From contig NZ_JAQMUE010000044.1 in the NCBI RefSeq assembly GCF_028330985.1, positions 1 to 64,000 on the forward strand: a DNA stretch of 64,000 nt. The letters run 5' to 3'. Below, one piece after another: positions 1-64,000 of this stretch. This DNA is from Roseofilum reptotaenium CS-1145 (GTDB lineage Bacteria; Cyanobacteriota; Cyanobacteriia; Cyanobacteriales; Desertifilaceae). The position numbers and the translations under genes are program-made. How positions within the stretch are numbered: the first letter of the stretch is position 1; each line of letters starts with the position of its first letter. A model generated the notes under the pieces. It searched no databases and was not told the origin of the DNA. It was given only the letters and a program-made list of their open reading frames with translations.

Positions 1-88
1 ACTTTTCCCCATTTTTCGCGACATCTATCAGTTCTTGACGTTGCTCTGTACTCAATTTAATGCGATACTTAAGCTTGGGGTTACTCAT
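1..88 (-). CDS. IS630-type transposase, N-terminal fragment cut by the window edge
   Basis: The minus strand reads from an ATG at 88 into the window edge as MSNPKLKYRIKLSTEQRQEL and nine further residues. This resembles the N-terminal helix-turn-helix start of IS630-family transposases common in cyanobacteria, which begin with a short basic strand followed by LSxEQRxEL. A GGAGG ribosome binding site lies about six bases upstream of the ATG. Only 29 codons are visible, so whether the gene is intact cannot be told. It is the first of several mobile-element signs in the left 3.6 kb. Confidence 0.6.
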   Translation of the reverse strand, partial: MSNPKLKYRIKLSTEQRQELIDVAKNGEK

Positions 89-130
89 AGGTACCTCCGA
101 TAACTCTTACCCACAATTTTAAGCTTGCCA

Positions 131-272
131 GTCCACTACTGTGCACTTGCATGGCTTTGCCGCTTAAAGACTTATCAATCATCTCTAAATAAGCCAATCC
201 CCATTGAGTAAAATGTCTCTTAATCTAATGTCTGTCTAGGAGATTATCAAAAGGGGGTCGGTAGTAGTGGAC
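131..272. repeat. 10-bp inverted repeat, possible insertion-sequence end remnant
   Basis: GTCCACTACT at 131-140 is matched by its reverse complement AGTAGTGGAC at 263-272. The first arm lies just upstream of the transposase start at 88, where an IS630 terminal repeat would be expected. The second arm precedes the Bro-N fragment. The other end of the insertion sequence is outside the window, so this remains a guess. Nothing else is recognised between 89 and 328. Confidence 0.25.
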
Positions 273-328
273 ACCCCTGGCGGTTTATCTTCGGCAAGAG
301 CAATCAGCGATTTTATTGAAGCAACCCT

Positions 329-682
329 GTGGGGACTCCTGAAGCCCCAGAGTGGGTAGCTGCTGATATTGTTGCTGTTCTTTATCCTACATACGCAAAA
401 ACATCTAGAGCTAAGGTATGGGCTAATGTTCGTTCTGAATGGAAGGGTATGCACAAAGTCCATACCCATGGAACTACTCAGATGATTGTAACATTATTTG
501 AGCCAGGACTCTATCACCTCATCACTCGTTCCAAGAGTCCCCTAGCCATTCCTTTCCAGAAGTGGGTCTTTGAGGAGGTCTTGCCATCAATTCGGAAGTC
601 TGGTTCTTACAGCGGGAATTGTCTGTGGGGAAGAAGAACGCTATCGCTATTATTAATTAAATTAATAAAAATATTATATTAA
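329..682 (+). pseudogene. Bro-N domain (phage antirepressor-like) fragment
   Basis: The product opens with VGTPEAPEWVAADIVAVLYP and continues through a VRSEWKGMHKVHT stretch, a typed LFEPGLYHLITRSKSPLA segment and FQKWVFEEVLPSIRKSGSYS. This is the Bro-N domain of phage and virus antirepressors, a DNA-binding fold. The reading frame starts at a GTG already inside the domain, with an in-frame TGA at 317-319, so the usual N-terminal strand (FEGxxVR) is missing. After GSYS the product turns into low-complexity leucine-rich sequence without the normal C-terminal domain. I read it as a decayed gene of the integrative element. A short functional protein cannot be excluded. Confidence 0.6.
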
Positions 683-872
683 CGATTGAGCTATTCTTTC
701 GTTAATAACACCAATGAATAAAATAATTTATTTTTTTATTAAACTGAGTTGTAAATATAGTCTGCTATTCTCTGATTTATTACTCTTCCTCTTACTCTGA
801 TTAGGTAAATGAAGGGTAAACTCTTGGAAGAGAGAGAGGTAAAGGACTAGGGTTTCTCATATTCTTGAAGTC

Positions 873-892
873 ACGACGTAAATTTACGTCGT
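873..892. promoter_or_regulatory. Perfect 20-bp palindrome
   Basis: ACGACGTAAATTTACGTCGT is an exact inverted repeat with no spacer. A two-fold symmetric site of this length in an intergenic region is typical of an operator for a dimeric regulator. Without a loop it is a poor terminator hairpin. The neighbouring genes on both sides are decayed, so its owner is unknown. Confidence 0.35.
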
Positions 893-970
893 AATCCTAG
901 GAGTAAGTAGGAGGTATGGGAGAAGAGAGAGATAAAGGTTTTTTTGTTTTCTTCTCACAGAAAATCCCTC

Positions 971-1101
971 TGCCAGCTACCCGAATAAGAGAAATAATAT
1001 CAGCTAAAGTGACAGTAGTCAGGGGCGAAGTATGAGCCGATAGGGAACCCTTGACGGATGGAACGAGCTGATTAGTCTACATTTATTCGGGTAGTTCGGC
1101 A
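971..1101 (+). ncRNA. Candidate structured RNA, three nested helices
   Basis: The outer arms are 971-988 (TGCCAGCTACCCGAATAA) and 1083-1101 (TTATTCGGGTAGTTCGGCA). They pair over about 18 positions with a two-base mismatch. Inside them ATCAGCT (999-1005) pairs with AGCTGAT (1066-1072). Inside that GTCAGGG (1018-1024) pairs with CCCTTGAC (1048-1055) with one bulge. The three helices are properly nested and enclose unpaired GA-rich segments. No known riboswitch, ribozyme or intron core was recognised. A fold-back repeat without RNA function is the alternative, and strand is not established. Confidence 0.35.
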
Positions 1102-1233
1102 ATGGAACAGAAGGTATAACTTCACCCATCTCAAACTGGAATATCAATAGCTTTTACTAATTAATAAAATGTACAATAATCAGTTTCACTTAACTACAAT
1201 AGTGTTATGTAGTCATTAAGTGAAGAAAAGACT

Positions 1234-1806
1234 ATGAAATTATCAGAAGAATTCGCCAAAGTCATTACTCAAGCAGAGAGGGCAACTGTTCGTTTTTTTT
1301 GATGGATTAGAGATTGATGGTTACCGGATGCCTGATGGTGAGTTTCGGGTCAGTCTTACTGGTGCGAGTCGGGTGGTGGACTATTCAAAGGAATGGTTAG
1401 GACGTATTCTTTCGCGTTCCTGCAACCCAGTCAAAGTCTTACAGGGTATGGGTTTCACGGGAAAAATCCCAAAAACTGCAACCCAGTCAATCCGGGGAGG
1501 CGGTAGAGAGGTTCAGACTATCTCACTCAGTGATTTCAATCTGGTGATTGTGTATGCAGCTTCCAAAGGCAAGAAAGAAGCCTTGGCTCTTCAATCTTCC
1601 CTGACCATTATGGCTCTTGGGGACTTCTTCCGAGATGCTTTCGGCGAAACCCCTCTTGCCATTGACGAGAAGCGCCGGATTTCTACAAAGCTTATGCAGC
1701 AACAATTAGCCCAGAGAACTGGAGGGCAATGGACAAAGAAGATATTCTTGCTCTAGCTTTCCCCGGAGATGAACCTCACTTAGCTTGGGGTTCCTGGAAC
1801 CAGTAA
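1234..1806 (+). pseudogene. Frameshifted gene of unknown family in the integrative element
   Basis: The ATG at 1234 begins MKLSEEFAKVITQAERATVR and then hits TGA just after a run of eight T residues. Removing one T restores the frame into a product with FFDGLEIDGYRMPDGEFRVS and REVQTISLSDFNLVIVYAAS. Near 1675 the frame breaks again: the original frame resumes as PDFYKAYAATISPENW and continues to a TAA at 1804-1806. The start and end frames are the same, so one insertion and one loss explain both breaks. The repeat CTGCAACCCAGTCA also occurs twice (about 1419 and 1475). I do not recognise the family. It resembles hypothetical proteins of cyanobacterial mobile islands. Confidence 0.6.
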
Positions 1807-1840
1807 TATTATTCAGGCTATTCCCTTCACTAAGATTACC

Positions 1841-1871
1841 AAAAAAAAGACCCCATTACGGGGTCTTTTAG
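1841..1871 (-). terminator. Intrinsic terminator downstream of the integrase
   Basis: AGACCCC (1848-1854) pairs with GGGGTCT (1860-1866) around a short ATTAC loop. On the minus strand the hairpin is followed by an unbroken run of T residues, complementary to the A run at 1841-1848, which is the classic terminator form for the integrase gene ending at 1934. On the plus strand only four T residues follow, so it may work weakly in that direction too. Confidence 0.8.
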
Positions 1872-1933
1872 TAATTGGAGGCTAGGAGAAAACGCTCTTT
1901 CTTCTCAGATATTTGCTTCCATTCTAGCCAACC

Positions 1934-3511
1934 TTACCCAATCCTAGGAAGGTCGTCGTTACCTCCTAAAAGTTCATTGAGCCTGGCGTTTTCCTTCTTC
2001 AGGAAGAGAATGGTTTCCTCTAGGGATTTAATGGTCTCCTGAGCTTGGGTGAGTTCGTCTTTTAGCCTCTGGTTCTCTGATTTTTCAGAGATGTCAGCCA
2101 TCAGAAGATTGACTTGATTTCGAGTGGACTGGTGCTTGTCGTATTTGTCATTCATGGACTGAGAATGACCCAATGATAGGGCGCGTTGGTCACGAGTTAA
2201 ACCGGCAAGTTTGCCATGATAATTTGCCAGGTGACGTAGGGCGTGAGTCTGGGTGAAGCCTTGACCTCCTACTTGGGAGATGTAACTTGAGAGTCGTCTT
2301 CTTAAACTCATCTCAAATACACGCTTAATCCTTTCAGGGCTTGATGAACTGCTGGGGGTGCATTCAGGTATTTTTACCTCAGCATTTTTGACCTCCAACA
2401 ATTCAACTAAACCAGGGTAGTCTGGATGAAGCATTGGACGGGCGATCCGATTACCTGTTTTAATAGTAATCCAATGCTTTTCTTCACTGGTGTCAGTCAC
2501 CCAAAAACCATCCCCAATAATGATGATATTCTCGTCATTGGTTGGGTCATGGAGCGCCTTGAATGTATAGCCATCAATAGTTATCGGTTCATCAATATTC
2601 TGAATAGCTTTGAATTCAGAAGCCCGCAAACCATAGATTAGATTGATTGAAAAGGCTTTGAACCAAGATTGACGGGATTTAATGTTGCTCCATTGAGCTT
2701 TAGTCAACTCATAACCATTGAGTCCAAGCACCCTAGCTCTAAAGTCTAGGAATGCCTCAAGGTCAATAGATTGCACTTCAGTCTTACGAATCACTTTGAG
2801 AGTTCCGAAATGAGAAGTTACCTTATCTAGCTCTGAAGAGAGCTTGGTGTCTCGAAGGAGCTTCAGGACACCAGTGTAGGCATTTTTGAACCCTTTAGAA
2901 CAGAGTGTTTGATTGCCAGAAATCGAGAATAATTGAGACCAGCTTTGATTAAGCTCGGAAATGATGTTTTCCCCAGTAAGTCGAAGCTTAGGATTGAGCT
3001 TTTGGTGATGGTTCCCGTAGGTCAAATGATAGTTAGCCAAGGTATTGGACTTTAGCTTCTCCTCGCTCCTATCCCTACCACACTTGTCGTAGCCATTGAT
3101 GTAATTGTTCTTCACAATCTCAATGGCTTCCCCAATGGTAATGATGTCGTTTTCAAGGGATACAGCTCCCTTGATTTCCACTTCATACCATTCCCAGAAT
3201 TCGGACTCAGAATCCATATTCCGTAAGGCTTCTGTTGTGGACAAAGCTTTGGCTAAAGCATTGACGCAACCATCACGAGTGAAGTCCTCGTTACACGAAT
3301 TGTTAACCGTTGCTGGTTTGGTAGCTGTTTTGAACCGGAGATACAGTCGGTTACCGCTACTGACAATCCGAATACCCTTGGGGGTACTCTTCTGGCAAGC
3401 CTTAAGGTAAGCTCTCACCAACTCGTGGTCAACGTACTTGGAGATGTCAATGGAGTTAGAGTGGAAATACTCATTTACCAGAGACCATGCCTGTTTTATG
3501 TAGGTTTCCAT
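1934..3511 (-). CDS. Tyrosine recombinase / site-specific integrase
   Basis: This is a site-specific recombinase that presumably integrates and excises the element to its left. The catalytic signature of tyrosine recombinases is visible in the C-terminal half (numbered from the GTG at 3520): Arg299 in YGLRASEF, H426-x-x-R429-H430 in THALRHLANYHG, His452 in LGHSQ and the likely nucleophile Tyr460 in NDKYDKH. A coiled-coil tail follows (about 470-520). The N-terminal half would hold the DNA arm-binding and core-binding domains but is not recognised in detail. The gene stops in front of a clear terminator and begins about 100 bases from a tRNA-3'-end-like sequence. The start may be ATG 3511 or GTG 3520; neither has a good ribosome binding site. 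Confidence 0.8.
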   Translation of the reverse strand: METYIKQAWSLVNEYFHSNSIDISKYVDHELVRAYLKACQKSTPKGIRIVSSGNRLYLRFKTATKPATVNNSCNEDFTRDGCVNALAKALSTTEALRNMDSESEFWEWYEVEIKGAVSLENDIITIGEAIEIVKNNYINGYDKCGRDRSEEKLKSNTLANYHLTYGNHHQKLNPKLRLTGENIISELNQSWSQLFSISGNQTLCSKGFKNAYTGVLKLLRDTKLSSELDKVTSHFGTLKVIRKTEVQSIDLEAFLDFRARVLGLNGYELTKAQWSNIKSRQSWFKAFSINLIYGLRASEFKAIQNIDEPITIDGYTFKALHDPTNDENIIIIGDGFWVTDTSEEKHWITIKTGNRIARPMLHPDYPGLVELLEVKNAEVKIPECTPSSSSSPERIKRVFEMSLRRRLSSYISQVGGQGFTQTHALRHLANYHGKLAGLTRDQRALSLGHSQSMNDKYDKHQSTRNQVNLLMADISEKSENQRLKDELTQAQETIKSLEETILFLKKENARLNELLGGNDDLPRIG

Positions 3512-3604
3512 GTTCAACACACTTTCAACACGTTTTCAAGGTTCAGTGTGTGAAACATGTGTGAGGTAAAGCTTTCAGCTATTCGCATAGCGTTAGCCAG
3601 AGAG

Positions 3605-3633
3605 TAGGAATAGGGTTCGAATCCCTGGTCACC
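3605..3633 (+). other. tRNA 3'-end-like sequence, candidate attachment site
   Basis: AGGGTTCGAATCCCT (3612-3626) is a perfect T-arm with the canonical TTCGAAT loop. It is followed by GGTCACC, which would be the 3' side of an acceptor stem. No matching GGTGACC 5' strand, D-arm or anticodon arm is found upstream, so this is a 3' tRNA remnant and not a gene. tRNA 3' ends are standard targets of tyrosine recombinases, and the integrase lies immediately to the left. The arrangement predicts an intact tRNA gene with the same 3' end at the far left border of the element. Confidence 0.55.
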
Positions 3634-3646
3634 TATACAGGGTCAA

Positions 3647-6600
3647 CTATCCAAAATTGAGAGGGTCAATATCTAAGCTTAAACTGACTCTCTTGGAATG
3701 GAGCGATCGCAATTCAGCTAAAGAAGGTAGATTTATTTCTTCTCTTGGAGGAAATTTGAGCAAAATCTGCCAACGATAGGCATCAGAAACCCGCATCACC
3801 CGTGCAGGGGCAGGCCCCAAGACCTGATACCCTCCTGGTCTTGATTCTAAAACGTCCGCCACTCGATCGGCAGCAGTTTGCACCTCCATGAGATCCAAGC
3901 CACTGAAGCGAAACAATACTAAGGAAGAATAGGGCGGATAATGGTAAGCTTCTCGCTCCTGTAACTCCTGTTGCATAAACATTGCATAAGCATTTTGTTG
4001 CACCGCTTGAATGGCGCGATGGTCTGGCGAGTAAGTCTGAATAATAACCTGTCCGGGGTCATCCCCACGACCGGCCCGACCGGCAACTTGGGTTAAAATT
4101 TGTACGGCTTCCTCTCCAGCGCGATAGTCTCCCTGATGCAATAAGCCATCAGCAGCCACCACTCCCACCAGGGTCACCCCTGGAATATCCAATCCTTTGG
4201 TTAACATCTGGGTTCCCACCAATAAATCGGCTTCTCCTCGCACAAACCGAGTCAGTAGGGTGCGATGGGCGTTTTTGGTGCGGGTCGTATCGCTGTCAAA
4301 CCGAATCACCCGCAGTTCTGGAAAGAGCTTGGCTAACTCATGAGTCACCCGTTGGGTTCCGGTGCCAAAGTGTTTCAGGTAGGGCGATTGACATTCGGGA
4401 CAGTGGGAGGGTTGAACCTGGGAAAAGTTGCAATAATGACAACGCAACCGTTCTGTAGCTCCCTGATGGGTGTAGTGGTAGGAGAGGGAAACGTCACAAT
4501 GGGGACATTCGAGAACATATCCACAACTGCGACAGGAGACAAATGTACTATGGCCGCGACGGGGAATAAAGAGAATGCCTTGTTGCTGGCGATCGCCTAA
4601 ACGCCTTAACTGATCTTGTAGACTACGGCTAAAAATAGACCGATTTCCCTGTTTCAGTTCTCGACGTAGATCGACAATGGAAATGGGAGGAAGTTGCCGG
4701 TTTCCCACTCGTTCTGGTAAACTGAGCCGCGTGCAGGTTTTTCCCGGCCCGCTGCTAAACCAGGTTTCCATCGATGGGGTGGCGCTACCCAAAATCAGGG
4801 GGCAATTTTCCAGTTGGGCCCGCCATTGAGCCACCTGACGAGCATGGTAGGTAGGAGCAGGCTGGCTTTGTTTGAAACTGGTATCGTGTTCCTCATCCAA
4901 GATAATTAAGCCCAGACTGGGCAAAGGGGCAAAAACGGCGGATCGGGTTCCAATGACGATTTGAGGGGTTCCTTGGAGCATTTGCCGCCAGGTATCGTAA
5001 CGTTCCCCATCGGATAGGGCACTGTGGTAAACGCGGATTTTTTCTCCAAACCGGGCCCGAAAGCGATCCGTCAGTTGGGGGGTGAGGCCAATTTCTGGTA
5101 CTAGCACCAGGATGGATTGTCCTTGCTCTAGAATGGGGGCGATCGCCTGAAGATAGACCTCCGTTTTCCCCGATCCGGTAATCCCATGGAGCAGAAAGGG
5201 ATGATAATCCGATCGCTCCTGAATGGCTTGCAAAGCTTCAGCTTGCGCGGGTGTCAGCGGTTTAGGTGTATCGCGATCGGGCATGGGGCCCGTATCGTAC
5301 CGTAACTGTTCCTGTTCTTCAATAACGACCCATTGCTTTTGCTCTAAGGTTTTGATCACCTCTGAATCGACTTGGCCTTGCTCCAGTAGCTCACTTACAA
5401 ACATTTGCCTGCCATGACGAGCAAGAAGGTTTAAGACCTCATATTGCTTGTCAGTTAATCGTTCTGTTTCTGGTAAAACTGATTTGACCAGGGTTACCAC
5501 CTCTTCCTGAATCGCCACCCATTTCTTTTCCTCCAAAGTCTTGATTAACCCCACAGAAGTCTGAAGTTCACTAAAGAACATTTGCCTTCCCTGACAACGC
5601 AAAAGGTTTAAGATGTCATATTGCTGCTGAGTTAATCGTTCTGTTTCCGGTAAAACCGATTTAACCAGGGTTACCATCTGCCCTTCAATAGTCACCCACT
5701 GTTTTTCCTCCAAGGTTCTGATTAACCGAGAATTTGTTTTGCCCTGTTTCGCCAGTTCACTAAGCAACATCTTCCCTCCCTGACAACGCAAAAGGCTTAA
5801 AACTTCCTCTTGTCGTAGGGTTAACTCTTGGGGTGAGGGTAACGTAGACTTCATGAGGGTTACCACTCGCTCCTGAATCGCTACCCACTGATTTTGCTCT
5901 AAGGCCTTGATTAATCCTGGATGGGTTTGGCCCTGTTCCACCAGTTCACTGATAAACATTTGCCCCCCATGACGATGCAAAAGGCTTAAGATTTCATGTT
6001 GTCGAGGGGTTAACTCTTGGGGTTTGGGTAACGTGGATTTAACAAGGGTTACCACCTGTTGGCGTTTCGGACGAGGCGGTTGGGGGGGTTCCAGGTAGCT
6101 TTCCACCCATCCCCGTTTTAACAAATCTTTCAGTGCGCGATCAGCCTGGTATACCTGTTTTTTCAGCTTGCGCCAAGAAGAATCCCCAGTTTTTCTACTA
6201 GAGAGGACATTCAGCAGTTCTTTGGCTGAGAAATCCAGAAATACTTGCGCCTCTTTGGGAATGGACTCCGTTAAGCGGATGCGACGTTGGGATCTGGCCA
6301 ATAATCCTGGAGGTAGAGCCATGCGAATCACCCGGATCAAGGACGTATGGTAATAATCGGCTACTTGGTTTAAGAGTTGCCAATAACTGGGGGGAAAAAA
6401 TCCCGAACTAATCACCTCATGAACCGACTTAATCTTTTCTGGGGGGAAATCTGCTGGAGGTGCAGACAACAAACGAATGGCGATCGCCCCCACCTGCTGA
6501 GAACGACAAGGTACGATCAAAATATCCCCTAGCTGCACCCTCAAGTTGGAGCCAATTGCATAGGTATAGAGCTTTGGCTCCTCTTCCTCTAATTCTTGCT

Positions 6601-6733
6601 GATCCACATCCAGCAAAACCTCCACCCAGCACTGCCGATCAGAAGAGGAAGTCTGGATATAAAACGGATTCTTCGAGGCAGCCACTCGGCAACTCGTAAT
6701 GGGTGGTTGCAGGCGATCGAGTTTACTGATCAT
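3647..6733 (-). CDS. priA: Primosomal protein N' (PriA helicase) with four extra winged-helix-like repeats
   Basis: PriA is the superfamily 2 helicase that reloads the replisome at stalled forks. Visible parts are an N-terminal DNA 3'-end-binding region (about 35-110), the Walker A loop GITGSGKT (517-524), the Walker B box DEEH (613-616), the GTRSAV motif, and a zinc-binding insertion rich in paired cysteines (CRSCG, CPHC, CHYC, CPEC) followed by helicase motifs ending in QVAGRAGRG. At 1028 residues it is roughly 200 longer than usual. The excess is a tandem array at 227-474: three units of 63 residues and one of 59, each with a VVTLVKS lead, a Q-x-x-[IV]L-x-LL helix and an L-x-QxWV strand. 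Each resembles the single winged-helix segment normally found just before the helicase core. Start ATG 6733 gives the expected N-terminus. Confidence 0.95.
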   Translation of the reverse strand: MISKLDRLQPPITSCRVAASKNPFYIQTSSSDRQCWVEVLLDVDQQELEEEEPKLYTYAIGSNLRVQLGDILIVPCRSQQVGAIAIRLLSAPPADFPPEKIKSVHEVISSGFFPPSYWQLLNQVADYYHTSLIRVIRMALPPGLLARSQRRIRLTESIPKEAQVFLDFSAKELLNVLSSRKTGDSSWRKLKKQVYQADRALKDLLKRGWVESYLEPPQPPRPKRQQVVTLVKSTLPKPQELTPRQHEILSLLHRHGGQMFISELVEQGQTHPGLIKALEQNQWVAIQERVVTLMKSTLPSPQELTLRQEEVLSLLRCQGGKMLLSELAKQGKTNSRLIRTLEEKQWVTIEGQMVTLVKSVLPETERLTQQQYDILNLLRCQGRQMFFSELQTSVGLIKTLEEKKWVAIQEEVVTLVKSVLPETERLTDKQYEVLNLLARHGRQMFVSELLEQGQVDSEVIKTLEQKQWVVIEEQEQLRYDTGPMPDRDTPKPLTPAQAEALQAIQERSDYHPFLLHGITGSGKTEVYLQAIAPILEQGQSILVLVPEIGLTPQLTDRFRARFGEKIRVYHSALSDGERYDTWRQMLQGTPQIVIGTRSAVFAPLPSLGLIILDEEHDTSFKQSQPAPTYHARQVAQWRAQLENCPLILGSATPSMETWFSSGPGKTCTRLSLPERVGNRQLPPISIVDLRRELKQGNRSIFSRSLQDQLRRLGDRQQQGILFIPRRGHSTFVSCRSCGYVLECPHCDVSLSYHYTHQGATERLRCHYCNFSQVQPSHCPECQSPYLKHFGTGTQRVTHELAKLFPELRVIRFDSDTTRTKNAHRTLLTRFVRGEADLLVGTQMLTKGLDIPGVTLVGVVAADGLLHQGDYRAGEEAVQILTQVAGRAGRGDDPGQVIIQTYSPDHRAIQAVQQNAYAMFMQQELQEREAYHYPPYSSLVLFRFSGLDLMEVQTAADRVADVLESRPGGYQVLGPAPARVMRVSDAYRWQILLKFPPREEINLPSLAELRSLHSKRVSLSLDIDPLNFG
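5312..6055 (-). repeat. Tandem array of four winged-helix coding units inside priA
   Basis: Four consecutive in-frame units encode residues 227-289, 290-352, 353-411 and 412-474 of PriA. Units share the lead V-V-T-L-V-K-S-x-L-P, then LTxxQxxxLxLL, a glycine-containing turn, a SEL helix and a final WV-x-I-x-E strand. Unit three lacks four residues in the LEQGQ region. DNA similarity is still high between units three and four, which suggests fairly recent unequal duplication. Confidence 0.85.
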
Positions 6734-7098
6734 AACGTTTTAGATGGCGAACTGCTTTCATTCTGGGGTATCCCATGCCTATTGCTAGTCGTGCCTCTTG
6801 CCTCCCCCTTAGCTTGAGACTGCTCTAATTCTATCAAAAAGATTATGATTTCTCCTCTTCACGGTCAGAGTGTATCGTACTCCACAGAAACTTGAGAAAA
6901 AAACACACAACAATAACTTTTGTATCGTTTACTCACCTATGGATTGCCAACCTTAAATTATGCTACTACACTAAGGACAACCTTATGCTGTTCAGCTCAA
7001 ATTCCCTTGGCTTTAGCTGAAAAGTTATCACCTACATCGCCACTCCTCACACCACAGATCCTGAATTCTTTAAAGTGCAACTCATTTTGTCATTTCCT
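6734..7098. other. Divergent intergenic region between priA and the sigma factor
   Basis: These 365 bases separate two divergent genes and must hold promoters for both. I see no convincing -35/-10 pair, operator palindrome or RNA element. The short frames inside lack coding character. Confidence 0.4.
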
Positions 7099-8220
7099 AT
7101 GTTGAACAGACCAGAAAATAACGGATTGATCGATCGGGAATACGATAATCCCCAGGCAAACTCAGAGGCAAAAGCGTCTGTTTTAAACGCCCTTAGCTTA
7201 TCCCCGTCAGACCCTGAACAGTCTGCCAACTCATTATCGACAGGAAATTGGGTAGATTCAATTGCTTTTATTAATGAAGATACCGTTGGACTATTCCTGA
7301 AAGAAATGGCCCGTTATCCCCTCCTGAGTGCAGAAGAAGAAGTTATCTTATCTCGACAAGTTCAAGAGGGAATGGATCTGCAAAAAAAGCAAGAAAAATT
7401 TCTAGCAAAGACGGGGAAAAAGCCGACGATTACAGATTTAGCTCGGTCCAGTGGTTTACCGGCATCTGAAATTAAAACTAAACTCAAACATAGCCAAATT
7501 GCCAAGCAAAAAATAGTGCGATCTAATCTGAGATTAGTGGTGTCAATTGCCAAACGGTATGTGAATCGAGGAGTCCCCTTTCTAGACCTCATTCAAGAAG
7601 GAGCATTGGGATTAAATCGAGCGGCCGAAAAGTTTGATCCCGAAAAAGGCTATAAGTTTTCAACCTATGCCTACTGGTGGATTCGCCAAGGGATCACCCG
7701 GACGTTGGCAAACCATGGACGCACGGTAAGATTGCCTATTCATGTGGTGGAAAAGCTGAATAAAATGCGAGTGATGCAACAGCAATTGCGTCAAAAACTC
7801 GAACGTAGCCCCAGCGAAGGTGAATTAGCCGAAGCATTGGAAATTTCGATTCCTCAATTGCGGTATTTGCATCAGGTACGCAGGCGATCGCTCTCTCTAA
7901 ATCATCGATTTGGAGAAGACCAAGATACGGAATTACTCGATTTACTTGAAGATCAAGGAACTCAGTCCCCAGAAACCCTCCTGAGCGAAACTATGATGCG
8001 TCAGGAAATCCTATCGGTTCTCAGTGATGTCCTCACCGAACGAGAAAAAGATATTATTTCCTTAAGGTATGGGTTAAGTACGGGAAAACCCTATACTCTA
8101 GAAGAAGTCAGCCATTTGTTTAACCTCTCCCGCGAACGAGTGCGGCAAATTCAGACCAAAGCGATGCGGAAACTGCGCCGTCCTCAAGTTGCTCAACGGT
8201 TAAAGGCTTGGCTGCGCTAA
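7099..8220 (+). CDS. Group 2 RNA polymerase sigma-70 family factor
   Basis: This is a sigma factor of the primary-like, non-essential class by which cyanobacteria adapt transcription to light, nutrients and stress. From ATG 7099 (373 residues) there is region 1.2 (DTVGLFLKEMARYPLL), region 2 with NLRLVVSIAKRYVNRG and the -10-recognition segment KFSTYAYWWIRQGITR, region 3, and region 4 with SLRYGLSTGKPYTLEEV and the helix-turn-helix LSRERVRQIQTKAMRKL. The track upstream to a GTG at 7075 adds eight hydrophobic residues not expected in the family, so I prefer the ATG. I cannot place it securely as SigB, C, D or E. Its region-4 coding DNA was partly copied downstream (8771-8842) together with the next gene. 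Confidence 0.9.
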   Translation: MLNRPENNGLIDREYDNPQANSEAKASVLNALSLSPSDPEQSANSLSTGNWVDSIAFINEDTVGLFLKEMARYPLLSAEEEVILSRQVQEGMDLQKKQEKFLAKTGKKPTITDLARSSGLPASEIKTKLKHSQIAKQKIVRSNLRLVVSIAKRYVNRGVPFLDLIQEGALGLNRAAEKFDPEKGYKFSTYAYWWIRQGITRTLANHGRTVRLPIHVVEKLNKMRVMQQQLRQKLERSPSEGELAEALEISIPQLRYLHQVRRRSLSLNHRFGEDQDTELLDLLEDQGTQSPETLLSETMMRQEILSVLSDVLTEREKDIISLRYGLSTGKPYTLEEVSHLFNLSRERVRQIQTKAMRKLRRPQVAQRLKAWLR

Positions 8221-8245
8221 ACCAAAATCGGCATTCTATGCAACT

Positions 8246-8728
8246 ATGAACCCTGGCGATCGCCCGAAGCTCGAGATCCGACTCGCAACCCGCGATGATG
8301 TACCCGTCCTGTTCGATTTGATTAGCGCTTTAGCTGAATACGAACAATCATCCAATCAAGTCATTGGGTGCGTGGCGGATCTAGAAAAACACCTGTTTGA
8401 TCGGTGCTATGCAGAAGCCTTAATTGCCCAGTGGGAAGCAAAAACGGCGGGATTTGCTCTATTTTTCCCGAGTTATTCTACCTTTCGCACCCAACCTGGA
8501 CTCCACCTCGAAAACCTGTTCGTGTTGCCTCAATTTCGCCGTAAAGGGATTGGTCGTGCCCTGTTAAAATCTTTGGGTGAAATTACCCTAGAGCGTGGTT
8601 ATGAGCATCTGGAATGGGCAACTCTGGACTGGAATCAATCGGCGATCGCCTTTTACGAATCCATGGGCGCTCAAACTCTGAGCAACTGTTGCCTTTATCG
8701 CGTCACGGGTTCAGCATTTACGGATTGA
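8246..8728 (+). CDS. GNAT family N-acetyltransferase (copy 1)
   Basis: This 160-residue acetyltransferase of the GNAT fold presumably moves an acetyl group from acetyl-CoA to an amine; the substrate is unknown. The acetyl-CoA pyrophosphate-binding loop is RRKGIGRALL (near residue 98-107), preceded by the strand LHLENLFVLPQ and followed by a NQSAIAFYESMGA motif typical of the family's C-terminus. It starts 25 bases after the sigma gene at an ATG in front of a HIP1 site, with no strong ribosome binding site, so translation may depend on readthrough from the upstream gene. A paralogue follows directly. Confidence 0.85.
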   Translation: MNPGDRPKLEIRLATRDDVPVLFDLISALAEYEQSSNQVIGCVADLEKHLFDRCYAEALIAQWEAKTAGFALFFPSYSTFRTQPGLHLENLFVLPQFRRKGIGRALLKSLGEITLERGYEHLEWATLDWNQSAIAFYESMGAQTLSNCCLYRVTGSAFTD

Positions 8729-8770
8729 GCCGATTCAATCCACAGAACTCTCTAGATGATGAAGCATCAG

Positions 8771-8842
8771 TAAAAGAAAAGAATATGATTTCCTTAAGGT
8801 ATAGCTCAACTGATGAAAAATCCTATACCCTAAAACCTGAAC
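8771..8842 (+). pseudogene. Remnant of sigma factor region 4 between the two acetyltransferases
   Basis: This stretch copies 8038-8106 of the sigma gene: both contain the 15-mer ATTTCCTTAAGGTAT and encode EKxxISLRYxxSTxxxYTL. It lies immediately upstream of the second acetyltransferase, in the same relative place as the sigma gene lies to the first. About 120 bases corresponding to the end of region 4 have been lost. It shows that the duplicated segment ran from within the sigma gene through the acetyltransferase. Confidence 0.75.
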
Positions 8843-8861
8843 ATTGGCATTGAGTGCAACC

Positions 8862-9359
8862 ATGAACCTCGATCAAGGCGATCGCCCGAAACTCCAGATC
8901 CGACTCGCAACCCGCGACGATGTAACCATTCTATTCGAGCTAATTGGCGCTTTAGCCGAATACGAAAAATTATCCCATCAAGTCATCGGGTGCGCCACCG
9001 ATCTGGAAAAACACTTGTTCGATCAACACTATGTAGAAGCCTTAATGGCCCAATGGGAAGGAAAATCGGTAGGGTTTGCCCTCTTTTTCCATAACTATTC
9101 CACCTTTCTCACCCAACCCGGTCTCTATCTCGAAGATATTTTTGTCCGACCTGAATATCGCCGTAAAGGGATTGGATCGGCCCTGTTGAGAACTTTGGCA
9201 AAAATCGCCCTAGATCGCGGTTGTGGGCGCTTTGATTGGGCGGTATTGGACTGGAATGAACCGGCGATCGCCTTCTACGAACGGATGGGCGCTCAAGTGC
9301 TTCCCGACTGGCGAATTTGCCGCCTCACTGGTTCAGCCCTTACCGATTTAGCCGGTTAA
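8862..9359 (+). CDS. GNAT family N-acetyltransferase (copy 2)
   Basis: This is a 165-residue paralogue of the preceding gene, colinear over the whole length: MNLDQGDRPKLQIRLATRDD here corresponds to MNPGDRPKLEIRLATRDD in copy 1. The CoA-binding loop RRKGIGSALLRTLAK and the NEPAIAFYERMGA motif are intact, so the protein is probably active. The open frame extends to a TTG at 8844, but alignment to copy 1 fixes the start at ATG 8862. The acidic and aromatic substitutions between the copies suggest divergence in substrate choice. Confidence 0.85.
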   Translation: MNLDQGDRPKLQIRLATRDDVTILFELIGALAEYEKLSHQVIGCATDLEKHLFDQHYVEALMAQWEGKSVGFALFFHNYSTFLTQPGLYLEDIFVRPEYRRKGIGSALLRTLAKIALDRGCGRFDWAVLDWNEPAIAFYERMGAQVLPDWRICRLTGSALTDLAG

Positions 9360-9398
9360 CAGCCAAAATCTATAGCAAACTCAGGGAAACTGGGAGCA

Positions 9399-9419
9399 TT
9401 CCCTATTCCCTGTTCCCTC
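9399..9419. repeat. Heptamer tract (TTCCCTA family)
   Basis: ATTCCCTATTCCCTGTTCCCT is a short run of the TTCCCTA heptamer family found at many intergenic sites in this window. It lies between the second acetyltransferase and the small gene at 9445. Confidence 0.7.
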
Positions 9420-9444
9420 AAACAACAATTAGGAGTATTGCCCT

Positions 9445-9651
9445 ATGACTATTTGGGTCAACGAACAAATCGATCCCTCTGGCATGATCTATGCTTGCAT
9501 TGCTTGTTGCGATCAAAAACAAGCACAAGAGTGCCATGACTCCTTCAACAACAACCTCACAGAAGACCAAAAACAAGCCGGATGGAGCGCTCGAATGCAT
9601 ACCGTTTCCTCTTGGGAAGAAGTGCCCGCAAGTGCGCTGAAGTTGAATTAA
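9445..9651 (+). CDS. Small conserved-type protein of unknown function
   Basis: This 68-residue soluble protein begins MTIWVNEQIDPSGMIYACIA and contains a CIACC cysteine cluster and a later cysteine in QECHDSF, which could bind metal or be redox active. It has a clear ribosome binding site (AGGAG about eight bases upstream). No family is recognised. It ends shortly before a hairpin it shares with the convergent pgi gene. Confidence 0.6.
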   Translation: MTIWVNEQIDPSGMIYACIACCDQKQAQECHDSFNNNLTEDQKQAGWSARMHTVSSWEEVPASALKLN

Positions 9652-9718
9652 AACTTGTCGGGATGGGGGAAGAGACAAGAGAGGCAATAGCCAAAACCCA
9701 GTTTTATCTTTGGATCGA

Positions 9719-9742
9719 GGGGCTTTCCAACCGGAAAGCCCC
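9719..9742. terminator. Hairpin between convergent genes
   Basis: GGGGCTTTCC and GGAAAGCCCC form a perfect 10-bp stem around AACC. On the plus strand it is followed by AATTTTA, a weak U tract, so it can end the small gene at 9445. On the minus strand it lies just past the pgi stop but lacks a T run. Confidence 0.6.
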
Positions 9743-9747
9743 CAATT

Positions 9748-11337
9748 TTAAATTGCCTTCGCCACTTTTAACTCTTGAAGTTGAGTAGCATCACCGTGCA
9801 AGACAACTCCACGATTATTGAAGGCTAAATGGCGGACAATTTTATAAACCGCTTCAATTTCCTCTGGGGCGTTGGCAGCAGTCGCTAATTCTACTAAAGA
9901 TAAAGCTCCGTCGCTCTCCCCTAAAGCTTTCATAATTTGATTTTGCAACTGGAGAACACTAGCGGCAGCTTTTTTGCCAGCTTCTACCCCAGGTTGGTGA
10001 TAGGCATTGATATTCACCAAAGTGGCATACAATCCGACCGCCCGCTCATAGAGGGCAATCAATGCCCCTACAGTGCGTGGGGTGACTTCGGGAATGGTGA
10101 CGGTAATGGAGTCCCGGTTATTTTCGTATAAGGCTTTGCGGGTTCCTTGCAATAGTCCAGACAGATAGTCACCACAGGTAACGCCAGGTTCTACTTCGGG
10201 GGAAGGGCGATCGCGGTCTTTCAGAACTTCAATAAAGGTGACAAAGAAATTCGGTACACCTTCGCGCAACTGCTGGACATAGGCATGTTGGTCGGTGGAG
10301 CCTTTGTTACCATAAACAGCAATCCCTTGATAGACCGTATTGCCGTCTAAATCCTTTTCTTTACCCAAAGATTCCATCACTAACTGTTGGAGATAGCGGC
10401 TAAAGAGCAGCAAGCTGTCTTGGTAGGGCAAAATCACCATGTCTTTTTCTCCTTTACCATTGCCAGCGAAGTACCAGGAAAGGGCAAGCAGAGCGGCAGG
10501 ATTTTGTTTGAGGGAGGGGATGCGGGTGGCTTCATCCATTTCTTTGGCTCCCGCTAACATTTGGTTGATGTCGATCCCTTGTAGAGCGGCGGGAACTAAA
10601 CCAACAGCAGAGAGTTCGGAGGTGCGTCCGCCTACCCAGTCATGCATGGGGAAGGTAGCTAACCAATGTTCAGATTTAGCGAGTTGTTCCAGTTTACTCT
10701 CATGGCCGGTAATGGCGATAAAGTGGGGGCCATGGGGGAGGTTGGCAGCTTTATAGGCCGCTTTGGCTTCGATCATGCCATTGCGGGTTTCGGGCGTGCC
10801 TCCAGATTTGGAGATGATAATGACTAGGGTGGTATTAAGTTTATCTTTGAGTTGGCCTAGGGTACGGTCAATACCCGTCGGATCGGTGTTGTCAATAAAG
10901 TGAATATTGAGTTGAGGGGAGGAAGAGGCTAAGGCTTGAGCAACAAATTGGGGCCCTAGGGCCGATCCACCGATGCCAATGGAGAGAATATCAGTGAATT
11001 GGGGAGCATTGGGGGGTTTGATGGCTCCGGAGTGGATATCTTGGGCGAAGTGATGAATCGCTTCTAGGGTTTCGTTGATTTCAGCTTTGAGTTGGGGGTT
11101 AGGTGCAAGATCGGCGTTGCGTAGCCAGTAGTGCCCCACCATTCGTCCTTCATCTGGGTTGGCGATCGCCCCTGATTCCAGTTTAGCCATTTCTGCAAAG
11201 GCTTTGTCAAGCTTGGGCTGTATTTGTGCGACTAGACGATCGTCAAACCTCATTCGACTAATGTCGAGATAAAATCGTAGGCTGTCGTGGGTGTACAGCC
11301 AGTCTTGATAACGTTGCCAGAGGGTTGCTGCATCCAT
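9748..11337 (-). CDS. pgi: Glucose-6-phosphate isomerase
   Basis: The enzyme interconverts glucose 6-phosphate and fructose 6-phosphate in glycolysis, gluconeogenesis and the oxidative pentose phosphate cycle, in the cytosol. Characteristic segments are the sugar-phosphate-binding loop [13 protein letters not shown], the [10 protein letters not shown] phosphate loop, [17 protein letters not shown] and the late [14 protein letters not shown]. The open frame reaches 11391, but ATG 11337 ([14 protein letters not shown]) has a GGAG site at the right distance and gives 529 residues, the usual cyanobacterial length. It ends against a hairpin shared with the convergent small gene. Confidence 0.95.
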
Positions 11338-11434
11338 AACCAGTCTTCTCCAAAGGGTTGAGGCATTGTCGGCGATCGCCGATCGAAACAAGGTAATCAG
11401 AGGTTACTTAAAACTCTCCTAGACACCATACCGT

Positions 11435-11734
11435 TTAGATCTCCGGTTTGGGTAGAATCCGGAGAAATTTAACAATTTGCCCCATGACGGCGATCGCAAT
11501 CAGATATTCTCCAATCGTAAAATGATAGAACATCGGCTCTGGGCCAAGTCGATGCAGTTTCGGCAGGTCTTCTAGGCGTTTGAGGCTCAGGAACTCAGTA
11601 AATACAAAGCGATAAATTGTTTCATAGCTACTCTTTTCCTTTTTCTGTAACTTTTGTAGATCTTGGAGAAAGCTACGGTGATAGAGCAGTTGGTATTGGG
11701 TGGATGATAGTGTGGAGGAGTGAGCCACAGTCAT
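11435..11734 (-). CDS. RelE/ParE-like small protein, possible toxin
   Basis: This 99-residue basic protein contains YHRSFLQDLQKLQKK near the start, a long helix, then a strand-rich end (YHFTIGEYLIAIAVMGQIVKFLRI). Length, layout and the FLQDLxKL helix resemble RelE/ParE mRNA-interferase-fold toxins. The usual R-x-R-x-GxYR strand is only weakly matched, so the assignment is tentative. It follows a 79-residue gene in the same direction by 48 bases, the normal antitoxin-toxin order. Confidence 0.45.
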   Translation of the reverse strand: MTVAHSSTLSSTQYQLLYHRSFLQDLQKLQKKEKSSYETIYRFVFTEFLSLKRLEDLPKLHRLGPEPMFYHFTIGEYLIAIAVMGQIVKFLRILPKPEI

Positions 11735-11782
11735 AGGATTTGCACCTGTGCCAGCGATCGAGGATTGGTTTATTATGGATTA

Positions 11783-12022
11783 TTATGGATGATGCAAAAA
11801 CCCTAGAGCTTCTTCGCGATTCATGAAATCACCGGGTTTGATTGTATCCATGGTTGCGTGCATCATGGTCAGTACATAGACATCTGCACTCAGAGGAGCT
11901 AAAAAAGCCCAAACTTGATTTAAGTATTCTTCCGGAAGTCCATCGACGAGATCGTGGATCTGTTGTCGTTTCTTCGTATCAATCATACCCTTGACATAGG
12001 AGGTCTGCATTGCCTCCCCCAT
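11783..12022 (-). CDS. Small protein, possible antitoxin partner
   Basis: This is a 79-residue acidic protein with a segment IDTKKRQQIHDLVDGLPEEY typical of small regulatory proteins that precede toxin genes. It ends in NREEALGFL. No DNA-binding motif is certain. It starts eight bases after the UPF0182 gene ends, so the two may be cotranscribed. The start is either ATG 12022 with an AGGGG site or ATG 12010, directly behind GGGGGAGG but too close for good spacing. The antitoxin role is inferred mainly from position. Confidence 0.4.
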   Translation of the reverse strand: MGEAMQTSYVKGMIDTKKRQQIHDLVDGLPEEYLNQVWAFLAPLSADVYVLTMMHATMDTIKPGDFMNREEALGFLHHP

Positions 12023-12030
12023 TCTAACCC

Positions 12031-14949
12031 CTAGGGCGATCCAATTTCATCTAAGTTGCGAATTACAGGTGTGGGGGGATTAGAGGAACTAGAATTAGGG
12101 GAATTAAAGATAGCATTGATGGCTCTCTCCAGGGTGTTAGCCATAACAATTTGGTTGTCATAGGCAACAATCACTCGGACTAAGGTCGGTAAGCTATTTT
12201 GTTCGGCTTCCAAATAGAGGGGTTCGACGTAAAGCAAAGATTTTTCAATGGGAATAACGAGGAGGTTTCCCTGAATAGCTTTTGATCCCTGCCGGTTCCA
12301 GAGAGAGATTTGACGGGAAATTTCTGGGTCTTGATTAATCAGAGCATCAATTTGTTCTGGCCCATAAACAAGCTGCTGTTTCGAGAATTGATAGAGCAAA
12401 AGTTTGCCATAATTTTCTCCATCTGAACGACCCGCTAACCAAGCAATTAAGTTATTGCGACTTGCAGGAGTAAAGGGATGAAGTAAGATGAATTCTTCCC
12501 GATTTTCAGTCGGCAACTTCATGATTAAATAATAAGGTTCTACGGTTTGCGGTTGACCGCCATAGATTTCTAGGGGAGAGCGCCATTGATCCTCACGGTT
12601 GTAAAACACTTGAGGATCGCGCATATGATAGGTTAACAGTTGATCGGATTGGATGCTAAACAGGTCTACAGGATAGCGAATATGCACCTTAAGGGATTGG
12701 GGCATATCGTTTAAACTGCGGAACAGGTTAGGAAAAATTTTGGCAAGGGTTTGAATCATCGGGTCGGAGTCATCGGCGATGAAAAAATAAACCCTGCCAT
12801 TGTAGGCATCGACGACGACTTTTACGGAGTTGCGAATGTAGTTAAAGGGGAGTTTTTCTGGATCGGAATACGGATAGCGATCGCTAGTCGTATAAGCATC
12901 AATAATCCAATACAAATAGTTCTCCTTATTGCTACTGTTGTCCCCACTTAAATCAGTATCGGCAACGACTAAATAGGGGTCTCGATCGAATCGCAGAAAG
13001 GGAGCAAGCGCTTGGACTCGCTCAACGATATTACGACGAAATAAAACCTTAGTTTCTGGTGTAAAAGATTGGGTTAAGAGCATTTGCCAATCTTTGAGGT
13101 ATTTAGCAAACAACCACCGTCTCCAGCGACTGGCGATCGATACGCCCCCTGTCCCATCATAAAAGTTATATTGGTTAGCATCTCCTTGGGGATAATCTAA
13201 CTCGGGTTCCCTTGAAGGAGTCATAATATAAGTATTGGTCAACTCTCCATAATAAATTCTCGGTTGACCAATGGGAATACTATCGCGAATTCGAGGCTCA
13301 GAAATCCAAACGGGAGTGGTTTGTCCTTCGGGACTTTCTGCACCAATATCTTTGACATAATATTCCGGTAAACCGTCGGAGGCAACTGTATTGACTGGGG
13401 ACATGGTAAAGCCATAACCATGGGTATAGACTAAATGTTCATTGATCCAAGTTTTTGCCTCTTCAGGTACTCCTTCATAATCTAATTCTCGTGGCGCTAA
13501 AATGACCTGTTGTTTTTCCGTGCCTTGATAATCTCGCTGGCGGAAAGTATAGCGCTCAATATCGGCATCCAGAAATTTATAATATAAGCGAATTTGTTGC
13601 AGTTGCCGGTTGGTTTGTAAGAGGGGGCGAGTATCCCAGAGGCGAATATTATCAAGAGTTAGCTTATTGTTGAGTAAGTCTTGTACGGTTAATTGTCCTT
13701 CAGGATTAAACGGATAAACGTCAATTTGGTCTAAATTAAAAGCCGATCGAGTAAATTCAATGGTGCGCTGGATAAATGGAGTTTCTCGTTGCAGCTCGTT
13801 GGGTTGAACGATGAGGCGCTGGCTTAGGGCCGGTAGGGCATAGTTGCTCACTCCTGCAATGGTTAAAAAGAGAAGCATCCCATAAATCATTTTCCGCCAA
13901 ATATCCCGTTTTTTTGCCCAATAGACCGAGCGACCTAAAAGAAAAAAACCATAGCTTGCTGCCAGAATAGACAGCACTTCAATCATCGGTTTTTGGGTAT
14001 AGATATCGGTAAAGCTGGCTCCATAAATGACTCCGGTGGGGGAATAGAGGAGTTCGTAGCGGGAGAGGACATAACTATAAGCAACGCTAAACATAACTGC
14101 GGCACTGATGACTTGCAGATGGCGGCGCTGTTTGGGAGAAAAACCGGGAAAACTCCCCAGGGCTAAACTTCTACCGGATAATAAGTAGATGATGGTAACG
14201 GCAAGTAAGGAAAAAACACAGAGAATAACGAGCCAGAATTCCAGGAGATGGAGAACGGGTAAGGTGAAGATGTAGAAGCTAATGTCTTGGTTAAAGAGGG
14301 GATCGACTTGATTAAAGGGAGTGGGATTAAAGCTGGTGAGAATTTTGGCCCAATGGCTCGATAAAATTACGCCTAAACCTGTGCTGAGGAAAATGGCGAT
14401 CGCCAGTAGCGTTCTTTGGGGAATGCACAAGAGGAGAATGGGGAACCCAAGGACAAATAGGGTTTTGACTCCAGAAGAGGGTAGATCTAGAAAGGTGCGA
14501 AGAGCTGATTCGGGGCGAAATCGAGGGGGAAGTTCGGGAGTAAGGCTGGCAATATTAAAATCGGTATGCCAATAGGGAAGAATGACTTCTGTATATTGGA
14601 CAATAATTAATCCTAAAACGAGACTTAAGAGTCCGACGGATAGCAGCAACCCCCCTAGGGGAATGGTTTTGGGATATTGAGGATAAGCGTCTTGTTCTTC
14701 TGGGGGTTTGGGATATTTGAGCCGGTTTGCAACCCAGAGATTCCCGCATAGATAGAGGCTGCTGATTCCGAAAATAAGCGTACCAACAATCAGTTGCGTT
14801 TTCACCCGGAGGGCAAATTCAGCACGATAACCAAGTTCGTTAAACCATAGTCCTTCGGCGATCAGGTTAGTCGCGATCTCGAAAATAAGCCATCCTGCCA
14901 ACAGGATAACTAAAATCCAACCGATTTTTGGCGATCGCAGCCACTGCAT
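12031..14949 (-). CDS. UPF0182 family large membrane protein
   Basis: This 972-residue protein has about seven hydrophobic segments in the first 330 residues (for example GWILVILLAGWLIFEIATNL and a later LVLGLIIVQYT) followed by a large soluble domain. It matches the UPF0182/COG1615 family of cyanobacteria and actinobacteria, recognised by RPLLQTNRQLQQIRLYYKF, the DxxYSDPEKLPFNYIRNSVK block and HIRYPVDLFSIQ. The function is unknown; the big domain should lie outside the cytoplasmic membrane. The tail is rich in serine, asparagine and proline. It begins with MQWLRSPKIGW at an ATG beside a HIP1 site. Confidence 0.9.
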   Translation of the reverse strand: MQWLRSPKIGWILVILLAGWLIFEIATNLIAEGLWFNELGYRAEFALRVKTQLIVGTLIFGISSLYLCGNLWVANRLKYPKPPEEQDAYPQYPKTIPLGGLLLSVGLLSLVLGLIIVQYTEVILPYWHTDFNIASLTPELPPRFRPESALRTFLDLPSSGVKTLFVLGFPILLLCIPQRTLLAIAIFLSTGLGVILSSHWAKILTSFNPTPFNQVDPLFNQDISFYIFTLPVLHLLEFWLVILCVFSLLAVTIIYLLSGRSLALGSFPGFSPKQRRHLQVISAAVMFSVAYSYVLSRYELLYSPTGVIYGASFTDIYTQKPMIEVLSILAASYGFFLLGRSVYWAKKRDIWRKMIYGMLLFLTIAGVSNYALPALSQRLIVQPNELQRETPFIQRTIEFTRSAFNLDQIDVYPFNPEGQLTVQDLLNNKLTLDNIRLWDTRPLLQTNRQLQQIRLYYKFLDADIERYTFRQRDYQGTEKQQVILAPRELDYEGVPEEAKTWINEHLVYTHGYGFTMSPVNTVASDGLPEYYVKDIGAESPEGQTTPVWISEPRIRDSIPIGQPRIYYGELTNTYIMTPSREPELDYPQGDANQYNFYDGTGGVSIASRWRRWLFAKYLKDWQMLLTQSFTPETKVLFRRNIVERVQALAPFLRFDRDPYLVVADTDLSGDNSSNKENYLYWIIDAYTTSDRYPYSDPEKLPFNYIRNSVKVVVDAYNGRVYFFIADDSDPMIQTLAKIFPNLFRSLNDMPQSLKVHIRYPVDLFSIQSDQLLTYHMRDPQVFYNREDQWRSPLEIYGGQPQTVEPYYLIMKLPTENREEFILLHPFTPASRNNLIAWLAGRSDGENYGKLLLYQFSKQQLVYGPEQIDALINQDPEISRQISLWNRQGSKAIQGNLLVIPIEKSLLYVEPLYLEAEQNSLPTLVRVIVAYDNQIVMANTLERAINAIFNSPNSSSSNPPTPVIRNLDEIGSP

Positions 14950-15012
14950 GTTGATTTAAACCAAGTTCGTCAGTATCAGGAGAGAGGAGTAGGGGCAAAA
15001 AAATTTTTGCTT

Positions 15013-16389
15013 CTACTGGTTCAGTTCTAAACATAATTGGCGGAAATGATCGCCCCGTTGCTCAAAGTTAGCATATTGATCGAAACTGGCGCAGGCGGGA
15101 GAAAATAATACTCCTTTGGCTTGATAGTGTTTTGCTAAAACTAAGGAACGGGGAATGGCTCGATCCAAAGTTTCGACCATCTCATAGGAATCATAACCCA
15201 CCGCTTCTAAGCGTTGGGCAAAATGGGGCGCAGCTTCGCCGATGAGTAAGACTGCCGCCGCTTTAGACTTAATGCGATGCAACCATTGAGTGTCATCTCC
15301 CTCTTTAGCTTCTCCTCCTGCAATTAAAATAACGGGAGGCTCAACTGCTGATAAGCCCACTTCTGCCGCATCATAATTGGTGGCTTTACTATCATTAATC
15401 AAGTCAATTTGATCGATCGCACCAATGAGTTCTAAACGATGGGGAACGCCGGGAAAATTGGCGATCGCCTCAGCAATGGCTTCGTGTTCAATCCCCGCTA
15501 ACCGAGCTACAGCGACCGCCATTAATAGATTTTGCTGATTATGCGCTCCCACCATTTTCAAACTGGCAGCGGGTAAAATGGGGTCGCCTTGCACCATCAC
15601 CCAGCGGTCTTGAATATAAATGCCATTCTGGGGAGAACCGACTAAATGCTGTTTGCCTTTAACGCTCGTCCAATAGGCATCCGGCCATTCTTTGAGACCC
15701 CTTTGATGCAAATAGGCATCATCCCCATTAAAAACTTGATGATGCGATCGCCGCAATAACTGCGCTTTAATGTCGTAATAATTGTCCAGAGTTTTATGGC
15801 GCTTGAGATGATCGGGGGTAAACGTTGTCCAGACCCCAATTTCCGGAGATAGGGTAGAGGAGGATTCAATTTGATAACTACTAATTTCGGCAATCACCCA
15901 ATCTGGCCGTTTTTCACCGAGTGCCAATTCACAAGCCGCGTAGCCAATATTGCCGCAGCCGGGGGCATGAAAGCCAGCCTGTTGAAAAATCGCCGCGATT
16001 AAAGCCGTAGTCGTGGTTTTGCCATTGGTTCCAGTTATGCCAACCCAAGGAACATCCTTAAGATCTCGCCAAGCGAGTTCCATTTCCCCTAGGATTTCAA
16101 TGCCTTGCGCTCGTGCTTGCACCAACACGGGAATATCCCAGGGAACTCCAGGACTGACAACAATCCGTTCTGGAAGTGGGGAATCTTCTAGGCTGAAGGA
16201 AAAGCCTAGATCGCAGACAATTCCCAGATCGTGAAGGGTTTTCTGTTGTTGGCGTAAAGCATCGGAGATTTGGCGATCGCTCACTTTTACCTGCCATCCT
16301 TGACGGTGTAGCAGTTTAGCGGCTCCAATTCCAGATTTACCTAAACCAATGACATGAGCAAGGGGCATATTCTTTTGGGCGGCAGACAC
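15013..16389 (-). CDS. murD: UDP-N-acetylmuramoylalanine--D-glutamate ligase
   Basis: MurD adds D-glutamate to UDP-MurNAc-L-alanine with ATP in the cytosolic stage of peptidoglycan synthesis. The 458-residue product has the N-terminal UDP-binding Rossmann loop ([15 protein letters not shown]), the Mur ligase P-loop [15 protein letters not shown], the central AEISSYQIE motif, FTPDHLKRH with the catalytic histidine, and the C-terminal domain [15 protein letters not shown]. Length and start ([15 protein letters not shown]) fit the family. It stands alone, not in a dcw cluster, as is usual in cyanobacteria. Confidence 0.95.
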
Positions 16390-16437
16390 AGTTCGTTCTT
16401 CATCATAAGCCTTTGTACCATATTCTTCTGTAGTTTT

Positions 16438-16474
16438 AGGGAATAGGCAATAGGCAATGGGGAACAGGCAATAG
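16438..16474. repeat. Heptamer tract (GGGAATA/GGCAATA family)
   Basis: Consecutive units GGGAATA, GGCAATA and GGCAATG are followed by GGGAACA and GGCAATA. This is one of several copies of a short tandemly repeated heptamer tract in the window. It lies between murD and the small membrane protein gene. Confidence 0.8.
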
Positions 16475-16676
16475 AAATACAGCGTTTTGTGCTAGGTAAG
16501 AGAGCTATTATTAAGAGTGTCTTTCATATCAAATCGGTTGAATAAATTACGATCAGTCCTAGCGAATAGAACACAGTGGAGTGAACCCATCCGATCGTAC
16601 TGATGGGCTGTTCTCTATTCCCCAGGGTGTGATATTCTGAGGCTATTGCATAAGTAAGCAAAGAGCAGAGAAAGTG

Positions 16677-16796
16677 ATGGAAAATACACCGGTGTTAGAT
16701 TGGATTGCGGGAGGATTAGCCATCGCGATCGCGATCGGAGGCTTAGTCATGCTATTCCAAGGTTTATCGGGTTTTAATGAGCAGGATAAAAAGTGA
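16677..16796 (+). CDS. Single-pass membrane miniprotein, 39 residues
   Basis: The frame from ATG 16677 to TGA 16796 encodes MENTPVLDWIAGG, a hydrophobic helix of about 20 residues with repeated AIAIAIGG, and the polar tail GFNEQDKK. The design (short N-terminus, one helix, charged tail) is that of small photosynthetic or respiratory complex subunits, but no known subunit is recognised. A GCAGAGAAAG tract lies upstream as a weak ribosome binding site. The Ile-Ala alternation is encoded by overlapping HIP1 sites, so a chance frame should be kept in mind. Confidence 0.5.
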   Translation: MENTPVLDWIAGGLAIAIAIGGLVMLFQGLSGFNEQDKK

Positions 16797-16822
16797 ACGA
16801 TAGCCAGTCAGCTAGGCAAGCT

Positions 16823-16845
16823 ATTCCCTAGCGCGAAGCGCTATA
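16823..16845 (+). repeat. GCGCGAAGCGCTATA dispersed motif
   Basis: ATTCCCTAGCGCGAAGCGCTATA joins one TTCCCTA heptamer unit to the GCGCGAAGCGCTATA motif. The same pairing recurs at 23978, 54000 and, inverted, at 61070. Confidence 0.7.
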
Positions 16846-16853
16846 GTTGTTAA

Positions 16854-18185
16854 CTACTGATTCAATTCCTGCATTTTAGCCTCAGCAAACTCGCGGAGCG
16901 ATCGCGCTTCTTCCGTAGCCGTTGTACCGGTTTTTACTCGATCTAAGTCATAAATAATGCTTTGTAGTCCACTGACGAGTACCCCAGTATTAGCATTAGA
17001 AGCGGCTGACTGTTGCCAGGCCGTAATTCTCCCTTTTGCCTGATTTAGCGCTTCGGTAGAACTTTGCTCATTCCGCAGACGAATCCTCGCCATGGCAGCA
17101 TTTTGACGATATTCAACTAATTTAGTCTGGGCTTGTACATAAGCAGGATTATCATCTTTTACCCGCTCCAACTGCTCGCTTGCCCGATCCCAGAGACCGA
17201 TAATTTCCTGCCATTGCTCCTCAGGATGGGGGGGATTTTGGGACATTTGGGCTGCTGCCATGCCATACTGAGCCGCTGCTTGGATGAGGGTATCGGTTTT
17301 GCCGGTTCCAGCACTGCGTCCAGAAACCTGCTGAAAATCACGCTGATAGGCTTTCATTTGAGCCGCAGACATTCGTCCAGCAACAGTTTGAGGAGGGATG
17401 AGATCGAGTTTATCGAGTCCAGCTTGCCAAATGGCGATCGCCTCCTGTTTACTAGCCTCAGAGTTGGCTTGTTGATATTGGCTTTTCCCCTCTTCGATTT
17501 GACTAGCTCCCTCTTCCAAAAGCGTTAAAGCATTGTTTTGCTGAAAAACTTTAGCATCCATGCGGGCAACCTGTTGCCGAGCGCCCTTATATTCATCCAG
17601 GGTAAACTGCCAACTACAACTAAAAAATGTACAGTAGCGCTGGGGAAAGTAGCCTAAAAACCATACGGGTAAACCATCCAGATGGTTTTGAGCTATAGCG
17701 ACTTTTTCTGCGCCTAACTCAATATCAGCAGCGCTGGTGGCTTGGTTAATCAGTTGATCCGCTTTTTCCACATTGGCGATCGCTCCCCGATAATCATAAT
17801 CCATTTTCATATAACTGGGCAGTAGCACGAGGGGAATCGTTTTGGCTACTGGCCAGCGAATCATGGGATAGGGAAGATTGAGAATATAAACCAAACCTGC
17901 TAATCCAGCTAAACCCATCACTCCCCAGGACAAATAGCTAAACATTCCAGAGGGTTGATTGGCTTTGGCTGCTTTACGAATCGCTGCATCCCTAAACTCA
18001 GGAATCAGATCCTGAATGATCTCCCGTAACTGTTGAGCCGAAACCGGATCTCCCGTTTGTTGTCGTAATCGCTCTAACCGTTTGAGAACTAGCATTTTCA
18101 CAGGAGCTTGGAGCGGATCATTCCCCACACACCGCTCTAGTTCCCGTACTAGAATAGTATATGCCTTATGATTGAGACGGGCCAT
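16854..18185 (-). CDS. Conserved-type membrane-anchored coiled-coil protein of unknown function
   Basis: This 443-residue protein has a soluble N-terminal domain (about 1-80, MARLNHKAYTILVRELERCV and a helical region ending in RKAAKANQ) and a hydrophobic segment near 85-105 (YLSWGVMGLAGLAGLVYILN). A long helical part follows, rich in alanine and glutamine, with pairs of similar helices suggestive of TPR-like or coiled-coil packing (NNALTLLEEGASQIEEGKSQ, IAIWQAGLDKLDLIPPQ). A CTFFSC pair sits near residue 186. I know of similar cyanobacterial proteins without a function. It faces away from the kinase gene at 18397. Confidence 0.7.
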   Translation of the reverse strand: MARLNHKAYTILVRELERCVGNDPLQAPVKMLVLKRLERLRQQTGDPVSAQQLREIIQDLIPEFRDAAIRKAAKANQPSGMFSYLSWGVMGLAGLAGLVYILNLPYPMIRWPVAKTIPLVLLPSYMKMDYDYRGAIANVEKADQLINQATSAADIELGAEKVAIAQNHLDGLPVWFLGYFPQRYCTFFSCSWQFTLDEYKGARQQVARMDAKVFQQNNALTLLEEGASQIEEGKSQYQQANSEASKQEAIAIWQAGLDKLDLIPPQTVAGRMSAAQMKAYQRDFQQVSGRSAGTGKTDTLIQAAAQYGMAAAQMSQNPPHPEEQWQEIIGLWDRASEQLERVKDDNPAYVQAQTKLVEYRQNAAMARIRLRNEQSSTEALNQAKGRITAWQQSAASNANTGVLVSGLQSIIYDLDRVKTGTTATEEARSLREFAEAKMQELNQ

Positions 18186-18396
18186 CAGATGATTTTTGAG
18201 TTCTTTATCACTATTATGGCTGACTTCCGGTCAAAATACTTGCGTAATTTCCGTAATTTTTGGTAGATAAAAACACTTGCAATTTCATACAATTAATCAA
18301 GGCGTTCTATCGAACATCCATTTTAATTAATTGTGTCCCAACCTAGGAGTTATCCTAGTGATGCTCCTACTGTGCAATCCTTTGCCATATTAGGGT

Positions 18397-20367
18397 ATGT
18401 TGAAGTTCTTCCGTTTGCTCCAATCCACTGAAACCTCTTTTCGTCGCATTCTCATGGGACGGATTTTGCTGATGACGATTCCCGTTTTACTTTTACTTCA
18501 ATATGCCACCTACCGTAAAGCGCGTTCGAGTTTACTAGAAACGGCTCGGTATAATATTATTGAAAGTGCCATTGAAAAAGGCGATCGCCTCGATCTAAGT
18601 ATCAAAGCTCTGACCGATCAAGTAAAAACGGCCAGTGAAAGTGGAATTTTGCAATCAGGGGACTTGTCCACAATAGATCCCTACCTCAACGAGCTAAGTC
18701 AACGTTTTTCTAATTCTGTGGTGTGTTTACAACTACACAATTCAACCGAAGATAAATTAATTTCTAATACCTGTGAAGGAGATGAAATCGGAAACTTAGA
18801 CCCTGAAAAAATCGCTCAAAAACCCGATGAACGATTTTCGACTCATGTAGAAGTTAAGTTACTCTTAGAAGCTCTACCATCTGCTTTCTATAATTATGGT
18901 AAAGATAAACTCCATTTTTTAATTAATGCGCCAGTTTACGATCCTTCTGGACAACCCCAATCTAATCTAGTTATTGAAGCGACTGTTCCCCTCCAACAAA
19001 ATCAAGATCGAAAATCCTTATCCGGCTATACAGTAATCATTAATGAAGAAGGAACAATCATTGCTCATATCGATCCCACTCGAATTGGGACTAATATTAG
19101 TGAGCAAAAAAACAAAAATCTTAAATCTAGATTAGACTCTATTATCCGATCGGCTACAGGAGGAAAAAGTGATTTTCTCCACTTACCTGGATTCGATCAA
19201 AGTCGTCGAGAAGTGATTGCTGGATATACAGCTATCCCTAATCCAACGACGACTGGCTCAACCAATGGTAAATGGGTTGTTTTAGCGGTCACCCCCCTTG
19301 AACACGCTCTCTATGGCCTTCAGGAAATTCGGCAAACGTTAATTAATTTAGTTTTAGGATTGATTGCAGCTAATTTAATTGCAATATTAGTTTTATCCCG
19401 CTCTTTAGTTACTCCAGTTGAACAACTAGGAAAATATGCCCAAAGTGTTGAATGCAGTGTTTCCCCGGAAGCCATTCCCCAGAAATTCAAGATTCATGAG
19501 TTTAATCAACTGGCTAAAGCCCTCAATAGTATGGTAGCACGGTTAACCAGTTGGGCAGAAGAACTAGAAGTTGCTTGGCAAGAAGCGAAAAGTTCTAATC
19601 AGCTCAAAAGTGAGTTTTTAACAAGTATTTCCCATGAATTAAGAACGCCTCTCAATGCGATTATTGGATCGGTTCGCTTGGTTAAAGATGGCTTCTGTGA
19701 TGATAAGGAAGAAGAATTTGAGTTTTTGCAACAAGTGGATAATGCTGCCCTCCATTTACTCTCAATTATTAATGATATTTTGGATTTATCTAAGATTGAA
19801 GCAGGTAAACTATCTCTAGAGTTAGCCCCCGTGGATTTAAATCAGATTCTTAAAGAGGTGATCGATATTGAATCAGCTCCGATACAATCGAAAGGCTTAT
19901 CTTTAAGTTATGAAAGTATTCCTGACTCAATTCCGATCGCTGCGGATGCAGATAAACTGAAGCAAGTTTTCATGAATATTATCGGCAATTCAGTTAAATT
20001 TACTGAAGAGGGAGGAATTACGATCAAAGTGGAGAGAATTAAGCTCCATCTGGAGGCAAATTCTAACGGCAATAATTTGGCCCGATCGCAGGTGAGAATT
20101 GCAATCAAAGATACGGGAATTGGCATTGATCCTTCTGCTCAATCCAAGCTGTTTCAACCGTTTGTCATGGCTGATGGAACTCGGACTCGTAAGTTTGAAG
20201 GGACGGGTTTAGGATTGGCGATTTCTCGGAATTTGATTGAGATGATGGACGGTAAGATTGCTCTGTATAGTGAGGGAGATGGACAGGGAACAACGGTGGA
20301 AATTGTGTTGCCTTTGATTGATGTGCAACAATTGGAGCGATCGCAGGCTTTGAAAACTGAAGTGTGA
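18397..20367 (+). CDS. Sensor histidine kinase with extracytoplasmic Cache-type domain and HAMP
   Basis: This 656-residue membrane kinase has a first hydrophobic segment near 20-40 (ILLMTIPVLLLLQYATY) and a periplasmic sensor of about 270 residues with the strand pattern of double-Cache domains (YTVIINEEGTIIAHIDPTRIG). A second segment near 310-335 is followed by HAMP, a coiled coil, the phosphoacceptor box SHELRTPLNAI (His413) and ATPase boxes NIIGNSVKFTEEGG, DTGIGIDP and GTGLGLAISRNLIEMMDG. The Cache domain should bind a small ligand that cannot be named. No response regulator is adjacent. Start ATG 18397 gives a sensible N-terminus. Confidence 0.9.
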   Translation: MLKFFRLLQSTETSFRRILMGRILLMTIPVLLLLQYATYRKARSSLLETARYNIIESAIEKGDRLDLSIKALTDQVKTASESGILQSGDLSTIDPYLNELSQRFSNSVVCLQLHNSTEDKLISNTCEGDEIGNLDPEKIAQKPDERFSTHVEVKLLLEALPSAFYNYGKDKLHFLINAPVYDPSGQPQSNLVIEATVPLQQNQDRKSLSGYTVIINEEGTIIAHIDPTRIGTNISEQKNKNLKSRLDSIIRSATGGKSDFLHLPGFDQSRREVIAGYTAIPNPTTTGSTNGKWVVLAVTPLEHALYGLQEIRQTLINLVLGLIAANLIAILVLSRSLVTPVEQLGKYAQSVECSVSPEAIPQKFKIHEFNQLAKALNSMVARLTSWAEELEVAWQEAKSSNQLKSEFLTSISHELRTPLNAIIGSVRLVKDGFCDDKEEEFEFLQQVDNAALHLLSIINDILDLSKIEAGKLSLELAPVDLNQILKEVIDIESAPIQSKGLSLSYESIPDSIPIAADADKLKQVFMNIIGNSVKFTEEGGITIKVERIKLHLEANSNGNNLARSQVRIAIKDTGIGIDPSAQSKLFQPFVMADGTRTRKFEGTGLGLAISRNLIEMMDGKIALYSEGDGQGTTVEIVLPLIDVQQLERSQALKTEV

Positions 20368-20379
20368 GTGCAGATCGGA

Positions 20380-21156
20380 TTAGGATTTGACCACGATAAA
20401 AACGGCGATCGCTAGCAGAAAATAGCCAAAGCCTTTCTCTAGTTGCTTTCCAGGCACAAACTGAGTTAAATATGACCCCAAAATAATTCCTGTACTTGCA
20501 GCAACAATGAAGGAAAACACCAAAGGTAAATTAATCGGGATCTGACTGCTCAGATATCCCCAAAACCCGGTTACTGATTGAAACGAAATCACCAACAGAG
20601 ATGTCCCGATCGCCTCTTTCATGGGAATCTGAATCAATAAAACCAACGCTGGAATGACCAAAAAACCGCCGCCAATCCCCACAAATCCGGTCACTAATCC
20701 TACACTGAAGCCAGCTAAGGGAATGAGTATAAACCTCTGCCAAAGTCCTGAAACTTGGCGAGCTTTCAGTGTCTCTTCACTCTTTTGCGTGTGACTCTTC
20801 TGAATCATTAAAATACTGGCCGTCACCATCATAGCGACAAAACCCATCAGTTGTATCGTGGGACTCACCATGGGTTGAGTCGCAATTTTAGCGCCTAGAT
20901 AGGAACCCACCATAGCTGGAGGTGCAAACATTGCTGCTGCTTTGAGGTTCACATGACCCGATCGCCAATGGGACATGACTCCAATGAGACTGACGCTACC
21001 GACAATAGCTAACGTCATGGCGATCGCTGATTTCGTCTCTACTCCCATCACATACATTAACACTGGCAGAGCTAATACTGAACCGCCACCACCAATTAAA
21101 CCCAAACTCAAGCCCATACAAACGGCCAAAGCATGTCCCACCAGATTCACGACCAT
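20380..21156 (-). CDS. TauE/SafE family membrane permease
   Basis: This 258-residue protein has about eight hydrophobic segments. It carries the family's repeated GxGGGxLxxP motif twice: GLIGGGGSVLALPVLMYVMG near the start and GFVGIGGGFLVIPALVLL in the second half. TauE/SafE proteins move sulfur-containing or organic anions such as sulfite, thiosulfate or sulfoacetate across the inner membrane. It is the last gene of a run with a rhodanese and a persulfide-dioxygenase-like protein, which points to export or import of an inorganic sulfur compound. Confidence 0.9.
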   Translation of the reverse strand: MVVNLVGHALAVCMGLSLGLIGGGGSVLALPVLMYVMGVETKSAIAMTLAIVGSVSLIGVMSHWRSGHVNLKAAAMFAPPAMVGSYLGAKIATQPMVSPTIQLMGFVAMMVTASILMIQKSHTQKSEETLKARQVSGLWQRFILIPLAGFSVGLVTGFVGIGGGFLVIPALVLLIQIPMKEAIGTSLLVISFQSVTGFWGYLSSQIPINLPLVFSFIVAASTGIILGSYLTQFVPGKQLEKGFGYFLLAIAVFIVVKS

Positions 21157-21322
21157 CTGATTTTCCTCATTGCTCCTGACTCTTTACTGATTCCCCCTCT
21201 ACCAGCAGAGAGAGAAATCCACTCTAAACTTGCTGATTAGACCTCTGGCATAAGTGGGAAGAAAATAAAGAGTAATGTACTAATTTTATAGACTATTGCT
21301 AGAGTTCCTATTACCGGACTTC

Positions 21323-21868
21323 TTACCGAATTCTATTGTAAGGTAATTTTGCCAATAACTGAGCCATCATACAGGTATTACTCATTCCGGCAAACATCAA
21401 TCCTGCTCCCACAAAACCACTTAAAAACAAGAAACCGGGAGCCACAAATACCCCCAATAAAGTTCCAGTTAACACCAAAGAACCGGCTACAATTTGAACC
21501 TGACGCATCAGGCTAATCGGAGCCTTGGGATTAACATGGGTCGGATATCCCTGTTGCTTCCATTCCTCTAATCCTCCTCCTAGGTGGGTCACCTCTTCAA
21601 ATCCTGCTAGAAAGAGCTTTTGGGCAGCCGTGGCTGAACGATTTCCTGTTTCGCAATAGAGAATGAAGGGTTTGGTGTAATTGGGGAGAAAATCATCCGG
21701 ATTAAAACGAGATAAGGGTCGAGAAATAGCTCCTGAAATGCGCTCGCCAGCATATTCACTTGGTTCGCGCACATCAATGAACTGAATCCGATCTTTTTCC
21801 CACAATTCTTGTACCGAAGAACTGTCAATTGATTGTAGTTTATCTTGCAGATTTTGAGGGGTAACCAT
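21323..21868 (-). CDS. Membrane rhodanese with DUF2892 tail
   Basis: This is a 181-residue fusion. Residues about 10-110 form a rhodanese domain, with FIDVREPSEYAGERISGA and the catalytic loop CETGNRSA whose cysteine would carry the persulfide. After a linker, two transmembrane helices (IVAGSLVLTGTLLGVFVAPG and FLFLSGFVGAGLMFAGMSNTC) form the DUF2892 tail. The architecture equals that of E. coli YgaP, an inner-membrane sulfurtransferase. It lies between the MBL-fold protein and the TauE/SafE permease, suggesting it hands persulfide sulfur between them. Confidence 0.9.
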   Translation of the reverse strand: MVTPQNLQDKLQSIDSSSVQELWEKDRIQFIDVREPSEYAGERISGAISRPLSRFNPDDFLPNYTKPFILYCETGNRSATAAQKLFLAGFEEVTHLGGGLEEWKQQGYPTHVNPKAPISLMRQVQIVAGSLVLTGTLLGVFVAPGFLFLSGFVGAGLMFAGMSNTCMMAQLLAKLPYNRIR

Positions 21869-21912
21869 AGTTGATTAAATTTGACTCAGGAAAGGATTAG
21901 ATAGAGACTTCA

Positions 21913-22611
21913 TTAAGCTACGGCCGGCACTTTCCCGCATCTTTGATTCGCAGGAACTGCTTCGGCGATTTTTTTCGGGTTGGGTAAATTTAAACTTTGC
22001 ATGAGGGCGATAAAACTCTCACGAGTGTGACCGGCTAAACGAGGATTGAATTGTTTTTCTTCGCCAATGGTAGAAACCGTGCAGCCTTTATAATCATGAC
22101 CAGGATAGACTTCTGTGGGGTCGGGAAGCGTAAATAACCGTTGAGTAATGGCATCATAGAGCAGACCGGGATCGCCGCTTTGGAAGTCGGTACGACCACA
22201 TCCTCGAATGAGCAGAGAATCACCCGTAAGCACTTTGCGTCCATTCACCAGATAGGCCATGTGACTATCGGTATGACCCGGAGTGGCGATCGCCTGAATC
22301 TCAATGCCTCCAACTTGTAATAATTCCCCATCAGTCATAAAGCGATCGGCACAGAGGACTCCAGCCTGTTGAGGAACTAGGGATGTACAACCGGTCACTT
22401 CCCGAAGCTGGCCGCTCCCGGTAATATGGTCAGCATGAATATGGGTTTCTAGGCAATAGCGGAGACTTAACCCTAACTCCTGCAACAGCTTCAGGTCACG
22501 ATCCACTTGCTCTAGCACCGGATCGACCAATAGGGCCTCTTGAGTCTTCAGATCGGCTAACAGATAAGTATACGTGCTGGTTTCTGGATCGAATAATTGA
22601 CGAAATAGCAT
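21913..22611 (-). CDS. MBL-fold persulfide dioxygenase-like protein
   Basis: This 232-residue metallo-beta-lactamase-fold protein has the metal site THIHADHITG (HxHxDH), a second histidine in ATPGHTDSHMAY, GDSLLIRGCGRTDFQ and VYPGHDYKG. These are the signatures of the ETHE1/Blh group, mononuclear iron dioxygenases that oxidise glutathione persulfide to sulfite. It is the first gene of the minus-strand run, with 44 bases to the rhodanese. Start ATG 22611 (MLFRQLFDPETSTYTYLL) fits the family closely. Glyoxalase-II-like activity is the alternative. Confidence 0.9.
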   Translation of the reverse strand: MLFRQLFDPETSTYTYLLADLKTQEALLVDPVLEQVDRDLKLLQELGLSLRYCLETHIHADHITGSGQLREVTGCTSLVPQQAGVLCADRFMTDGELLQVGGIEIQAIATPGHTDSHMAYLVNGRKVLTGDSLLIRGCGRTDFQSGDPGLLYDAITQRLFTLPDPTEVYPGHDYKGCTVSTIGEEKQFNPRLAGHTRESFIALMQSLNLPNPKKIAEAVPANQRCGKVPAVA

Positions 22612-22752
22612 CCAAGTCTCCTTTATTCACGCTTAACCAAAATTATATCACTATTTAGAGATTTAGCAAACTAAAAACATCCTAGTGGTTTACTCCCCCA
22701 CTCTCTCCTTTGTAATCCCAACATCAATTTATGCTAGAATCAGCCAGGCTTC

Positions 22753-23901
22753 TTGCTCAAAGGTATCAACTATCCGATTACAGCCTTGATTGATTCCTCG
22801 ACTGAATCTCACTCAGAGGTAGATTCTCCTTACATTCATCGGTGCATTGAATTAGCCCGCCAAGCCCTTGGGCGAACCGCTCCAAATCCCCTTGTGGGAG
22901 CGATAGTGGTGGCGGACAATCAAATTGTGGGGGAAGGCTTCCATCCCCGCGCTGGAGCTAGCCATGCTGAAGTGTTTGCCCTACAAGAGGCGGGCGATCG
23001 CGCCTGGGGAGCAACTGTCTATGTGAATTTAGAGCCTTGTAATCATTATGGCCGCACTCCTCCTTGTACAGAAGCTCTAATTGCCGCGGGAGTAAAGCGA
23101 GTGGTGGTGGGGATGGTAGACCCCGATCCGAGGGTGTCTGGTGGAGGTATTCAACGGCTCAGAGAAGCGGGAATCGAGGTTAAGGTGGGGGTAGAAGAAA
23201 AAGCGTGTCAGCAACTCAATGAAGCATTTATTCATCGTATCCGCCATCAACTCCCTTGGGGCATTTTTAAGTATGCTATGACATTAGATGGAAAAATCGC
23301 TACAACCACAGGTCATAGCCAATGGGTCACTGGAGAAGCCTCTAGGCGGTGGGTACATCAATTGCGAGGGACTTGTGATGCAGTGATTGTAGGGGGGAAT
23401 ACAGTCAGAAAAGATAATCCCCAATTAACTACCCATGGAGTCGTGGATCGCAATCCGGTACGGATGGTGATGAGTCGTTCTTTGAATTTACCGCGATCGG
23501 CGCAATTGTGGGAGTGGGTTGCACCAACCGTGGTCTTAACGGAGCAAGGCGCTAATCCCCAATTACAGACGGAGCTGGGCAACTGGGGGGTTGAAGTGGT
23601 GGAATTTCCCCAACTAACTCCCAGAGCTGTCATGGAATATGGATATCAACGGGGATTTTTATCGGTGTTATGGGAATGTGGAGGACAACTGGGAGCGCAG
23701 GCGATCGCCTCTGGAATGGTGCAGAAAGTTTATGCTTTTATTGCACCCAAAATTATTGGGGGCGATCGCGCTCCTTCTCCCGTGGGCGATTTAAGATTAA
23801 CTCAAATGACTGAAGCTCTAAGTTTAACGGGTATTCAGTATCAATCTTTAGGCAGCGATATATTAATTGAGGGTTATCTCGTTAACCGCGATTCGCTCTA
23901 A
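22753..23901 (+). CDS. ribD: Bifunctional riboflavin biosynthesis deaminase/reductase
   Basis: RibD deaminates the pyrimidine ring of the GTP cyclohydrolase II product and then reduces the ribose side chain, steps two and three of riboflavin synthesis. The deaminase zinc site is visible as HAEVFAL and PCNHYGRTPPC (about 75-110), followed by the reductase domain from IFKYAMTLDGKIA with GGNTVRKDNPQLT and WECGGQLGAQAI. The frame has no ATG or GTG before the deaminase. The first in-frame starts are TTG 22753 and TTG 22786, while an ATG at 22731 is in another frame and stops quickly. A TTG start is assumed. Length (382) is normal. Confidence 0.9.
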   Translation: MLKGINYPITALIDSSTESHSEVDSPYIHRCIELARQALGRTAPNPLVGAIVVADNQIVGEGFHPRAGASHAEVFALQEAGDRAWGATVYVNLEPCNHYGRTPPCTEALIAAGVKRVVVGMVDPDPRVSGGGIQRLREAGIEVKVGVEEKACQQLNEAFIHRIRHQLPWGIFKYAMTLDGKIATTTGHSQWVTGEASRRWVHQLRGTCDAVIVGGNTVRKDNPQLTTHGVVDRNPVRMVMSRSLNLPRSAQLWEWVAPTVVLTEQGANPQLQTELGNWGVEVVEFPQLTPRAVMEYGYQRGFLSVLWECGGQLGAQAIASGMVQKVYAFIAPKIIGGDRAPSPVGDLRLTQMTEALSLTGIQYQSLGSDILIEGYLVNRDSL

Positions 23902-23977
23902 GCCTTAAAAATGGGAACTATTGCTATTCGTGCCTCTTGCCTTCTCCTTGACCCTATGCTTAGAACCTTAACGGGTG

Positions 23978-24014
23978 ACCCTTACCCATTACCCATTACC
24001 ACGCGAAGCGCTAT
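23978..24014 (+). repeat. Heptamer tract plus GCGAAGCGCTATA motif
   Basis: ACCCTTACCCATTACCCATTACC runs directly into ACGCGAAGCGCTATA, which ends on the base before the next gene's ATG. The repeat therefore supplies the immediate upstream region of that gene, including whatever serves as its ribosome binding site. Confidence 0.7.
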
Positions 24015-24575
24015 ATGCTCGAATTAGTCATTAGTAGTTTATTTTTCAGTAGCTTGGGATGTCAATTGCTGATGATGGGCAATAGTATTCATCGCAGTTA
24101 TATCGAAATCCAGAAACGGAATGAGGAGGAGGAAGAAGTTTTGACCCATTACGAACCCAAAGAACACTTTGGTACAGAAGGACAAGGGAATCAGAATGGT
24201 TCAGCCAAAGCACGCGGATGGGAATTCAAGATTGTGCGAGCCAATAGTGATTTATTTCGCAATCCGACTATATTGCATCAACTTTGTCGTGAAGAATCCC
24301 AAGCCGGTTGGATTTTGTTAGAAAAACTTGATGATCGCCGAGTCAGATTTCGGCGAGCGATCGCAGCTCGACAGAAAATTCGCCCAGAAACCCTCTCCTT
24401 TGACCCCTATCGATGCCACTATGGATCGTCCGGTCACTCTAAAATTTGGTTCGCCACCCTTGCCTTCCTCCTCGCCCTGATGATTCCCGCCTATGCTGGA
24501 TACTGGGTAATGTCTCAATATCTGAATCAATCCCCACCTGAAAGCGCTCCCCTGCCCGAATTTCTACCTAAATGA
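24015..24575 (+). CDS. Membrane protein of unknown function
   Basis: This 186-residue protein has an N-terminal hydrophobic stretch (LELVISSLFFSSLGCQLLMM), a charged middle with EEEEEVLTHYEPKE and a basic globular part (EFKIVRANSDLFRNPTILHQLCREESQAGWILLEKLDDRRVRFRR split here only by function). It ends in a C-terminal helix (IWFATLAFLLALMIPAYAGY). The globular part with AGWxLLEKLDDxRxRFRR resembles a short domain seen in other cyanobacterial proteins of unknown role. No ribosome binding site is visible, because a dispersed repeat abuts the ATG. Confidence 0.55.
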   Translation: MLELVISSLFFSSLGCQLLMMGNSIHRSYIEIQKRNEEEEEVLTHYEPKEHFGTEGQGNQNGSAKARGWEFKIVRANSDLFRNPTILHQLCREESQAGWILLEKLDDRRVRFRRAIAARQKIRPETLSFDPYRCHYGSSGHSKIWFATLAFLLALMIPAYAGYWVMSQYLNQSPPESAPLPEFLPK

Positions 24576-24706
24576 AAATCCCAGTTTTTATTCACTCTGC
24601 TATAGTAGAATCGTGCTTAATCTAAGGTCTAAGTCTATGCAGACTGACCGGAACAGTTGACCTTTGATGCCTTACCCTTGAATTTACTCGATTAAAGGTG
24701 GAAATC

Positions 24707-25165
24707 ATGAAGAATGTTCTCAAGATAGTTGCGGCTTCAGTCTTAGCGACTGTAGCTGTTGTCGCTTCTCCCTTAGCTCTCAAAGCCCAAGATCGTATCC
24801 CCAGCATTCAGGTAGACTACTATCGGAAAACAGCTTTCCAAGAACTCTACGGTGGCAAATATATTGGCCCTAGAGAATATGTAACCACATCACCGACCGG
24901 CAAAGTATTGCCCTTGCGGTTCAGCTTACCGATTGAAACTGCAATTTTCCAAGATACCAGCATTAGCTCTAATACCCCAATCACAGATGCTTTTGGAGTC
25001 ACCAGTGATACGAGCGAACTGATTCGCTGGGCGGAAACGATTGGTGAATGTTTGCAAGAAAAACCCAGACTTGTACGAGTGTTAACTGGAAATACCATTT
25101 ACATCAACGATGTTGAGGGTTCCATTGTTGAGAATGCCAATGGCGTTCTTGTTTGTCCCCGATAA
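24707..25165 (+). CDS. Secreted protein of unknown function
   Basis: From ATG 24707 the 152-residue product has a signal peptide (basic MKNVLK, then a hydrophobic core IVAASVLATVAVVASPLAL and an ALKAQD cleavage region). A beta-rich periplasmic domain follows, beginning IPSIQVDYYRKTAFQELYGG. Two cysteines (GECLQEK, VLVCPR) could form a disulfide. An AAAGGTGG site precedes the ATG, so the GTG three codons earlier is less likely. No family is recognised. Confidence 0.65.
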   Translation: MKNVLKIVAASVLATVAVVASPLALKAQDRIPSIQVDYYRKTAFQELYGGKYIGPREYVTTSPTGKVLPLRFSLPIETAIFQDTSISSNTPITDAFGVTSDTSELIRWAETIGECLQEKPRLVRVLTGNTIYINDVEGSIVENANGVLVCPR

Positions 25166-25273
25166 GGGAAAAGCAAGCCGATCTCTTTACTCCTCACCAC
25201 TTTTCAAACCCCAGGGCTGTTTCATTCTTCCCTGAAAAATGAGACTCCAGACACTCCAGGCACTCCAGACTCG

Positions 25274-26065
25274 TTACAAAATTTGTGATAAGAATTTCTG
25301 TGTTCGTTCCTCCTTGGGGTTGTTAAAAAATTCATCAGGGGTTGCTTCCTCCACTAAGACCCCATCAGCCATTAACACCACTCGATCCGCAACTTCACGG
25401 GCAAACCCTACTTCATGGGTAACACAAACCATGGTCATACCGCTTTGAGCAAGCGATCGCATTGTATCAAGTACCTCGCGTACCATTTCTGGATCGAGGG
25501 CTGAAGTGGGTTCATCAAAGAGCATGATTTTCGGTTGCATCGCCAGAGCGCGGGCGATCGCTACCCGTTGCTGTTGTCCTCCCGATAACTGTCCGGGGAA
25601 TTTCTTGGCTTGCTCCAAAATTCCTACTTTTTCTAAGAGCTGTAGAGCAATTTCTTCGGCTTTTTCCTTCTTCCAACGCCGTACCCAAATCGGCGCTAAG
25701 GTTACATTTTGCAAAACCGTTAAATGAGGGAATAAATTAAACTGTTGAAACACCATCCCCACTTCGCGCCGCACCGCATCAATATTCTTTAAATCGTGGG
25801 ATAATTCAATCCCATCAATAATAATTTTTCCCTTTTGATATTCTTCTAGAGCATTAAAGGTGCGGATAAACGTCGATTTCCCGGAACCACTCGGCCCCAT
25901 AACAACGACCACTTCGCCTTTTTGAACGTCTAAGCTCACCCCTCGCAGGACATGGAATTTATTACTGGCATACCACTTATGAACCTCTTGGGCAATGATG
26001 GCGGGTTCGGTGTCCACAGGAGTTGGATTATCTTGAGATTTAATGAGAGGATCGGAATGGGTCAT
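25274..26065 (-). CDS. Amino-acid ABC transporter ATP-binding protein
   Basis: This is the ATPase of a polar amino-acid importer. The 263-residue protein carries Walker [11 protein letters not shown]-loop [18 protein letters not shown], signature [15 protein letters not shown], Walker [17 protein letters not shown] and the switch histidine in VTHEVGFA. The [11 protein letters not shown] segment is typical of the GlnQ/AapP/BztD group. It is the last gene of a minus-strand run behind two permeases and a binding protein. In studied cyanobacteria the equivalent ATPase (BgtA) can be encoded elsewhere and shared, so I give no symbol. Confidence 0.92.
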
Positions 26066-26070
26066 GATGA

Positions 26071-26102
26071 TAGGGAATGGGGAATAGGGAATGGGGAATA
26101 GG
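26071..26102. repeat. Heptamer tract (GGGAATA/GGGAATG family)
   Basis: The tract is made of GGGAATG and GGGAATA units with single G spacers, between the ATPase and permease genes. It directly touches the GGCGGGTT element that follows. Confidence 0.8.
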
Positions 26103-26158
26103 GCGGGTTTAGTCAGGTTATCTGCGAGTTTCCTAGCTTTGGGATAACCCGCCCCTAC
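26100..26158 (-). repeat. GGCGGGTT...AACCCGCC palindromic element (copy 1, intergenic)
   Basis: GGGCGGGTTT at the left and AACCCGCCCCTAC at the right are inverted arms around about 35 bases. Read on the minus strand it starts GTAGGGGCGGGTT, exactly like the copy at 40727 inside the oxoprolinase gene. It lies in the 108-base gap between the ATPase and the permease genes. Confidence 0.75.
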
Positions 26159-26173
26159 AACACGATCGATTTA

Positions 26174-27391
26174 TTAGCGGTGTTCTGTATTCAGTTTACC
26201 TTCTACCCATCGACTGGCAGCCGACATGGCATAACAGAATACCCAAAAGAGAACTCCAACAAATAGATATACCTCTGAAAAGCGCCCCAGAAATTTGGGG
26301 TTCGCTAAAATCGAGTTACTAATTCCTAATAATTCTACCAAGCCGGTAATCGCCAACAGGGTCGTATCTTGAAATAGGCTAATAAATTGACCCACCATAG
26401 CTGGAATCACAGCTTTCAGGGCTTGGGGGAGAACAATTAGAATCAAGGTTAAAGGAGTACTTAAACCTAGGGCCCGTGAGGCTTCCGCCTGTCCCTTGGG
26501 AATCGCTTGTAGACCTCCTCGCACATTTTCCGCTAAGTAAGCGGAGCTAAACAAGGTTAAGCCGACGATCGCCCGAATCACCCGATCGGGACGCATTCCT
26601 TCGGGGAGAAATAGGGGAATCATGACCTGGCCCATAAATAAAATAGTAATCAGGGGAACACCGCGGATAATTTCAATATAAGCAATACTGAGGGCTTTGA
26701 CCACGGGTAAGGAGCTACGTCTTCCTAAAGCAGCAATTAAACCGATGGGAAAACTTAAGGTAATGCCGACAATAGCCATGAGAACGGTGAGCAATAGGCC
26801 TTGCCATTCATTGGTTCCCACAGGGGTTAAACCCAGTCCTCCACCAATGAGCCACAGTCCGATTAAAAATACGCCAAACCAGCCAAAGGAAACCCATTTT
26901 CCGAGAGCTGGTTGAACGTTCCCGACTTGTTGGCCGATCCAAGCGCTACCGGCGATCGCCACCAAACACCCTACTAATAAGGCACGATAGACAATGGGAG
27001 TCGGAGTGATCACGCATCCTAGGGCAGCGATGCCTAAGCCGATGAGAATATTACGGCTAAAGAGGGTGAGCGATCGGACAATTACGCCCCAAGATAAGCC
27101 AGAAAAGACACTAATTAGAGCGACTAAAATCCATAAGCGCCAGTATTCTTCACTGGGATAGCGACCGACCATCAATAGGTGGAGATTTCGCGGGATCACA
27201 TCCCATTGAGCATCGGTGAATGACCAGGAGAGAAAATTATAACCTAGGGCGATTAATCCCCCTAAAATAATGAAAGTGATTAAACCGTTATACCAGGGAC
27301 TAAGCAAATTATTTTTAATCCAGTTTACCGGAGTATCGCGCATCTCCGGTGGCGGTGCCATATCGGTTAAGTTACTAGGTACAGAAGTCAT
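26174..27391 (-). CDS. natH: Amino-acid ABC transporter permease (NatH/AapM type)
   Basis: This 405-residue integral membrane protein belongs to the long AapM/BztC permease group, with an N-terminal extension of several helices before the conserved His/Glu/Gln permease core. The core shows ISLSFPIGLIAALGRRSS-like sequence, YIEIIRGVPLITILFMG and the EAA loop AEASRALGLSTPLTLILIVLPQALK. It pairs with the permease encoded just upstream to form the channel for acidic and neutral polar amino acids. The name follows the NatFGH system of Anabaena and Synechocystis. Confidence 0.85.
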   Translation of the reverse strand: MTSVPSNLTDMAPPPEMRDTPVNWIKNNLLSPWYNGLITFIILGGLIALGYNFLSWSFTDAQWDVIPRNLHLLMVGRYPSEEYWRLWILVALISVFSGLSWGVIVRSLTLFSRNILIGLGIAALGCVITPTPIVYRALLVGCLVAIAGSAWIGQQVGNVQPALGKWVSFGWFGVFLIGLWLIGGGLGLTPVGTNEWQGLLLTVLMAIVGITLSFPIGLIAALGRRSSLPVVKALSIAYIEIIRGVPLITILFMGQVMIPLFLPEGMRPDRVIRAIVGLTLFSSAYLAENVRGGLQAIPKGQAEASRALGLSTPLTLILIVLPQALKAVIPAMVGQFISLFQDTTLLAITGLVELLGISNSILANPKFLGRFSEVYLFVGVLFWVFCYAMSAASRWVEGKLNTEHR

Positions 27392-27469
27392 GTTAATGGA
27401 TAATTAATTTTTGATTTCTTCCTGCTTTATGTTGGCAATCGTCGATCTCCCTCTCTCCCTATCCTCAAA

Positions 27470-28639
27470 TCATCTCTCTTGTAGTTGCACCACGCGGTTG
27501 ATTTGGTTCATTCCTAAAGAAATGATCAAATTCATCAGCAAATAAGTGACCATGATAATGAGCATCACTTCTACGGGTCGCCCGCTTTGGTTGTAGGTTG
27601 TATTGGCTACATTGTAGATTTCCGCGTAGGCGATCGCCGCTCCCAAACTGGAGTTTTTAGCCAAGTTCATGTACTGACTACTTAAGGGGGGAATAATCAC
27701 TCGTAGAGCTTGGGGAAATACCACCAAACGCATCATTAAACCCGACTGCAAACCCAGGGCACGCGCGGCTTCCCATTGTCCTTTGGCTACAGCTTGAATC
27801 CCGGCTCGGACAATTTCGGCAATGAAGGCAGCCGTATACAACACTAAGCCTGTCAGCAAGGCGGCGAATTCTCCAGTCAGGCGCAACCCTCCGGTAATCT
27901 GACCTAGCTCAATTTCCGTCGGTTTTTCCCATCCAAAGGCAACTGTAATAATCAGTAGGGCAACCATGCCAATAATCCACAAGGCCGTTAACTGGGGTTT
28001 TCCAGAACTTCCCCGTTCCACCATGGACTTAATCCGTATTTTCCACAGGACAACCGCTGCGATCGCCAATCCAATCAACACACTGCACCAAATCGCTAGA
28101 GACCAACCCATCTTTGGCCAAGGGAGAAACACCCCTCGGTTACTCAAGAACGCGAGTCCCATCACCTCTATACGATCTGTGGGTCTGGGCAACTTAGAAA
28201 AAACGGCCCGATACCAAAAAAACAACTGTAAGAGCAGGGGCACATTGCGGATCAACTCCACATAAACTTCGCTTCCCTTTCGCAGTAACCAATTATTAGA
28301 AAAACTGGCAACTCCCACGGCAATTCCCACTAATGTTGTGAGGATAATGCCAGAAATAATGATCCGTAGGGTATTGACCAACCCAGCTAATAAAACCCGG
28401 CCATAGCTGTCTCTGGCTGGATCGTAAGGAATGATACTTTCTCCAATGGCAAAGGAAGCTTGGGTATCCAAAAAATCAAACCCGAACTCTATGCCCGCTC
28501 GTTGGAGGTTATTGGAGACATTATAGGTTAATAGACTAATAACAGAAATAACGATCGCGATCGCCAAAACTTGGAGCGCGACTCGCCAAAATCGATCATC
28601 ACGCCACAAAGGAATCGTATGCTCATTTGCCGAGGTCAT
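27470..28639 (-). CDS. natG: Amino-acid ABC transporter permease (NatG/AapQ type)
   Basis: This 389-residue permease has a split first region: TLRIIISGIILTTLVGIAVGVASF early, then a long loop, then the EAA loop GQWEAARALGLQSGLMMRLVVFPQALRVIIPPL. A VELIRNVPLLLQLFFWYRAV motif marks the polar amino-acid family. The long internal loop is typical of AapQ/BztB. It lies between the binding protein and the second permease in one transcription direction with small gaps, so the four genes probably form an operon. Confidence 0.85.
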   Translation of the reverse strand: MTSANEHTIPLWRDDRFWRVALQVLAIAIVISVISLLTYNVSNNLQRAGIEFGFDFLDTQASFAIGESIIPYDPARDSYGRVLLAGLVNTLRIIISGIILTTLVGIAVGVASFSNNWLLRKGSEVYVELIRNVPLLLQLFFWYRAVFSKLPRPTDRIEVMGLAFLSNRGVFLPWPKMGWSLAIWCSVLIGLAIAAVVLWKIRIKSMVERGSSGKPQLTALWIIGMVALLIITVAFGWEKPTEIELGQITGGLRLTGEFAALLTGLVLYTAAFIAEIVRAGIQAVAKGQWEAARALGLQSGLMMRLVVFPQALRVIIPPLSSQYMNLAKNSSLGAAIAYAEIYNVANTTYNQSGRPVEVMLIIMVTYLLMNLIISLGMNQINRVVQLQER

Positions 28640-28727
28640 AACAAGAACAGATTAAATGGGAGAACTTAAGACTCGTCACCCATGATCGCATCACAGGTGA
28701 CGGCTAACTGTTTACCGATAACTAAAT

Positions 28728-29804
28728 TTATCGGAAAGGAGGAGAATAGAGCAATCCTCCACGATTCCAAAGGTCATTTTGACCCCGATCTAACTGAAAT
28801 TGAGATTCCTTACCCAAATTGCGCTCGTAAACTTCACCGTAGTTCCCAACGGACGAAATCACATTAACCATGAAATCATTATCGAGTTCTAAGCCTGTTC
28901 CCAAATCACCTTCAACGCCCAAGAAACGGCGAATGGTGGGGTCTTCACTTCCTTTGCTTTGTTCGACATTGGCTTGAGTAATTCCCAACTCTTCTGCTTC
29001 AATCAAACCGTAGGTTACCCATTTAACCACGTCAAACCAGGTAGAATCATTATTAAGGGTTACAGGGCCGAGGGGTTCTTTCGACAGGGTGACCTCCAAC
29101 AGGATATGCTCCTCTGGATTCGGTAAGGTACTGCGACGAGCAATCAACTGCGATTTATCTGAAGTCATTCCTTCGCAGCGTTCTTCTGCATAGGCTGCAT
29201 AAGCTGGGTCAGCCTGTTGGAAGGTTACGGTTTCAAAAGTAACTCCTGCTTCCCGCATATTATCGGTTAAGTTCAGCTCGGTAGTCGTTCCCGCTTCTAC
29301 GCAAACGGCTTTACCTTCAAAATCTTCCAGGGAGGTGATATCACTATCTTGACGCACCATCATGCCTTGTCCATCATAGAATGTGGTTGGTGCAAATTCT
29401 AGACCAACGGTCGTATCTCGGCTGGTTGTCCAAGTCGTGTTTCGAGAAAGCATATCCACTTCACCACCCGCTAGGGCAGTAAAGCGTTCTGTAGAATCAA
29501 GGTTCCGATATTCTACTGCATCTGGATCGCCCAAGACAGCGGCAGCTACAGCTTTACAAACATCCACATCAATTCCTGAATATTCTCCGGTTTCATCCAC
29601 AAAGCTAAATCCAGGAATACCACCATCTACCCCACAGATTAGGGTTCCGCGATTTTTCACGACATCCAAACGACTTTGGGATGCCGAGTCTGAAGACTCT
29701 CCATCTCCTCCTCCATCAGCGTTATCAGACGGGGGAGGGGCGCAAGCTGCCAAGGGGAGAGCTAGCAATAGAACCGACATTAATAAAGATTGCCACTTAG
29801 CCAT
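28728..29804 (-). CDS. natF: Amino-acid ABC transporter substrate-binding lipoprotein (NatF/AapJ type)
   Basis: This is the binding protein for the NatGH importer. From ATG 29804 the product has a lipoprotein signal peptide with lipobox LAAC and a Ser/Gly/Asp-rich linker. The bacterial extracellular solute-binding domain follows, with LICGVDGGIPGFSFVDETGEYSGIDVDVCK (strand plus ligand loop) and VDMLSRNTTWTTSRD. Length (358) matches AapJ/BztA. The frame opens at a GTG at 29825, but that start would put a charged stretch before the signal peptide. Leader sequence upstream can form a hairpin. Confidence 0.88.
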   Translation of the reverse strand: MAKWQSLLMSVLLLALPLAACAPPPSDNADGGGDGESSDSASQSRLDVVKNRGTLICGVDGGIPGFSFVDETGEYSGIDVDVCKAVAAAVLGDPDAVEYRNLDSTERFTALAGGEVDMLSRNTTWTTSRDTTVGLEFAPTTFYDGQGMMVRQDSDITSLEDFEGKAVCVEAGTTTELNLTDNMREAGVTFETVTFQQADPAYAAYAEERCEGMTSDKSQLIARRSTLPNPEEHILLEVTLSKEPLGPVTLNNDSTWFDVVKWVTYGLIEAEELGITQANVEQSKGSEDPTIRRFLGVEGDLGTGLELDNDFMVNVISSVGNYGEVYERNLGKESQFQLDRGQNDLWNRGGLLYSPPFR

Positions 29805-29840
29805 ATGTAAAGGGTTTCTCCTCACTGATAGACAGTCATC

Positions 29841-29873
29841 TTGAAGCAGCCACTTTGCTTAGAGTGGCTTCAA
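29841..29873 (-). promoter_or_regulatory. Hairpin in the natF leader
   Basis: TTGAAGCAGCCACT at 29841-29854 pairs with AGTGGCTTCAA at 29863-29873, leaving a two-base bulge. It lies about 40 bases upstream of the natF start and would be in its 5' leader. On the plus strand the stem is followed by GTTTTCTT, so it also resembles a terminator, but no plus-strand gene ends here. A role in attenuation is only a guess. Confidence 0.3.
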
Positions 29874-30061
29874 GTTTTCTTAAATTTTATCTTTAAGATA
29901 TTAGCAGCATCTGCTAGATTTGGTATCAGCAGGAGAAATTTTTGCGTGTTCTAGAACACCTCTTCAGGCGATCGCCGTTTGATCGCCAGCCTAAGTTCTG
30001 CCTGATTATTGAGGCGCTGTCACCAGGAGAACCGTGTTAAAGCGGGACTTTAAGCTATTCC

Positions 30062-30292
30062 TTATGGCAAGAGTTCGGGGGACAGGCGCTCTTGAGCTAA
30101 ATCCCGAATCAGGGCACAACGGGATTCTATATAGTGAGAGAGTAAATCTGCTTCTTCTCCATTGAGCGATCGCTCTTGAGCCATATTACCCAATAGCCAT
30201 TGTACCAGACTCGCGTCATCAAGTCTCAATAACCGTTGAGGCTGAGTCGTTTCAATCAGTGACCAGAGCTGACGTAGCAGATGGGGAGTCAT
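30062..30292 (-). CDS. Small conserved-type protein of unknown function
   Basis: This 76-residue, mainly helical, acidic protein (MTPHLLRQLWSLIETTQPQR ... LSPELLP) contains LVQWLLGNMAQERSLNGEEADLL. A strong AAGGAGG ribosome binding site about seven bases before the ATG supports real expression. No family name is recognised, though similar short proteins occur in other cyanobacteria. It is monocistronic. Confidence 0.65.
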   Translation of the reverse strand: MTPHLLRQLWSLIETTQPQRLLRLDDASLVQWLLGNMAQERSLNGEEADLLSHYIESRCALIRDLAQERLSPELLP

Positions 30293-30719
30293 AATGATGC
30301 CTCCTTAAGGATTTCTTTATAATCATACCTACTTTAAACCTATAACTCACCGGTTTGACACAAGATCCCATCAAAGGTAGTGAACCTTAACAAAATGATT
30401 CATAACTTGACACTCCCATGAGTCCGAAGGTTTAACTGTTAAGATCGAGTTTACACATCATAATTCTGAGGATACATTAAGACTCGCGGGCAATGACCCC
30501 ACTAATTAACCATAATGCTATACAGCGCTTGGTGCTGTGGTGGGAAGGGGCATATGGGGATGGGAAAATAGGAAGAGTCAACAACAGAATTGGCTGCGTT
30601 TTTAGCGCTTCTAGTTAGGATTACAAACCCTTATTCATGTAGTTCATAGCACAGCAAAGATAAATGCTGCTATACTAGTGACTATAAGTACTGTAACAAT
30701 CCGTAAATACCATTGTTTA
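30293..30719. other. Intergenic region upstream of the first kinase
   Basis: This gap of 427 bases lies between divergent genes. TATACT at 30671-30676 could be a -10 box for the kinase gene. No well-spaced -35 box is seen. AACAACAGAATTGGCTGC near 30580 resembles AACAACAGATTTGATGGC near 35800, downstream of the second kinase, as if both mark the edges of a duplicated segment. No gene is seen. Confidence 0.35.
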
Positions 30720-32735
30720 ATGATCTCGACTAAAACCGCCTCTAGATTTTGGAGAAAAAGTTTATTTGTTAGAACTTACTCAAAATTTCCATTACAGCAA
30801 AAAATCAGTGTTCCATTTGTTTGTACCTTCTTAGTCCTATGGATTTCGGGAACAGTTAGTATTGGTTATTACTTTTTGAAATACTTGGAGAGAAGGCAAC
30901 TTCTAGAAGTAGATAGTATATCTGCATTGATGGTAAAACAATTCCAAAATGAAACCGAAGAACTACGTGTAGAAGCCAAACTTATAGTTGAAACAGAAGA
31001 TATTCGTAAAGGAGTGGAAAACTTCAACGAAGATCTGTTACTACAATATTTACTGCCCTTAAAATTTTTATTAGAAGTCGATCTAATTCAAGTCATCGAT
31101 ATTCAAAAAGAAACCTTAATCAACTTCAAGATAAATGAGATTAGCAACGCCAAAGTCGATCGTGAAGTTGCTATTTCACAAGCCATAAGTGGAGCAAGTA
31201 TTTCCACAATAGTCAGTGCAAAAGACAAAGCCAATAATACTGTATCACCAGTTTTGATTGGGACGGCACCTATCAAGTCGAATCAAGGGATTATTGGTGG
31301 CGTAATTCTTGGGCGCATTATAAACTTTGATTTCCTGAGTGAAATAGCTCAAAAAAACCAGGTATCAATAGTTATCTTCCAAGACCATAAAATTGTGGCT
31401 TCGAGTTTACCAGAAGTCAAGAAATTTGTCTGGCTACCACCGCCTGAAAATTCCCTGAGTAATTTTGAGGAATCGATCGTAAAAATTGGCGATCGCACTT
31501 ATTTAGGAACAACCGTTAGTCTCCCAGGAATTTACCAGTCTCAATTGCAATTAGTGATCATTTCTTCTCTAGAGGGTCTAGAAAAGACCCAAACAGTTTT
31601 TTTTATTCGTCTATTTTTGTTTTCGTTGGTGGGATTGACTGTCGCAATAATTGTGGGTTATTTTGTCTCTAAATTAATCGTTTTTCGGATTACTTTCATG
31701 ACTGAAGTAACTCAAAAAATTGCTTATCAGAACTTATGGGTTCAGTTGCCTGTCTATTATAATGATGAGTTAGATCGATTGGCTCATTCTTTTAACATCA
31801 TGTCTAATAAGTTACAAGAAAAAGAAGAGAATATGGAGAACAAACTAAAAACAAAAGTAGAGCAATTGGAAGAAACATTGCAAGAACTTCACTTGACTCA
31901 AGCTCAACTGATTCAATCTGAGAAAATGTCTAGTTTAGGGCAAATGATCGCTGGAATAGCCCATGAATTTAATAATCCAGTCAACTTTATTTATGCCAAT
32001 ATTCAACCGGCTATTGATTATGTAGAGGATTTGCTTGATGTCATAAGTGTCTATCGAGACGACTGTCCCGAATCTACTCAAACTATCTCCGAAACTCACT
32101 TGGATATAGATCTTGATTTTGTCGTCAAGGATTTTCGCAGTTTATTAACTTCAATTAAAAGTGGAGCAGAACGGATTAGTACAATTGTCAGAAGTTTACG
32201 AACGTTTTCTCGGTTAGATGAATCAGGGGTTAAGCTGATCAATATCAATGAAAATCTAGAGTCGACGCTGTTAATTTTGCAACACAGAATTCAGGAGACT
32301 ATGCAAGCGGGAACCATTCCTAAAAGAGAAATAAAAATTATTAAAGACTACAAAAGATCCCCCTGGCTAACCTGCGATCCAGGACAATTAAATCAGGTAT
32401 TTTTGAATTTAATTAATAATGCGATCGATGCTTTGGACGATCTAAGATTAGATACAGCAAATTCTAACATTCCTCAAATTGTGTTCAAAATAGACTGCAC
32501 CGATCTCTCGTCAGTTCAAATCACAATTTCGGATAATGGTTGTGGCATCAGTGAAGAAGTTCAGGATAAGATATTTGATCCCTTTTTTACCACCAAACCC
32601 ATCGGAAGTGGAACGGGTTTGGGATTATCAATTAGTTATTCCATCATCGTCGATCGCTGTGGAGGAACCTTGAAGTGTCATTCTACTCCAGGAGTGGGAA
32701 CTGAGTTTATCATTGAACTACCGCTAGAGGAGTAA
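30720..32735 (+). CDS. Sensor histidine kinase, first of a paralogous pair
   Basis: This 671-residue membrane kinase starts at ATG 30720, fixed by alignment with its paralogue at 33754. Features in order: a transmembrane helix near 30-50 (FVCTFLVLWISGTVSIGYYF), an extracytoplasmic domain to about 290, and a second helix (FIRLFLFSLVGLTVAIIVGYFVS). HAMP and a coiled coil follow, then the phosphoacceptor motif GIAHEFNNPVNFIYAN (His415) and the ATPase boxes NQVFLNLINNAIDAL, SDNGCGIS and GSGTGLGLSISYSII. HEFNNP-type kinases are a common cyanobacterial class. No response regulator or receiver domain is nearby. The next gene is a PstS-like binding protein, suggesting ligand delivery to the sensor domain. 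Confidence 0.9.
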   Translation: MISTKTASRFWRKSLFVRTYSKFPLQQKISVPFVCTFLVLWISGTVSIGYYFLKYLERRQLLEVDSISALMVKQFQNETEELRVEAKLIVETEDIRKGVENFNEDLLLQYLLPLKFLLEVDLIQVIDIQKETLINFKINEISNAKVDREVAISQAISGASISTIVSAKDKANNTVSPVLIGTAPIKSNQGIIGGVILGRIINFDFLSEIAQKNQVSIVIFQDHKIVASSLPEVKKFVWLPPPENSLSNFEESIVKIGDRTYLGTTVSLPGIYQSQLQLVIISSLEGLEKTQTVFFIRLFLFSLVGLTVAIIVGYFVSKLIVFRITFMTEVTQKIAYQNLWVQLPVYYNDELDRLAHSFNIMSNKLQEKEENMENKLKTKVEQLEETLQELHLTQAQLIQSEKMSSLGQMIAGIAHEFNNPVNFIYANIQPAIDYVEDLLDVISVYRDDCPESTQTISETHLDIDLDFVVKDFRSLLTSIKSGAERISTIVRSLRTFSRLDESGVKLININENLESTLLILQHRIQETMQAGTIPKREIKIIKDYKRSPWLTCDPGQLNQVFLNLINNAIDALDDLRLDTANSNIPQIVFKIDCTDLSSVQITISDNGCGISEEVQDKIFDPFFTTKPIGSGTGLGLSISYSIIVDRCGGTLKCHSTPGVGTEFIIELPLEE

Positions 32736-32816
32736 TATAGTCTTGTGTGCTAGGGAATAGGGGATGCACAAGGTGCTGTATCTTATAGTGGTTAGTCAGA
32801 CAAAAGGAGGTATCGG

Positions 32817-33656
32817 ATGAAACGAAAGAATGCCAAGATAGGATGGATCGGACTCTTAGCCGGAGCCATGTTGATCGGCTGTACTGCTGGCGATCGCTCT
32901 TCATCTTCCCAGAGTACTATCACAATTGGCGGATCGTCAGAAGCTTATCCCATGTTAGAACTGTTGGCAGATGCTTACGATCGGGAGAATGTTGAGATTG
33001 TCTTTATGTCCAGTAGCCAAAGTAGTGGAGGTCTAAGTGGGGTGCGAGATAACATTTTGGATATTGGGGCAATTAGTATACCAGTCACTGCCATAGAAAA
33101 AACCGAAAATCTTCAATATATACCGTTGGTTCGCAATGCCGTAGTCTTGATAGTCAACGAACAAGTTCAAGGACTCGACACTTTAAACACTGAGGCAGTT
33201 CAAAATATCTACAGGGGTGGGATTACTAACTGGAAAGAATTGGGCGATATCGATGGCGACATTATCCTCGTTGATATACCAGAAGATGAAACAGAAAAGC
33301 AACTTTTACGAGAACATTATTTAGGGCAAGACCTGACGATTACTCCCCAAGCAGTTTTATTTGAAGATGATGATGAAATTGTGGAGGCAGTAAGTATAAC
33401 TCCTTATAGTATCGGACTGATCGCCTACTCCGAAGAACTCGAAGACTTTTCAGTAAAGAGCCTTGCTCTAGATGGAGTTGCTCCTACCCTAGAGAATATT
33501 CAGAATGAGCAATATAAGATGGTTCAAACGATTGGTATTGTTGCCTTGGATCAACTTAAACCGACAACTGAAGATTTCCTTAATTTTATCTCCACTCCAG
33601 AAGCGCAAAGTATACTGGAGTCGAATGGCTATATCTTAGCCGATCCCAAATTCTAA
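32817..33656 (+). CDS. PstS-like periplasmic binding lipoprotein
   Basis: This 279-residue lipoprotein has a basic start (MKRKNAKIG), a hydrophobic segment ending in LIGC (lipobox) and a Ser-rich linker. The type II binding-protein fold of the phosphate family follows: TITIGGSSEAYPMLELLADAY, SSQSSGGLSGVRDNILDIGAISI, VVLIVNEQ and NIYRGGITNWKELGD. The S-S-Q-S-S-G-G loop lies where PstS contacts its anion. It has an AAAGGAGG ribosome binding site. It is not next to pstCAB but between two membrane kinases, so a signalling role is more likely than uptake. The ligand is unknown and need not be phosphate. Confidence 0.88.
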   Translation: MKRKNAKIGWIGLLAGAMLIGCTAGDRSSSSQSTITIGGSSEAYPMLELLADAYDRENVEIVFMSSSQSSGGLSGVRDNILDIGAISIPVTAIEKTENLQYIPLVRNAVVLIVNEQVQGLDTLNTEAVQNIYRGGITNWKELGDIDGDIILVDIPEDETEKQLLREHYLGQDLTITPQAVLFEDDDEIVEAVSITPYSIGLIAYSEELEDFSVKSLALDGVAPTLENIQNEQYKMVQTIGIVALDQLKPTTEDFLNFISTPEAQSILESNGYILADPKF

Positions 33657-33753
33657 TCTATAGAACCCATTTGGGATCTCTGACTAAATCAACCCTGTTC
33701 CCCAGAACAAAAGGCTTGAATCTACCTCATAAGAGCGGAAACTACTGCATTGA

Positions 33754-35778
33754 ATGATTGCCCGTGAACCCCCCCCTAACTTTTGGGTCAAAACTCTACT
33801 GTGTAGAACCTACTCAAAGTTACCCTTACAACAAAAAATCAGTATTCCCTTTGCTTTTGTGTTCTTAGGACTATGGCTTTTGGGGACAGTTAGCATTGGT
33901 TATTACTTTTTAAAACACTTAGAGAGACGGCAACTCAGAGAAGTTGAAAGTGTAGCCGCTTTGGTTGTACAACAATTCCAAAATAAAACTGAAACACTGC
34001 GTTTAAATGCCACAGTGACAGTTGAATCAGCAAATATTCTCGAAGGATTGGAAAATGCCCACGAAATTTCATTGTTACAACGTTTATTACCCTTAAAGCT
34101 TTTGTTGGATCTCGATCTGGTTCAAGTCATTGATATTCAAGGTCAATTATTAGTGGATTTGAAACTCAATAGGATTAGTCACTCTAAAATTAATCATGAA
34201 GTTGCGATTTCACAGGTCATGAGTGGAGTGAGTTTTTCCACGATCGTCGATACAGAAAATAAGGTGAATCCTTCGGCTTCCGTTTTAATTGCAACTGCAC
34301 CTATTAAATTGCATCAGGGAATTGTTGGCGGTGTGATTATTGGGCGTATTATAAATTCTAAATTCTTGAGTGAAATTTCCCAAGGAACAAATACATCAAT
34401 AGTGATATGTAAAAACAATAAAGTCATTGCGTCTAGTTTGCCCGAAGCAGAACAGTTTTCCTGGCGACCTCCTCCGGAAACTCCCCGGAATACTTTCTCA
34501 GAATCAGTGATCGAGCTTGGAGATCGATCTTACTTAGGAAAAACGGTTTCTATCATTGAAATGAATCAGTCCCAATTGCAATTGGTTGTTCTTTCTTCTC
34601 TACATGCTCTCGAAAAGGCAAAACAGAATTTTTTAATTGGACTGGTGCTATTTTCTGTTGTGGGATCGGTAATTGCAATCCTTGTCGGTTATCTTCTCTC
34701 TGGATTAATGGTCACTCGGATTAATTCCGTAACTCAAGCGACTGAAAAACTGGCCAATGATAACTTATGGGTTAAGTTACCTGTCCTTTATAACGATGAG
34801 TTAGATCGGCTGGCTAAAGCCTTTAATCGGATGGCTAAAAAATTAAAAGATAGAGATGAGGCTTTAAAAATAAAAGTCGAACAATTGGAAGAAACTCTGC
34901 AAAAACTATACTTCACCCAATCCCAATTAATTCAATCCGAAAAAATGTCTGGTTTGGGTCAAATGATTGCTGGTATTGCCCATGAGTTTAATAATCCAGT
35001 AAATTTTATTTATGCTAATATTGAACCGGCCATTCATTATGTAGATGACTTATTATATTTGCTCGATCTGTATAAAGAGGAATATCCCAATCCTCCTGCA
35101 AGTATTGCTGATACTCTAGAGGATATAGACTTTGATTTTTTGATTCAAGACTTTCATGATTTATTAACCTCAATTAAATCAGGAGCTGAACGGATTAGTT
35201 CAATTGTTCGAGGTTTGCGAACATTTTCTCGCTTAGATCAATCCGGAATTAAGCTAGTAGATGTCCATGAAAATCTAGAAGCAACTTTGTTAGTGGTGCA
35301 ACATAGACTTCAAGACAATATTCAAGCAAAAACAAATTCTACAAAAGCCATTCAAATTATCAAACAATATGGAACATTACCTTTAGTTACGTGCGATCCA
35401 AGGGAATTAAATCAGGTGTTTTTGAATGCGATAAATAATGCCATTGATGCTTTAGAGGAGTTGAGATCGGATGTAGAAAATTCCAAAAATCCTCAAATTG
35501 TTTTAAAAACAGAATGGTGCGATCGCTCTTCAGTCAAAATTACAATTTCGGATAATGGTTGTGGGATGAGTGAGGAGGTTAAGGGTAAGATATTCGATCC
35601 CTTTTTTACGACAAAACCTGTTGGTAGTGGAACCGGTTTGGGCTTGTCTATAAATTATTCTATTATTGTGGATCACTGTAGAGGAAAATTGAGATGTCAT
35701 TCTATTCCAGGAGAAGGAACTGACTTAATTATTGAGCTACCGTTAGAGAAAAACGTCATACAGAACTTTGCGCTGTGA
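33754..35778 (+). CDS. Sensor histidine kinase, second of a paralogous pair
   Basis: This 674-residue paralogue of the kinase at 30720 is colinear over its full length (for example YSKLPLQQKISIPF, TVSIGYYFLKHLERRQLREV, ATAPIKLHQGIVGGVIIGRII). The phosphoacceptor is His410 in GIAHEFNNPVNFIYAN, and the ATPase boxes NQVFLNAINNAIDAL and SDNGCGMSEEV are intact. The cytoplasmic part is more alike than the extracytoplasmic part, as expected if the two kinases sense different states or ligands. The N-terminal tail carries a PPPNF segment absent from the first copy. It follows the binding-protein gene by 97 bases in the same direction. Confidence 0.9.
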   Translation: MIAREPPPNFWVKTLLCRTYSKLPLQQKISIPFAFVFLGLWLLGTVSIGYYFLKHLERRQLREVESVAALVVQQFQNKTETLRLNATVTVESANILEGLENAHEISLLQRLLPLKLLLDLDLVQVIDIQGQLLVDLKLNRISHSKINHEVAISQVMSGVSFSTIVDTENKVNPSASVLIATAPIKLHQGIVGGVIIGRIINSKFLSEISQGTNTSIVICKNNKVIASSLPEAEQFSWRPPPETPRNTFSESVIELGDRSYLGKTVSIIEMNQSQLQLVVLSSLHALEKAKQNFLIGLVLFSVVGSVIAILVGYLLSGLMVTRINSVTQATEKLANDNLWVKLPVLYNDELDRLAKAFNRMAKKLKDRDEALKIKVEQLEETLQKLYFTQSQLIQSEKMSGLGQMIAGIAHEFNNPVNFIYANIEPAIHYVDDLLYLLDLYKEEYPNPPASIADTLEDIDFDFLIQDFHDLLTSIKSGAERISSIVRGLRTFSRLDQSGIKLVDVHENLEATLLVVQHRLQDNIQAKTNSTKAIQIIKQYGTLPLVTCDPRELNQVFLNAINNAIDALEELRSDVENSKNPQIVLKTEWCDRSSVKITISDNGCGMSEEVKGKIFDPFFTTKPVGSGTGLGLSINYSIIVDHCRGKLRCHSIPGEGTDLIIELPLEKNVIQNFAL

Positions 35779-35958
35779 TGAGGAGATAGAGGGAGCAAAC
35801 AACAGATTTGATGGCACTTTTATCGCACTTTGCACTCTAGCCATAGTTTGTATTGTTTAGGCTCTAAGCCTTCAATTGTTACTTCATAGAAGAGAGCATT
35901 GCAATATGTTTTTTATCGATAACTTCTATGCAAAAATTGCACTAGTAGTAAAGTTTTC

Positions 35959-35972
35959 GTAACTTAGGTTAC
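35959..35972. promoter_or_regulatory. Small inverted repeat before the 94-residue gene
   Basis: GTAAC and GTTAC flank TTAG in GTAACTTAGGTTAC about 80 bases upstream of the ATG at 36051. Such a symmetric site could be a regulator's binding site. No consensus is matched. Confidence 0.25.
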
Positions 35973-36050
35973 AGTTTTTTTCTGTTTTTCTGTAATGAGA
36001 TTGAACAGCGCTACAGTGAGGTTGGCGAGAGTTTACCCAGGAGTTGAACC

Positions 36051-36335
36051 ATGAGCGTTCATGAATATCACCCTCTTAATGTCCATTTAAAAAATCACTC
36101 TGGAAGTCGCTCAGAAATGGTTCTGGCAATTATTTTCGGATCGTTTGTGCTGGGATTTATCCCCATTGCTTTATTTTCAGATCTTTCAGTAACAACGACT
36201 CTGATACCCACAGAAGCTCAACTCTGGAGTTCTTTAGCAGAAAAACAGACTCCAATTTCTCTCCACATGCCATCGACAGAACGTATGATACCGACAGAAG
36301 CTCAACTTTGGAGTTCTTTAGGAGAGAAATATTAG
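36051..36335 (+). CDS. Small membrane protein with a duplicated C-terminal motif
   Basis: This 94-residue protein has a soluble N-terminus (MSVHEYHPLNVHLKNHSGSR), one transmembrane helix (VLAIIFGSFVLGFIPIALF) and a tail in which IPTEAQLWSSLxEK occurs twice, 29 residues apart. The DNA of the two motifs is nearly identical, so the tail arose by recent duplication. An AGGAG site precedes ATG 36051. No family is recognised. It lies between the kinase pair and the convergent glutaminase gene. Confidence 0.6.
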   Translation: MSVHEYHPLNVHLKNHSGSRSEMVLAIIFGSFVLGFIPIALFSDLSVTTTLIPTEAQLWSSLAEKQTPISLHMPSTERMIPTEAQLWSSLGEKY

Positions 36336-36370
36336 AAAAAGAGGCCAATTTTTGGCTAGAGTTTAGGGTT

Positions 36371-37270
36371 TTAATCGTACAAATAAGTGGCTATTCGTTT
36401 TAATAATGCCATGCCCACAACAGAATTTCCCATAGAATCAAGAAGGGGGCTATAAATGGCGATCGCCCCCTGCTGGGGAACTAAGGATAATAATACTCCA
36501 CTCACTCCTGACTTTGTCGGTAATCCCACTAAAGAAGCAAATTCTGCTGAGTATTCATATAATCCACAGGTTTGCATTAACTCTGTCACCCAGAATTGAT
36601 GCTCTGACTGGATTTTACCTTGCGGATTAACCAATCCTAGTCCCAATTGAACCAAATATTCAAGACTGGATGATAAACAACAGGCCTGTTGATAAGTATC
36701 CAATGCAACTGATTCAGGACTGCCTAAATAACCCGATTGTGCCAGGATTTGGGTTAAATTCTGATTGATTTGATTCGGTAAAGATTCTACAGACGCTAAA
36801 AGTTGCCGATCTACAAATAACTCAGTTTGACCATAATCATTGAGCCAATTACGGAATCTTTCAAATTTTTCGATACTGGTATATCCGGGCAAATAGGAAC
36901 AGAGGGCGATCGCCCCACTATTGATCATCGGATTGCGAGGAAATCCCTGGTCTGCTTGTAACTGTTCGACCGAGTTATAAGGGTAATCTGAGGGGAGATT
37001 ACCGACAATGCCCTTGATTTTCTCTCTTCCTAACTGTTCTAAACAATACAGCAAAACAAAGGGCTTAATCACACTCATCAACGGTACATCATGTTCCCCC
37101 CATCCATCCCCTGGATCGTGCAAACTTTGAATATAAATCCCCCTGTCTCGCGGATCAACCTTGGCTAATTTAGGGATATAAGTCGGTAAACGTCCTGACA
37201 CATTCAACGCTTCAATTTCGGTTAACCACTGCTCTACAGTAGATCGGGTGATACTTTTTAAATCTCTCAT
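36371..37270 (-). CDS. glsA: Glutaminase
   Basis: This serine-dependent glutaminase hydrolyses glutamine to glutamate and ammonia. The fold is that of class A beta-lactamases: the catalytic SxxK motif is MSVIKPF (near residue 68 from ATG 37270), followed by NPMINSGAI, a tyrosine-containing YSAEFASLVGLPTKSGVSG, and ending with GNSVVGMALL. The start at ATG 37270 has an AGGA site; the TTG at 37285 is a frame extension. Length (299) is close to the usual 300-310. It lies head to head with the chorismate-lyase-like gene. Confidence 0.93.
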   Translation of the reverse strand: MRDLKSITRSTVEQWLTEIEALNVSGRLPTYIPKLAKVDPRDRGIYIQSLHDPGDGWGEHDVPLMSVIKPFVLLYCLEQLGREKIKGIVGNLPSDYPYNSVEQLQADQGFPRNPMINSGAIALCSYLPGYTSIEKFERFRNWLNDYGQTELFVDRQLLASVESLPNQINQNLTQILAQSGYLGSPESVALDTYQQACCLSSSLEYLVQLGLGLVNPQGKIQSEHQFWVTELMQTCGLYEYSAEFASLVGLPTKSGVSGVLLSLVPQQGAIAIYSPLLDSMGNSVVGMALLKRIATYLYD

Positions 37271-37340
37271 AGTCAATCCTGACAAGCGATTGCCATTCGT
37301 GCCTATTGCTAGAATGCATTCCCTAGCTTACCGCCTTAAC

Positions 37341-37375
37341 GGGTTACCCATACTCATTCCCCATTCCCTGCCCAT
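37341..37375. repeat. Degenerate heptamer tract
   Basis: GGGTTACCCATACTCATTCC and the following CCATTCCCTGCCC belong to the same CCCATTA/TTCCCTA repeat family seen throughout the window. The tract lies in the divergent gap between glutaminase and the chorismate-lyase-like gene. Confidence 0.5.
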
Positions 37376-37420
37376 AGCGTTATCATAAAACTTAAGAAAA
37401 GTTAAGTTATGTGAAGACCC

Positions 37421-38020
37421 TTGACTGTAAGCGCCCAATCCCAAACCCCAGTATCAACGACTTGGCATCGCCTGCACCCCCTCTGGCAAGGTGATGAAAC
37501 AGAGATCCAAACTGGACTCCCCCATGAACAACTCTCTCCTGCTTGGCAAATTCTTTTACTTGGGGATGGTTCGCCCACGCGTCACTTGCAATTGTTAACC
37601 CGCGAACCAACGGAAGTCGATGTGATTGATATGTCCCCAATTGGCATGAATCGCGATCGCGCTCCGGGTCAGATTTCAGCAATTCCAGGGCCCAGATTAA
37701 GGCGACAGGTTTGGTTGAGAACTGCATCAGGACAACGGTTAGCCTATGCGACCTCTTGGTGGGAAGCCAGTCATGTCGATGATTATTTACAAAACCGCTC
37801 TTTACCCATCTGGGCTAGTTTAGCGCAGTTGCGAACCGAGTTGTATCGAGATATTCAAGGTTTGTATTATGGCCATTCCCAAGCCTTAGAAGAAGCCTTT
37901 GAGCAACCGGGGCCCTTTTGGGGTCGCCATTATCTATTTTGGCATCATAAACGGCCGTTTACCTTGATTTATGAGGTATTTTCCCCTTATTTGATTCAGT
38001 ACTTAGGGCCAACCGGATAA
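37421..38020 (+). CDS. Chorismate-lyase-like protein (DUF98 type)
   Basis: This 199-residue protein of the chorismate pyruvate-lyase fold shows WQILLLGDGSPTRHLQLLTR (active-site arginine region), VWLRTASGQRLAYATSWW and the late FWGRHYLFWHHKRPFTLIYEVFSP. In cyanobacteria such proteins (for example Sll1797) make 4-hydroxybenzoate from chorismate for plastoquinone. The frame has only a TTG start at 37421 directly after an in-frame stop; no ATG or GTG occurs near the N-terminus. It is followed by the deacetylase with a 12-base gap. Confidence 0.82.
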   Translation: MTVSAQSQTPVSTTWHRLHPLWQGDETEIQTGLPHEQLSPAWQILLLGDGSPTRHLQLLTREPTEVDVIDMSPIGMNRDRAPGQISAIPGPRLRRQVWLRTASGQRLAYATSWWEASHVDDYLQNRSLPIWASLAQLRTELYRDIQGLYYGHSQALEEAFEQPGPFWGRHYLFWHHKRPFTLIYEVFSPYLIQYLGPTG

Positions 38021-38032
38021 ATCGCGATCGCC

Positions 38033-38716
38033 ATGTCACTTCAGTTCTATCCCCTATATCCTATCCTCTATCAAGGCTTAAAACCCTTATTTCCTCAGTG
38101 TTTATGGCGGGGAAATCCCCATCAACAGGCGATCGCCTTAACCTTTGATGATGGTCCCCATCCCCAATACACCCTAGAGCTGTTAACGGTTTTAGAAACC
38201 TACGCCGTTAAAGCCAACTTTTTTTGGCTCGGACAATGGGTTAAACAGTATCCAGAAGTCGCCAAAGCGGTTTACGATCGCGGTCATTGGATTGGGTTAC
38301 ATGGCTATACCCATCAGAACTTTCCCGAACTCACTCCAGAGCAACTCTGCCAAGGGTTATACCATACTCAAACTGCGATTCTTGAGGCCTGTGGTTTAAA
38401 TCCCGAAACCGAGCGATCGCGATTTCGGGATGTACGGCCTCCCAATGGGTTATTTATGCCCCAAACCCTAGACCTTTTACAGGACTGGAACTATCGGCCG
38501 GTCATGTGGACGGTGGTTCCCGAAGATTGGGTCGATCCAGGAGTCTCAATTGTCGTCAATCGGGTGATGAAAACGGTTTGCCCTGGTTCTGTGATTGTTC
38601 TCCATGATGGCATCTATGGCGGTCAAAGTGTGGCGAAAACCACAGAACAGCTCCTACCGATGCTCTTAGAAAAAGAGTATCAGTTGGTTAGTATTGATAA
38701 ACTGTGGATGGGTTAG
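38033..38716 (+). CDS. Polysaccharide deacetylase (NodB fold)
   Basis: This 227-residue hydrolase has the NodB motifs: LTFDDGPHPQYT with the catalytic and metal aspartates, and HGYTHQNFPEL with the metal histidines. Further marks are RPPNG, WTVVPEDWVDPG and VIVLHDG. It would remove N- or O-acetyl groups from a polysaccharide such as peptidoglycan or a surface glycan. No signal peptide is seen; a short hydrophobic start (FYPLYPILYQGL) precedes the domain. It starts 12 bases after the chorismate-lyase-like gene and is probably cotranscribed. Confidence 0.92.
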   Translation: MSLQFYPLYPILYQGLKPLFPQCLWRGNPHQQAIALTFDDGPHPQYTLELLTVLETYAVKANFFWLGQWVKQYPEVAKAVYDRGHWIGLHGYTHQNFPELTPEQLCQGLYHTQTAILEACGLNPETERSRFRDVRPPNGLFMPQTLDLLQDWNYRPVMWTVVPEDWVDPGVSIVVNRVMKTVCPGSVIVLHDGIYGGQSVAKTTEQLLPMLLEKEYQLVSIDKLWMG

Positions 38717-38717
38717 A

Positions 38718-38780
38718 AGAAACCGGGCTTCTGACAACGTTTCGATCTCAATCCCAAGTTCCGGTAGAAACCCGGTTTCT
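38718..38780. repeat. Pair of AGAAACC(C)GGGTTTCT palindromes
   Basis: AGAAACCGGGCTTCT at 38718-38732 and AGAAACCCGGTTTCT at 38766-38780 are two near-perfect palindromes in the gap between the deacetylase and the oxoprolinase. The same palindrome is found at 46765 and 63984. They could act as weak terminators but have no T run. Confidence 0.65.
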
Positions 38781-38812
38781 GGGTTTCGTAATTTTTAATT
38801 TTTAATTGCCTT

Positions 38813-41800
38813 ATGTCCTATTCTTATTCTAATCAGCGCTGGCATATTTGGATCGATCGCGGCGGAACATTTACCGATCTGGTTGCCCTGAGTCCAGAGG
38901 GTCAAACGGTGGCCCATAAATTACTCTCGGAAAATCCAGAACGCTATGCAGATGCAGCGATTCAAGGGATTCGCGATCTGTTAGGTGTGGGAGCGGATGA
39001 ACCGATTCCCAGCGATCGCATTGCGGTGGTGAAAATGGGAACGACGGTGGCGACGAATGCCTTATTAGAGCGAAAAGGTGATCGCACTGTCCTGTTAATC
39101 ACCCAAGGCTTTCGGGATGCGTTGCGTATTGGCTATCAAAACCGCCCGGATCTGTTTGCCCAACAGATTCAACTGCCAGAATTGCTCTATGAAGAGGCGA
39201 TCGAAGTCCAGGAGCGCCTCAGTGCTAAGGGGCAAGAATTGCAACCGGTTAACCTGAACGCTCTTGCGCCCCAACTGCAAGCCGCCTACGATCGCGGAAT
39301 TCGCAGTTGTGCGATCGTCCTTTTACATGGCTACCGCTATCCCCAACACGAACAAGAAGTGGCGCAACTGGCGAAGAAAATTGGTTTTACTCAAATCTCC
39401 GTCTCCCATCAAGTTAGCCCCCTGATCAAACTTGTCAGTCGCGGAGATACCACCGTTGTCGATGCATATCTGTCTCCCATTCTCCGACGCTACGTGAATC
39501 AAGTGCAAGAACAACTGAAAGGAGAATCAGGAGATGCCGTTAATCTGATGTTCATGCAGTCTAATGGCGGGTTAGTGGATGCCGAGCAATTCCAAGGTAA
39601 AGATAGCATCCTATCGGGGCCAGCCGGAGGGATTGTGGGAGCAGTACAAACCAGTTCCCAAGGCGGTTTTGAGAAAATTATTACCTTTGATATGGGCGGC
39701 ACGTCCACCGATGTCGCCCACTATAACGGGGAATATGAACGACAATTTGATACCGAAATTGCTGGGGTAAGAGTGCGATCGCCCATGATGGCGATTCACA
39801 CGGTAGCTGCTGGGGGCAGTTCGGTGGTATTCTTCGACGGTTCCCGCTACCGTGTCGGGCCGGATTCAGCCGGTGCAAACCCTGGGCCTGTCTGCTATCG
39901 ACGGGGCGGCCCCCTGACGATCACCGACTGTAATGTACTGTTGGGTAAACTGAATCCGCGCTTTTTCCCCGCGGTATTTGGCTCCCAGGGAAACCTACCC
40001 CTAGATGGCGATCGCGTGCGCGAGCAGTTCCAATCTCTAGCTCAGGAGATACAGAAAAAAACCGGAGATCTACGGACAGCGGAACAGGTGGCGACGGGGT
40101 TTATTGCGATCGCCATTGAAAATATGGCCAATGCGATTAAAAAAATCTCTCTGCAACGGGGTTATGATGTTTCTGGCTATATCCTCTGTTGCTTTGGCGG
40201 TGCAGGGGGACAACATGCCTGTCAACTCGCCGATACATTAGGCATTCGTCAAATTGTTATTCATCCTTACGCTGGAGTACTCTCAGCCTATGGTATGGGA
40301 CTTGCTGATATTCGCATCATGCGCGAGCAAACCCTTGAAGAAGAGCTAACCGATGGTGTAATGGTGGAGTTGCAAGATCGGGTGATTCCCCAGTTAGTCA
40401 AAGACGTGCAAGCAGAATTATCGGGGCAATCCGGCGATCGTGAAGAAATTGTGGTTAAACTGCATCTAAAATATGAAGGCAGCGATACGCCTTTATTGGT
40501 CAATTTTTCCGATTCTTCTCTAGAAAGCCTCAAACAAGAATTTGAGGATCAACATCAGCAACGCTATGGATTTACCTTAACCCAAAAACCGTTAGTGGTG
40601 GATATGGTTTCAGTCGAAATTGTGCAAACCATGACTCATCCTGAAGGGGAAATTCAAGAACCTGTTACCGATAGCGTCCCCTCAGAAATGGCAAGAGTTC
40701 CCGTTTATTGTTCCATACAAAATCCTGTAGGGGCGGGTTCAGCAACATTTTCCGCTCCCCACCACGATCTCCGTGAACCCGCCCTTACAGCAATAACCTC
40801 TACAGAAACAGGTTGGCAATATGTGCCAGTTTACGACCGCCAAAAGTTACAACCAGGACACACAATAATTGGGCCGGCACTGATTATTGAATCTACCGGA
40901 ACCAATGTAATTGAAAGCGGTTGGCAAGCACAAGTTCATCCCCGTCAACATTTAGTGTTAACGGCTATCAATGTGGCTTTGTACCCAGATGGGAAGGCGG
41001 GTTTATCGACATCTTCGCCTCCCCACCAAGAGCCTCGTAAACCCGCCCCTAAAGAAAATGCCCCTACGGAAAGGGTGAAAAAAGATCCCGTGCTGTTGGA
41101 AATTTTCAATAACCTATTTGGGGCGATCGCCGAACAAATGGGCGTAACCCTAAAAAATACAGCGGTTTCCGTCAATATTAAGGAACGTTTGGACTTTTCC
41201 TGTGCCCTATTCGATCCAGAAGGAAACTTAGTCGCCAATGCTCCCCATATCCCGGTTCATTTAGGCTCCATGAGTGAAAGTGTAAAAGCCTTAATTCAAG
41301 ATAAGGGCAACCAGATTAAACCGGGAGAGGTTTATCTTTCTAATAATCCCTATAATGGCGGAACTCATTTACCGGATATCACTGTAATTACGCCGGTTTT
41401 TTTACCTCAAAAACCTATCAAGCCCTCCTTTTATGTGGCTTCGCGGGGACATCATGCCGACCTCGGAGGCATTACCCCCGGCTCCATGCCACCCCATAGT
41501 CAAACGATTACGGAAGAGGGGATTTTATTCGATAATTTCCTGTTAGTGACTGAGGGGAGATTTGAAGCCGATTTACTTATTGATCGCTTGTTAGCACCTC
41601 CCTATCCCGCTCGTAATTATTCCCAAAATTTAGCCGATTTACAAGCGCAAATTGCGGCCAATAATCAGGGGGTTCGAGAATTGGTAAAAATGGTCAACCA
41701 GTATGGTCTGGAAACTGTACAATCCTATATGGGATATGTGCAAGAAAATGCAGAACAGGCAGTGCGAACGGCGATCGCCCAATTATCCAATGGTGAATTC

Positions 41801-42619
41801 ACGTATGAATTCGATAATGGTGCAGTAATTCACGTGACCATCACGGTTGACCGAGAACAACGCAGCGCCACCATAGACTTTACCGGCACATCTGCCCAAC
41901 TGCCCAATAACTTTAATGCCCCTAAAGCCGTCTGTCAGGCTGCCGTATTGTACGTCTTTCGCACCCTCGTGGACGACCCCATTCCCCTGAATGCTGGATG
42001 TCTGAAGCCGCTCAATATCAGGATTCCAGAGGGTTCCATGCTCAATCCCCACTATCCGGCTGCTGTTGTTGCGGGCAATGTAGAGACTTCCCAGGCGATC
42101 GTTGATACCCTCTACGGAGCGCTAGGACTCCTCGCCGCTTCTCAAGGAACCATGAATAACTTTACCTTCGGCAACCCAGATTATCAATACTACGAAACCA
42201 TTTGCGGCGGTTCTGGCGCTGGCCCAACATTCCACGGTACAGACGCGGTGCATACCCACATGACCAACTCAAGGCTGACCGATCCAGAAGTCCTAGAACA
42301 CCGCTTTCCTGTCCGTTTGGAAGAATTTGCCATTCGTTCCCAAAGTGGCGGCCAAGGGCAATTTTGCGGCGGTAATGGCATCGTGCGCCGCATCCAATTC
42401 CTAGAATCCATGACGGCAGGTATTCTTTCTAACCATCGCCAAATTCCCCCGTTCGGTCTAGCCGGTGGTGAACCCGGAGCCGTAGGTCGCAACTGGATCG
42501 AGCGCAAAAACGGTTACACTGAAGAACTCGATAGTACAGCAACCGTAGAGTTAGATGCAGGCGAAAAAATCACCATTGAAACCCCAGGAGGCGGAGGCTG
42601 GGGAATGGCGTTAAACTAA
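38813..42619 (+). CDS. 5-oxoprolinase, fused HyuA-HyuB type
   Basis: This ATP-dependent enzyme opens 5-oxoproline to glutamate, or acts as an N-methylhydantoinase. It is a 1268-residue fusion of both subunits. The N-terminal HyuA part (about 1-690) starts WHIWIDRGGTFTDLVA and holds TTVATNALLERKG, DMGGTSTDVA and GGAGGQHAC. The C-terminal HyuB part (about 770-1268) starts DPVLLEIFNNLFGAIAEQMG and holds GHHADLGGITPGSMPP and a GGGGWG end. Two short insertions of palindromic repeat DNA, residues 639-659 and 728-748, lie in the interdomain region and keep the frame. With glutaminase nearby it points to glutamine/glutamate salvage. Confidence 0.92.
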   Translation: MSYSYSNQRWHIWIDRGGTFTDLVALSPEGQTVAHKLLSENPERYADAAIQGIRDLLGVGADEPIPSDRIAVVKMGTTVATNALLERKGDRTVLLITQGFRDALRIGYQNRPDLFAQQIQLPELLYEEAIEVQERLSAKGQELQPVNLNALAPQLQAAYDRGIRSCAIVLLHGYRYPQHEQEVAQLAKKIGFTQISVSHQVSPLIKLVSRGDTTVVDAYLSPILRRYVNQVQEQLKGESGDAVNLMFMQSNGGLVDAEQFQGKDSILSGPAGGIVGAVQTSSQGGFEKIITFDMGGTSTDVAHYNGEYERQFDTEIAGVRVRSPMMAIHTVAAGGSSVVFFDGSRYRVGPDSAGANPGPVCYRRGGPLTITDCNVLLGKLNPRFFPAVFGSQGNLPLDGDRVREQFQSLAQEIQKKTGDLRTAEQVATGFIAIAIENMANAIKKISLQRGYDVSGYILCCFGGAGGQHACQLADTLGIRQIVIHPYAGVLSAYGMGLADIRIMREQTLEEELTDGVMVELQDRVIPQLVKDVQAELSGQSGDREEIVVKLHLKYEGSDTPLLVNFSDSSLESLKQEFEDQHQQRYGFTLTQKPLVVDMVSVEIVQTMTHPEGEIQEPVTDSVPSEMARVPVYCSIQNPVGAGSATFSAPHHDLREPALTAITSTETGWQYVPVYDRQKLQPGHTIIGPALIIESTGTNVIESGWQAQVHPRQHLVLTAINVALYPDGKAGLSTSSPPHQEPRKPAPKENAPTERVKKDPVLLEIFNNLFGAIAEQMGVTLKNTAVSVNIKERLDFSCALFDPEGNLVANAPHIPVHLGSMSESVKALIQDKGNQIKPGEVYLSNNPYNGGTHLPDITVITPVFLPQKPIKPSFYVASRGHHADLGGITPGSMPPHSQTITEEGILFDNFLLVTEGRFEADLLIDRLLAPPYPARNYSQNLADLQAQIAANNQGVRELVKMVNQYGLETVQSYMGYVQENAEQAVRTAIAQLSNGEFTYEFDNGAVIHVTITVDREQRSATIDFTGTSAQLPNNFNAPKAVCQAAVLYVFRTLVDDPIPLNAGCLKPLNIRIPEGSMLNPHYPAAVVAGNVETSQAIVDTLYGALGLLAASQGTMNNFTFGNPDYQYYETICGGSGAGPTFHGTDAVHTHMTNSRLTDPEVLEHRFPVRLEEFAIRSQSGGQGQFCGGNGIVRRIQFLESMTAGILSNHRQIPPFGLAGGEPGAVGRNWIERKNGYTEELDSTATVELDAGEKITIETPGGGGWGMALN
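40727..40788 (+). repeat. GGCGGGTT...AACCCGCC element inside the oxoprolinase gene (copy 2)
   Basis: GTAGGGGCGGGTTC and GAACCCGCCCTTAC are inverted arms around about 34 bases. It is translated in frame as part of the oxoprolinase (segment NPVGAGSATFSAPHHDLREP). It is the same family as the intergenic copy at 26100 and the next copy at 40994. Confidence 0.8.
40994..41054 (+). repeat. GGCGGGTT...AACCCGCC element inside the oxoprolinase gene (copy 3)
   Basis: AGGCGGGTTTATCG at the left and GTAAACCCGCCCCTAAA at the right form the arms. The core shares CTCCCCACCA and CCTCGT or CTCCGT with copy 2. It is read in frame as KAGLSTSSPPHQEPRKPAP in the linker just before the HyuB part. Confidence 0.8.
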
Positions 42620-42698
42620 AAGAAAAACCACTTTATTTGGATGAGGAGATTAAGCAGCCGTCGCCCAAGGTGGTGTTTGAACGTGAGGAGGTGGAGTG

Positions 42699-42719
42699 AT
42701 GCCTGCCAAGGATATATAT
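42699..42719 (+). pseudogene. Severed 5' end of xisH
   Basis: ATG 42699 reads MPAKDIY, the canonical first residues of XisH proteins, after a GAGGAGG-like site. It then enters the inserted element and stops after SKPKSF. Joining 42699-42719 to the sequence right of the element restores MPAKDIYHDVVRNALIKDGW. Confidence 0.85.
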
Positions 42720-42829
42720 AGTAAGCCTAAATCATTTTAGAAAACAAACGAAGGAAAATGACAGGTCAAGCCCTTGCTGGGCAAGGGCTTGAATAAAAAC
42801 ACTAGTTACACAACTCATTTAGGCTTACT
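42720..42829. mobile_element. 110-bp palindromic miniature element (MITE-like) in xisH
   Basis: The element starts AGTAAGCCTAAATCATTT and ends AACTCATTTAGGCTTACT, giving terminal inverted repeats of about 13 bases with near matches beyond. Its middle holds a second perfect stem, CAAGCCCTTGC and GCAAGGGCTTG around TG. It has no coding capacity. It sits in an AT run (ATATAT on both sides), so the target duplication could be TA up to ATATAT. It separates the xisH start from the rest of the gene. A non-autonomous element moved by a transposase elsewhere in the genome is the likely origin. Confidence 0.85.
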
Positions 42830-42841
42830 ATATATCATGAT

Positions 42842-43231
42842 GTGGTGAGGAATGCGTTAATTAAGGATGGGTGGGAAATTACTGACGATCCTTTGATTTT
42901 GTCCATCGGCAAGAAGGATTTATTTGTGGATTTAGGAGCAGAAAAGTTGATTGCCGCACAGAAAGATAATCAAAAAATTGCGGTAGAAATCAAAAGTTTT
43001 ATTGGTCAGTCACAGGTTAACGATCTGGAAAAGGCGCTGGGGCAATATGTGCTTTATGATGAAATTATGATGGACAAGCGAGAAAACAGAATTCTCTATC
43101 TGGCGATTAAAAAATCTGCTTATGAGGAGATTTTCAAGCAACCCATTGGACAGTTACTCTTACGGCGAAATATTCTTAAATTATTGGTCTTTGATGAAAT
43201 GGAGGAGGTTATTCTAGAATGGATACAATAG
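42842..43231 (+). CDS. XisH family protein lacking its first ten residues
   Basis: XisH proteins are restriction-endonuclease-fold proteins first described as controlling excision of the fdxN element in Anabaena, though most homologues lie in other contexts. This frame begins at GTG 42842 (VVRNALIKDGWEITDDPL) and keeps the fold's acidic and lysine residues (LFVDLGAEKLIAAQ, KIAVEIKSFIG). The true start, seven codons, lies on the far side of the 110-bp insertion. Restart at GTG 42842 or 42845 may give a protein shorter by about ten residues that could still fold. Overlap of 13 bases with xisI indicates translational coupling. Confidence 0.85.
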   Translation: MVRNALIKDGWEITDDPLILSIGKKDLFVDLGAEKLIAAQKDNQKIAVEIKSFIGQSQVNDLEKALGQYVLYDEIMMDKRENRILYLAIKKSAYEEIFKQPIGQLLLRRNILKLLVFDEMEEVILEWIQ

Positions 43232-43554
43232 ATCGATACTATTCAATAATTTATCCGATTTTAAAAGAATATGCAGACCTTCCCTATCGTTTCGGCAAGG
43301 TAGAACGCCGTGTGATTGTGAGTGATGATAAAACACACTATTTTTTTATGACTTGGGGATGGGAAAGTGGGCTTAGAGTGCATGGTTGTATCCTTCATTT
43401 GGAGGTGGTGGCAGATAAAATTTGGATTCATGAGGACGGATTCGAGGATGGCATTGCAGATGATTTACTGCGAGTAGGTATTGCAAAAGACAAGATTGTT
43501 TTAGGATTTCATCCCCCAGAGGTACGTCCTCATACAGGGTTTGCTGTGAGTTAA
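43219..43554 (+). CDS. XisI family protein
   Basis: This 111-residue protein begins MDTIDRYYSIIYPILKEYAD and ends in the family's FHPPEVRPHTGFAVS. XisI always accompanies XisH and was named with it as an excision controlling factor of the fdxN element. Its biochemical role is unknown. Intact here, it starts inside the last codons of the truncated xisH gene, so its translation may still depend on restart in xisH. Confidence 0.88.
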   Translation: MDTIDRYYSIIYPILKEYADLPYRFGKVERRVIVSDDKTHYFFMTWGWESGLRVHGCILHLEVVADKIWIHEDGFEDGIADDLLRVGIAKDKIVLGFHPPEVRPHTGFAVS

Positions 43555-43608
43555 TGAGATGGAGTTATGGGTGAAGTGATCTATTTGATATCCTTATCAA
43601 ATCTAAAC

Positions 43609-44214
43609 TCAAACTCGGCGCAAATTCAAAACAAAACCGGGTAAGATTTCTTCACCGGATAATTCGGTTGGATTCGACAATTTTTCTGCCTCTAAACCAA
43701 CTCGATACACTTCCACCATTCGATTTTGGGGATCGATTAACCAACCGAGTTTTGCTCCATTGTCGATATACTCTTGCATTTTCTCTTGCAGGGATTTTAG
43801 GGTATCCGACTTTGAGCGCAATTCCACCACAAAATCTGGGCAAATATTGGGGAATGTTCCCTTTTGCTCATCCGTCAGTGCATCCCAGCGCTCTTGACTT
43901 ATCCAGGCAGCATCGGGAGAGAGATTTGCGCCATTGGGTAAGATGAATCCGGTAGAAGAGTCAAATGCTTCTCCTTGTTGATATTCTTCGTACCAGCGAT
44001 GCAGTTGTCCAATAATGCTGAAATTACGTTTTCCGGTTTCCCAACCTGTGGGTGGATTCACAATTAGTTCTCCTTGTGCAGTTCTTTCCAGTCGTAATTC
44101 TCGATTGCTAGCAGCTAGAGCTTCAAACTGTTCTTGCGTGACATAGAGCTTCAGAGTTTTGGGTAATGTCAGCAAGAGAGTTTCTATTTCGGGTTTTACT
44201 GGTGTCTGTACCAT
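43609..44214 (-). CDS. Uma2 family protein (DUF820), copy 1
   Basis: This 201-residue member of the Uma2 family has a restriction-endonuclease-like fold abundant in cyanobacteria, usually in many copies and without a settled function. Visible marks are LERTAQGELIVNPPTGWETG, a G-x-x-F-D-S-S-T-G-F block, LSPDAAWISQERW, the core FVVELRSKSDTLKSLQEKM and GAKLGWLIDPQNRMVEVYR. The D-(x)n-E-L-R residues fit the nuclease-fold active site. The product is nearly identical to copies 2 and 3 (44276 and 48980). Start MVQTPVKPEIETLL at ATG 44214. Confidence 0.9.
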   Translation of the reverse strand: MVQTPVKPEIETLLLTLPKTLKLYVTQEQFEALAASNRELRLERTAQGELIVNPPTGWETGKRNFSIIGQLHRWYEEYQQGEAFDSSTGFILPNGANLSPDAAWISQERWDALTDEQKGTFPNICPDFVVELRSKSDTLKSLQEKMQEYIDNGAKLGWLIDPQNRMVEVYRVGLEAEKLSNPTELSGEEILPGFVLNLRRV

Positions 44215-44275
44215 TTTGACCTCTCTTATCCTAGGGATTTAGATTGTATTGAGCTATTTGATATGATTATAAAAG

Positions 44276-44890
44276 CTAACCCCAAACTCGGCGCAAACTC
44301 AAAACAAAACCGGGTAAGACTTCTTCACCGGATAATTTGGTTGGATTCGACAATTTTTCTACCTCTAAACCAACTCGATACACTTCCACCACTCGATTTT
44401 GGGGATCGATTAACCAACCGAGTTTTGCTCCATTATCAATATACTCTTGCATTTTCTCTTGCAGGGATTTTAGGGTATCTGACTTTGAGCGTAATTCCAC
44501 CACAAAATCGGGGCAAATATGGGGGAATGTTCCCTTTTGCTCATCCGTCAGTGCATCCCAACGCTCTTGACTTATCCAAGCAGCATCGGGAGAGAGATTT
44601 GCGCCATTGGGTAAGATGAATCCGGTAGAAGAGTCAAATGCTTTCCCTAAATTGCCATTGTCTTCATACCAACGACCCAATTGTACAATAATGCTAAAGT
44701 TACGTTCTCCGGTTTCCCAACCTGTGGGTGGATTCACAATTAGTTCTCCTTGTGCAGTTCTTTCCAGTCGTAATTCTCGATTGCTAGCAGCTAGAGCTTC
44801 AAACTGTTCTTGCGTGACATAGAGCTTCAGGGTTTTGGGTAATGTCAGCAAGAGAGTTTCTATTTCGGGTTTGGCGGATGTCTGTACCAT
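44276..44890 (-). CDS. Uma2 family protein (DUF820), copy 2
   Basis: This 204-residue paralogue lies directly upstream of copy 1 in the same direction and is nearly identical to it in DNA. Differences cluster in the middle (RWYEDNGNLGKAFDS here). The frame extends to 45004, but ATG 44890 with an AGAGGTG site aligns with the start of the other copies (MVQTSAKPEIETLL). The nuclease-like core FVVELRSKSD is intact. Recent tandem duplication or gene conversion is implied. Confidence 0.9.
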   Translation of the reverse strand: MVQTSAKPEIETLLLTLPKTLKLYVTQEQFEALAASNRELRLERTAQGELIVNPPTGWETGERNFSIIVQLGRWYEDNGNLGKAFDSSTGFILPNGANLSPDAAWISQERWDALTDEQKGTFPHICPDFVVELRSKSDTLKSLQEKMQEYIDNGAKLGWLIDPQNRVVEVYRVGLEVEKLSNPTKLSGEEVLPGFVLSLRRVWG

Positions 44891-44993
44891 GTTCACCTCT
44901 GCGAGCCTATAATTCATTTTAGGCGATCGCGTACAGTAATGAGGACACCTTCTCATTTGCCAGTATAAAGCAGACAAAATAGAAGATAGTACT

Positions 44994-45656
44994 ATGAAAA
45001 TCAAGAAATATTGGTGGGTTTTGATTCTGATTCAGCTAACTCTTCTAGTTGTCATTATTAACGGACAATTCGCTATCTCTAGCGATCGCTCCTCTCTTTT
45101 TTACAGAGAAGATTTGCGGGAAATTCCTGCGGCTATTCCCATAACTCAGGAACATATTAGCCATGAAGGTTTAACGCTTAATTTATATGGTTCAGCGAAA
45201 GAAAGTCTGAAAAAAAGTCATCATGAGAATATAGTAAACGATCCTTATTACCTATGGTCGGGGAGATGCTCGAGCAACTGGGCAGTAACGTTTAGTCACC
45301 GGCAATTTCTGGTTGACTTGAGAGGAGTGGCTAAAATCAGGTGGCGAACCAAACAGTCGGGTTTCAGAAGATTGCACATTCTCTTAAAACTTGAGGATGG
45401 CACTTGGTTAGTGAGCGATCGCACTCAAGGAGCATCGGAAGACTGGAAAATCGGTGAATTTAACCTGATGGACTTAGAATGGTATGCACTCTCAATGGAG
45501 ACGATAACAGAAACAGATAAAGTCTCCTCTGTCGATCTTTCACGAGTCGATGAAATCGGAATTACAGATCTGATGAGAGGAGGCTCGAGTTCAGCGTCCT
45601 CTAGACTAGACTGGATCGAAGTCTATGGAAAACCGGTAGAACGCTTCAATTCTTAG
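44994..45656 (+). CDS. Secreted or membrane-anchored protein, possible beta-sandwich domain
   Basis: This 220-residue protein begins with a basic start and hydrophobic helix (MKIKKYWWVLILIQLTLLVV) that could be a signal anchor. A domain with LYGSAKESLKKSHHENI and WRTKQSGFRRLHILLKLEDGTWLVSD follows, and it ends in SRLDWIEVYGKPV. The closing D-W-I-E-V-Y-G strand is typical of galactose-binding-like or CIA30-like beta-sandwich domains; this is only a resemblance. It precedes the Tat-exported reductase by 71 bases in the same direction, so the two may act together outside the cytoplasm. Confidence 0.6.
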   Translation: MKIKKYWWVLILIQLTLLVVIINGQFAISSDRSSLFYREDLREIPAAIPITQEHISHEGLTLNLYGSAKESLKKSHHENIVNDPYYLWSGRCSSNWAVTFSHRQFLVDLRGVAKIRWRTKQSGFRRLHILLKLEDGTWLVSDRTQGASEDWKIGEFNLMDLEWYALSMETITETDKVSSVDLSRVDEIGITDLMRGGSSSASSRLDWIEVYGKPVERFNS

Positions 45657-45727
45657 TCAATCGGCGATCGCTTCGATCCTTGACTACAATTGAACCAACA
45701 AAACCTTAAATTCCATAATCAGCCAAA

Positions 45728-46696
45728 ATGATTACACGCCGAGAATTTGTCAAAACTGCTGCGGTTGCTAGCGCGACTGCTGTTGTCGTTCCCCATTTGA
45801 GTCTTGGGAGTTCACCCTCTTATGATGCGAAGCAACTGCCAACTAGAACACTCGGAAAGACAGGAATAGAGGTTCCACCGATCGTTATCGGTTGTGGTAG
45901 TCGATTTATGGCGATCCAAGACGAGGATCAGGCTCTTGAGTTACTCGAATATGCCCTCGATCGCGGATTATATTGTTGGGATACAGCCGCAAATTATGGA
46001 AACCACGAGATTTCTAGCGAGGAGCGTTTGGGCAAGTTGCTCAAACAGAGGAGAAAGGAAGTCTTTTTAGCCACTAAGGTAGCTCAACGAGATGGGGAAA
46101 GTGCTAAAAAAACGATTGAGAGAAGCTTGAAACGCCTTCAGACAGATTACATCGATCTCCTGCAAGTTCATTCTATAAAGTCTGTTGAAGATGTTGAAAC
46201 TCTAGGACAAAAAGGTCAGGTTTTGGAAGTGCTGCATCAATATAAAGAAGAAGGGGCGATCGCACATATTGGCTTTAGTGGACATACTTCAGCCGAAGCA
46301 ATGAAGAAAGCAGCTCAAATGTACGATTTTGATACCATGCTGATCGCGATGAATCATCAGCGTCCAGAACAAAAATTTGAGGAACAAGCCGTTCCAGCCG
46401 CAGGAAGTAAGGGAATGGGAGTACTGGCAATGAAGGTCATTCGCCCCAGAGAAACTATTGAAAACCTCAATCCTAGGGATCTGCTCGGTTATGCTTTGAG
46501 CTTAGATCATATTGCAGCAGCCGTCGTTGGAATAGATAGCTTGGCAATCTTGAAAGATAACATCGATTTCATTCAGAATTTTAGCCCCTTATCCGCCCCG
46601 AAAATGGAAGAAATGAGAGTTAAGCTAGCACCATTCTACAGAAATGAGCAATTAGCTTGGATGAAACCTGGGTATGAAGATGGAAGGAATGCCTGA
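45728..46696 (+). CDS. Tat-signal aldo/keto reductase family protein
   Basis: This 322-residue member of the aldo/keto reductase fold begins with a twin-arginine signal (TRREFVKTAAVASATAVVVP), so it is probably exported folded. Catalytic and fold marks are YCWDTAANYG (Asp and Tyr of the tetrad), EVFLATKVAQRDG (Lys), LQVHSI (His) and VVGIDSLAILKDNI near the cofactor end. NADPH is not normally available in the periplasm, so the exported localisation raises the question of its cofactor. The gene follows the secreted protein at 44994. Confidence 0.88.
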   Translation: MITRREFVKTAAVASATAVVVPHLSLGSSPSYDAKQLPTRTLGKTGIEVPPIVIGCGSRFMAIQDEDQALELLEYALDRGLYCWDTAANYGNHEISSEERLGKLLKQRRKEVFLATKVAQRDGESAKKTIERSLKRLQTDYIDLLQVHSIKSVEDVETLGQKGQVLEVLHQYKEEGAIAHIGFSGHTSAEAMKKAAQMYDFDTMLIAMNHQRPEQKFEEQAVPAAGSKGMGVLAMKVIRPRETIENLNPRDLLGYALSLDHIAAAVVGIDSLAILKDNIDFIQNFSPLSAPKMEEMRVKLAPFYRNEQLAWMKPGYEDGRNA

Positions 46697-46764
46697 ATGA
46701 GTCAACCTAGTCAGCCTATCAACTGGAATGCTTTCTGCACTCGCCCATTCTGGGAGATTTGGGT

Positions 46765-46779
46765 AGAAACCGGGTTTCT
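46765..46779. repeat. AGAAACCGGGTTTCT palindrome
   Basis: This is an exact 15-base copy of the dispersed palindrome, located between the aldo/keto reductase and the HEAT-repeat gene. Confidence 0.7.
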
Positions 46780-46807
46780 GAATCGTTTCTCAAGAGCTTG
46801 AATCGCC

Positions 46808-48937
46808 ATGACACCAGAAGATTTGGCATCTGAACAAGTAGAGCCGCTTATTAGTGCTTCCGCCATTGCTGACTGGCACTTTTTTATCCCCGCAGACCAT
46901 TGTCCAGAACAGCCTTCGAGCCAACCCTATCGGATTTTTGAATCTCGTTGGCGCGAGGTAATTTTATTGTGGTTGGGACGCGAGGATGTGGAAGATGAGA
47001 AGAAGGAGGAGTTTATTGAGGCATTGGTGAATTTTGAAGATGGATGCGATGATTTTTATCGGGAGCGTGCCTATTTTCTAGCGGCGGTTGGCATTCGCGA
47101 ATTTAAAGTTTGTACTCTTGCTGATGAAATTATTCAGCAAGTAGTTAACCGTGGATTTGCAGATTTTGATCCAGAAACACAGCTATGGTATATACTGATT
47201 CAACCCATTACTCAAGGACCGAAGGAAAGTTTAGCACAAACTGACATCAGGCGAGTTATTGAAGCTCTTAGTGCTATGGTACAACAACCTGACTGTCCTG
47301 AAGATACTTATCGAGAAGCGCTTGAATTTATCGAGAAAATTGGGAAAGGTAATTCCCAAGCGATCGCAGCGTTAATTCACCTTCTAAAGAACACTAAGAA
47401 TGAATCTATTGGTAGAGATATAGCCCTGACTTTAGAGAAAATTGACCCAGGTAATTCCCAAGCGATCGCAGCGTTAATTCACCTTCTCAAGAATACTAAG
47501 GATGAATCTATTGGTAGAGATATAGCCCTGACTTTAGGGAAAATTGACCCGGGTAATTCCCAAGCGATCGCAGCTTTAATGGAAGTCCTCCAACAAAGTG
47601 AAGATGAAGAAATCTGTGGGTTGGCAGCTTACAGTTTAGGGCAAATCGCACCAAGCAATGCTGAGGCGATCGCGGCTCTAGTCCAAGTTCTCCGGCAAAC
47701 TGAATCTAAATACATTCGTTGCCAAGCGGCTAGGGGTTTAGGGTTAATCGTGCCAGGTAATATTGAGGCGATCGCAGCTTTAGTCGAAATTCTCAAAGAT
47801 ACTGAGTATGGAGATAAGCGTTGGCAAGCGGTAGATGCTTTAATGGAAATTGCACTAGGCAATTCCCAGGCGATTGCATTATTAGTCCAACTTTTCAGGG
47901 AGACTGACGATGAATATATCCGTTGGCAAACGGCTGAGAGTTTAAAATGGATTGCAGAAGACGATGCTGAGGCGATCGCGGCTCTAGTTCAGCTTATCGG
48001 GGAGACTGATGATGAATATACCCGTTGGCAAACGGCGGAGAGTTTAAGGGTAATCGATCCGGGAAATCCCCAAGTCATCCCTACCCTAGTGCAACTTCTC
48101 AGACAAACTGAAGATTATGAGGTATGTTGCCTAGCGATCGAGAGTTTAGAGTACATCGAACAAGATAATGCGGAAGCGATCGCAGCCTTAATCCAAGTTC
48201 TCAAAGACACTGATAATGAAGAAATTCGTCGTCCAGTGGCTGCATGTTTAGGTAAAATCGGATATGGCAATACTGAGGCGATCGCCGCTCTCGTGCAACT
48301 TTTTCGGGACATTGAAGATACATATAGCTATTGGCAGACGGTGAACAGCTTGAGTAAAATCGCGCAAGGGAATGTACAGGCGATCGCCAATTTAGCCCAA
48401 GTTATTAGGAATACTGAAAATCAATATACTCGTTTTCTACTGGCTCAAACTTTAGCAGAAATCGACCCAGGTAATACTGAAGCGATCGCGGCTTTAGTCG
48501 GAGTTGTCAGGGAAACGGAGAGCGAAGAGACTCGTTGCCAAGCAGCTAGAAGTTTAGGCAAAATTGACCCAGGCAATCCCCTGGTAATTCCAGCATTAAT
48601 CCAAGTTATCAAAAATACCAAGGATGATTATACCCGTGGAGCAGCGGCTAAAAGTTTAGTCGAAATGGGACAGGGCAATCATGAAGCGATCGCTACTTCA
48701 ATCCAATTCATTGTAGATACCGAAACTTCATATCTTCATAAGTACCCGCCCGAATATTTAGGCAAAATGCTTGTGACGAATCAACAACGGCAAAGTGTCG
48801 TCTCAGCACTCCAACAGCACCTCAACACTGACAATGAAAATAAGCTTGCCCTTTTCCAAGCCTGCTATCAACTCCTCTGGAACATTGCCCAAGACTTGCC
48901 CTACGCCGACTTCTATCGTGTTTGGAATCAGGTTTAG
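46808..48937 (+). CDS. HEAT-repeat protein with a NACHT-protein-like N-terminal segment
   Basis: This is a 709-residue protein. Residues about 40-175 (FESRWREVILLWLGREDVED, ALVNFEDGCDDFYRERAYFL, LADEIIQQVV) resemble the helical segment that links the NTPase and HEAT parts of NACHT/STAND proteins in filamentous cyanobacteria. From about 180 to 655 fourteen repeats follow of exactly 34 residues each (pattern GNxxAIAALVQLLRxTxDExxRxxAAxSLxxIxP). A C-terminal helical cap ends the protein. No NTPase P-loop is present. Such arrays are binding scaffolds; PBS-lyase-type HEAT is the nearest family. A detached sensor domain of a STAND protein is an inference. Confidence 0.85.
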   Translation: MTPEDLASEQVEPLISASAIADWHFFIPADHCPEQPSSQPYRIFESRWREVILLWLGREDVEDEKKEEFIEALVNFEDGCDDFYRERAYFLAAVGIREFKVCTLADEIIQQVVNRGFADFDPETQLWYILIQPITQGPKESLAQTDIRRVIEALSAMVQQPDCPEDTYREALEFIEKIGKGNSQAIAALIHLLKNTKNESIGRDIALTLEKIDPGNSQAIAALIHLLKNTKDESIGRDIALTLGKIDPGNSQAIAALMEVLQQSEDEEICGLAAYSLGQIAPSNAEAIAALVQVLRQTESKYIRCQAARGLGLIVPGNIEAIAALVEILKDTEYGDKRWQAVDALMEIALGNSQAIALLVQLFRETDDEYIRWQTAESLKWIAEDDAEAIAALVQLIGETDDEYTRWQTAESLRVIDPGNPQVIPTLVQLLRQTEDYEVCCLAIESLEYIEQDNAEAIAALIQVLKDTDNEEIRRPVAACLGKIGYGNTEAIAALVQLFRDIEDTYSYWQTVNSLSKIAQGNVQAIANLAQVIRNTENQYTRFLLAQTLAEIDPGNTEAIAALVGVVRETESEETRCQAARSLGKIDPGNPLVIPALIQVIKNTKDDYTRGAAAKSLVEMGQGNHEAIATSIQFIVDTETSYLHKYPPEYLGKMLVTNQQRQSVVSALQQHLNTDNENKLALFQACYQLLWNIAQDLPYADFYRVWNQV

Positions 48938-48979
48938 CTGTACTAAAATAGTCTAATTAATTTACTGCCCGAATAAAGC

Positions 48980-49591
48980 CTAATCCCAGACTCGGCGCAA
49001 ATTCAAGACAAAATTGGGTAAAACTTCTTCACCGGATAATTCAGTTGGATTGGACAAAACTTCGACCTCTAAACCGACTCGATAAATTTCCACCGTTCGA
49101 TTTTGAAGATCGATTAACCAACCTAATCTTGCTCCATTTTCCATATATTCTTGCATTTTCTCTTGCAGTGATTTTAGGGTATCCGACTTTGAACGCAATT
49201 CCACCACAAAATCGGGGCAAATATTGGCGAATGTTCCCTTTTGCTCATCCGTCAGTGAATCCCAGCGCTCTTGACTTATCCAAGCAGCATCGGGAGAGAG
49301 ATTTGCGCCATTGGGTAAAATGAATCCGGTAGAAGAGTCAAATGCTTCTCCTTGCTGATTATCTTCATACCAACGACCCAATTGTACAATAATGCTGAAA
49401 TTACGTTTTCCGGTTTCCCAACCTGTGGGTGGATTCACAATCAATTCTCCTGTTGCAGTTCTTTCTAGTCGTAAGTCTCGATTACTGGCAGCTAGAGCTT
49501 CAAATTGTTCTTGCGTGACATAGAGCTTGAGGGTTGTCGGTAATGTCAGCAAGAGCGTTTCGGTTTCGGGTTTTACTGGTGTCTGTACCAT
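48980..49591 (-). CDS. Uma2 family protein (DUF820), copy 3
   Basis: This 203-residue third Uma2 paralogue is about 90 percent or more similar to copies 1 and 2 by eye, with differences such as ETETLLLTLPTTLKLYV and AKLG replaced by ARLG. The nuclease-like core FVVELRSKSDTLKSLQEKM is intact. It lies on the far side of the HEAT gene, so the Uma2 copies flank the block 44994-48937. Start ATG 49591, MVQTPVKPETETLL. Confidence 0.9.
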   Translation of the reverse strand: MVQTPVKPETETLLLTLPTTLKLYVTQEQFEALAASNRDLRLERTATGELIVNPPTGWETGKRNFSIIVQLGRWYEDNQQGEAFDSSTGFILPNGANLSPDAAWISQERWDSLTDEQKGTFANICPDFVVELRSKSDTLKSLQEKMQEYMENGARLGWLIDLQNRTVEIYRVGLEVEVLSNPTELSGEEVLPNFVLNLRRVWD

Positions 49592-49851
49592 GTTTACCTC
49601 AAAATGCTATAGAGCTATTTTAGGCGATCGTTTGAACCCGATCGATCTTGGTCATAATCGCTCGATAAATTGTCTCTAATTCCTTTGTCAGCTTTTCTTG
49701 ACTCTATCAAAAAGATATCAAATGGGTTTTATAAGCCCTTCTGGGTCAGTGCTAGAGACCAAACGTTCAACTTAGTCATATTGTCTATATCTACTTATAG
49801 TCCAGTGAAATGTAGCTTATCCTCATGATCTTCCATGATTTTTTGTAAGAT

Positions 49852-50130
49852 TTAACATAATTCCTGAAAATCGGAATCATTGCATTCAAAATTGATTTTA
49901 ATTGCTTCATGATTTATATCTATGTTAGGCTCTTCTCTTAAGTCATCAAGATAAATTATAAATTGATTTCGATTTAAGTAAATCGCTTTAAATCCTCCAT
50001 ATTCTGCCCAAGATTGATCGTCTAATTCAATATGAATATGTTTTAAATCTGGAAAGATATCTTCTATTATTTCAAAATATCTTTCTATTGAAAAATAGTG
50101 ACTCTCTTGATGGTTAGGACTTTTTTTCAT
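49852..50130 (-). CDS. Small acidic protein of unknown function
   Basis: This 92-residue AT-rich frame has plausible strand-helix content (YFEIIEDIFPDLKHIHIELD, WAEYGGFKAIYLNRNQFIIY). Codon use is more AT-rich than in neighbours, and no good ribosome binding site is present, so it may be an acquired gene. No family is recognised. The 260 bases between it and the third Uma2 gene show nothing further. Confidence 0.5.
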   Translation of the reverse strand: MKKSPNHQESHYFSIERYFEIIEDIFPDLKHIHIELDDQSWAEYGGFKAIYLNRNQFIIYLDDLREEPNIDINHEAIKINFECNDSDFQELC

Positions 50131-50330
50131 CTACAAATAGAGCATAAGGAACATTTTGATTGAAGTCACAAGAATTAGAATCAAATTGAAATAACATTAG
50201 TTTGCTGTTGTCTTTCACCAATTAATTTTTACTCTATTATATAAAAAATATATAATCATAGCCTTTCTCTATTGTATAAGGTATGTCCCTCACCTTGAAA
50301 AGTCTCTTTCGTAGTAAAGGGAGCTGAAGC

Positions 50331-50363
50331 TAAATCCCCATTACCACCTCAAAGCGCTATAAT
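50331..50363 (+). promoter_or_regulatory. Repeat-derived -10-like box upstream of rpoC1
   Basis: The dispersed CCCATTACCAC...AGCGCTATA repeat ends here in GCTATAATGG, which contains TATAAT at 50358-50363, about 62 bases before the rpoC1 ATG. No convincing -35 box lies 16-18 bases upstream, so it would be an extended or weak promoter. The match to TATAAT arises because the repeat's usual end GCGCTATA is followed by AT. Confidence 0.4.
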
Positions 50364-50424
50364 GGTAGATTGGGCTAGTCCAGATTCTCAAGGCAGCGTT
50401 ATTCACCCTCATTGAACAGAAGCA

Positions 50425-52332
50425 ATGAAAAATCAGCAACAACGGTTTGATTACGTCAAAATTGGTATCGCTTCTCCTGACCGGATTCGGCAATGGGGAG
50501 AGCGAACCCTTCCCAATGGGTCAGTCGTTGGGGAAGTGACCAAACCGGAAACCATCAACTATCGTACTCTCAAACCCGAAATGGATGGCCTCTTCTGCGA
50601 GCGGATTTTTGGGCCAGCTAAAGATTGGGAATGCCATTGTGGAAAGTATAAACGAGTTCGTCATCGGGGGATTGTTTGCGAGCGTTGCGGCGTAGAAGTG
50701 ACCGAATCGAGAGTCCGTCGCCATCGCATGGGTCATATTCAATTAGCCGCTCCAGTTGCCCATGTGTGGTACTTAAAAGGTATACCCAGCTATATGGCCA
50801 TTCTGCTGGATATGCCCCTGCGGGATGTGGAACAAATTGTGTATTTTAATGCCTATGTGGTTCTCGATCCCGGAAATACCCCAGAGGTCGCTAAGACCAA
50901 TGAAGAAATTCCCTCCCTCAGTTATAAACAACTGCTCAATGAAGACCAGTGGATGGATATTGAAGACCAATTGTATTCTGAAGATTCAGAATTAATTGGT
51001 GTAGAAGTGGGCATTGGTGCAGAGGCCATTGAGCGCTTACTAGCCGATTTGGAATTGGAAACCGTAGCGGAACAACTGCGCGAAGATATCCTCAATTCTA
51101 AAGGGCAAAAACGGGCGAAGTTAATTAAACGTTTGCGGGTCATTGATAACTTTATTGCCACCGGTTCTAAGCCGGAATGGATGATTTTGAGTATGCTGCC
51201 GGTGATTCCGCCCGATTTGCGCCCGATGGTGCAGTTGGATGGAGGACGGTTTGCCACCAGCGATTTAAACGATCTGTATCGCCGGGTGATTAACCGCAAT
51301 AACCGATTAGCTCGACTGCAAGAAATTTTAGCCCCGGAGATTATTGTCCGTAATGAAAAGCGGATGTTACAAGAAGCCGTGGATGCTCTGATTGATAATG
51401 GTCGGCGCGGTCGCACGGTGGTGGGAGCGAATAACCGGCCGTTGAAATCTTTGTCGGACATTATTGAAGGAAAACAGGGACGTTTCCGGCAAAACTTGTT
51501 AGGAAAACGGGTGGATTATTCCGGTCGTTCTGTAATTGTTGTGGGGCCAAAGCTGCAAATTTACCAATGTGGCTTACCCAAGGAAATGGCGATCGAATTG
51601 TTCCAACCGTTTGTCATTCATCGCTTAATTCGCCAAGGATTGGTCAATAATATTAAGGCGGCGAAAAAGCTGATTCAACGGAACGATCCTAGTGTTTGGG
51701 ATGTTTTAGAAGAGGTGATTGAAGGTCACCCAGTTTTGCTGAACCGCGCTCCAACGTTGCACCGGTTGGGGATTCAAGCCTTTGAACCGATGCTTGTGGA
51801 AGGGCGAGCCATTCAGTTGCATCCGTTAGTTTGTCCGGCGTTTAACGCAGACTTTGATGGAGACCAAATGGCGGTGCATGTGCCGTTGTCGTTGGAGTCC
51901 CAATCTGAGGCACGGTTGTTGATGTTAGCGTCGAATAATGTGATGTCTCCAGCGACGGGGCGGCCCATTATTACGCCATCTCAGGATATGGTGTTAGGAT
52001 GTTACTATTTAACGGCGGAAAATCCTTGGGCGCAGAAAGGGGGCGATCGCTTTTTTGCTTCTTTAGAAGATGCCATTCGTGCCTACGATCAAGCCCAAGT
52101 AGACCTACATGCCTATATCTGGGTTCGTTATGATGGTGAAGTGGAATCTCCAGAAAAAGATGATGAAATCGTTTCTGAAGAGAAGCTTGAAGACGGAACA
52201 GTAAACCGTATTTACCGCTATCGACGAGTACGAGAAACAGCCGAAGGTGAGCAGATTTGCCAGTATATTCGCACAACACCGGGTCGGATTATCTTTAATA
52301 AGACGATTCATGATTCTATCCTCACGGCTTAG
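50425..52332 (+). CDS. rpoC1: RNA polymerase gamma subunit (N-terminal part of beta')
   Basis: In cyanobacteria beta' is split into gamma (RpoC1) and beta' (RpoC2). This 635-residue gamma subunit shows the clamp zinc site ([23 protein letters not shown] broken in function), the lid and rudder region, and the catalytic magnesium loop NADFDGDQM. It ends with [14 protein letters not shown], the natural split point. Neither rpoB nor rpoC2 lies within the window on either side, so the usual rpoB-rpoC1-rpoC2 order is broken here as in Synechocystis 6803. A terminator-like hairpin follows. Confidence 0.97.
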
Positions 52333-52360
52333 TCTCCTAGTCGTTGGCTATCTAATTGAG

Positions 52361-52405
52361 GTAGGGTGCATTAGCGAAAGCGCAAGGCACCCTACTCTAT
52401 TTTTT
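52361..52405 (+). terminator. Intrinsic terminator after rpoC1, built from a dispersed repeat
   Basis: GTAGGGTGC (52361-52369) pairs with GCACCCTAC (52387-52395), with an inner GCG/CGC pairing. A TCTATTTTTT tract follows about three bases later. The GTAGGGTGCATTAGCG hairpin resembles short repeats found widely in cyanobacterial intergenic DNA. It lies 29 bases after the rpoC1 stop. Confidence 0.8.
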
Positions 52406-52454
52406 GTTAAACTAACCTGGATAGACCAAGTATGAAATATTCGGAGAAATTCCT

Positions 52455-52934
52455 GTGTTAGATGAACAGGCAAAGAAAACCCTGTTAAGAAAAATCCCCC
52501 ATGGCTTGTATATCTGTGGGGTAAAAGATGGGGAAGAAGTGAATGGTTTTACGGCGAGTTGGGTAATGCAAGCCTCTTTTACCCCTCCTTTGGTGGTCAA
52601 TTGTGTGAATACTAAGTCTCAATCCCATGCCATGATTCAATCGAGTGGGGTATTTGCTTTAAGTATTCTGGAAGCGGGACAAAAGGATTTAGCCCAGCAA
52701 TTTTTTAAGCCTCAACGCCGAGTCGGGAATAAGTTTGAATCAGTGGACTTTTATCTGGGTGAAACCGGATGTCCGATCATTACCGATACCTTAGGATATG
52801 TGGAATGCCAGGTTGTGGGAGTGGTAGAAAAAGGCGATCATACAGTATTCGTGGGGGAAGTGATTGCCGCAGGAATTCACCGGGAAGGTGAGCCACTCTT
52901 ACTCGAAAGTACAGGTTGGAATTATGGCGGTTAG
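52455..52934 (+). CDS. Flavin reductase family protein
   Basis: This 159-residue FMN-binding split-barrel protein of the flavoredoxin/flavin reductase group shows RKIPHGLYICGVKDG, NGFTASWVMQASFTPPLVVNCVN (flavin-binding loop), VFALSILEAGQKDLAQQF and HTVFVGEVIAAG. It would reduce or bind free flavin using NAD(P)H. The start is GTG 52455 with a GGAG site eight bases upstream. It precedes the MIF-like gene by 46 bases in the same direction. Confidence 0.88.
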   Translation: MLDEQAKKTLLRKIPHGLYICGVKDGEEVNGFTASWVMQASFTPPLVVNCVNTKSQSHAMIQSSGVFALSILEAGQKDLAQQFFKPQRRVGNKFESVDFYLGETGCPIITDTLGYVECQVVGVVEKGDHTVFVGEVIAAGIHREGEPLLLESTGWNYGG

Positions 52935-52980
52935 CTGAATAACGATAATCACGATAAAAATTGGGAGGTTGATTTAACTT

Positions 52981-53331
52981 ATGCCATTAATCAAAATTCA
53001 AACATCTGTTCCAATTCCAGAGAAGATTGCAGTTACAGGTTTGCTGCAAATACTTTCAGCTAAATTAGCCCAACACTTGGGGAAACCCGAATCTTATGTC
53101 ATGACTGCTTTTGACGCTGATGTGCCGATGACATTTGGGGGAACCTCAGATCCGGTATGCTACATTGAGGTGAAGAATATTGGCGGGATGAGTCCTGCTC
53201 AAACCCAGAGTATGAGTCAGGATTTTTGCGAAGCGATCGCTGAAAGCTTAGGAGTACCCCCCAATCGTACCTACATTGAGTTTGCAGGTGCTGAGGGTAG
53301 TATGTGGGGTTGGAATGGTGGGACATTTTAA
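52981..53331 (+). CDS. MIF-like tautomerase (phenylpyruvate tautomerase)
   Basis: This 116-residue member of the macrophage migration inhibitory factor family starts MPLIKIQTSVPIP, so Pro2, the catalytic N-terminal base after Met removal, is present. SxxLAxxLGKPESYVMTAFD, the strand CYIEVKNIGGMSPAQT and NRTYIEFAGAEGSMWGWNGGTF match the family. MIF proteins trimerise and tautomerise keto-enol substrates; the physiological substrate in bacteria is unclear. Confidence 0.92.
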   Translation: MPLIKIQTSVPIPEKIAVTGLLQILSAKLAQHLGKPESYVMTAFDADVPMTFGGTSDPVCYIEVKNIGGMSPAQTQSMSQDFCEAIAESLGVPPNRTYIEFAGAEGSMWGWNGGTF

Positions 53332-53503
53332 GGGTTCATCATAGCATCGCCCCTGTATAATTATCACGAATGGGGATAGGTTAGCCCATAAGGTTGGTGG
53401 GTTCACCTCCCCCCAAACTTGGATCAGAATCAGGGACATCAGCTCATTTGTAGGATCTACCGTTATCTATGGATAGATTAATCGTTGTTTGACTTCTAGA
53501 GCT

Positions 53504-53950
53504 ATGAAGCGATTTTCTCCCCTCGATCCAGTTTTAAGCCGTTTTTTGTCTAAAATGCCCACCCATATTGCGGTAACCTTTAGTGAGGAGCAACTCGAGG
53601 AGATTAGGAAGCAATTGGGCGATCGCCAATGGCAGGTACATCCATTCGATCTGCGTCTATCTTTCCCTATTTTTAATCGCTGGTTCTATCTTGTCATTCT
53701 AGCTGGACGGGAGCGCCGACACCATCAACGCTCAGGTCAACAGTCAAATTTAAATCAAGGGGAATGGGGTATCCCCTTAAATTTAAAAACGATCAGTAAT
53801 TTGTTAGCTTGTGTCACTTTTATTTTAATTCTGATTCCCGCCCTATTCGGACTCTCCTATCTGTATGCTTCTGTTGAATCAGAAAACAATCAAGCTCCGA
53901 GCGCAATTGAAGAAAGTATCGATCGCATTCTCAGTGATTGGGGACTGTGA
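53504..53950 (+). CDS. Membrane protein of unknown function
   Basis: This 148-residue protein from ATG 53504 (a TTG at 53489 only extends the frame) has a soluble N-terminal region with FSEEQLEEIRKQLGDRQWQV and IFNRWFYLVILAGRERRHHQ. A transmembrane helix near 110 (LLACVTFILILIPALFGLSY) and an acidic tail follow. The basic RERRHHQR stretch would lie on the cytoplasmic side. No family is recognised. Confidence 0.6.
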   Translation: MKRFSPLDPVLSRFLSKMPTHIAVTFSEEQLEEIRKQLGDRQWQVHPFDLRLSFPIFNRWFYLVILAGRERRHHQRSGQQSNLNQGEWGIPLNLKTISNLLACVTFILILIPALFGLSYLYASVESENNQAPSAIEESIDRILSDWGL

Positions 53951-53999
53951 TCAATTAAATATTAAAAATGATTGCTAGTCAAACAATCAGGGTTTCAAT

Positions 54000-54032
54000 C
54001 CCATTCCCTATTCCCTCGCGCGAAGCGCTATA
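54000..54032 (+). repeat. Heptamer tract plus GCGCGAAGCGCTATA motif
   Basis: CCCATTCCCTATTCCCTCGC and the following GCGAAGCGCTATA form a composite repeat identical in plan to those at 16823, 23978 and 61070. It ends inside the last codons of the convergent dehydrogenase gene, supplying its stop. Confidence 0.7.
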
Positions 54033-54987
54033 CTCGGTTGCGAGGCTCTCCTTTCAGGAATGCCTCGATATTTTTGTGAACTTCTGTGATTAACCGTTCT
54101 CTAGATTCGTGGGAAATCCAAGCGATATGAGGGGTAATCAAAAGTCTATCTTTATTTTGGATATGAAAGAGGGGATTATCTTCTTGCGGAGGTTCTGTTT
54201 CCAAAACATCCAAACCTGCGGCAGCAATTTCTCCAAGATCTAGGGCTGATGCTAAGGCTGCTTCGTTGACAATTCCACCACGACTGAGATTGAGCAAAAT
54301 TGCCTCAGAAGACATCATTTTAAGTTGGGCTTCATCAATTAGATTAGCCGTTTTTTCATTTAATGGTGCATGAATAGAAACGATATGGGACTGTTGCAGA
54401 AGTTGATCTAAATCGATGCATTTAAAGGGTTGCTCTCGGTTTTTACCACTGGTAGAGAAATAGGAAACTTGACAGCCAAAAGCTTGAGCAATATCGGCTA
54501 TTTTTCTGCCGATGGCTCCCATACCGATAATTCCCCAGTGTTTGCCAGAAAGTTCATAAAAGGATTCTCCCAAGTGGTTAAACGTGGGACTTTCACACCA
54601 TTTTTTGCTGCGCGTATAATCGTCAAAATAACGAGAATGGTGGGACAGATAAAAGAGCATGGAAAAGGTATGGGCGACCACACTGTTCGTCGAGTAACCC
54701 ACTGCATTGGTGACGATAATTCCCTGTTCGGCTGCACATTGGATATCGATAATATTGTATCCTGTAGCAGCGACACAAATCAGTTTTAGAGTATGGGTAC
54801 TTTCGAGAATGGAACGATTGATGGGGACTTTATTGGTGATAACAATTTCCGCACCTTGAATTCTGGCAGCGACTTCTTCAAGTTGAGTCGTGGCGAACAC
54901 TTCCAATGTGCCGAATTGCTCTAATCTGCTGAGGTTGACATCGCCGATGGTGGCGGCATCTAAAATAACAATTTTTGGGGATTTCAT
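54028..54987 (-). CDS. D-2-hydroxyacid dehydrogenase family protein
   Basis: This 319-residue NAD(P)-dependent oxidoreductase shows the Rossmann loop GKHWGIIGMGAIGRKIADIA, the catalytic arginine in LLNLSRGGIVNEAAL, the glutamate region GLDVLETEPP and the histidine in LLITPHIAWIS. This set is that of glycerate/hydroxypyruvate reductases and related dehydrogenases; in cyanobacteria hydroxypyruvate reduction belongs to photorespiration. The frame extends to 55014 across a heptamer repeat, so ATG 54987 (MKSPKIVILDAATIG) is the proper start. Confidence 0.9.
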   Translation of the reverse strand: MKSPKIVILDAATIGDVNLSRLEQFGTLEVFATTQLEEVAARIQGAEIVITNKVPINRSILESTHTLKLICVAATGYNIIDIQCAAEQGIIVTNAVGYSTNSVVAHTFSMLFYLSHHSRYFDDYTRSKKWCESPTFNHLGESFYELSGKHWGIIGMGAIGRKIADIAQAFGCQVSYFSTSGKNREQPFKCIDLDQLLQQSHIVSIHAPLNEKTANLIDEAQLKMMSSEAILLNLSRGGIVNEAALASALDLGEIAAAGLDVLETEPPQEDNPLFHIQNKDRLLITPHIAWISHESRERLITEVHKNIEAFLKGEPRNRV

Positions 54988-54990
54988 AGA

Positions 54991-55030
54991 GATTGGGGAA
55001 TAGGGAATAGGCAATAGGCAATAGGGAAAT
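54991..55030. repeat. Heptamer tract (GGGAATA/GGCAATA family)
   Basis: GGGGAATA, GGGAATA and two GGCAATA units, then GGGAAAT, lie directly upstream of the dehydrogenase start. The false N-terminal extension of that frame is the translated repeat. Confidence 0.8.
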
Positions 55031-55099
55031 CATTTTTTCCCTTAAAAGTCCCGATTTTTAATTAAGGCTTTCCCTATCACAGTAAAAATGCTGTATGGA

Positions 55100-56485
55100 T
55101 TATGCCTCAATTGCTGGTGTTTTGGTTTCTGATGGGGTGTTTTCTTGAACCTGATCGAGGATTTTCAGTACTTCTTGTTCAAAGGTGACTTGAGCGCGGT
55201 TGGTTTTGCCACCAACGTAAAAGTTATCGCCGTTTTGCAATGCCCAAATTTGAGAGTGAGAAAAATAACTCATAACGACAGCAATCATGAGTAGTCCAAA
55301 TCCGGTGTAAACAACGGGAATACCGGGGTCGGCTTTAATTTGTAATCCGGTGCTGCCAATAACGTCCAGGACTTTCAAGGTAACGCCATTAACCTCTATG
55401 TCCATTCCCTGCCGCACCGTACCGATGAGTTGTCCTTGATTATCATAAACAACGAGAGTTCCCTGTAAATCTTTGGTGACTAGGGCAACTCCTTGGCTCA
55501 TATCGGGTGTGGTGGGTATCCAGGTTCCCCAGATTCTGCCTTCGGTTTGTATGGGCAGTTTAGCCATAGGAATCTTGAAGATAGGAGAGTTATTTACTCT
55601 TACTTTAACAGCCGCGATCGCCCAATCGGCTTGGTACAAGGTTACGCCTCGATAGCGCAGGGGTTGATTCACATGGATTTCTTCGCGCTTAACTTCTTCT
55701 CCCTGGTTATCTAATACGGATAAATCGGAATAAAATTGCTCAATTCTGCCCTCTGGACTATAGTCAATCCAAAATCGATTCACGCGCACTGACCAATCTT
55801 TGGGCACTTGGGATTGGGCAAAGGGCCCTGCTTCAATGATATTTTTAATCTCAAAGGTATTGCCACTGGGAATGACTTCTTGAGCCATAAATCCGGTCAT
55901 GGAGCCTAAGATCGATCCAGCTAAAATAATCAGCATACTGGCATGAACGATAATGGGCCCAATTCTGCCAATAATGCCTTTGCGAGCGTATAGGGTTTCT
56001 CCCTCTCGAAAGACTCGATACCCGTATTGTTTTAAGATGGGTTCTAACGAGTCATTCGACCCTTGATTGAGTTGGGTACTCAGAGCCAGTTTTTCAAATT
56101 GTTGTGGTTTTTGGTAATACTTCCACCGGTTAGCCGCTTTGAGGGTGGGTAGTTGGCGGGTAAACGTGCAAGCGGTTAAACTTGAGCCGAAGAGGACAAG
56201 CAGCGCCAAAAACCACCAGGTGCTATAAACATGGTCTAAGCCAACGGTTAAGAGGACTTTCCAGGAGAGGAAGCCGAATAGGGCGGGGTCTTCAGGGTAG
56301 TTGGCTTGATAAAATTCGATAGATTGCCCCTGTTCTATGACTGTACCGGAAATGCTGAAGAGGGCGATCGCCAGCAAGACAATAATCGCTAACCGTAAAT
56401 CGGCTAATGTGGGCAGCACTTGTTTTTTCCACCATTGCAGGGGATTGAAGGAGATGGGAGGAGAAGCGTTTTGATTGGAAGTCAT
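55100..56485 (-). CDS. ccs1: Cytochrome c biogenesis protein Ccs1 (ResB-like)
   Basis: Ccs1 works with CcsA to carry haem across the thylakoid or plasma membrane and attach it to c-type cytochromes (system II). The 461-residue protein has three N-terminal helices ([28 protein letters not shown], a later [24 protein letters not shown]), a large lumenal domain and a last helix ([24 protein letters not shown]). It precedes no ccsA here. It lies seven bases after ccdA in the same direction, so both are one operon. Its product is needed for the cytochrome f encoded at 62985. Confidence 0.93.
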
Positions 56486-56492
56486 CAGAAAA

Positions 56493-57230
56493 TCAACTTA
56501 TGGGCACAAGACGAGACAGGAGCGAAATCACCCCAAATCCTACTAATAACACGCCACTGGTAGGTGTGATCCATCCTGACCATTGTCGGAGGGCTAAAAG
56601 TTTTTTAATCGAAGCGGTGAAGGTTCCCGCCAGTACCAGGGGAGAGACATATCCAGCAGTATAAGCCAGGAGTAAACCACTGCCCAGGATGGGGTTTTGG
56701 GTGCTGGAAACCCAAGCCAGAAGGGTGGCTAAGACGGGGGTGCTACAGGGGGAGGCAACTAAGCCAAAGGTTAAACCAATGAGGTAGGAACGCACGCTGT
56801 TGGGGAAGTTAGGTGAAATCCAATCCATGCCTCCGGAAGCGGGGAGTTGCAGGGGTAAGGCTTCCAGAAGATTGAGTCCCATCAAAATGGCGATAATACT
56901 GACAATGATGGGTAAGCCTATACCAACTTGACCATAGACCTGACCGACGAGAGCGGCAACGATTCCCAACAGAGCGAGGGTAGTGGCTAAACCGGCAGCA
57001 AACCACAGGGACTGGATCGCAGATTGTAAGCGGTTTTCAGTTTCGTAGCCGCCGATGTACGCAACGGTGAGCGGCAGCATAGAGAGCATACAGGGGGTGA
57101 GGCTCGTGAGGAGTCCGGCGATAAAAATGAGACCGATACTAACAGCATTGAGATGAGCCAGTTGGGTATCGACTAGGCGATCGGCAAACTGTTGGAGATA
57201 ATAGAGTTGGGTTTCTAGGGTTTCAATCAT
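56493..57230 (-). CDS. ccdA: CcdA thiol-disulfide transmembrane transporter
   Basis: CcdA moves reducing equivalents across the membrane to keep apocytochrome cysteines and the Ccs machinery reduced. The 245-residue product has six hydrophobic segments and the two conserved cysteine motifs: [19 protein letters not shown] near residue 46 and [16 protein letters not shown] near 160. ATG 57230 is preferred over the TTG two codons earlier. It is cotranscribed with ccs1. Confidence 0.93.
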
Positions 57231-57244
57231 GTTCAATGCTGGTT

Positions 57245-57541
57245 CTAATCCTCAAGATTTTTTTTCCAGGATTGGGGATGTTTTTGTAGGTGCATTACTG
57301 AGATCACTAAGATTGAATCTTCTTCAATTGTGTAAATAATTCCATAAGGAAAACGCTGCATACGGCAGCGTCTGATTTTCTCGTTTAATGGTGTCCAAGC
57401 GCGGGGATTTTGCACAATTCGATTAACAGTTGCTTGGGCTTCTGCTAGAAAATCTTCGCCCAATCCAAAAGATTGATTTTGATAAAATTCAGCAGCTTCT
57501 TGTAACTCCTGACTGGCTGCTAATAAAAACTTGATGCTCAT
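57245..57541 (-). CDS. ParE/RelE family toxin
   Basis: This 98-residue protein of the RelE/ParE fold shows SIKFLLAASQELQEAAEFYQNQ, LAEAQATVNRIVQNPRAW, and the strands RRCRMQRFPYGIIYTIEEDSILVISVMHLQKHP, which match the ParE family closely. It overlaps the upstream antitoxin gene by four bases (ATGA), the usual coupled arrangement. Confidence 0.9.
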   Translation of the reverse strand: MSIKFLLAASQELQEAAEFYQNQSFGLGEDFLAEAQATVNRIVQNPRAWTPLNEKIRRCRMQRFPYGIIYTIEEDSILVISVMHLQKHPQSWKKNLED

Positions 57542-57765
57542 GTTTCCAGAGATTTCTTAATCTCACTGAAGACAGATTGTCCATCTACAACCTCTATCTG
57601 ACCTTCATGATAAGCATCTAGTCGGCTTTGGGATTCATTGAGCCAAGCAAGATCAATTTCAGTTTGTTCTGGATTATCAAGACTTGCCCATAGAGCATCG
57701 ATCAGATGAACTCGTTCTACAACCGTTAGTTTAAGGGCTTTTTGTGTTAAAACGGCAGCATCCAT
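57538..57765 (-). CDS. Addiction-module antitoxin
   Basis: This 75-residue antitoxin of the addiction-module (Unstab_antitox) family has a conserved start ALKLTVVERVHLIDALWASLD, a middle IDLAWLNESQSRLDAYHEGQIEVVDG and an end VFSEIKKSLET. The family has the helix-then-extended layout of an antitoxin that binds across its ParE partner. It is encoded first in the operon. Confidence 0.9.
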   Translation of the reverse strand: MDAAVLTQKALKLTVVERVHLIDALWASLDNPEQTEIDLAWLNESQSRLDAYHEGQIEVVDGQSVFSEIKKSLET

Positions 57766-57912
57766 AATTTGAAAGTTGAGTTAGGTTAGTTGTATCAGCA
57801 GGTACGACCCACCTTACATGACTGAATGTTAGTGTAACACGATCGCCCAACTTCATTGTGTTGGTGATAAATGATAGCCAGAAACCCGATTGCTTCTCAA
57901 GGGTGATCGCCA

Positions 57913-58809
57913 TCAATTCAAACCAGCTTCTGCAAGCACCAGATGCAAATCCTCACTCAAACTGAGTTGTATTGCCCACTCTTGCAGATAGTTGAGATCG
58001 AGCAATTCTCCTTGAACCTTGAGAATGCCCAAAAGATCCCGCCACTGCTTTTCCGATTGACTTTGTTGTTGCCATTGCAGCTTGCTTAGAATTGTATCTT
58101 CGGGACTGGCATAATACAAAATCTGTCCTTCCTCCATGGATACTGCCTGTCGTCGTTCGAGTTGCATTTGGTCAAAAGGCGTTGTCCCCAACAAAATCAA
58201 ATCCCCTCTGGCAATTGTCGCCATGTGAATGACTTGCAGGATATTGAGCCGTCCGTTTTTCACATCTTCTATACCCACGACGTAAAATCCAGATTCCTCC
58301 AGGGAGGCGATCGCTTCATCAAGTCGATCGCGCTGCATGGATACCACCACATCTAAATCGCGAGTGGTGCGGGGTTCGCCATACAAAATTGCCGCCGATC
58401 CACGGGCAATGAAATACTCGATTTGTAGGGATTCAAACAGGTTGTGCAACAAAAAGGCGATTTCTAATGGGTCTTGAATCCACATTTTTTCGTTGTTTCC
58501 CGGTACAAACGCGCTTGGATAATCATCTTGCAACCATGCTCTGGCTATTTTCTCCGCCAAGGCTTGACCTGTCAAGTGAGGGAAGCGCCGTTTGATACTT
58601 TGCAACGATAATTGTCGGGTTCGCTTCATCAAATCCCGCGCCATCCCATATCGCTGCAAGGGCGATCTCGATAAAACTCCGTTTCGCTGGCGCGATCGCA
58701 GCAGCAAAAATTCCAACCGATCCGCTTCGGCGATCGTATCTCTTGCTTGGGGGCGATATCCTGGTTGTCCGGTGACTCTATGAACAGAATGACTCACTGA
58801 ATTATCCAT
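57913..58809 (-). CDS. Nucleotidyltransferase-fold protein
   Basis: From ATG 58809 the 298-residue protein has an N-terminal helical region with RRFPHLTGQALAEKIARAWL. The nucleotidyltransferase core follows: YFIARGSAAILYGEPRTTRDLDVVV, where GSxAxxxYGxxRxTxDLDV is the AbiEii/DUF6036-type nucleotidyltransferase motif with the two catalytic aspartates. An ASPEDTILSKLQWQQQSQSEKQWRD segment matches the same family downstream. Such proteins occur as toxins of type IV toxin-antitoxin systems or alone. The N-terminal part is fused and is not the usual partner. Confidence 0.75.
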   Translation of the reverse strand: MDNSVSHSVHRVTGQPGYRPQARDTIAEADRLEFLLLRSRQRNGVLSRSPLQRYGMARDLMKRTRQLSLQSIKRRFPHLTGQALAEKIARAWLQDDYPSAFVPGNNEKMWIQDPLEIAFLLHNLFESLQIEYFIARGSAAILYGEPRTTRDLDVVVSMQRDRLDEAIASLEESGFYVVGIEDVKNGRLNILQVIHMATIARGDLILLGTTPFDQMQLERRQAVSMEEGQILYYASPEDTILSKLQWQQQSQSEKQWRDLLGILKVQGELLDLNYLQEWAIQLSLSEDLHLVLAEAGLN

Positions 58810-58876
58810 TAAATAAGACTTACCCAAAGTTACCCACAAATGGACATCGATCTTCTAGCACAATCATCTGCTCATT

Positions 58877-59422
58877 CTACATCCCATGAAGCGCCATAAC
58901 TAAAGCAGCAATTGTCCCGGAAACACAGATTTTTCCGCGAAAAATAGTATCCATTACTTCATTAATGGGAATAAATACTAACTCGATTTCTTCTGTGATA
59001 TCCAAGTGTTGCTCGCCAACCTGATGAATATTTTGGGCTAAAAAGACATGAATCCCATTGGTATCTTTGGGGGGATTATCATACAGAACGCCTAAAAATT
59101 TCCAATCTTGACTCTGATAACCGGTTTCTTCTTCAAATTCTCGCCTAGCGGCAACTTCTGCTGATTCTTCTGGGGGATAAAAATGGCCGGCTGGTAATTC
59201 CAATAATACTTTTTGTACCCCATGGCGATATTGACGGACAAATAAAATTGTTCCTTCTGGGGTAATAGGAACAATCATGGCGACTTCTGGACGAATACTG
59301 ACAAAGTAATCATCAATAATGGTTTGGTTAGGCAATTGGACGGTATCTTGGCGCACCTGACACCAAGGATGGTCAAAGGCTAGATGGGAGTGCAAGAGTT
59401 TCCAGCGTTTTGGCAAGGTCAT
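58877..59422 (-). CDS. NUDIX hydrolase, ADP-ribose pyrophosphatase type
   Basis: This 181-residue NUDIX protein has the metal-binding box LPAGHFYPPEESAEVAARREFEEETGYQ (the G-x5-E-x7-REUxEExGU pattern with a slight extension). It probably hydrolyses ADP-ribose or a similar nucleoside diphosphate derivative, as the FVRQYRHGVQKVLLELPAG lead is typical of that subgroup. The open frame runs to 59656 through low-complexity sequence; ATG 59422 (MTLPKRWKLLHSHLAFD) is the family start. No clear ribosome binding site is seen. Confidence 0.88.
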   Translation of the reverse strand: MTLPKRWKLLHSHLAFDHPWCQVRQDTVQLPNQTIIDDYFVSIRPEVAMIVPITPEGTILFVRQYRHGVQKVLLELPAGHFYPPEESAEVAARREFEEETGYQSQDWKFLGVLYDNPPKDTNGIHVFLAQNIHQVGEQHLDITEEIELVFIPINEVMDTIFRGKICVSGTIAALVMALHGM

Positions 59423-59508
59423 GGGAGGGGGATGGGGGGATGGGGAGATGGGGAGGATGAAATGATATAAGTTATTATTGTTCACACCACCGAGCAGCTC
59501 TGTAGACC

Positions 59509-59856
59509 GTGAACCTAGATCTGATTTTAGTCTTCTTTGTGGGCATGATTCCACCAACTTTGTCCTTATGGATGATGCGTAAAGTGGAACTCCAGTGTCA
59601 ACAGCGTCATGAACGCATTTTACGAGCCTATCGTAATAGACCCTTACAATCTCCACGGGAACGCTTATTGAATTATAGGCCCTCTTCCTTCACCCCTGGA
59701 ATGGGGATAGATACAATTATTGGCGATATTACTTGCCAATATAACGCGCGATCGCCCTATCTGAGATGTGCCATTAATCCCCATGGCCCTTGTGAAGAGT
59801 GTTCCCACTATCAACCGACCCAAGAGGATACAGGGTTTCGAGGCACAAAATCTTGA
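59509..59856 (+). CDS. DUF6464 family protein
   Basis: This 115-residue protein from GTG 59509 has an N-terminal transmembrane helix (LDLILVFFVGMIPPTLSLWMM), a basic linker, and a C-terminal cysteine domain with GDITCQYNARSPYLRCAINPHGPCEECSHYQP. The NARSPYLRCAxNPxGPCxxC signature is that of cyanobacterial DUF6464 proteins, with four cysteines likely binding zinc. The function is unknown. Its TGA stop overlaps the probable TTG start of the next gene. Confidence 0.8.
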   Translation: MNLDLILVFFVGMIPPTLSLWMMRKVELQCQQRHERILRAYRNRPLQSPRERLLNYRPSSFTPGMGIDTIIGDITCQYNARSPYLRCAINPHGPCEECSHYQPTQEDTGFRGTKS

Positions 59857-61082
59857 ACAAAGATAGAGTGTTCTCTATATTGCCCCAACTGCCACAACCG
59901 GTTTGGATTTTAGCGGCGGGTCGTCTCTTATCCCAAATTGGCATCGGATTTACCCTATTTTATGCTCCCATTTTTTTCGTCAATCAAGTGGGACTCTCGG
60001 CGACTCAAGTCGGTTTGGGATTAGGAAGTAGTGCTTTTTCTGGCATTCTTGGACGGTTTCTAGCAGGTAACTTTACGGATTCTCCCCAATGGGGTCGCCG
60101 CCGTACCTTATTGTTGTCGGCTCTGGTTTCGGCTTTTGCAGATGTAATTTTGGCTCTAATTGTCGATTTTCCAACCCTGGTTTTGGGAAATCTGTTGATG
60201 GGTTTGGGGATTGGACTCTATTGGCCGGCAACGGAGACCGTGGTGGCCGATGTAACTCAGCTAGATCAACGAAATGAAGCCTTTGCTCTAGCACGATTAG
60301 CTGATAATTTAGGACTCGGATGTGGGGTACTGTTGGGGGGCTTGTTAATTGAAGCCGGGGTGAATTTTCGCTGGCTGTTTGTGATGGATGGTATATCGTT
60401 TTTACTATTCTTTGCTCTGATTTATACCGCGATTGACGAAACCCGACCCCAAAACCACAAGCCCCGACCCCAGCACGGTTCTAATTGGGGGGTAGCTTTG
60501 GGCGATCGCCAGTTACAAAAGTTTGTAATCGTTAATCTTCTCTTTACCACCTATCTCTCGCAACAGCAAAGCACATTGCCCCTCTATTTGAGCAATTTTC
60601 TAGCCTCTGGAGGGTTTTCTCCTGCCATCATTAGCAGCTTATTTACCGGACAAATTGCTTTTTTAGCCCTCTGTCAACTCCCCATCGCTCGCCGTTTAAA
60701 TCGTTGGAGTCGTTCGCAAAGTTTAATGCTATCCCTATCAGTTTGGAGCGCAAGTTTTGTTTTAGTCTGGATCGCTGGTGGAGTCAATCAAGAAGCTCTA
60801 TTTTGGGCTATCAGTGCATTAGTCGGGATGGCAGTTGCCACAGCCATCTATACCCCGTCCGCTTCTGCTCTCGTGGTGGATTTAGCTCCAGAAGACTTAC
60901 GGGGAACCTATTTAGCCATTAATGCTCAATGTTGGGCTATTGGCTATCTGATCGGCCCCCCTTTGGGAGGATGGGTATTAGACCAGTCTAGAATCATTAT
61001 CGATGGGTTTTGGCTGGCGATCGCCTTCAGCACCCTCCTTGGTATCCAGATTTTGCGATCGCTTGAGGGCACTTCGCGCTAG
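59853..61082 (+). CDS. Major facilitator superfamily transporter
   Basis: This roughly 410-residue transporter has twelve predicted helices and the MFS signature after helix 2, GRFLAGNFTDSPQWGRRRT, with a repeat in the second half (RRLNRWSRSQSLML). The substrate is unknown; sequence similarity to drug or sugar exporters is only by fold. Possible starts are TTG 59853, which overlaps the preceding stop as TTGA and suggests coupling, or GTG 59868. The frame also opens at 59799. The last codons lie inside a composite heptamer repeat. Confidence 0.88.
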   Translation: MNKDRVFSILPQLPQPVWILAAGRLLSQIGIGFTLFYAPIFFVNQVGLSATQVGLGLGSSAFSGILGRFLAGNFTDSPQWGRRRTLLLSALVSAFADVILALIVDFPTLVLGNLLMGLGIGLYWPATETVVADVTQLDQRNEAFALARLADNLGLGCGVLLGGLLIEAGVNFRWLFVMDGISFLLFFALIYTAIDETRPQNHKPRPQHGSNWGVALGDRQLQKFVIVNLLFTTYLSQQQSTLPLYLSNFLASGGFSPAIISSLFTGQIAFLALCQLPIARRLNRWSRSQSLMLSLSVWSASFVLVWIAGGVNQEALFWAISALVGMAVATAIYTPSASALVVDLAPEDLRGTYLAINAQCWAIGYLIGPPLGGWVLDQSRIIIDGFWLAIAFSTLLGIQILRSLEGTSR

Positions 61083-61106
61083 GGAATGGGGAATAGGGAA
61101 TAGGCA
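61070..61106 (-). repeat. Inverted copy of the composite heptamer and GCGCGAAG motif
   Basis: On the minus strand this reads GGTTGCCTATTCCCTATTCC, then CCATTCCCTAGCGCGAAGTG. It overlaps the end of the MFS gene, so that the last codons and TAG stop come from the repeat. Confidence 0.7.
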
Positions 61107-61139
61107 ACCAGCAATCTCCATTTCCCCTCATACCCCCAC

Positions 61140-61751
61140 CTACTTCGCCAGCACACCATGGAGGAAAATATCTGCCATCCCTTCAGCCATTTCGCGCATG
61201 GACTGGGGAGATGCGTCGGGTTCAATAATCGTTGTATCGCTAAATCCGGCAATCACAAACATGCCCAAAAACACCTGAGCGACAATTTTAGGATTCATCT
61301 GGCGATAAACCCCCCGATCCATTGCCGTTTGAAAAAATGCTTCTGCCACATCCGTCATTTTATCGATTACATCGGCTTGAATGCGATCGCGCAATTCCGG
61401 ATGAAACTGAGCCTCCATAAAACAGACTCTCATGCGATCGGCATTGCGATGCAAACTCATCATTCGCCGTCGCATCACTTGGGCAATATCCCGATAACTG
61501 CCCATTTCACTTAACTCCGTGAGCAAATCCGTTAAAATATCAATCCAGCCTTGAGTCGCAATTTCCAACAAAATTGCCTTCTTATTACTGAAATGCCGAA
61601 ATAACGTTCCTTCCGCCACCCCCGCCGCTTGAGCCAAATCCCGTGTTGTTGTGCCATCATATCCTTTGCGAGCAAATAGATGTTGGGCTGCTGCCAGAAT
61701 ACGAGTTCGGGTTTGGGCTTCTGGTTTAGGGGTTGAAGTTGCTATAGTCAT
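61140..61751 (-). CDS. TetR/AcrR family transcriptional regulator
   Basis: This 203-residue repressor has an N-terminal helix-turn-helix (TRTRILAAAQHLFARKGYDGTTTRDLAQAAGVAEGTLFRHFSNKKAILLE as a family pattern) and a C-terminal helical ligand domain ending in GMADIFLHGVLAK. It probably controls a neighbouring transporter; the convergent MFS gene 58 bases away is the obvious candidate. The ligand is not known. Confidence 0.92.
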   Translation of the reverse strand: MTIATSTPKPEAQTRTRILAAAQHLFARKGYDGTTTRDLAQAAGVAEGTLFRHFSNKKAILLEIATQGWIDILTDLLTELSEMGSYRDIAQVMRRRMMSLHRNADRMRVCFMEAQFHPELRDRIQADVIDKMTDVAEAFFQTAMDRGVYRQMNPKIVAQVFLGMFVIAGFSDTTIIEPDASPQSMREMAEGMADIFLHGVLAK

Positions 61752-61876
61752 CTTCTTAAAGTCAGGTTAATATAACTCTCTTATCCTGTTGTATGGTGAT
61801 TCAGGATCACTTAGAGCAATTAATCCGTAAAACTTCACACAACCTTACAAAAGTTCTCTAAGATCGCTTAAATCCG

Positions 61877-62194
61877 TTAAGAGTCCTCCAAAATCCATTC
61901 GGAAGAGCGATCGCCCAAATCCAGGATCAATGTCAAGGCCTTACCCAAACGGGGGCGATCGCTGGTCTGTTCAATATAAGACCGCAATTGCTCCGTAGCG
62001 CCCCAGTCTTGAAGATACAAGGCGATACGGCTCAGATGGGCGAGATATTCATCCGGAGACCAAGGGAAAGACGCTTGTTCCAAATATTTCCACATAATTT
62101 GTACCAAGATTTTCCCCTGGCTTCTACGGATTTGTATATCGTAAGAACGTCCCCACTTGTTCCGTAACAATTGATGTAACTCTTCTCCGGTCAT
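61877..62194 (-). CDS. DUF3067 family protein
   Basis: This 105-residue protein of a cyanobacterial and plastid family starts MTGEELHQLLRNKWGRSYDIQ, then RSQGKILVQIMWKYLEQASFP and a helical end. ATG 62194 has a GGGAG site about eight bases upstream; the frame extends to 62215. The role is unknown. It is divergent from the petCA operon. Confidence 0.88.
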   Translation of the reverse strand: MTGEELHQLLRNKWGRSYDIQIRRSQGKILVQIMWKYLEQASFPWSPDEYLAHLSRIALYLQDWGATEQLRSYIEQTSDRPRLGKALTLILDLGDRSSEWILEDS

Positions 62195-62384
62195 TTTTCT
62201 GCTCCCGATCCTCAAAGGACAAATTCTTCAAAACTCACCGCTAAGGGGTGTTAAAAAATGTAATAATGCTCTCATACAAAGTGTAAACTGAGGATTGGCC
62301 AAAATTTAAGTGGTCATCTTTAGAGTAGGGGTACTACCTCCTACAAACACTAAAGAGAAAGTGAATCAATTAACAAAACAACTG

Positions 62385-62924
62385 ATGACTCAAGCTTCTG
62401 GATCGGCGGATGTCCCCAATATGGGACGACGGCAATTTATGAACCTCTTAACCTTTGGTTCCGCAACCGGAGTCGCTCTAGGCGCTCTTTATCCGGTTGT
62501 CAACTATTTTATTCCTCCTTCTAGTGGTGGTGCTGGCGGCGGGACAACCGCTAAGGACGCGGCTGGTAATGATGTGGTAGCTAGCGAATATTTAGCCAGT
62601 CATCCCGCAGGCGATCGCTCCCTCGTCCAAGGACTCAAAGGAGACCCCACCTATTTAGTCGTTCAACAAGATAAAACCTTAGCCAGCTATGGACTCAACG
62701 CAGTGTGTACCCATTTGGGTTGCGTTGTGCCTTGGAATGCAAGTGAAAACAAGTTTATCTGTCCTTGCCATGGTTCCCAGTATAATGCGGAAGGTAAAGT
62801 GGTTCGCGGCCCCGCACCCTTATCCTTAGCTTTAGCCCATACTGATATCACTGACGATAAAGTGGTTCTCAGCAACTGGGAAGAAACAGACTTCCGCACC
62901 AATGAAGATCCCTGGTGGACATAA
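62385..62924 (+). CDS. petC: Cytochrome b6f Rieske iron-sulfur subunit
   Basis: This subunit carries electrons from plastoquinol to cytochrome f. From ATG 62385 the 179-residue protein has a twin-arginine-type N-terminus ([22 protein letters not shown]) that also serves as its membrane helix, a glycine-rich hinge ([10 protein letters not shown]) and the soluble domain. The 2Fe-2S ligands lie in CTHLGC and CPCHGS. The upstream frame to 62310 is not part of the mature family start. petA follows after 60 bases, the standard order. Confidence 0.97.
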
Positions 62925-62984
62925 CTCCCCTCTTCCATTTCCATAAGCGCTGAATTTATAAAGTTTACATCCTGTTCATAACTG

Positions 62985-63953
62985 ATGAAATACTGTTCTG
63001 TCTTAACAACCTGGCGCAGGTTAGTGTTAGTAGCGATCGCCGCAATCTCTATCTTTGCCGCCTCCGATCTCATTAACCCCCAACCCGCAGCCGCCTACCC
63101 CTTTTGGGCCCAAGAAACCGCTCCTATCACTCCCCGTGAAGCCACCGGCCGCATTGTCTGCGCCAACTGCCACCTAGGAGCCAAACCCACCGAAGTCGAA
63201 GTTCCCCATTCCGTCCTCCCTGACACCGTATTCAAAGCCGTCGTTAACATTCCCTACGACACCAGCGTACAGCAAGTGTTAGGCGATGGTAGTCCTGGTG
63301 GTCTCAATGTCGGTGCAGTCTTAATGCTGCCCGAAGGATTTAAGATTGCGCCCGAAGATCGCCTCTCTGAAGAACTCAAAGAAGAAACTGAAGGCGTTTA
63401 TTATCAAACCTACACCGCAGACCAAGAAAACGTCATTCTGGTTGGCCCTCTTCCCGGTGACGACCATCAAGAAATTGTCTTCCCCGTTCTCTCTCCTGAC
63501 CCCAAAACCGACAAATCCATTAACTATGGTAAATATGCCATTCACGTCGGTGGAAACCGAGGTCGCGGTCAAGTCTATCCCACTGGAGACAATACCAACA
63601 ATACCGTTTCTTCCGCTTCCGTAGCTGGAACGATCGCCAGCATTAGTGAACTCGAATATGGCGGCTATGAAGTCACCATTCAACCCGCTGATGCAGATGC
63701 TGTCGTCACCAGTATTCCGGCTGGCCCTGAATTAATCGTTTCTGAAGGCGATGAAGTGGCAGCCGGACAAGCTTTAACCAACAATCCCAATGTGGGTGGT
63801 TTTGGTCAAATTGATACGGAAATCGTTCTCCAAGATGCTACTCGTATTCAAGGTATGATTGCCTTCTTAGTGCTGATTATGATTACTCAAATCTTCCTCG
63901 TTCTGAAGAAGAAACAATTCGAGAAAGTCCAAGCAGCCGAAATGAATTTCTAA
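62985..63953 (+). CDS. petA: Cytochrome f apoprotein
   Basis: Cytochrome f passes electrons from the Rieske protein to plastocyanin or cytochrome c6 in the thylakoid lumen. The 322-residue precursor has a signal peptide ending in AAAYPFWAQ, so Tyr1 is the mature N-terminus and axial haem ligand. The haem site is CANCH. A long beta domain leads to a C-terminal helix ([32 protein letters not shown]) that anchors it. The start ATG 62985 matches the family. It ends 31 bases before a palindromic repeat. Confidence 0.97.
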
Positions 63954-63983
63954 ATCCTAAATCTTGGGATGATTGGGCAAGAC

Positions 63984-63998
63984 AGAAACCGGGTTTCT
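63984..63998. repeat. AGAAACCGGGTTTCT palindrome
   Basis: This is a third locus of the dispersed 15-base palindrome, 31 bases past the petA stop. It could form a short hairpin in the petCA transcript. Confidence 0.65.
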
Positions 63999-64000
63999 TG

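What the first reader, a model, noticed from the sequence alone, without database searches (positions are those of the whole stretch)
30720..35778. Kinase - binding lipoprotein - kinase module with duplicated kinases
Two full-length paralogous membrane kinases flank a PstS-like lipoprotein, all in one direction and with no transporter genes and no response regulator. The lipoprotein may present a bound ligand to the extracytoplasmic domains, with the two kinases reading different states or acting as a heterodimer. The sequences flanking the pair also look alike (near 30580 and 35800), suggesting duplication around the lipoprotein. I know of no described system with this plan.
Basis: partly seen in the sequence, partly recalled or inferred. 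Interest (0 to 1): 0.7.

Follow-up and report, generated by a model that had tools for sequence, protein, structure and literature searches.

The report
Cyanobacterial lipoprotein–kinase sensing pair, kinase doubled
A bacterial signalling pair, made of a surface lipoprotein shaped like a phosphate catcher and a membrane kinase, recurs in dozens of cyanobacteria without phosphate-transporter genes beside it; in this genome the kinase is present twice, and what the pair senses is unknown.

Summary
In detail: kinase (30720-32735), PstS-like lipoprotein (32817-33656), kinase (33754-35778), one strand, no pst transporter and no response-regulator match within 6 kb. The two-kinase plan is not conserved. 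It occurs only in the window among 59 loci examined; three same-genus relatives with the lipoprotein have one kinase. What recurs is the pair lipoprotein then kinase: 50 of 59 loci counting the window, and 53 of 55 lipoprotein-bearing genomes also hold the sensor domain. No other neighbour is shared by more than 9 loci. Lipoprotein divergence tracks the sensor domain (r 0.82), not the catalytic domain (r 0.39). The sensor is a dCache-type fold close to LuxQ, but equally to DctB. The SGT triplet of PstS is absent in 59 of 59, so phosphate is an unlikely ligand. Best reading: a LuxP-LuxQ-like receptor built on another binding-protein class, not found described in our searches, with an old diverged second kinase: HK1 and HK2 split before this strain parted from its nearest sampled relative. 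Docking, ligand, partner regulator and any heterodimer are untested. New variant of a known kind.

The parts
30720..32735 (+). HK1: membrane histidine kinase (dCache-type sensor, HAMP, HisKA, HATPase_c); second, diverged copy, seen beside the lipoprotein only in this genome; ORF can start at GTG 30678
30456..32849 (.). block without a counterpart in place in same-genus genome G009; it carries HK1 and the first bases of the lipoprotein gene. Outside it the window aligns in order with G009 (96% upstream, 84% in the lipoprotein gene, 92% downstream); inside it HK1 aligns only to G009's single kinase gene (73%)
   Evidence: blastn of window 27001-38000 against L051
32817..33656 (+). PstS-like lipoprotein (PBP_like_2), lipobox Cys22, DIPEDETEK (family form DRPEDESAK) in place of the PstS SGT motif
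33754..35778 (+). HK2: the recurrent partner kinase directly downstream of the lipoprotein (97-bp gap)

Best explanation
The lipoprotein and HK2 are one instance of a two-gene receptor that recurs across the order. Proposed working: the lipoprotein, tethered to a membrane by its N-terminal cysteine, binds a small ligand between its two lobes and docks, with or without ligand, on the dCache-type extracytoplasmic domain of the kinase; ligand-driven closing changes the dimer's HAMP and kinase state, as in LuxP-LuxQ, and phosphate goes to a response regulator encoded elsewhere. HK1 is an old sister of HK2 whose overall divergence from HK2 bears the mark of purifying selection; most likely it reads the same lipoprotein, as a second homodimer or as a heterodimer with HK2. 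Shown here: gene content, recurrence of the pair, absence of pst genes beside it, co-divergence of lipoprotein with sensor, fold class of the sensor, loss of the SGT motif, age and rarity of HK1. Inferred: docking, ligand gating, use of the lipoprotein by HK1, regulator in trans.
For: Lipoprotein followed on the same strand by the sensor gene within 700 bp in 48 of 58 fetched relatives, 49 with L111 at 720 bp, 50 of 59 with the window; gaps of 20 bp or less, overlaps included, in 30 of the 48, and 4-bp overlaps in L054, L090, L091, L107 and L127. 53 of 55 lipoprotein genomes have the sensor against 13 of 333 without it (my tally). Only these two gene clusters recur (58 and 54 loci; next 9, generic ABC ATPases). 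pstC/A near 0 of 59. Co-divergence over 37 pairs: lipoprotein-sensor r 0.82, lipoprotein-catalytic 0.39, partial 0.79 against 0.16, 0 of 1000 permutations. Sensor model: VIA Z 15.4 to LuxQ 2hje, rmsd 3.0 over 189 residues, tied with DctB 15.5; LuxQ chains from LuxP complexes at Foldseek ranks 7, 9 and 11; weak profile match to LuxQ 3c30, E 0.008. Lipobox Cys in 59 of 59. HK1-HK2 dN/dS 0.26.
Against: No complex was predicted or tested. The sensor model is moderate (mean pLDDT 63, 5 sequences); DctB, CitA and chemoreceptor domains, direct ligand binders as far as I recall, score about as high as LuxQ, and the profile match to LuxQ has no stretch that passes on its own. Related sensors exist with no intact lipoprotein beside them: 20 loci fetched, the lipoprotein profile hit in 1, a 124-aa remnant. 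In 3 Okeania loci the pair is divergent and the sensor gene is only 390 aa, ending after HAMP in the one scanned. In L089 and L131 no sensor lay in the stretch by BLAST (a weak profile hit in L131), though G187 and G097 have sensors on other contigs. Of the 48 adjacent sensor genes, 3 are short or split (L105, L123, L134). Five loci (L100, L102, L104, L108, L124) have an ABC ATPase gene just upstream on the same strand. Co-divergence does not fully separate contact from joint inheritance. HK1 keeps 27 of 34 conserved sensor-HAMP columns, HK2 31, so HK1 may have left the lipoprotein.
Confidence: 0.68

Rival explanations
1. HK1 no longer uses the lipoprotein. It senses something directly, or through another binding protein, and merely sits beside the pair after insertion, or after loss in relatives. 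(Compatible with the pair reading for HK2.)
For: Sensors of the same family without the lipoprotein exist (20 loci). HK1 has a longer branch than HK2 from their common fork (0.37 against 0.14 + 0.074) and departs at 7 of 34 conserved sensor columns, HK2 at 3.
Against: HK1 lies 81 bp upstream of the lipoprotein on the same strand, keeps most conserved sensor columns and all kinase boxes.
Confidence: 0.3
2. The dCache-type domain binds its ligand directly, and the lipoprotein is a scavenger or a co-regulated protein rather than the ligand carrier.
For: DctB and CitA, direct binders, match the sensor model as well as LuxQ does.
Against: Lipoprotein divergence tracks the sensor, not the catalytic domain; close spacing with 4-bp overlaps in five loci.
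Confidence: 0.15
3. An ordinary PstS working with a distant PstCAB, its neighbour kinase being a phosphate sensor.
For: PstS-family profile match (TIGR02136, 116.1 bits against a cut-off of 206.6); the genome has pstSCAB-like clusters elsewhere (named by my reading).
Against: SGT absent in 59 of 59 family rows, present in the 4 own paralogues looked at, of 6 other PF12849 matches; two of those clusters have their own PstS; profile scores show a gap between this family (E 1e-80 or better) and the next matches (E 4.5e-50 or worse).
Confidence: 0.06

Closest known systems
LuxP-LuxQ (autoinducer-2 receptor of Vibrio)
   Same: Periplasmic binding protein bound to the extracytoplasmic domain of a kinase; sensor fold match Z about 15; LuxP binds LuxQ with and without ligand (PMC6321045, passages)
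   Different: LuxP is of another binding-protein class (recalled); here the binding protein is a PstS-class lipoprotein
AioX-AioS-AioR and orthologues
   Same: Binding protein plus kinase that sense rather than transport; AioX resembles PhnD (PMC5908839, passages and one section). A figure legend there marks some phosphate-binding proteins as involved in sensing, not transport; which ones was not seen
   Different: AioX is PhnD-like, not PBP_like_2; regulator and target enzyme genes are adjacent there, not here
NspS-MbaA (polyamine receptor)
   Same: nspS immediately upstream of mbaA; binding protein works on a membrane receptor (PMC8079147, passages)
   Different: Output is GGDEF/EAL, not a kinase; NspS is of another class (recalled). 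The Okeania pair beside an AAA_35-GGDEF gene is only superficially like it
PstS acting on the CtpL chemoreceptor of Pseudomonas aeruginosa
   Same: A PstS-class protein stimulates a sensory receptor (PMC6321045, passages)
   Different: That PstS is the phosphate-binding one of the cell; CtpL has a helical HBM domain, not dCache

Membership tests
Phosphate-binding PstS of PstSCAB | PBP_like_2 / PstS fold family | tested here: met
   PF12849 93.7 bits over a cut-off of 27; best solved relatives by sequence are phosphate-binding proteins
Phosphate-binding PstS of PstSCAB | Phosphate-binding SGT motif (role recalled from E. coli PstS) | tested here: not met
   0 of 59 family rows; 4 of the 4 own PstS-like paralogues looked at have it
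Phosphate-binding PstS of PstSCAB | pstC/pstA nearby | tested here: not met
   0 of 59 loci within 6 kb
Phosphate-binding PstS of PstSCAB | NCBI curated PstS cut-off | tested here: not met
   TIGR02136 116.1 against 206.6 bits; TIGR00975 33.7 against 205
LuxP-LuxQ | Two-lobed tandem PAS/Cache extracytoplasmic sensor | tested here: met
   Z 15.4, rmsd 3.0, 189 aligned, on a model of pLDDT 63; tied with other Cache domains, so fold class only
LuxP-LuxQ | LuxP-class binding protein as partner | tested here: not met
   Partner matches PF12849 and, second, PF13531
LuxP-LuxQ | Physical complex of binding protein and sensor | not testable with these tools
   No complex prediction available
AioX-AioS-AioR | PhnD-like binding protein with adjacent kinase and regulator | tested here: not met
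   PF12849, no PhnD-type match at E 0.001; no receiver-domain match within 6 kb in the window
HisKA-type membrane sensor kinase | HAMP, HisKA, HATPase_c with intact H, N, G boxes | tested here: met
   both kinases

The most novel reading that the evidence does not exclude
One lipoprotein serves two kinases that diverged long ago, so that a single bound ligand is read by two homodimers and possibly a heterodimer with different outputs: a branched receptor built on a binding-protein family, confined in the samples searched to this order, that lost the phosphate motif and took a new, unknown ligand.
Probability: 0.35. Interest if true: 0.68.

Novelty: new variant of a known kind. Interest (0 to 1): 0.5.

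Why it matters
A 2022 survey counts only about ten characterised cases of a binding protein acting on a sensor kinase (PMC9602780, passages). Here is a recurrent pair, in 55 of 388 sampled genomes of one order by the lipoprotein search, with a portable sensor half whose output part changes (plain kinase, kinase with receiver, HAMP-only). It gives testable partners for part of the large stock of unassigned cyanobacterial kinases, and this genome offers a natural test of one ligand carrier serving two kinases.

Tried and rejected
Similar flanks as a mark of duplication: tested and found weak. Recent tandem duplication of HK2: rejected, HK1+HK2 as sisters p-AU 1.9e-58. Where HK1 branches within the genus clade is open: HK1 with HK2+G009 has support 45/6, and the two alternatives have p-AU 0.516 and 0.354. 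Partner regulator: a REC-PAS-GGDEF from a relative gave 144 matches in the own genome, no clear orthologue, so not followed; receiver genes do stand beside some lipoprotein-free sensors (L199, L201, L204). Lipoprotein structure model: failed (pLDDT 42), not used. Promoter and terminator scan: no more hits than shuffles (16 against 16.4; 4 against 4.0), so whether the three genes form one operon is open. Plasmid search: 16 records, all under 60% identity, best E 1e-14, not followed. Phylum sample: of 386 genomes, the 14 matches at E 1e-80 or better are all in the own order; the one listed match outside the order (G550, 1e-42) is in the range of the other PstS-like matches. How many of the 386 lie outside the order was not printed, and at most 6 candidates a genome were scored.

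Literature: (listings with starts of abstracts) showed no description of a PstS-class lipoprotein paired with a cyanobacterial kinase; most subscription papers are not in the library.
Full report
What is there. On the + strand the window holds HK1 (30720-32735; the ORF reaches back to GTG 30678), an 81-bp gap, the lipoprotein gene (32817-33656), a 97-bp gap, and HK2 (33754-35778). Both kinases match HAMP, HisKA and HATPase_c; HK1 also matches dCache_3 below the curated cut-off (23 against 25.7 bits). H, N, G1 and G2 boxes are intact in both. The genome shows 128 matches to HK2, of which only HK1 (besides HK2 itself) aligns over nearly its whole length (1-666, 63%). The host is a cyanobacterium by my reading of window genes (petC, petA); its name is not given.

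The pair is the unit. With the lipoprotein as query, 55 of 388 genomes of the order have a match at E 1e-30 or better (at most 6 candidates a genome were scored). I fetched 58 loci. In 48 of 58 the sensor gene lies downstream on the same strand within 700 bp; L111 has it at 720 bp. Of the 48, 39 encode 640-740 aa, 6 more than 840 aa, and 3 are short or split (L105, L123, L134). The other 9 loci: L084-L086 divergent (the same Okeania contigs as L048-L050), L087 near a contig end, L088 next to an IS605-type transposase, L089 and L131 with no sensor by BLAST in the stretch (L131 has a weak profile hit), L117 6 kb off on the other strand, L137 with both genes cut short. Clustering of the neighbours gives the lipoprotein in 58 loci, the kinase cluster in 54 (this cluster may also hold kinases joined through their catalytic part), and nothing else in more than 9. 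pstC or pstA lies within 6 kb in 0 of 59; ABC ATPases of other kinds do in 7, in five of them (L100, L102, L104, L108, L124) upstream on the same strand. A receiver-domain match lies within 6 kb in 10 of 59, several being the hybrid kinases themselves. With the HK1 sensor as query 66 of 388 genomes match; 53 of the 55 lipoprotein genomes are among them, and 13 of the 333 others (my tally from the two tables; thresholds differ, 1e-30 and 1e-12).

Two kinases are a local matter. None of the 58 fetched loci has a second sensor kinase flanking the lipoprotein. In the genus, G009, G006 and G008 have one kinase; G005 and G007 have neither gene at the thresholds used. The window and G009 are 96% identical up to 30455, 84% in the lipoprotein gene from 32850 and 92% from 33693 on; 30456-32849 has no counterpart in place, and HK1 inside it aligns only to G009's one kinase gene at 73%. 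The tree puts HK1 inside the genus clade but outside HK2+G009, and HK1+HK2 as sisters is rejected, so the two split before this strain parted from G009. An old paralogue lost in relatives and a gene brought in from a related lineage cannot be told apart. HK1-HK2 dN/dS is 0.26, a pairwise figure that does not test HK1 alone. Synonymous divergence from G009 is 0.29 (HK2) and 0.40 (lipoprotein) but 0.06-0.15 in three flanking genes, which suggests exchange of the module between lineages. In G006 and G008 the pair sits between a 440-444-aa and an 809-814-aa gene, with two small ORFs besides in G006; in G005 the counterparts of these genes (78-80% and 89-92% identical) are adjacent, an empty site.

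What it may bind. Lipoprotein rows carry D-R-P-E-D-E-S-[AG]-K or variants where PstS has SGT: strict form 40 of 59, E-D kept in 58 of 59, SGT in 0 of 59, SGT in the 4 own PstS-like paralogues looked at, of 6 other PF12849 matches (alignment). That SGT holds phosphate is recalled from E. coli PstS. An acidic residue in its place argues against phosphate and, less surely, against any anion. Lipobox Cys 59 of 59.

How it may work. Lipoprotein distances follow sensor distances (r 0.82) far more than catalytic distances (0.39), over 37 pairs: the window's with HK2, and loci with a sensor gene of 640-740 aa, of which L091, L101 and L108 were dropped as near-duplicates. Output differs while the sensor stays: plain kinase in most; kinase with receiver in L110, L111 and L133 by Pfam and by length and receiver match in L112, L115, L129 and L136; HAMP-only in the Okeania gene scanned, beside an AAA_35-GGDEF gene (L049). 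LuxQ is the one among these that I know to bind a binding protein. With the recurrent pairing I therefore favour a LuxP-LuxQ-like mode; the fold alone does not decide.

Results against. Twenty loci with related sensors away from the lipoprotein were fetched (not every such match). None has an intact lipoprotein beside the sensor; L209 has a 124-aa remnant. L194-L197, L206-L208, L212 and L213 share a flavodoxin- or Feo-like neighbourhood (my naming from sequence), and L200 has a Peripla_BP_2 binding protein just upstream. So the sensor family can work without this lipoprotein, and HK1 could too: it departs at 7 of 34 columns that are at least 85% conserved in 49 fetched sensors (L117, not adjacent, among them), HK2 at 3.

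Novelty. Binding proteins that act on kinases in sensing, outside transport, are known (PMC6321045, PMC5908839: passages), and one figure legend there marks some phosphate-binding proteins as sensing ones (which was not seen). This PstS-class lipoprotein family with its motif and paired kinases was not found in the searches made.

Noticed in passing
L194-L197, L206-L208, L212, L213: Sensors of the same family without the lipoprotein sit near flavodoxin- and Feo-like genes (named by my reading), which hints at an iron-related branch; the CHASE4 domain of iron-sensitive IsmP is among the fold matches of the HK2 sensor.
   Followed up: partly
L200:3754-6990: A related sensor kinase follows a Peripla_BP_2 (PF01497) binding protein, a different binding-protein class.
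   Followed up: partly
L049:1227-4098 and L048, L050: Okeania: sensor gene of 390 aa, ending after HAMP in L049; in L049 and L050 a 546-aa gene (AAA_35-GGDEF in L049) follows on the same strand; the lipoprotein gene is divergent.
   Followed up: partly
L225:3834-7619: Same-genus G005 shows the empty site where G006 and G008 carry the lipoprotein-kinase pair.
   Followed up: yes
window 43609-44214, 44276-45004, 48980-49591: Three closely similar ORFs of about 200-240 aa (look like Uma2-type proteins, name recalled) within 6 kb.
   Followed up: no
window 36051-36335: 94-aa ORF downstream of HK2 with an internal repeat (PTEAQLWSSL twice), 98% identical in G009.
   Followed up: no
L137:8253-9579: Lipoprotein and kinase genes both shortened in G302: a decaying pair.
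   Followed up: no
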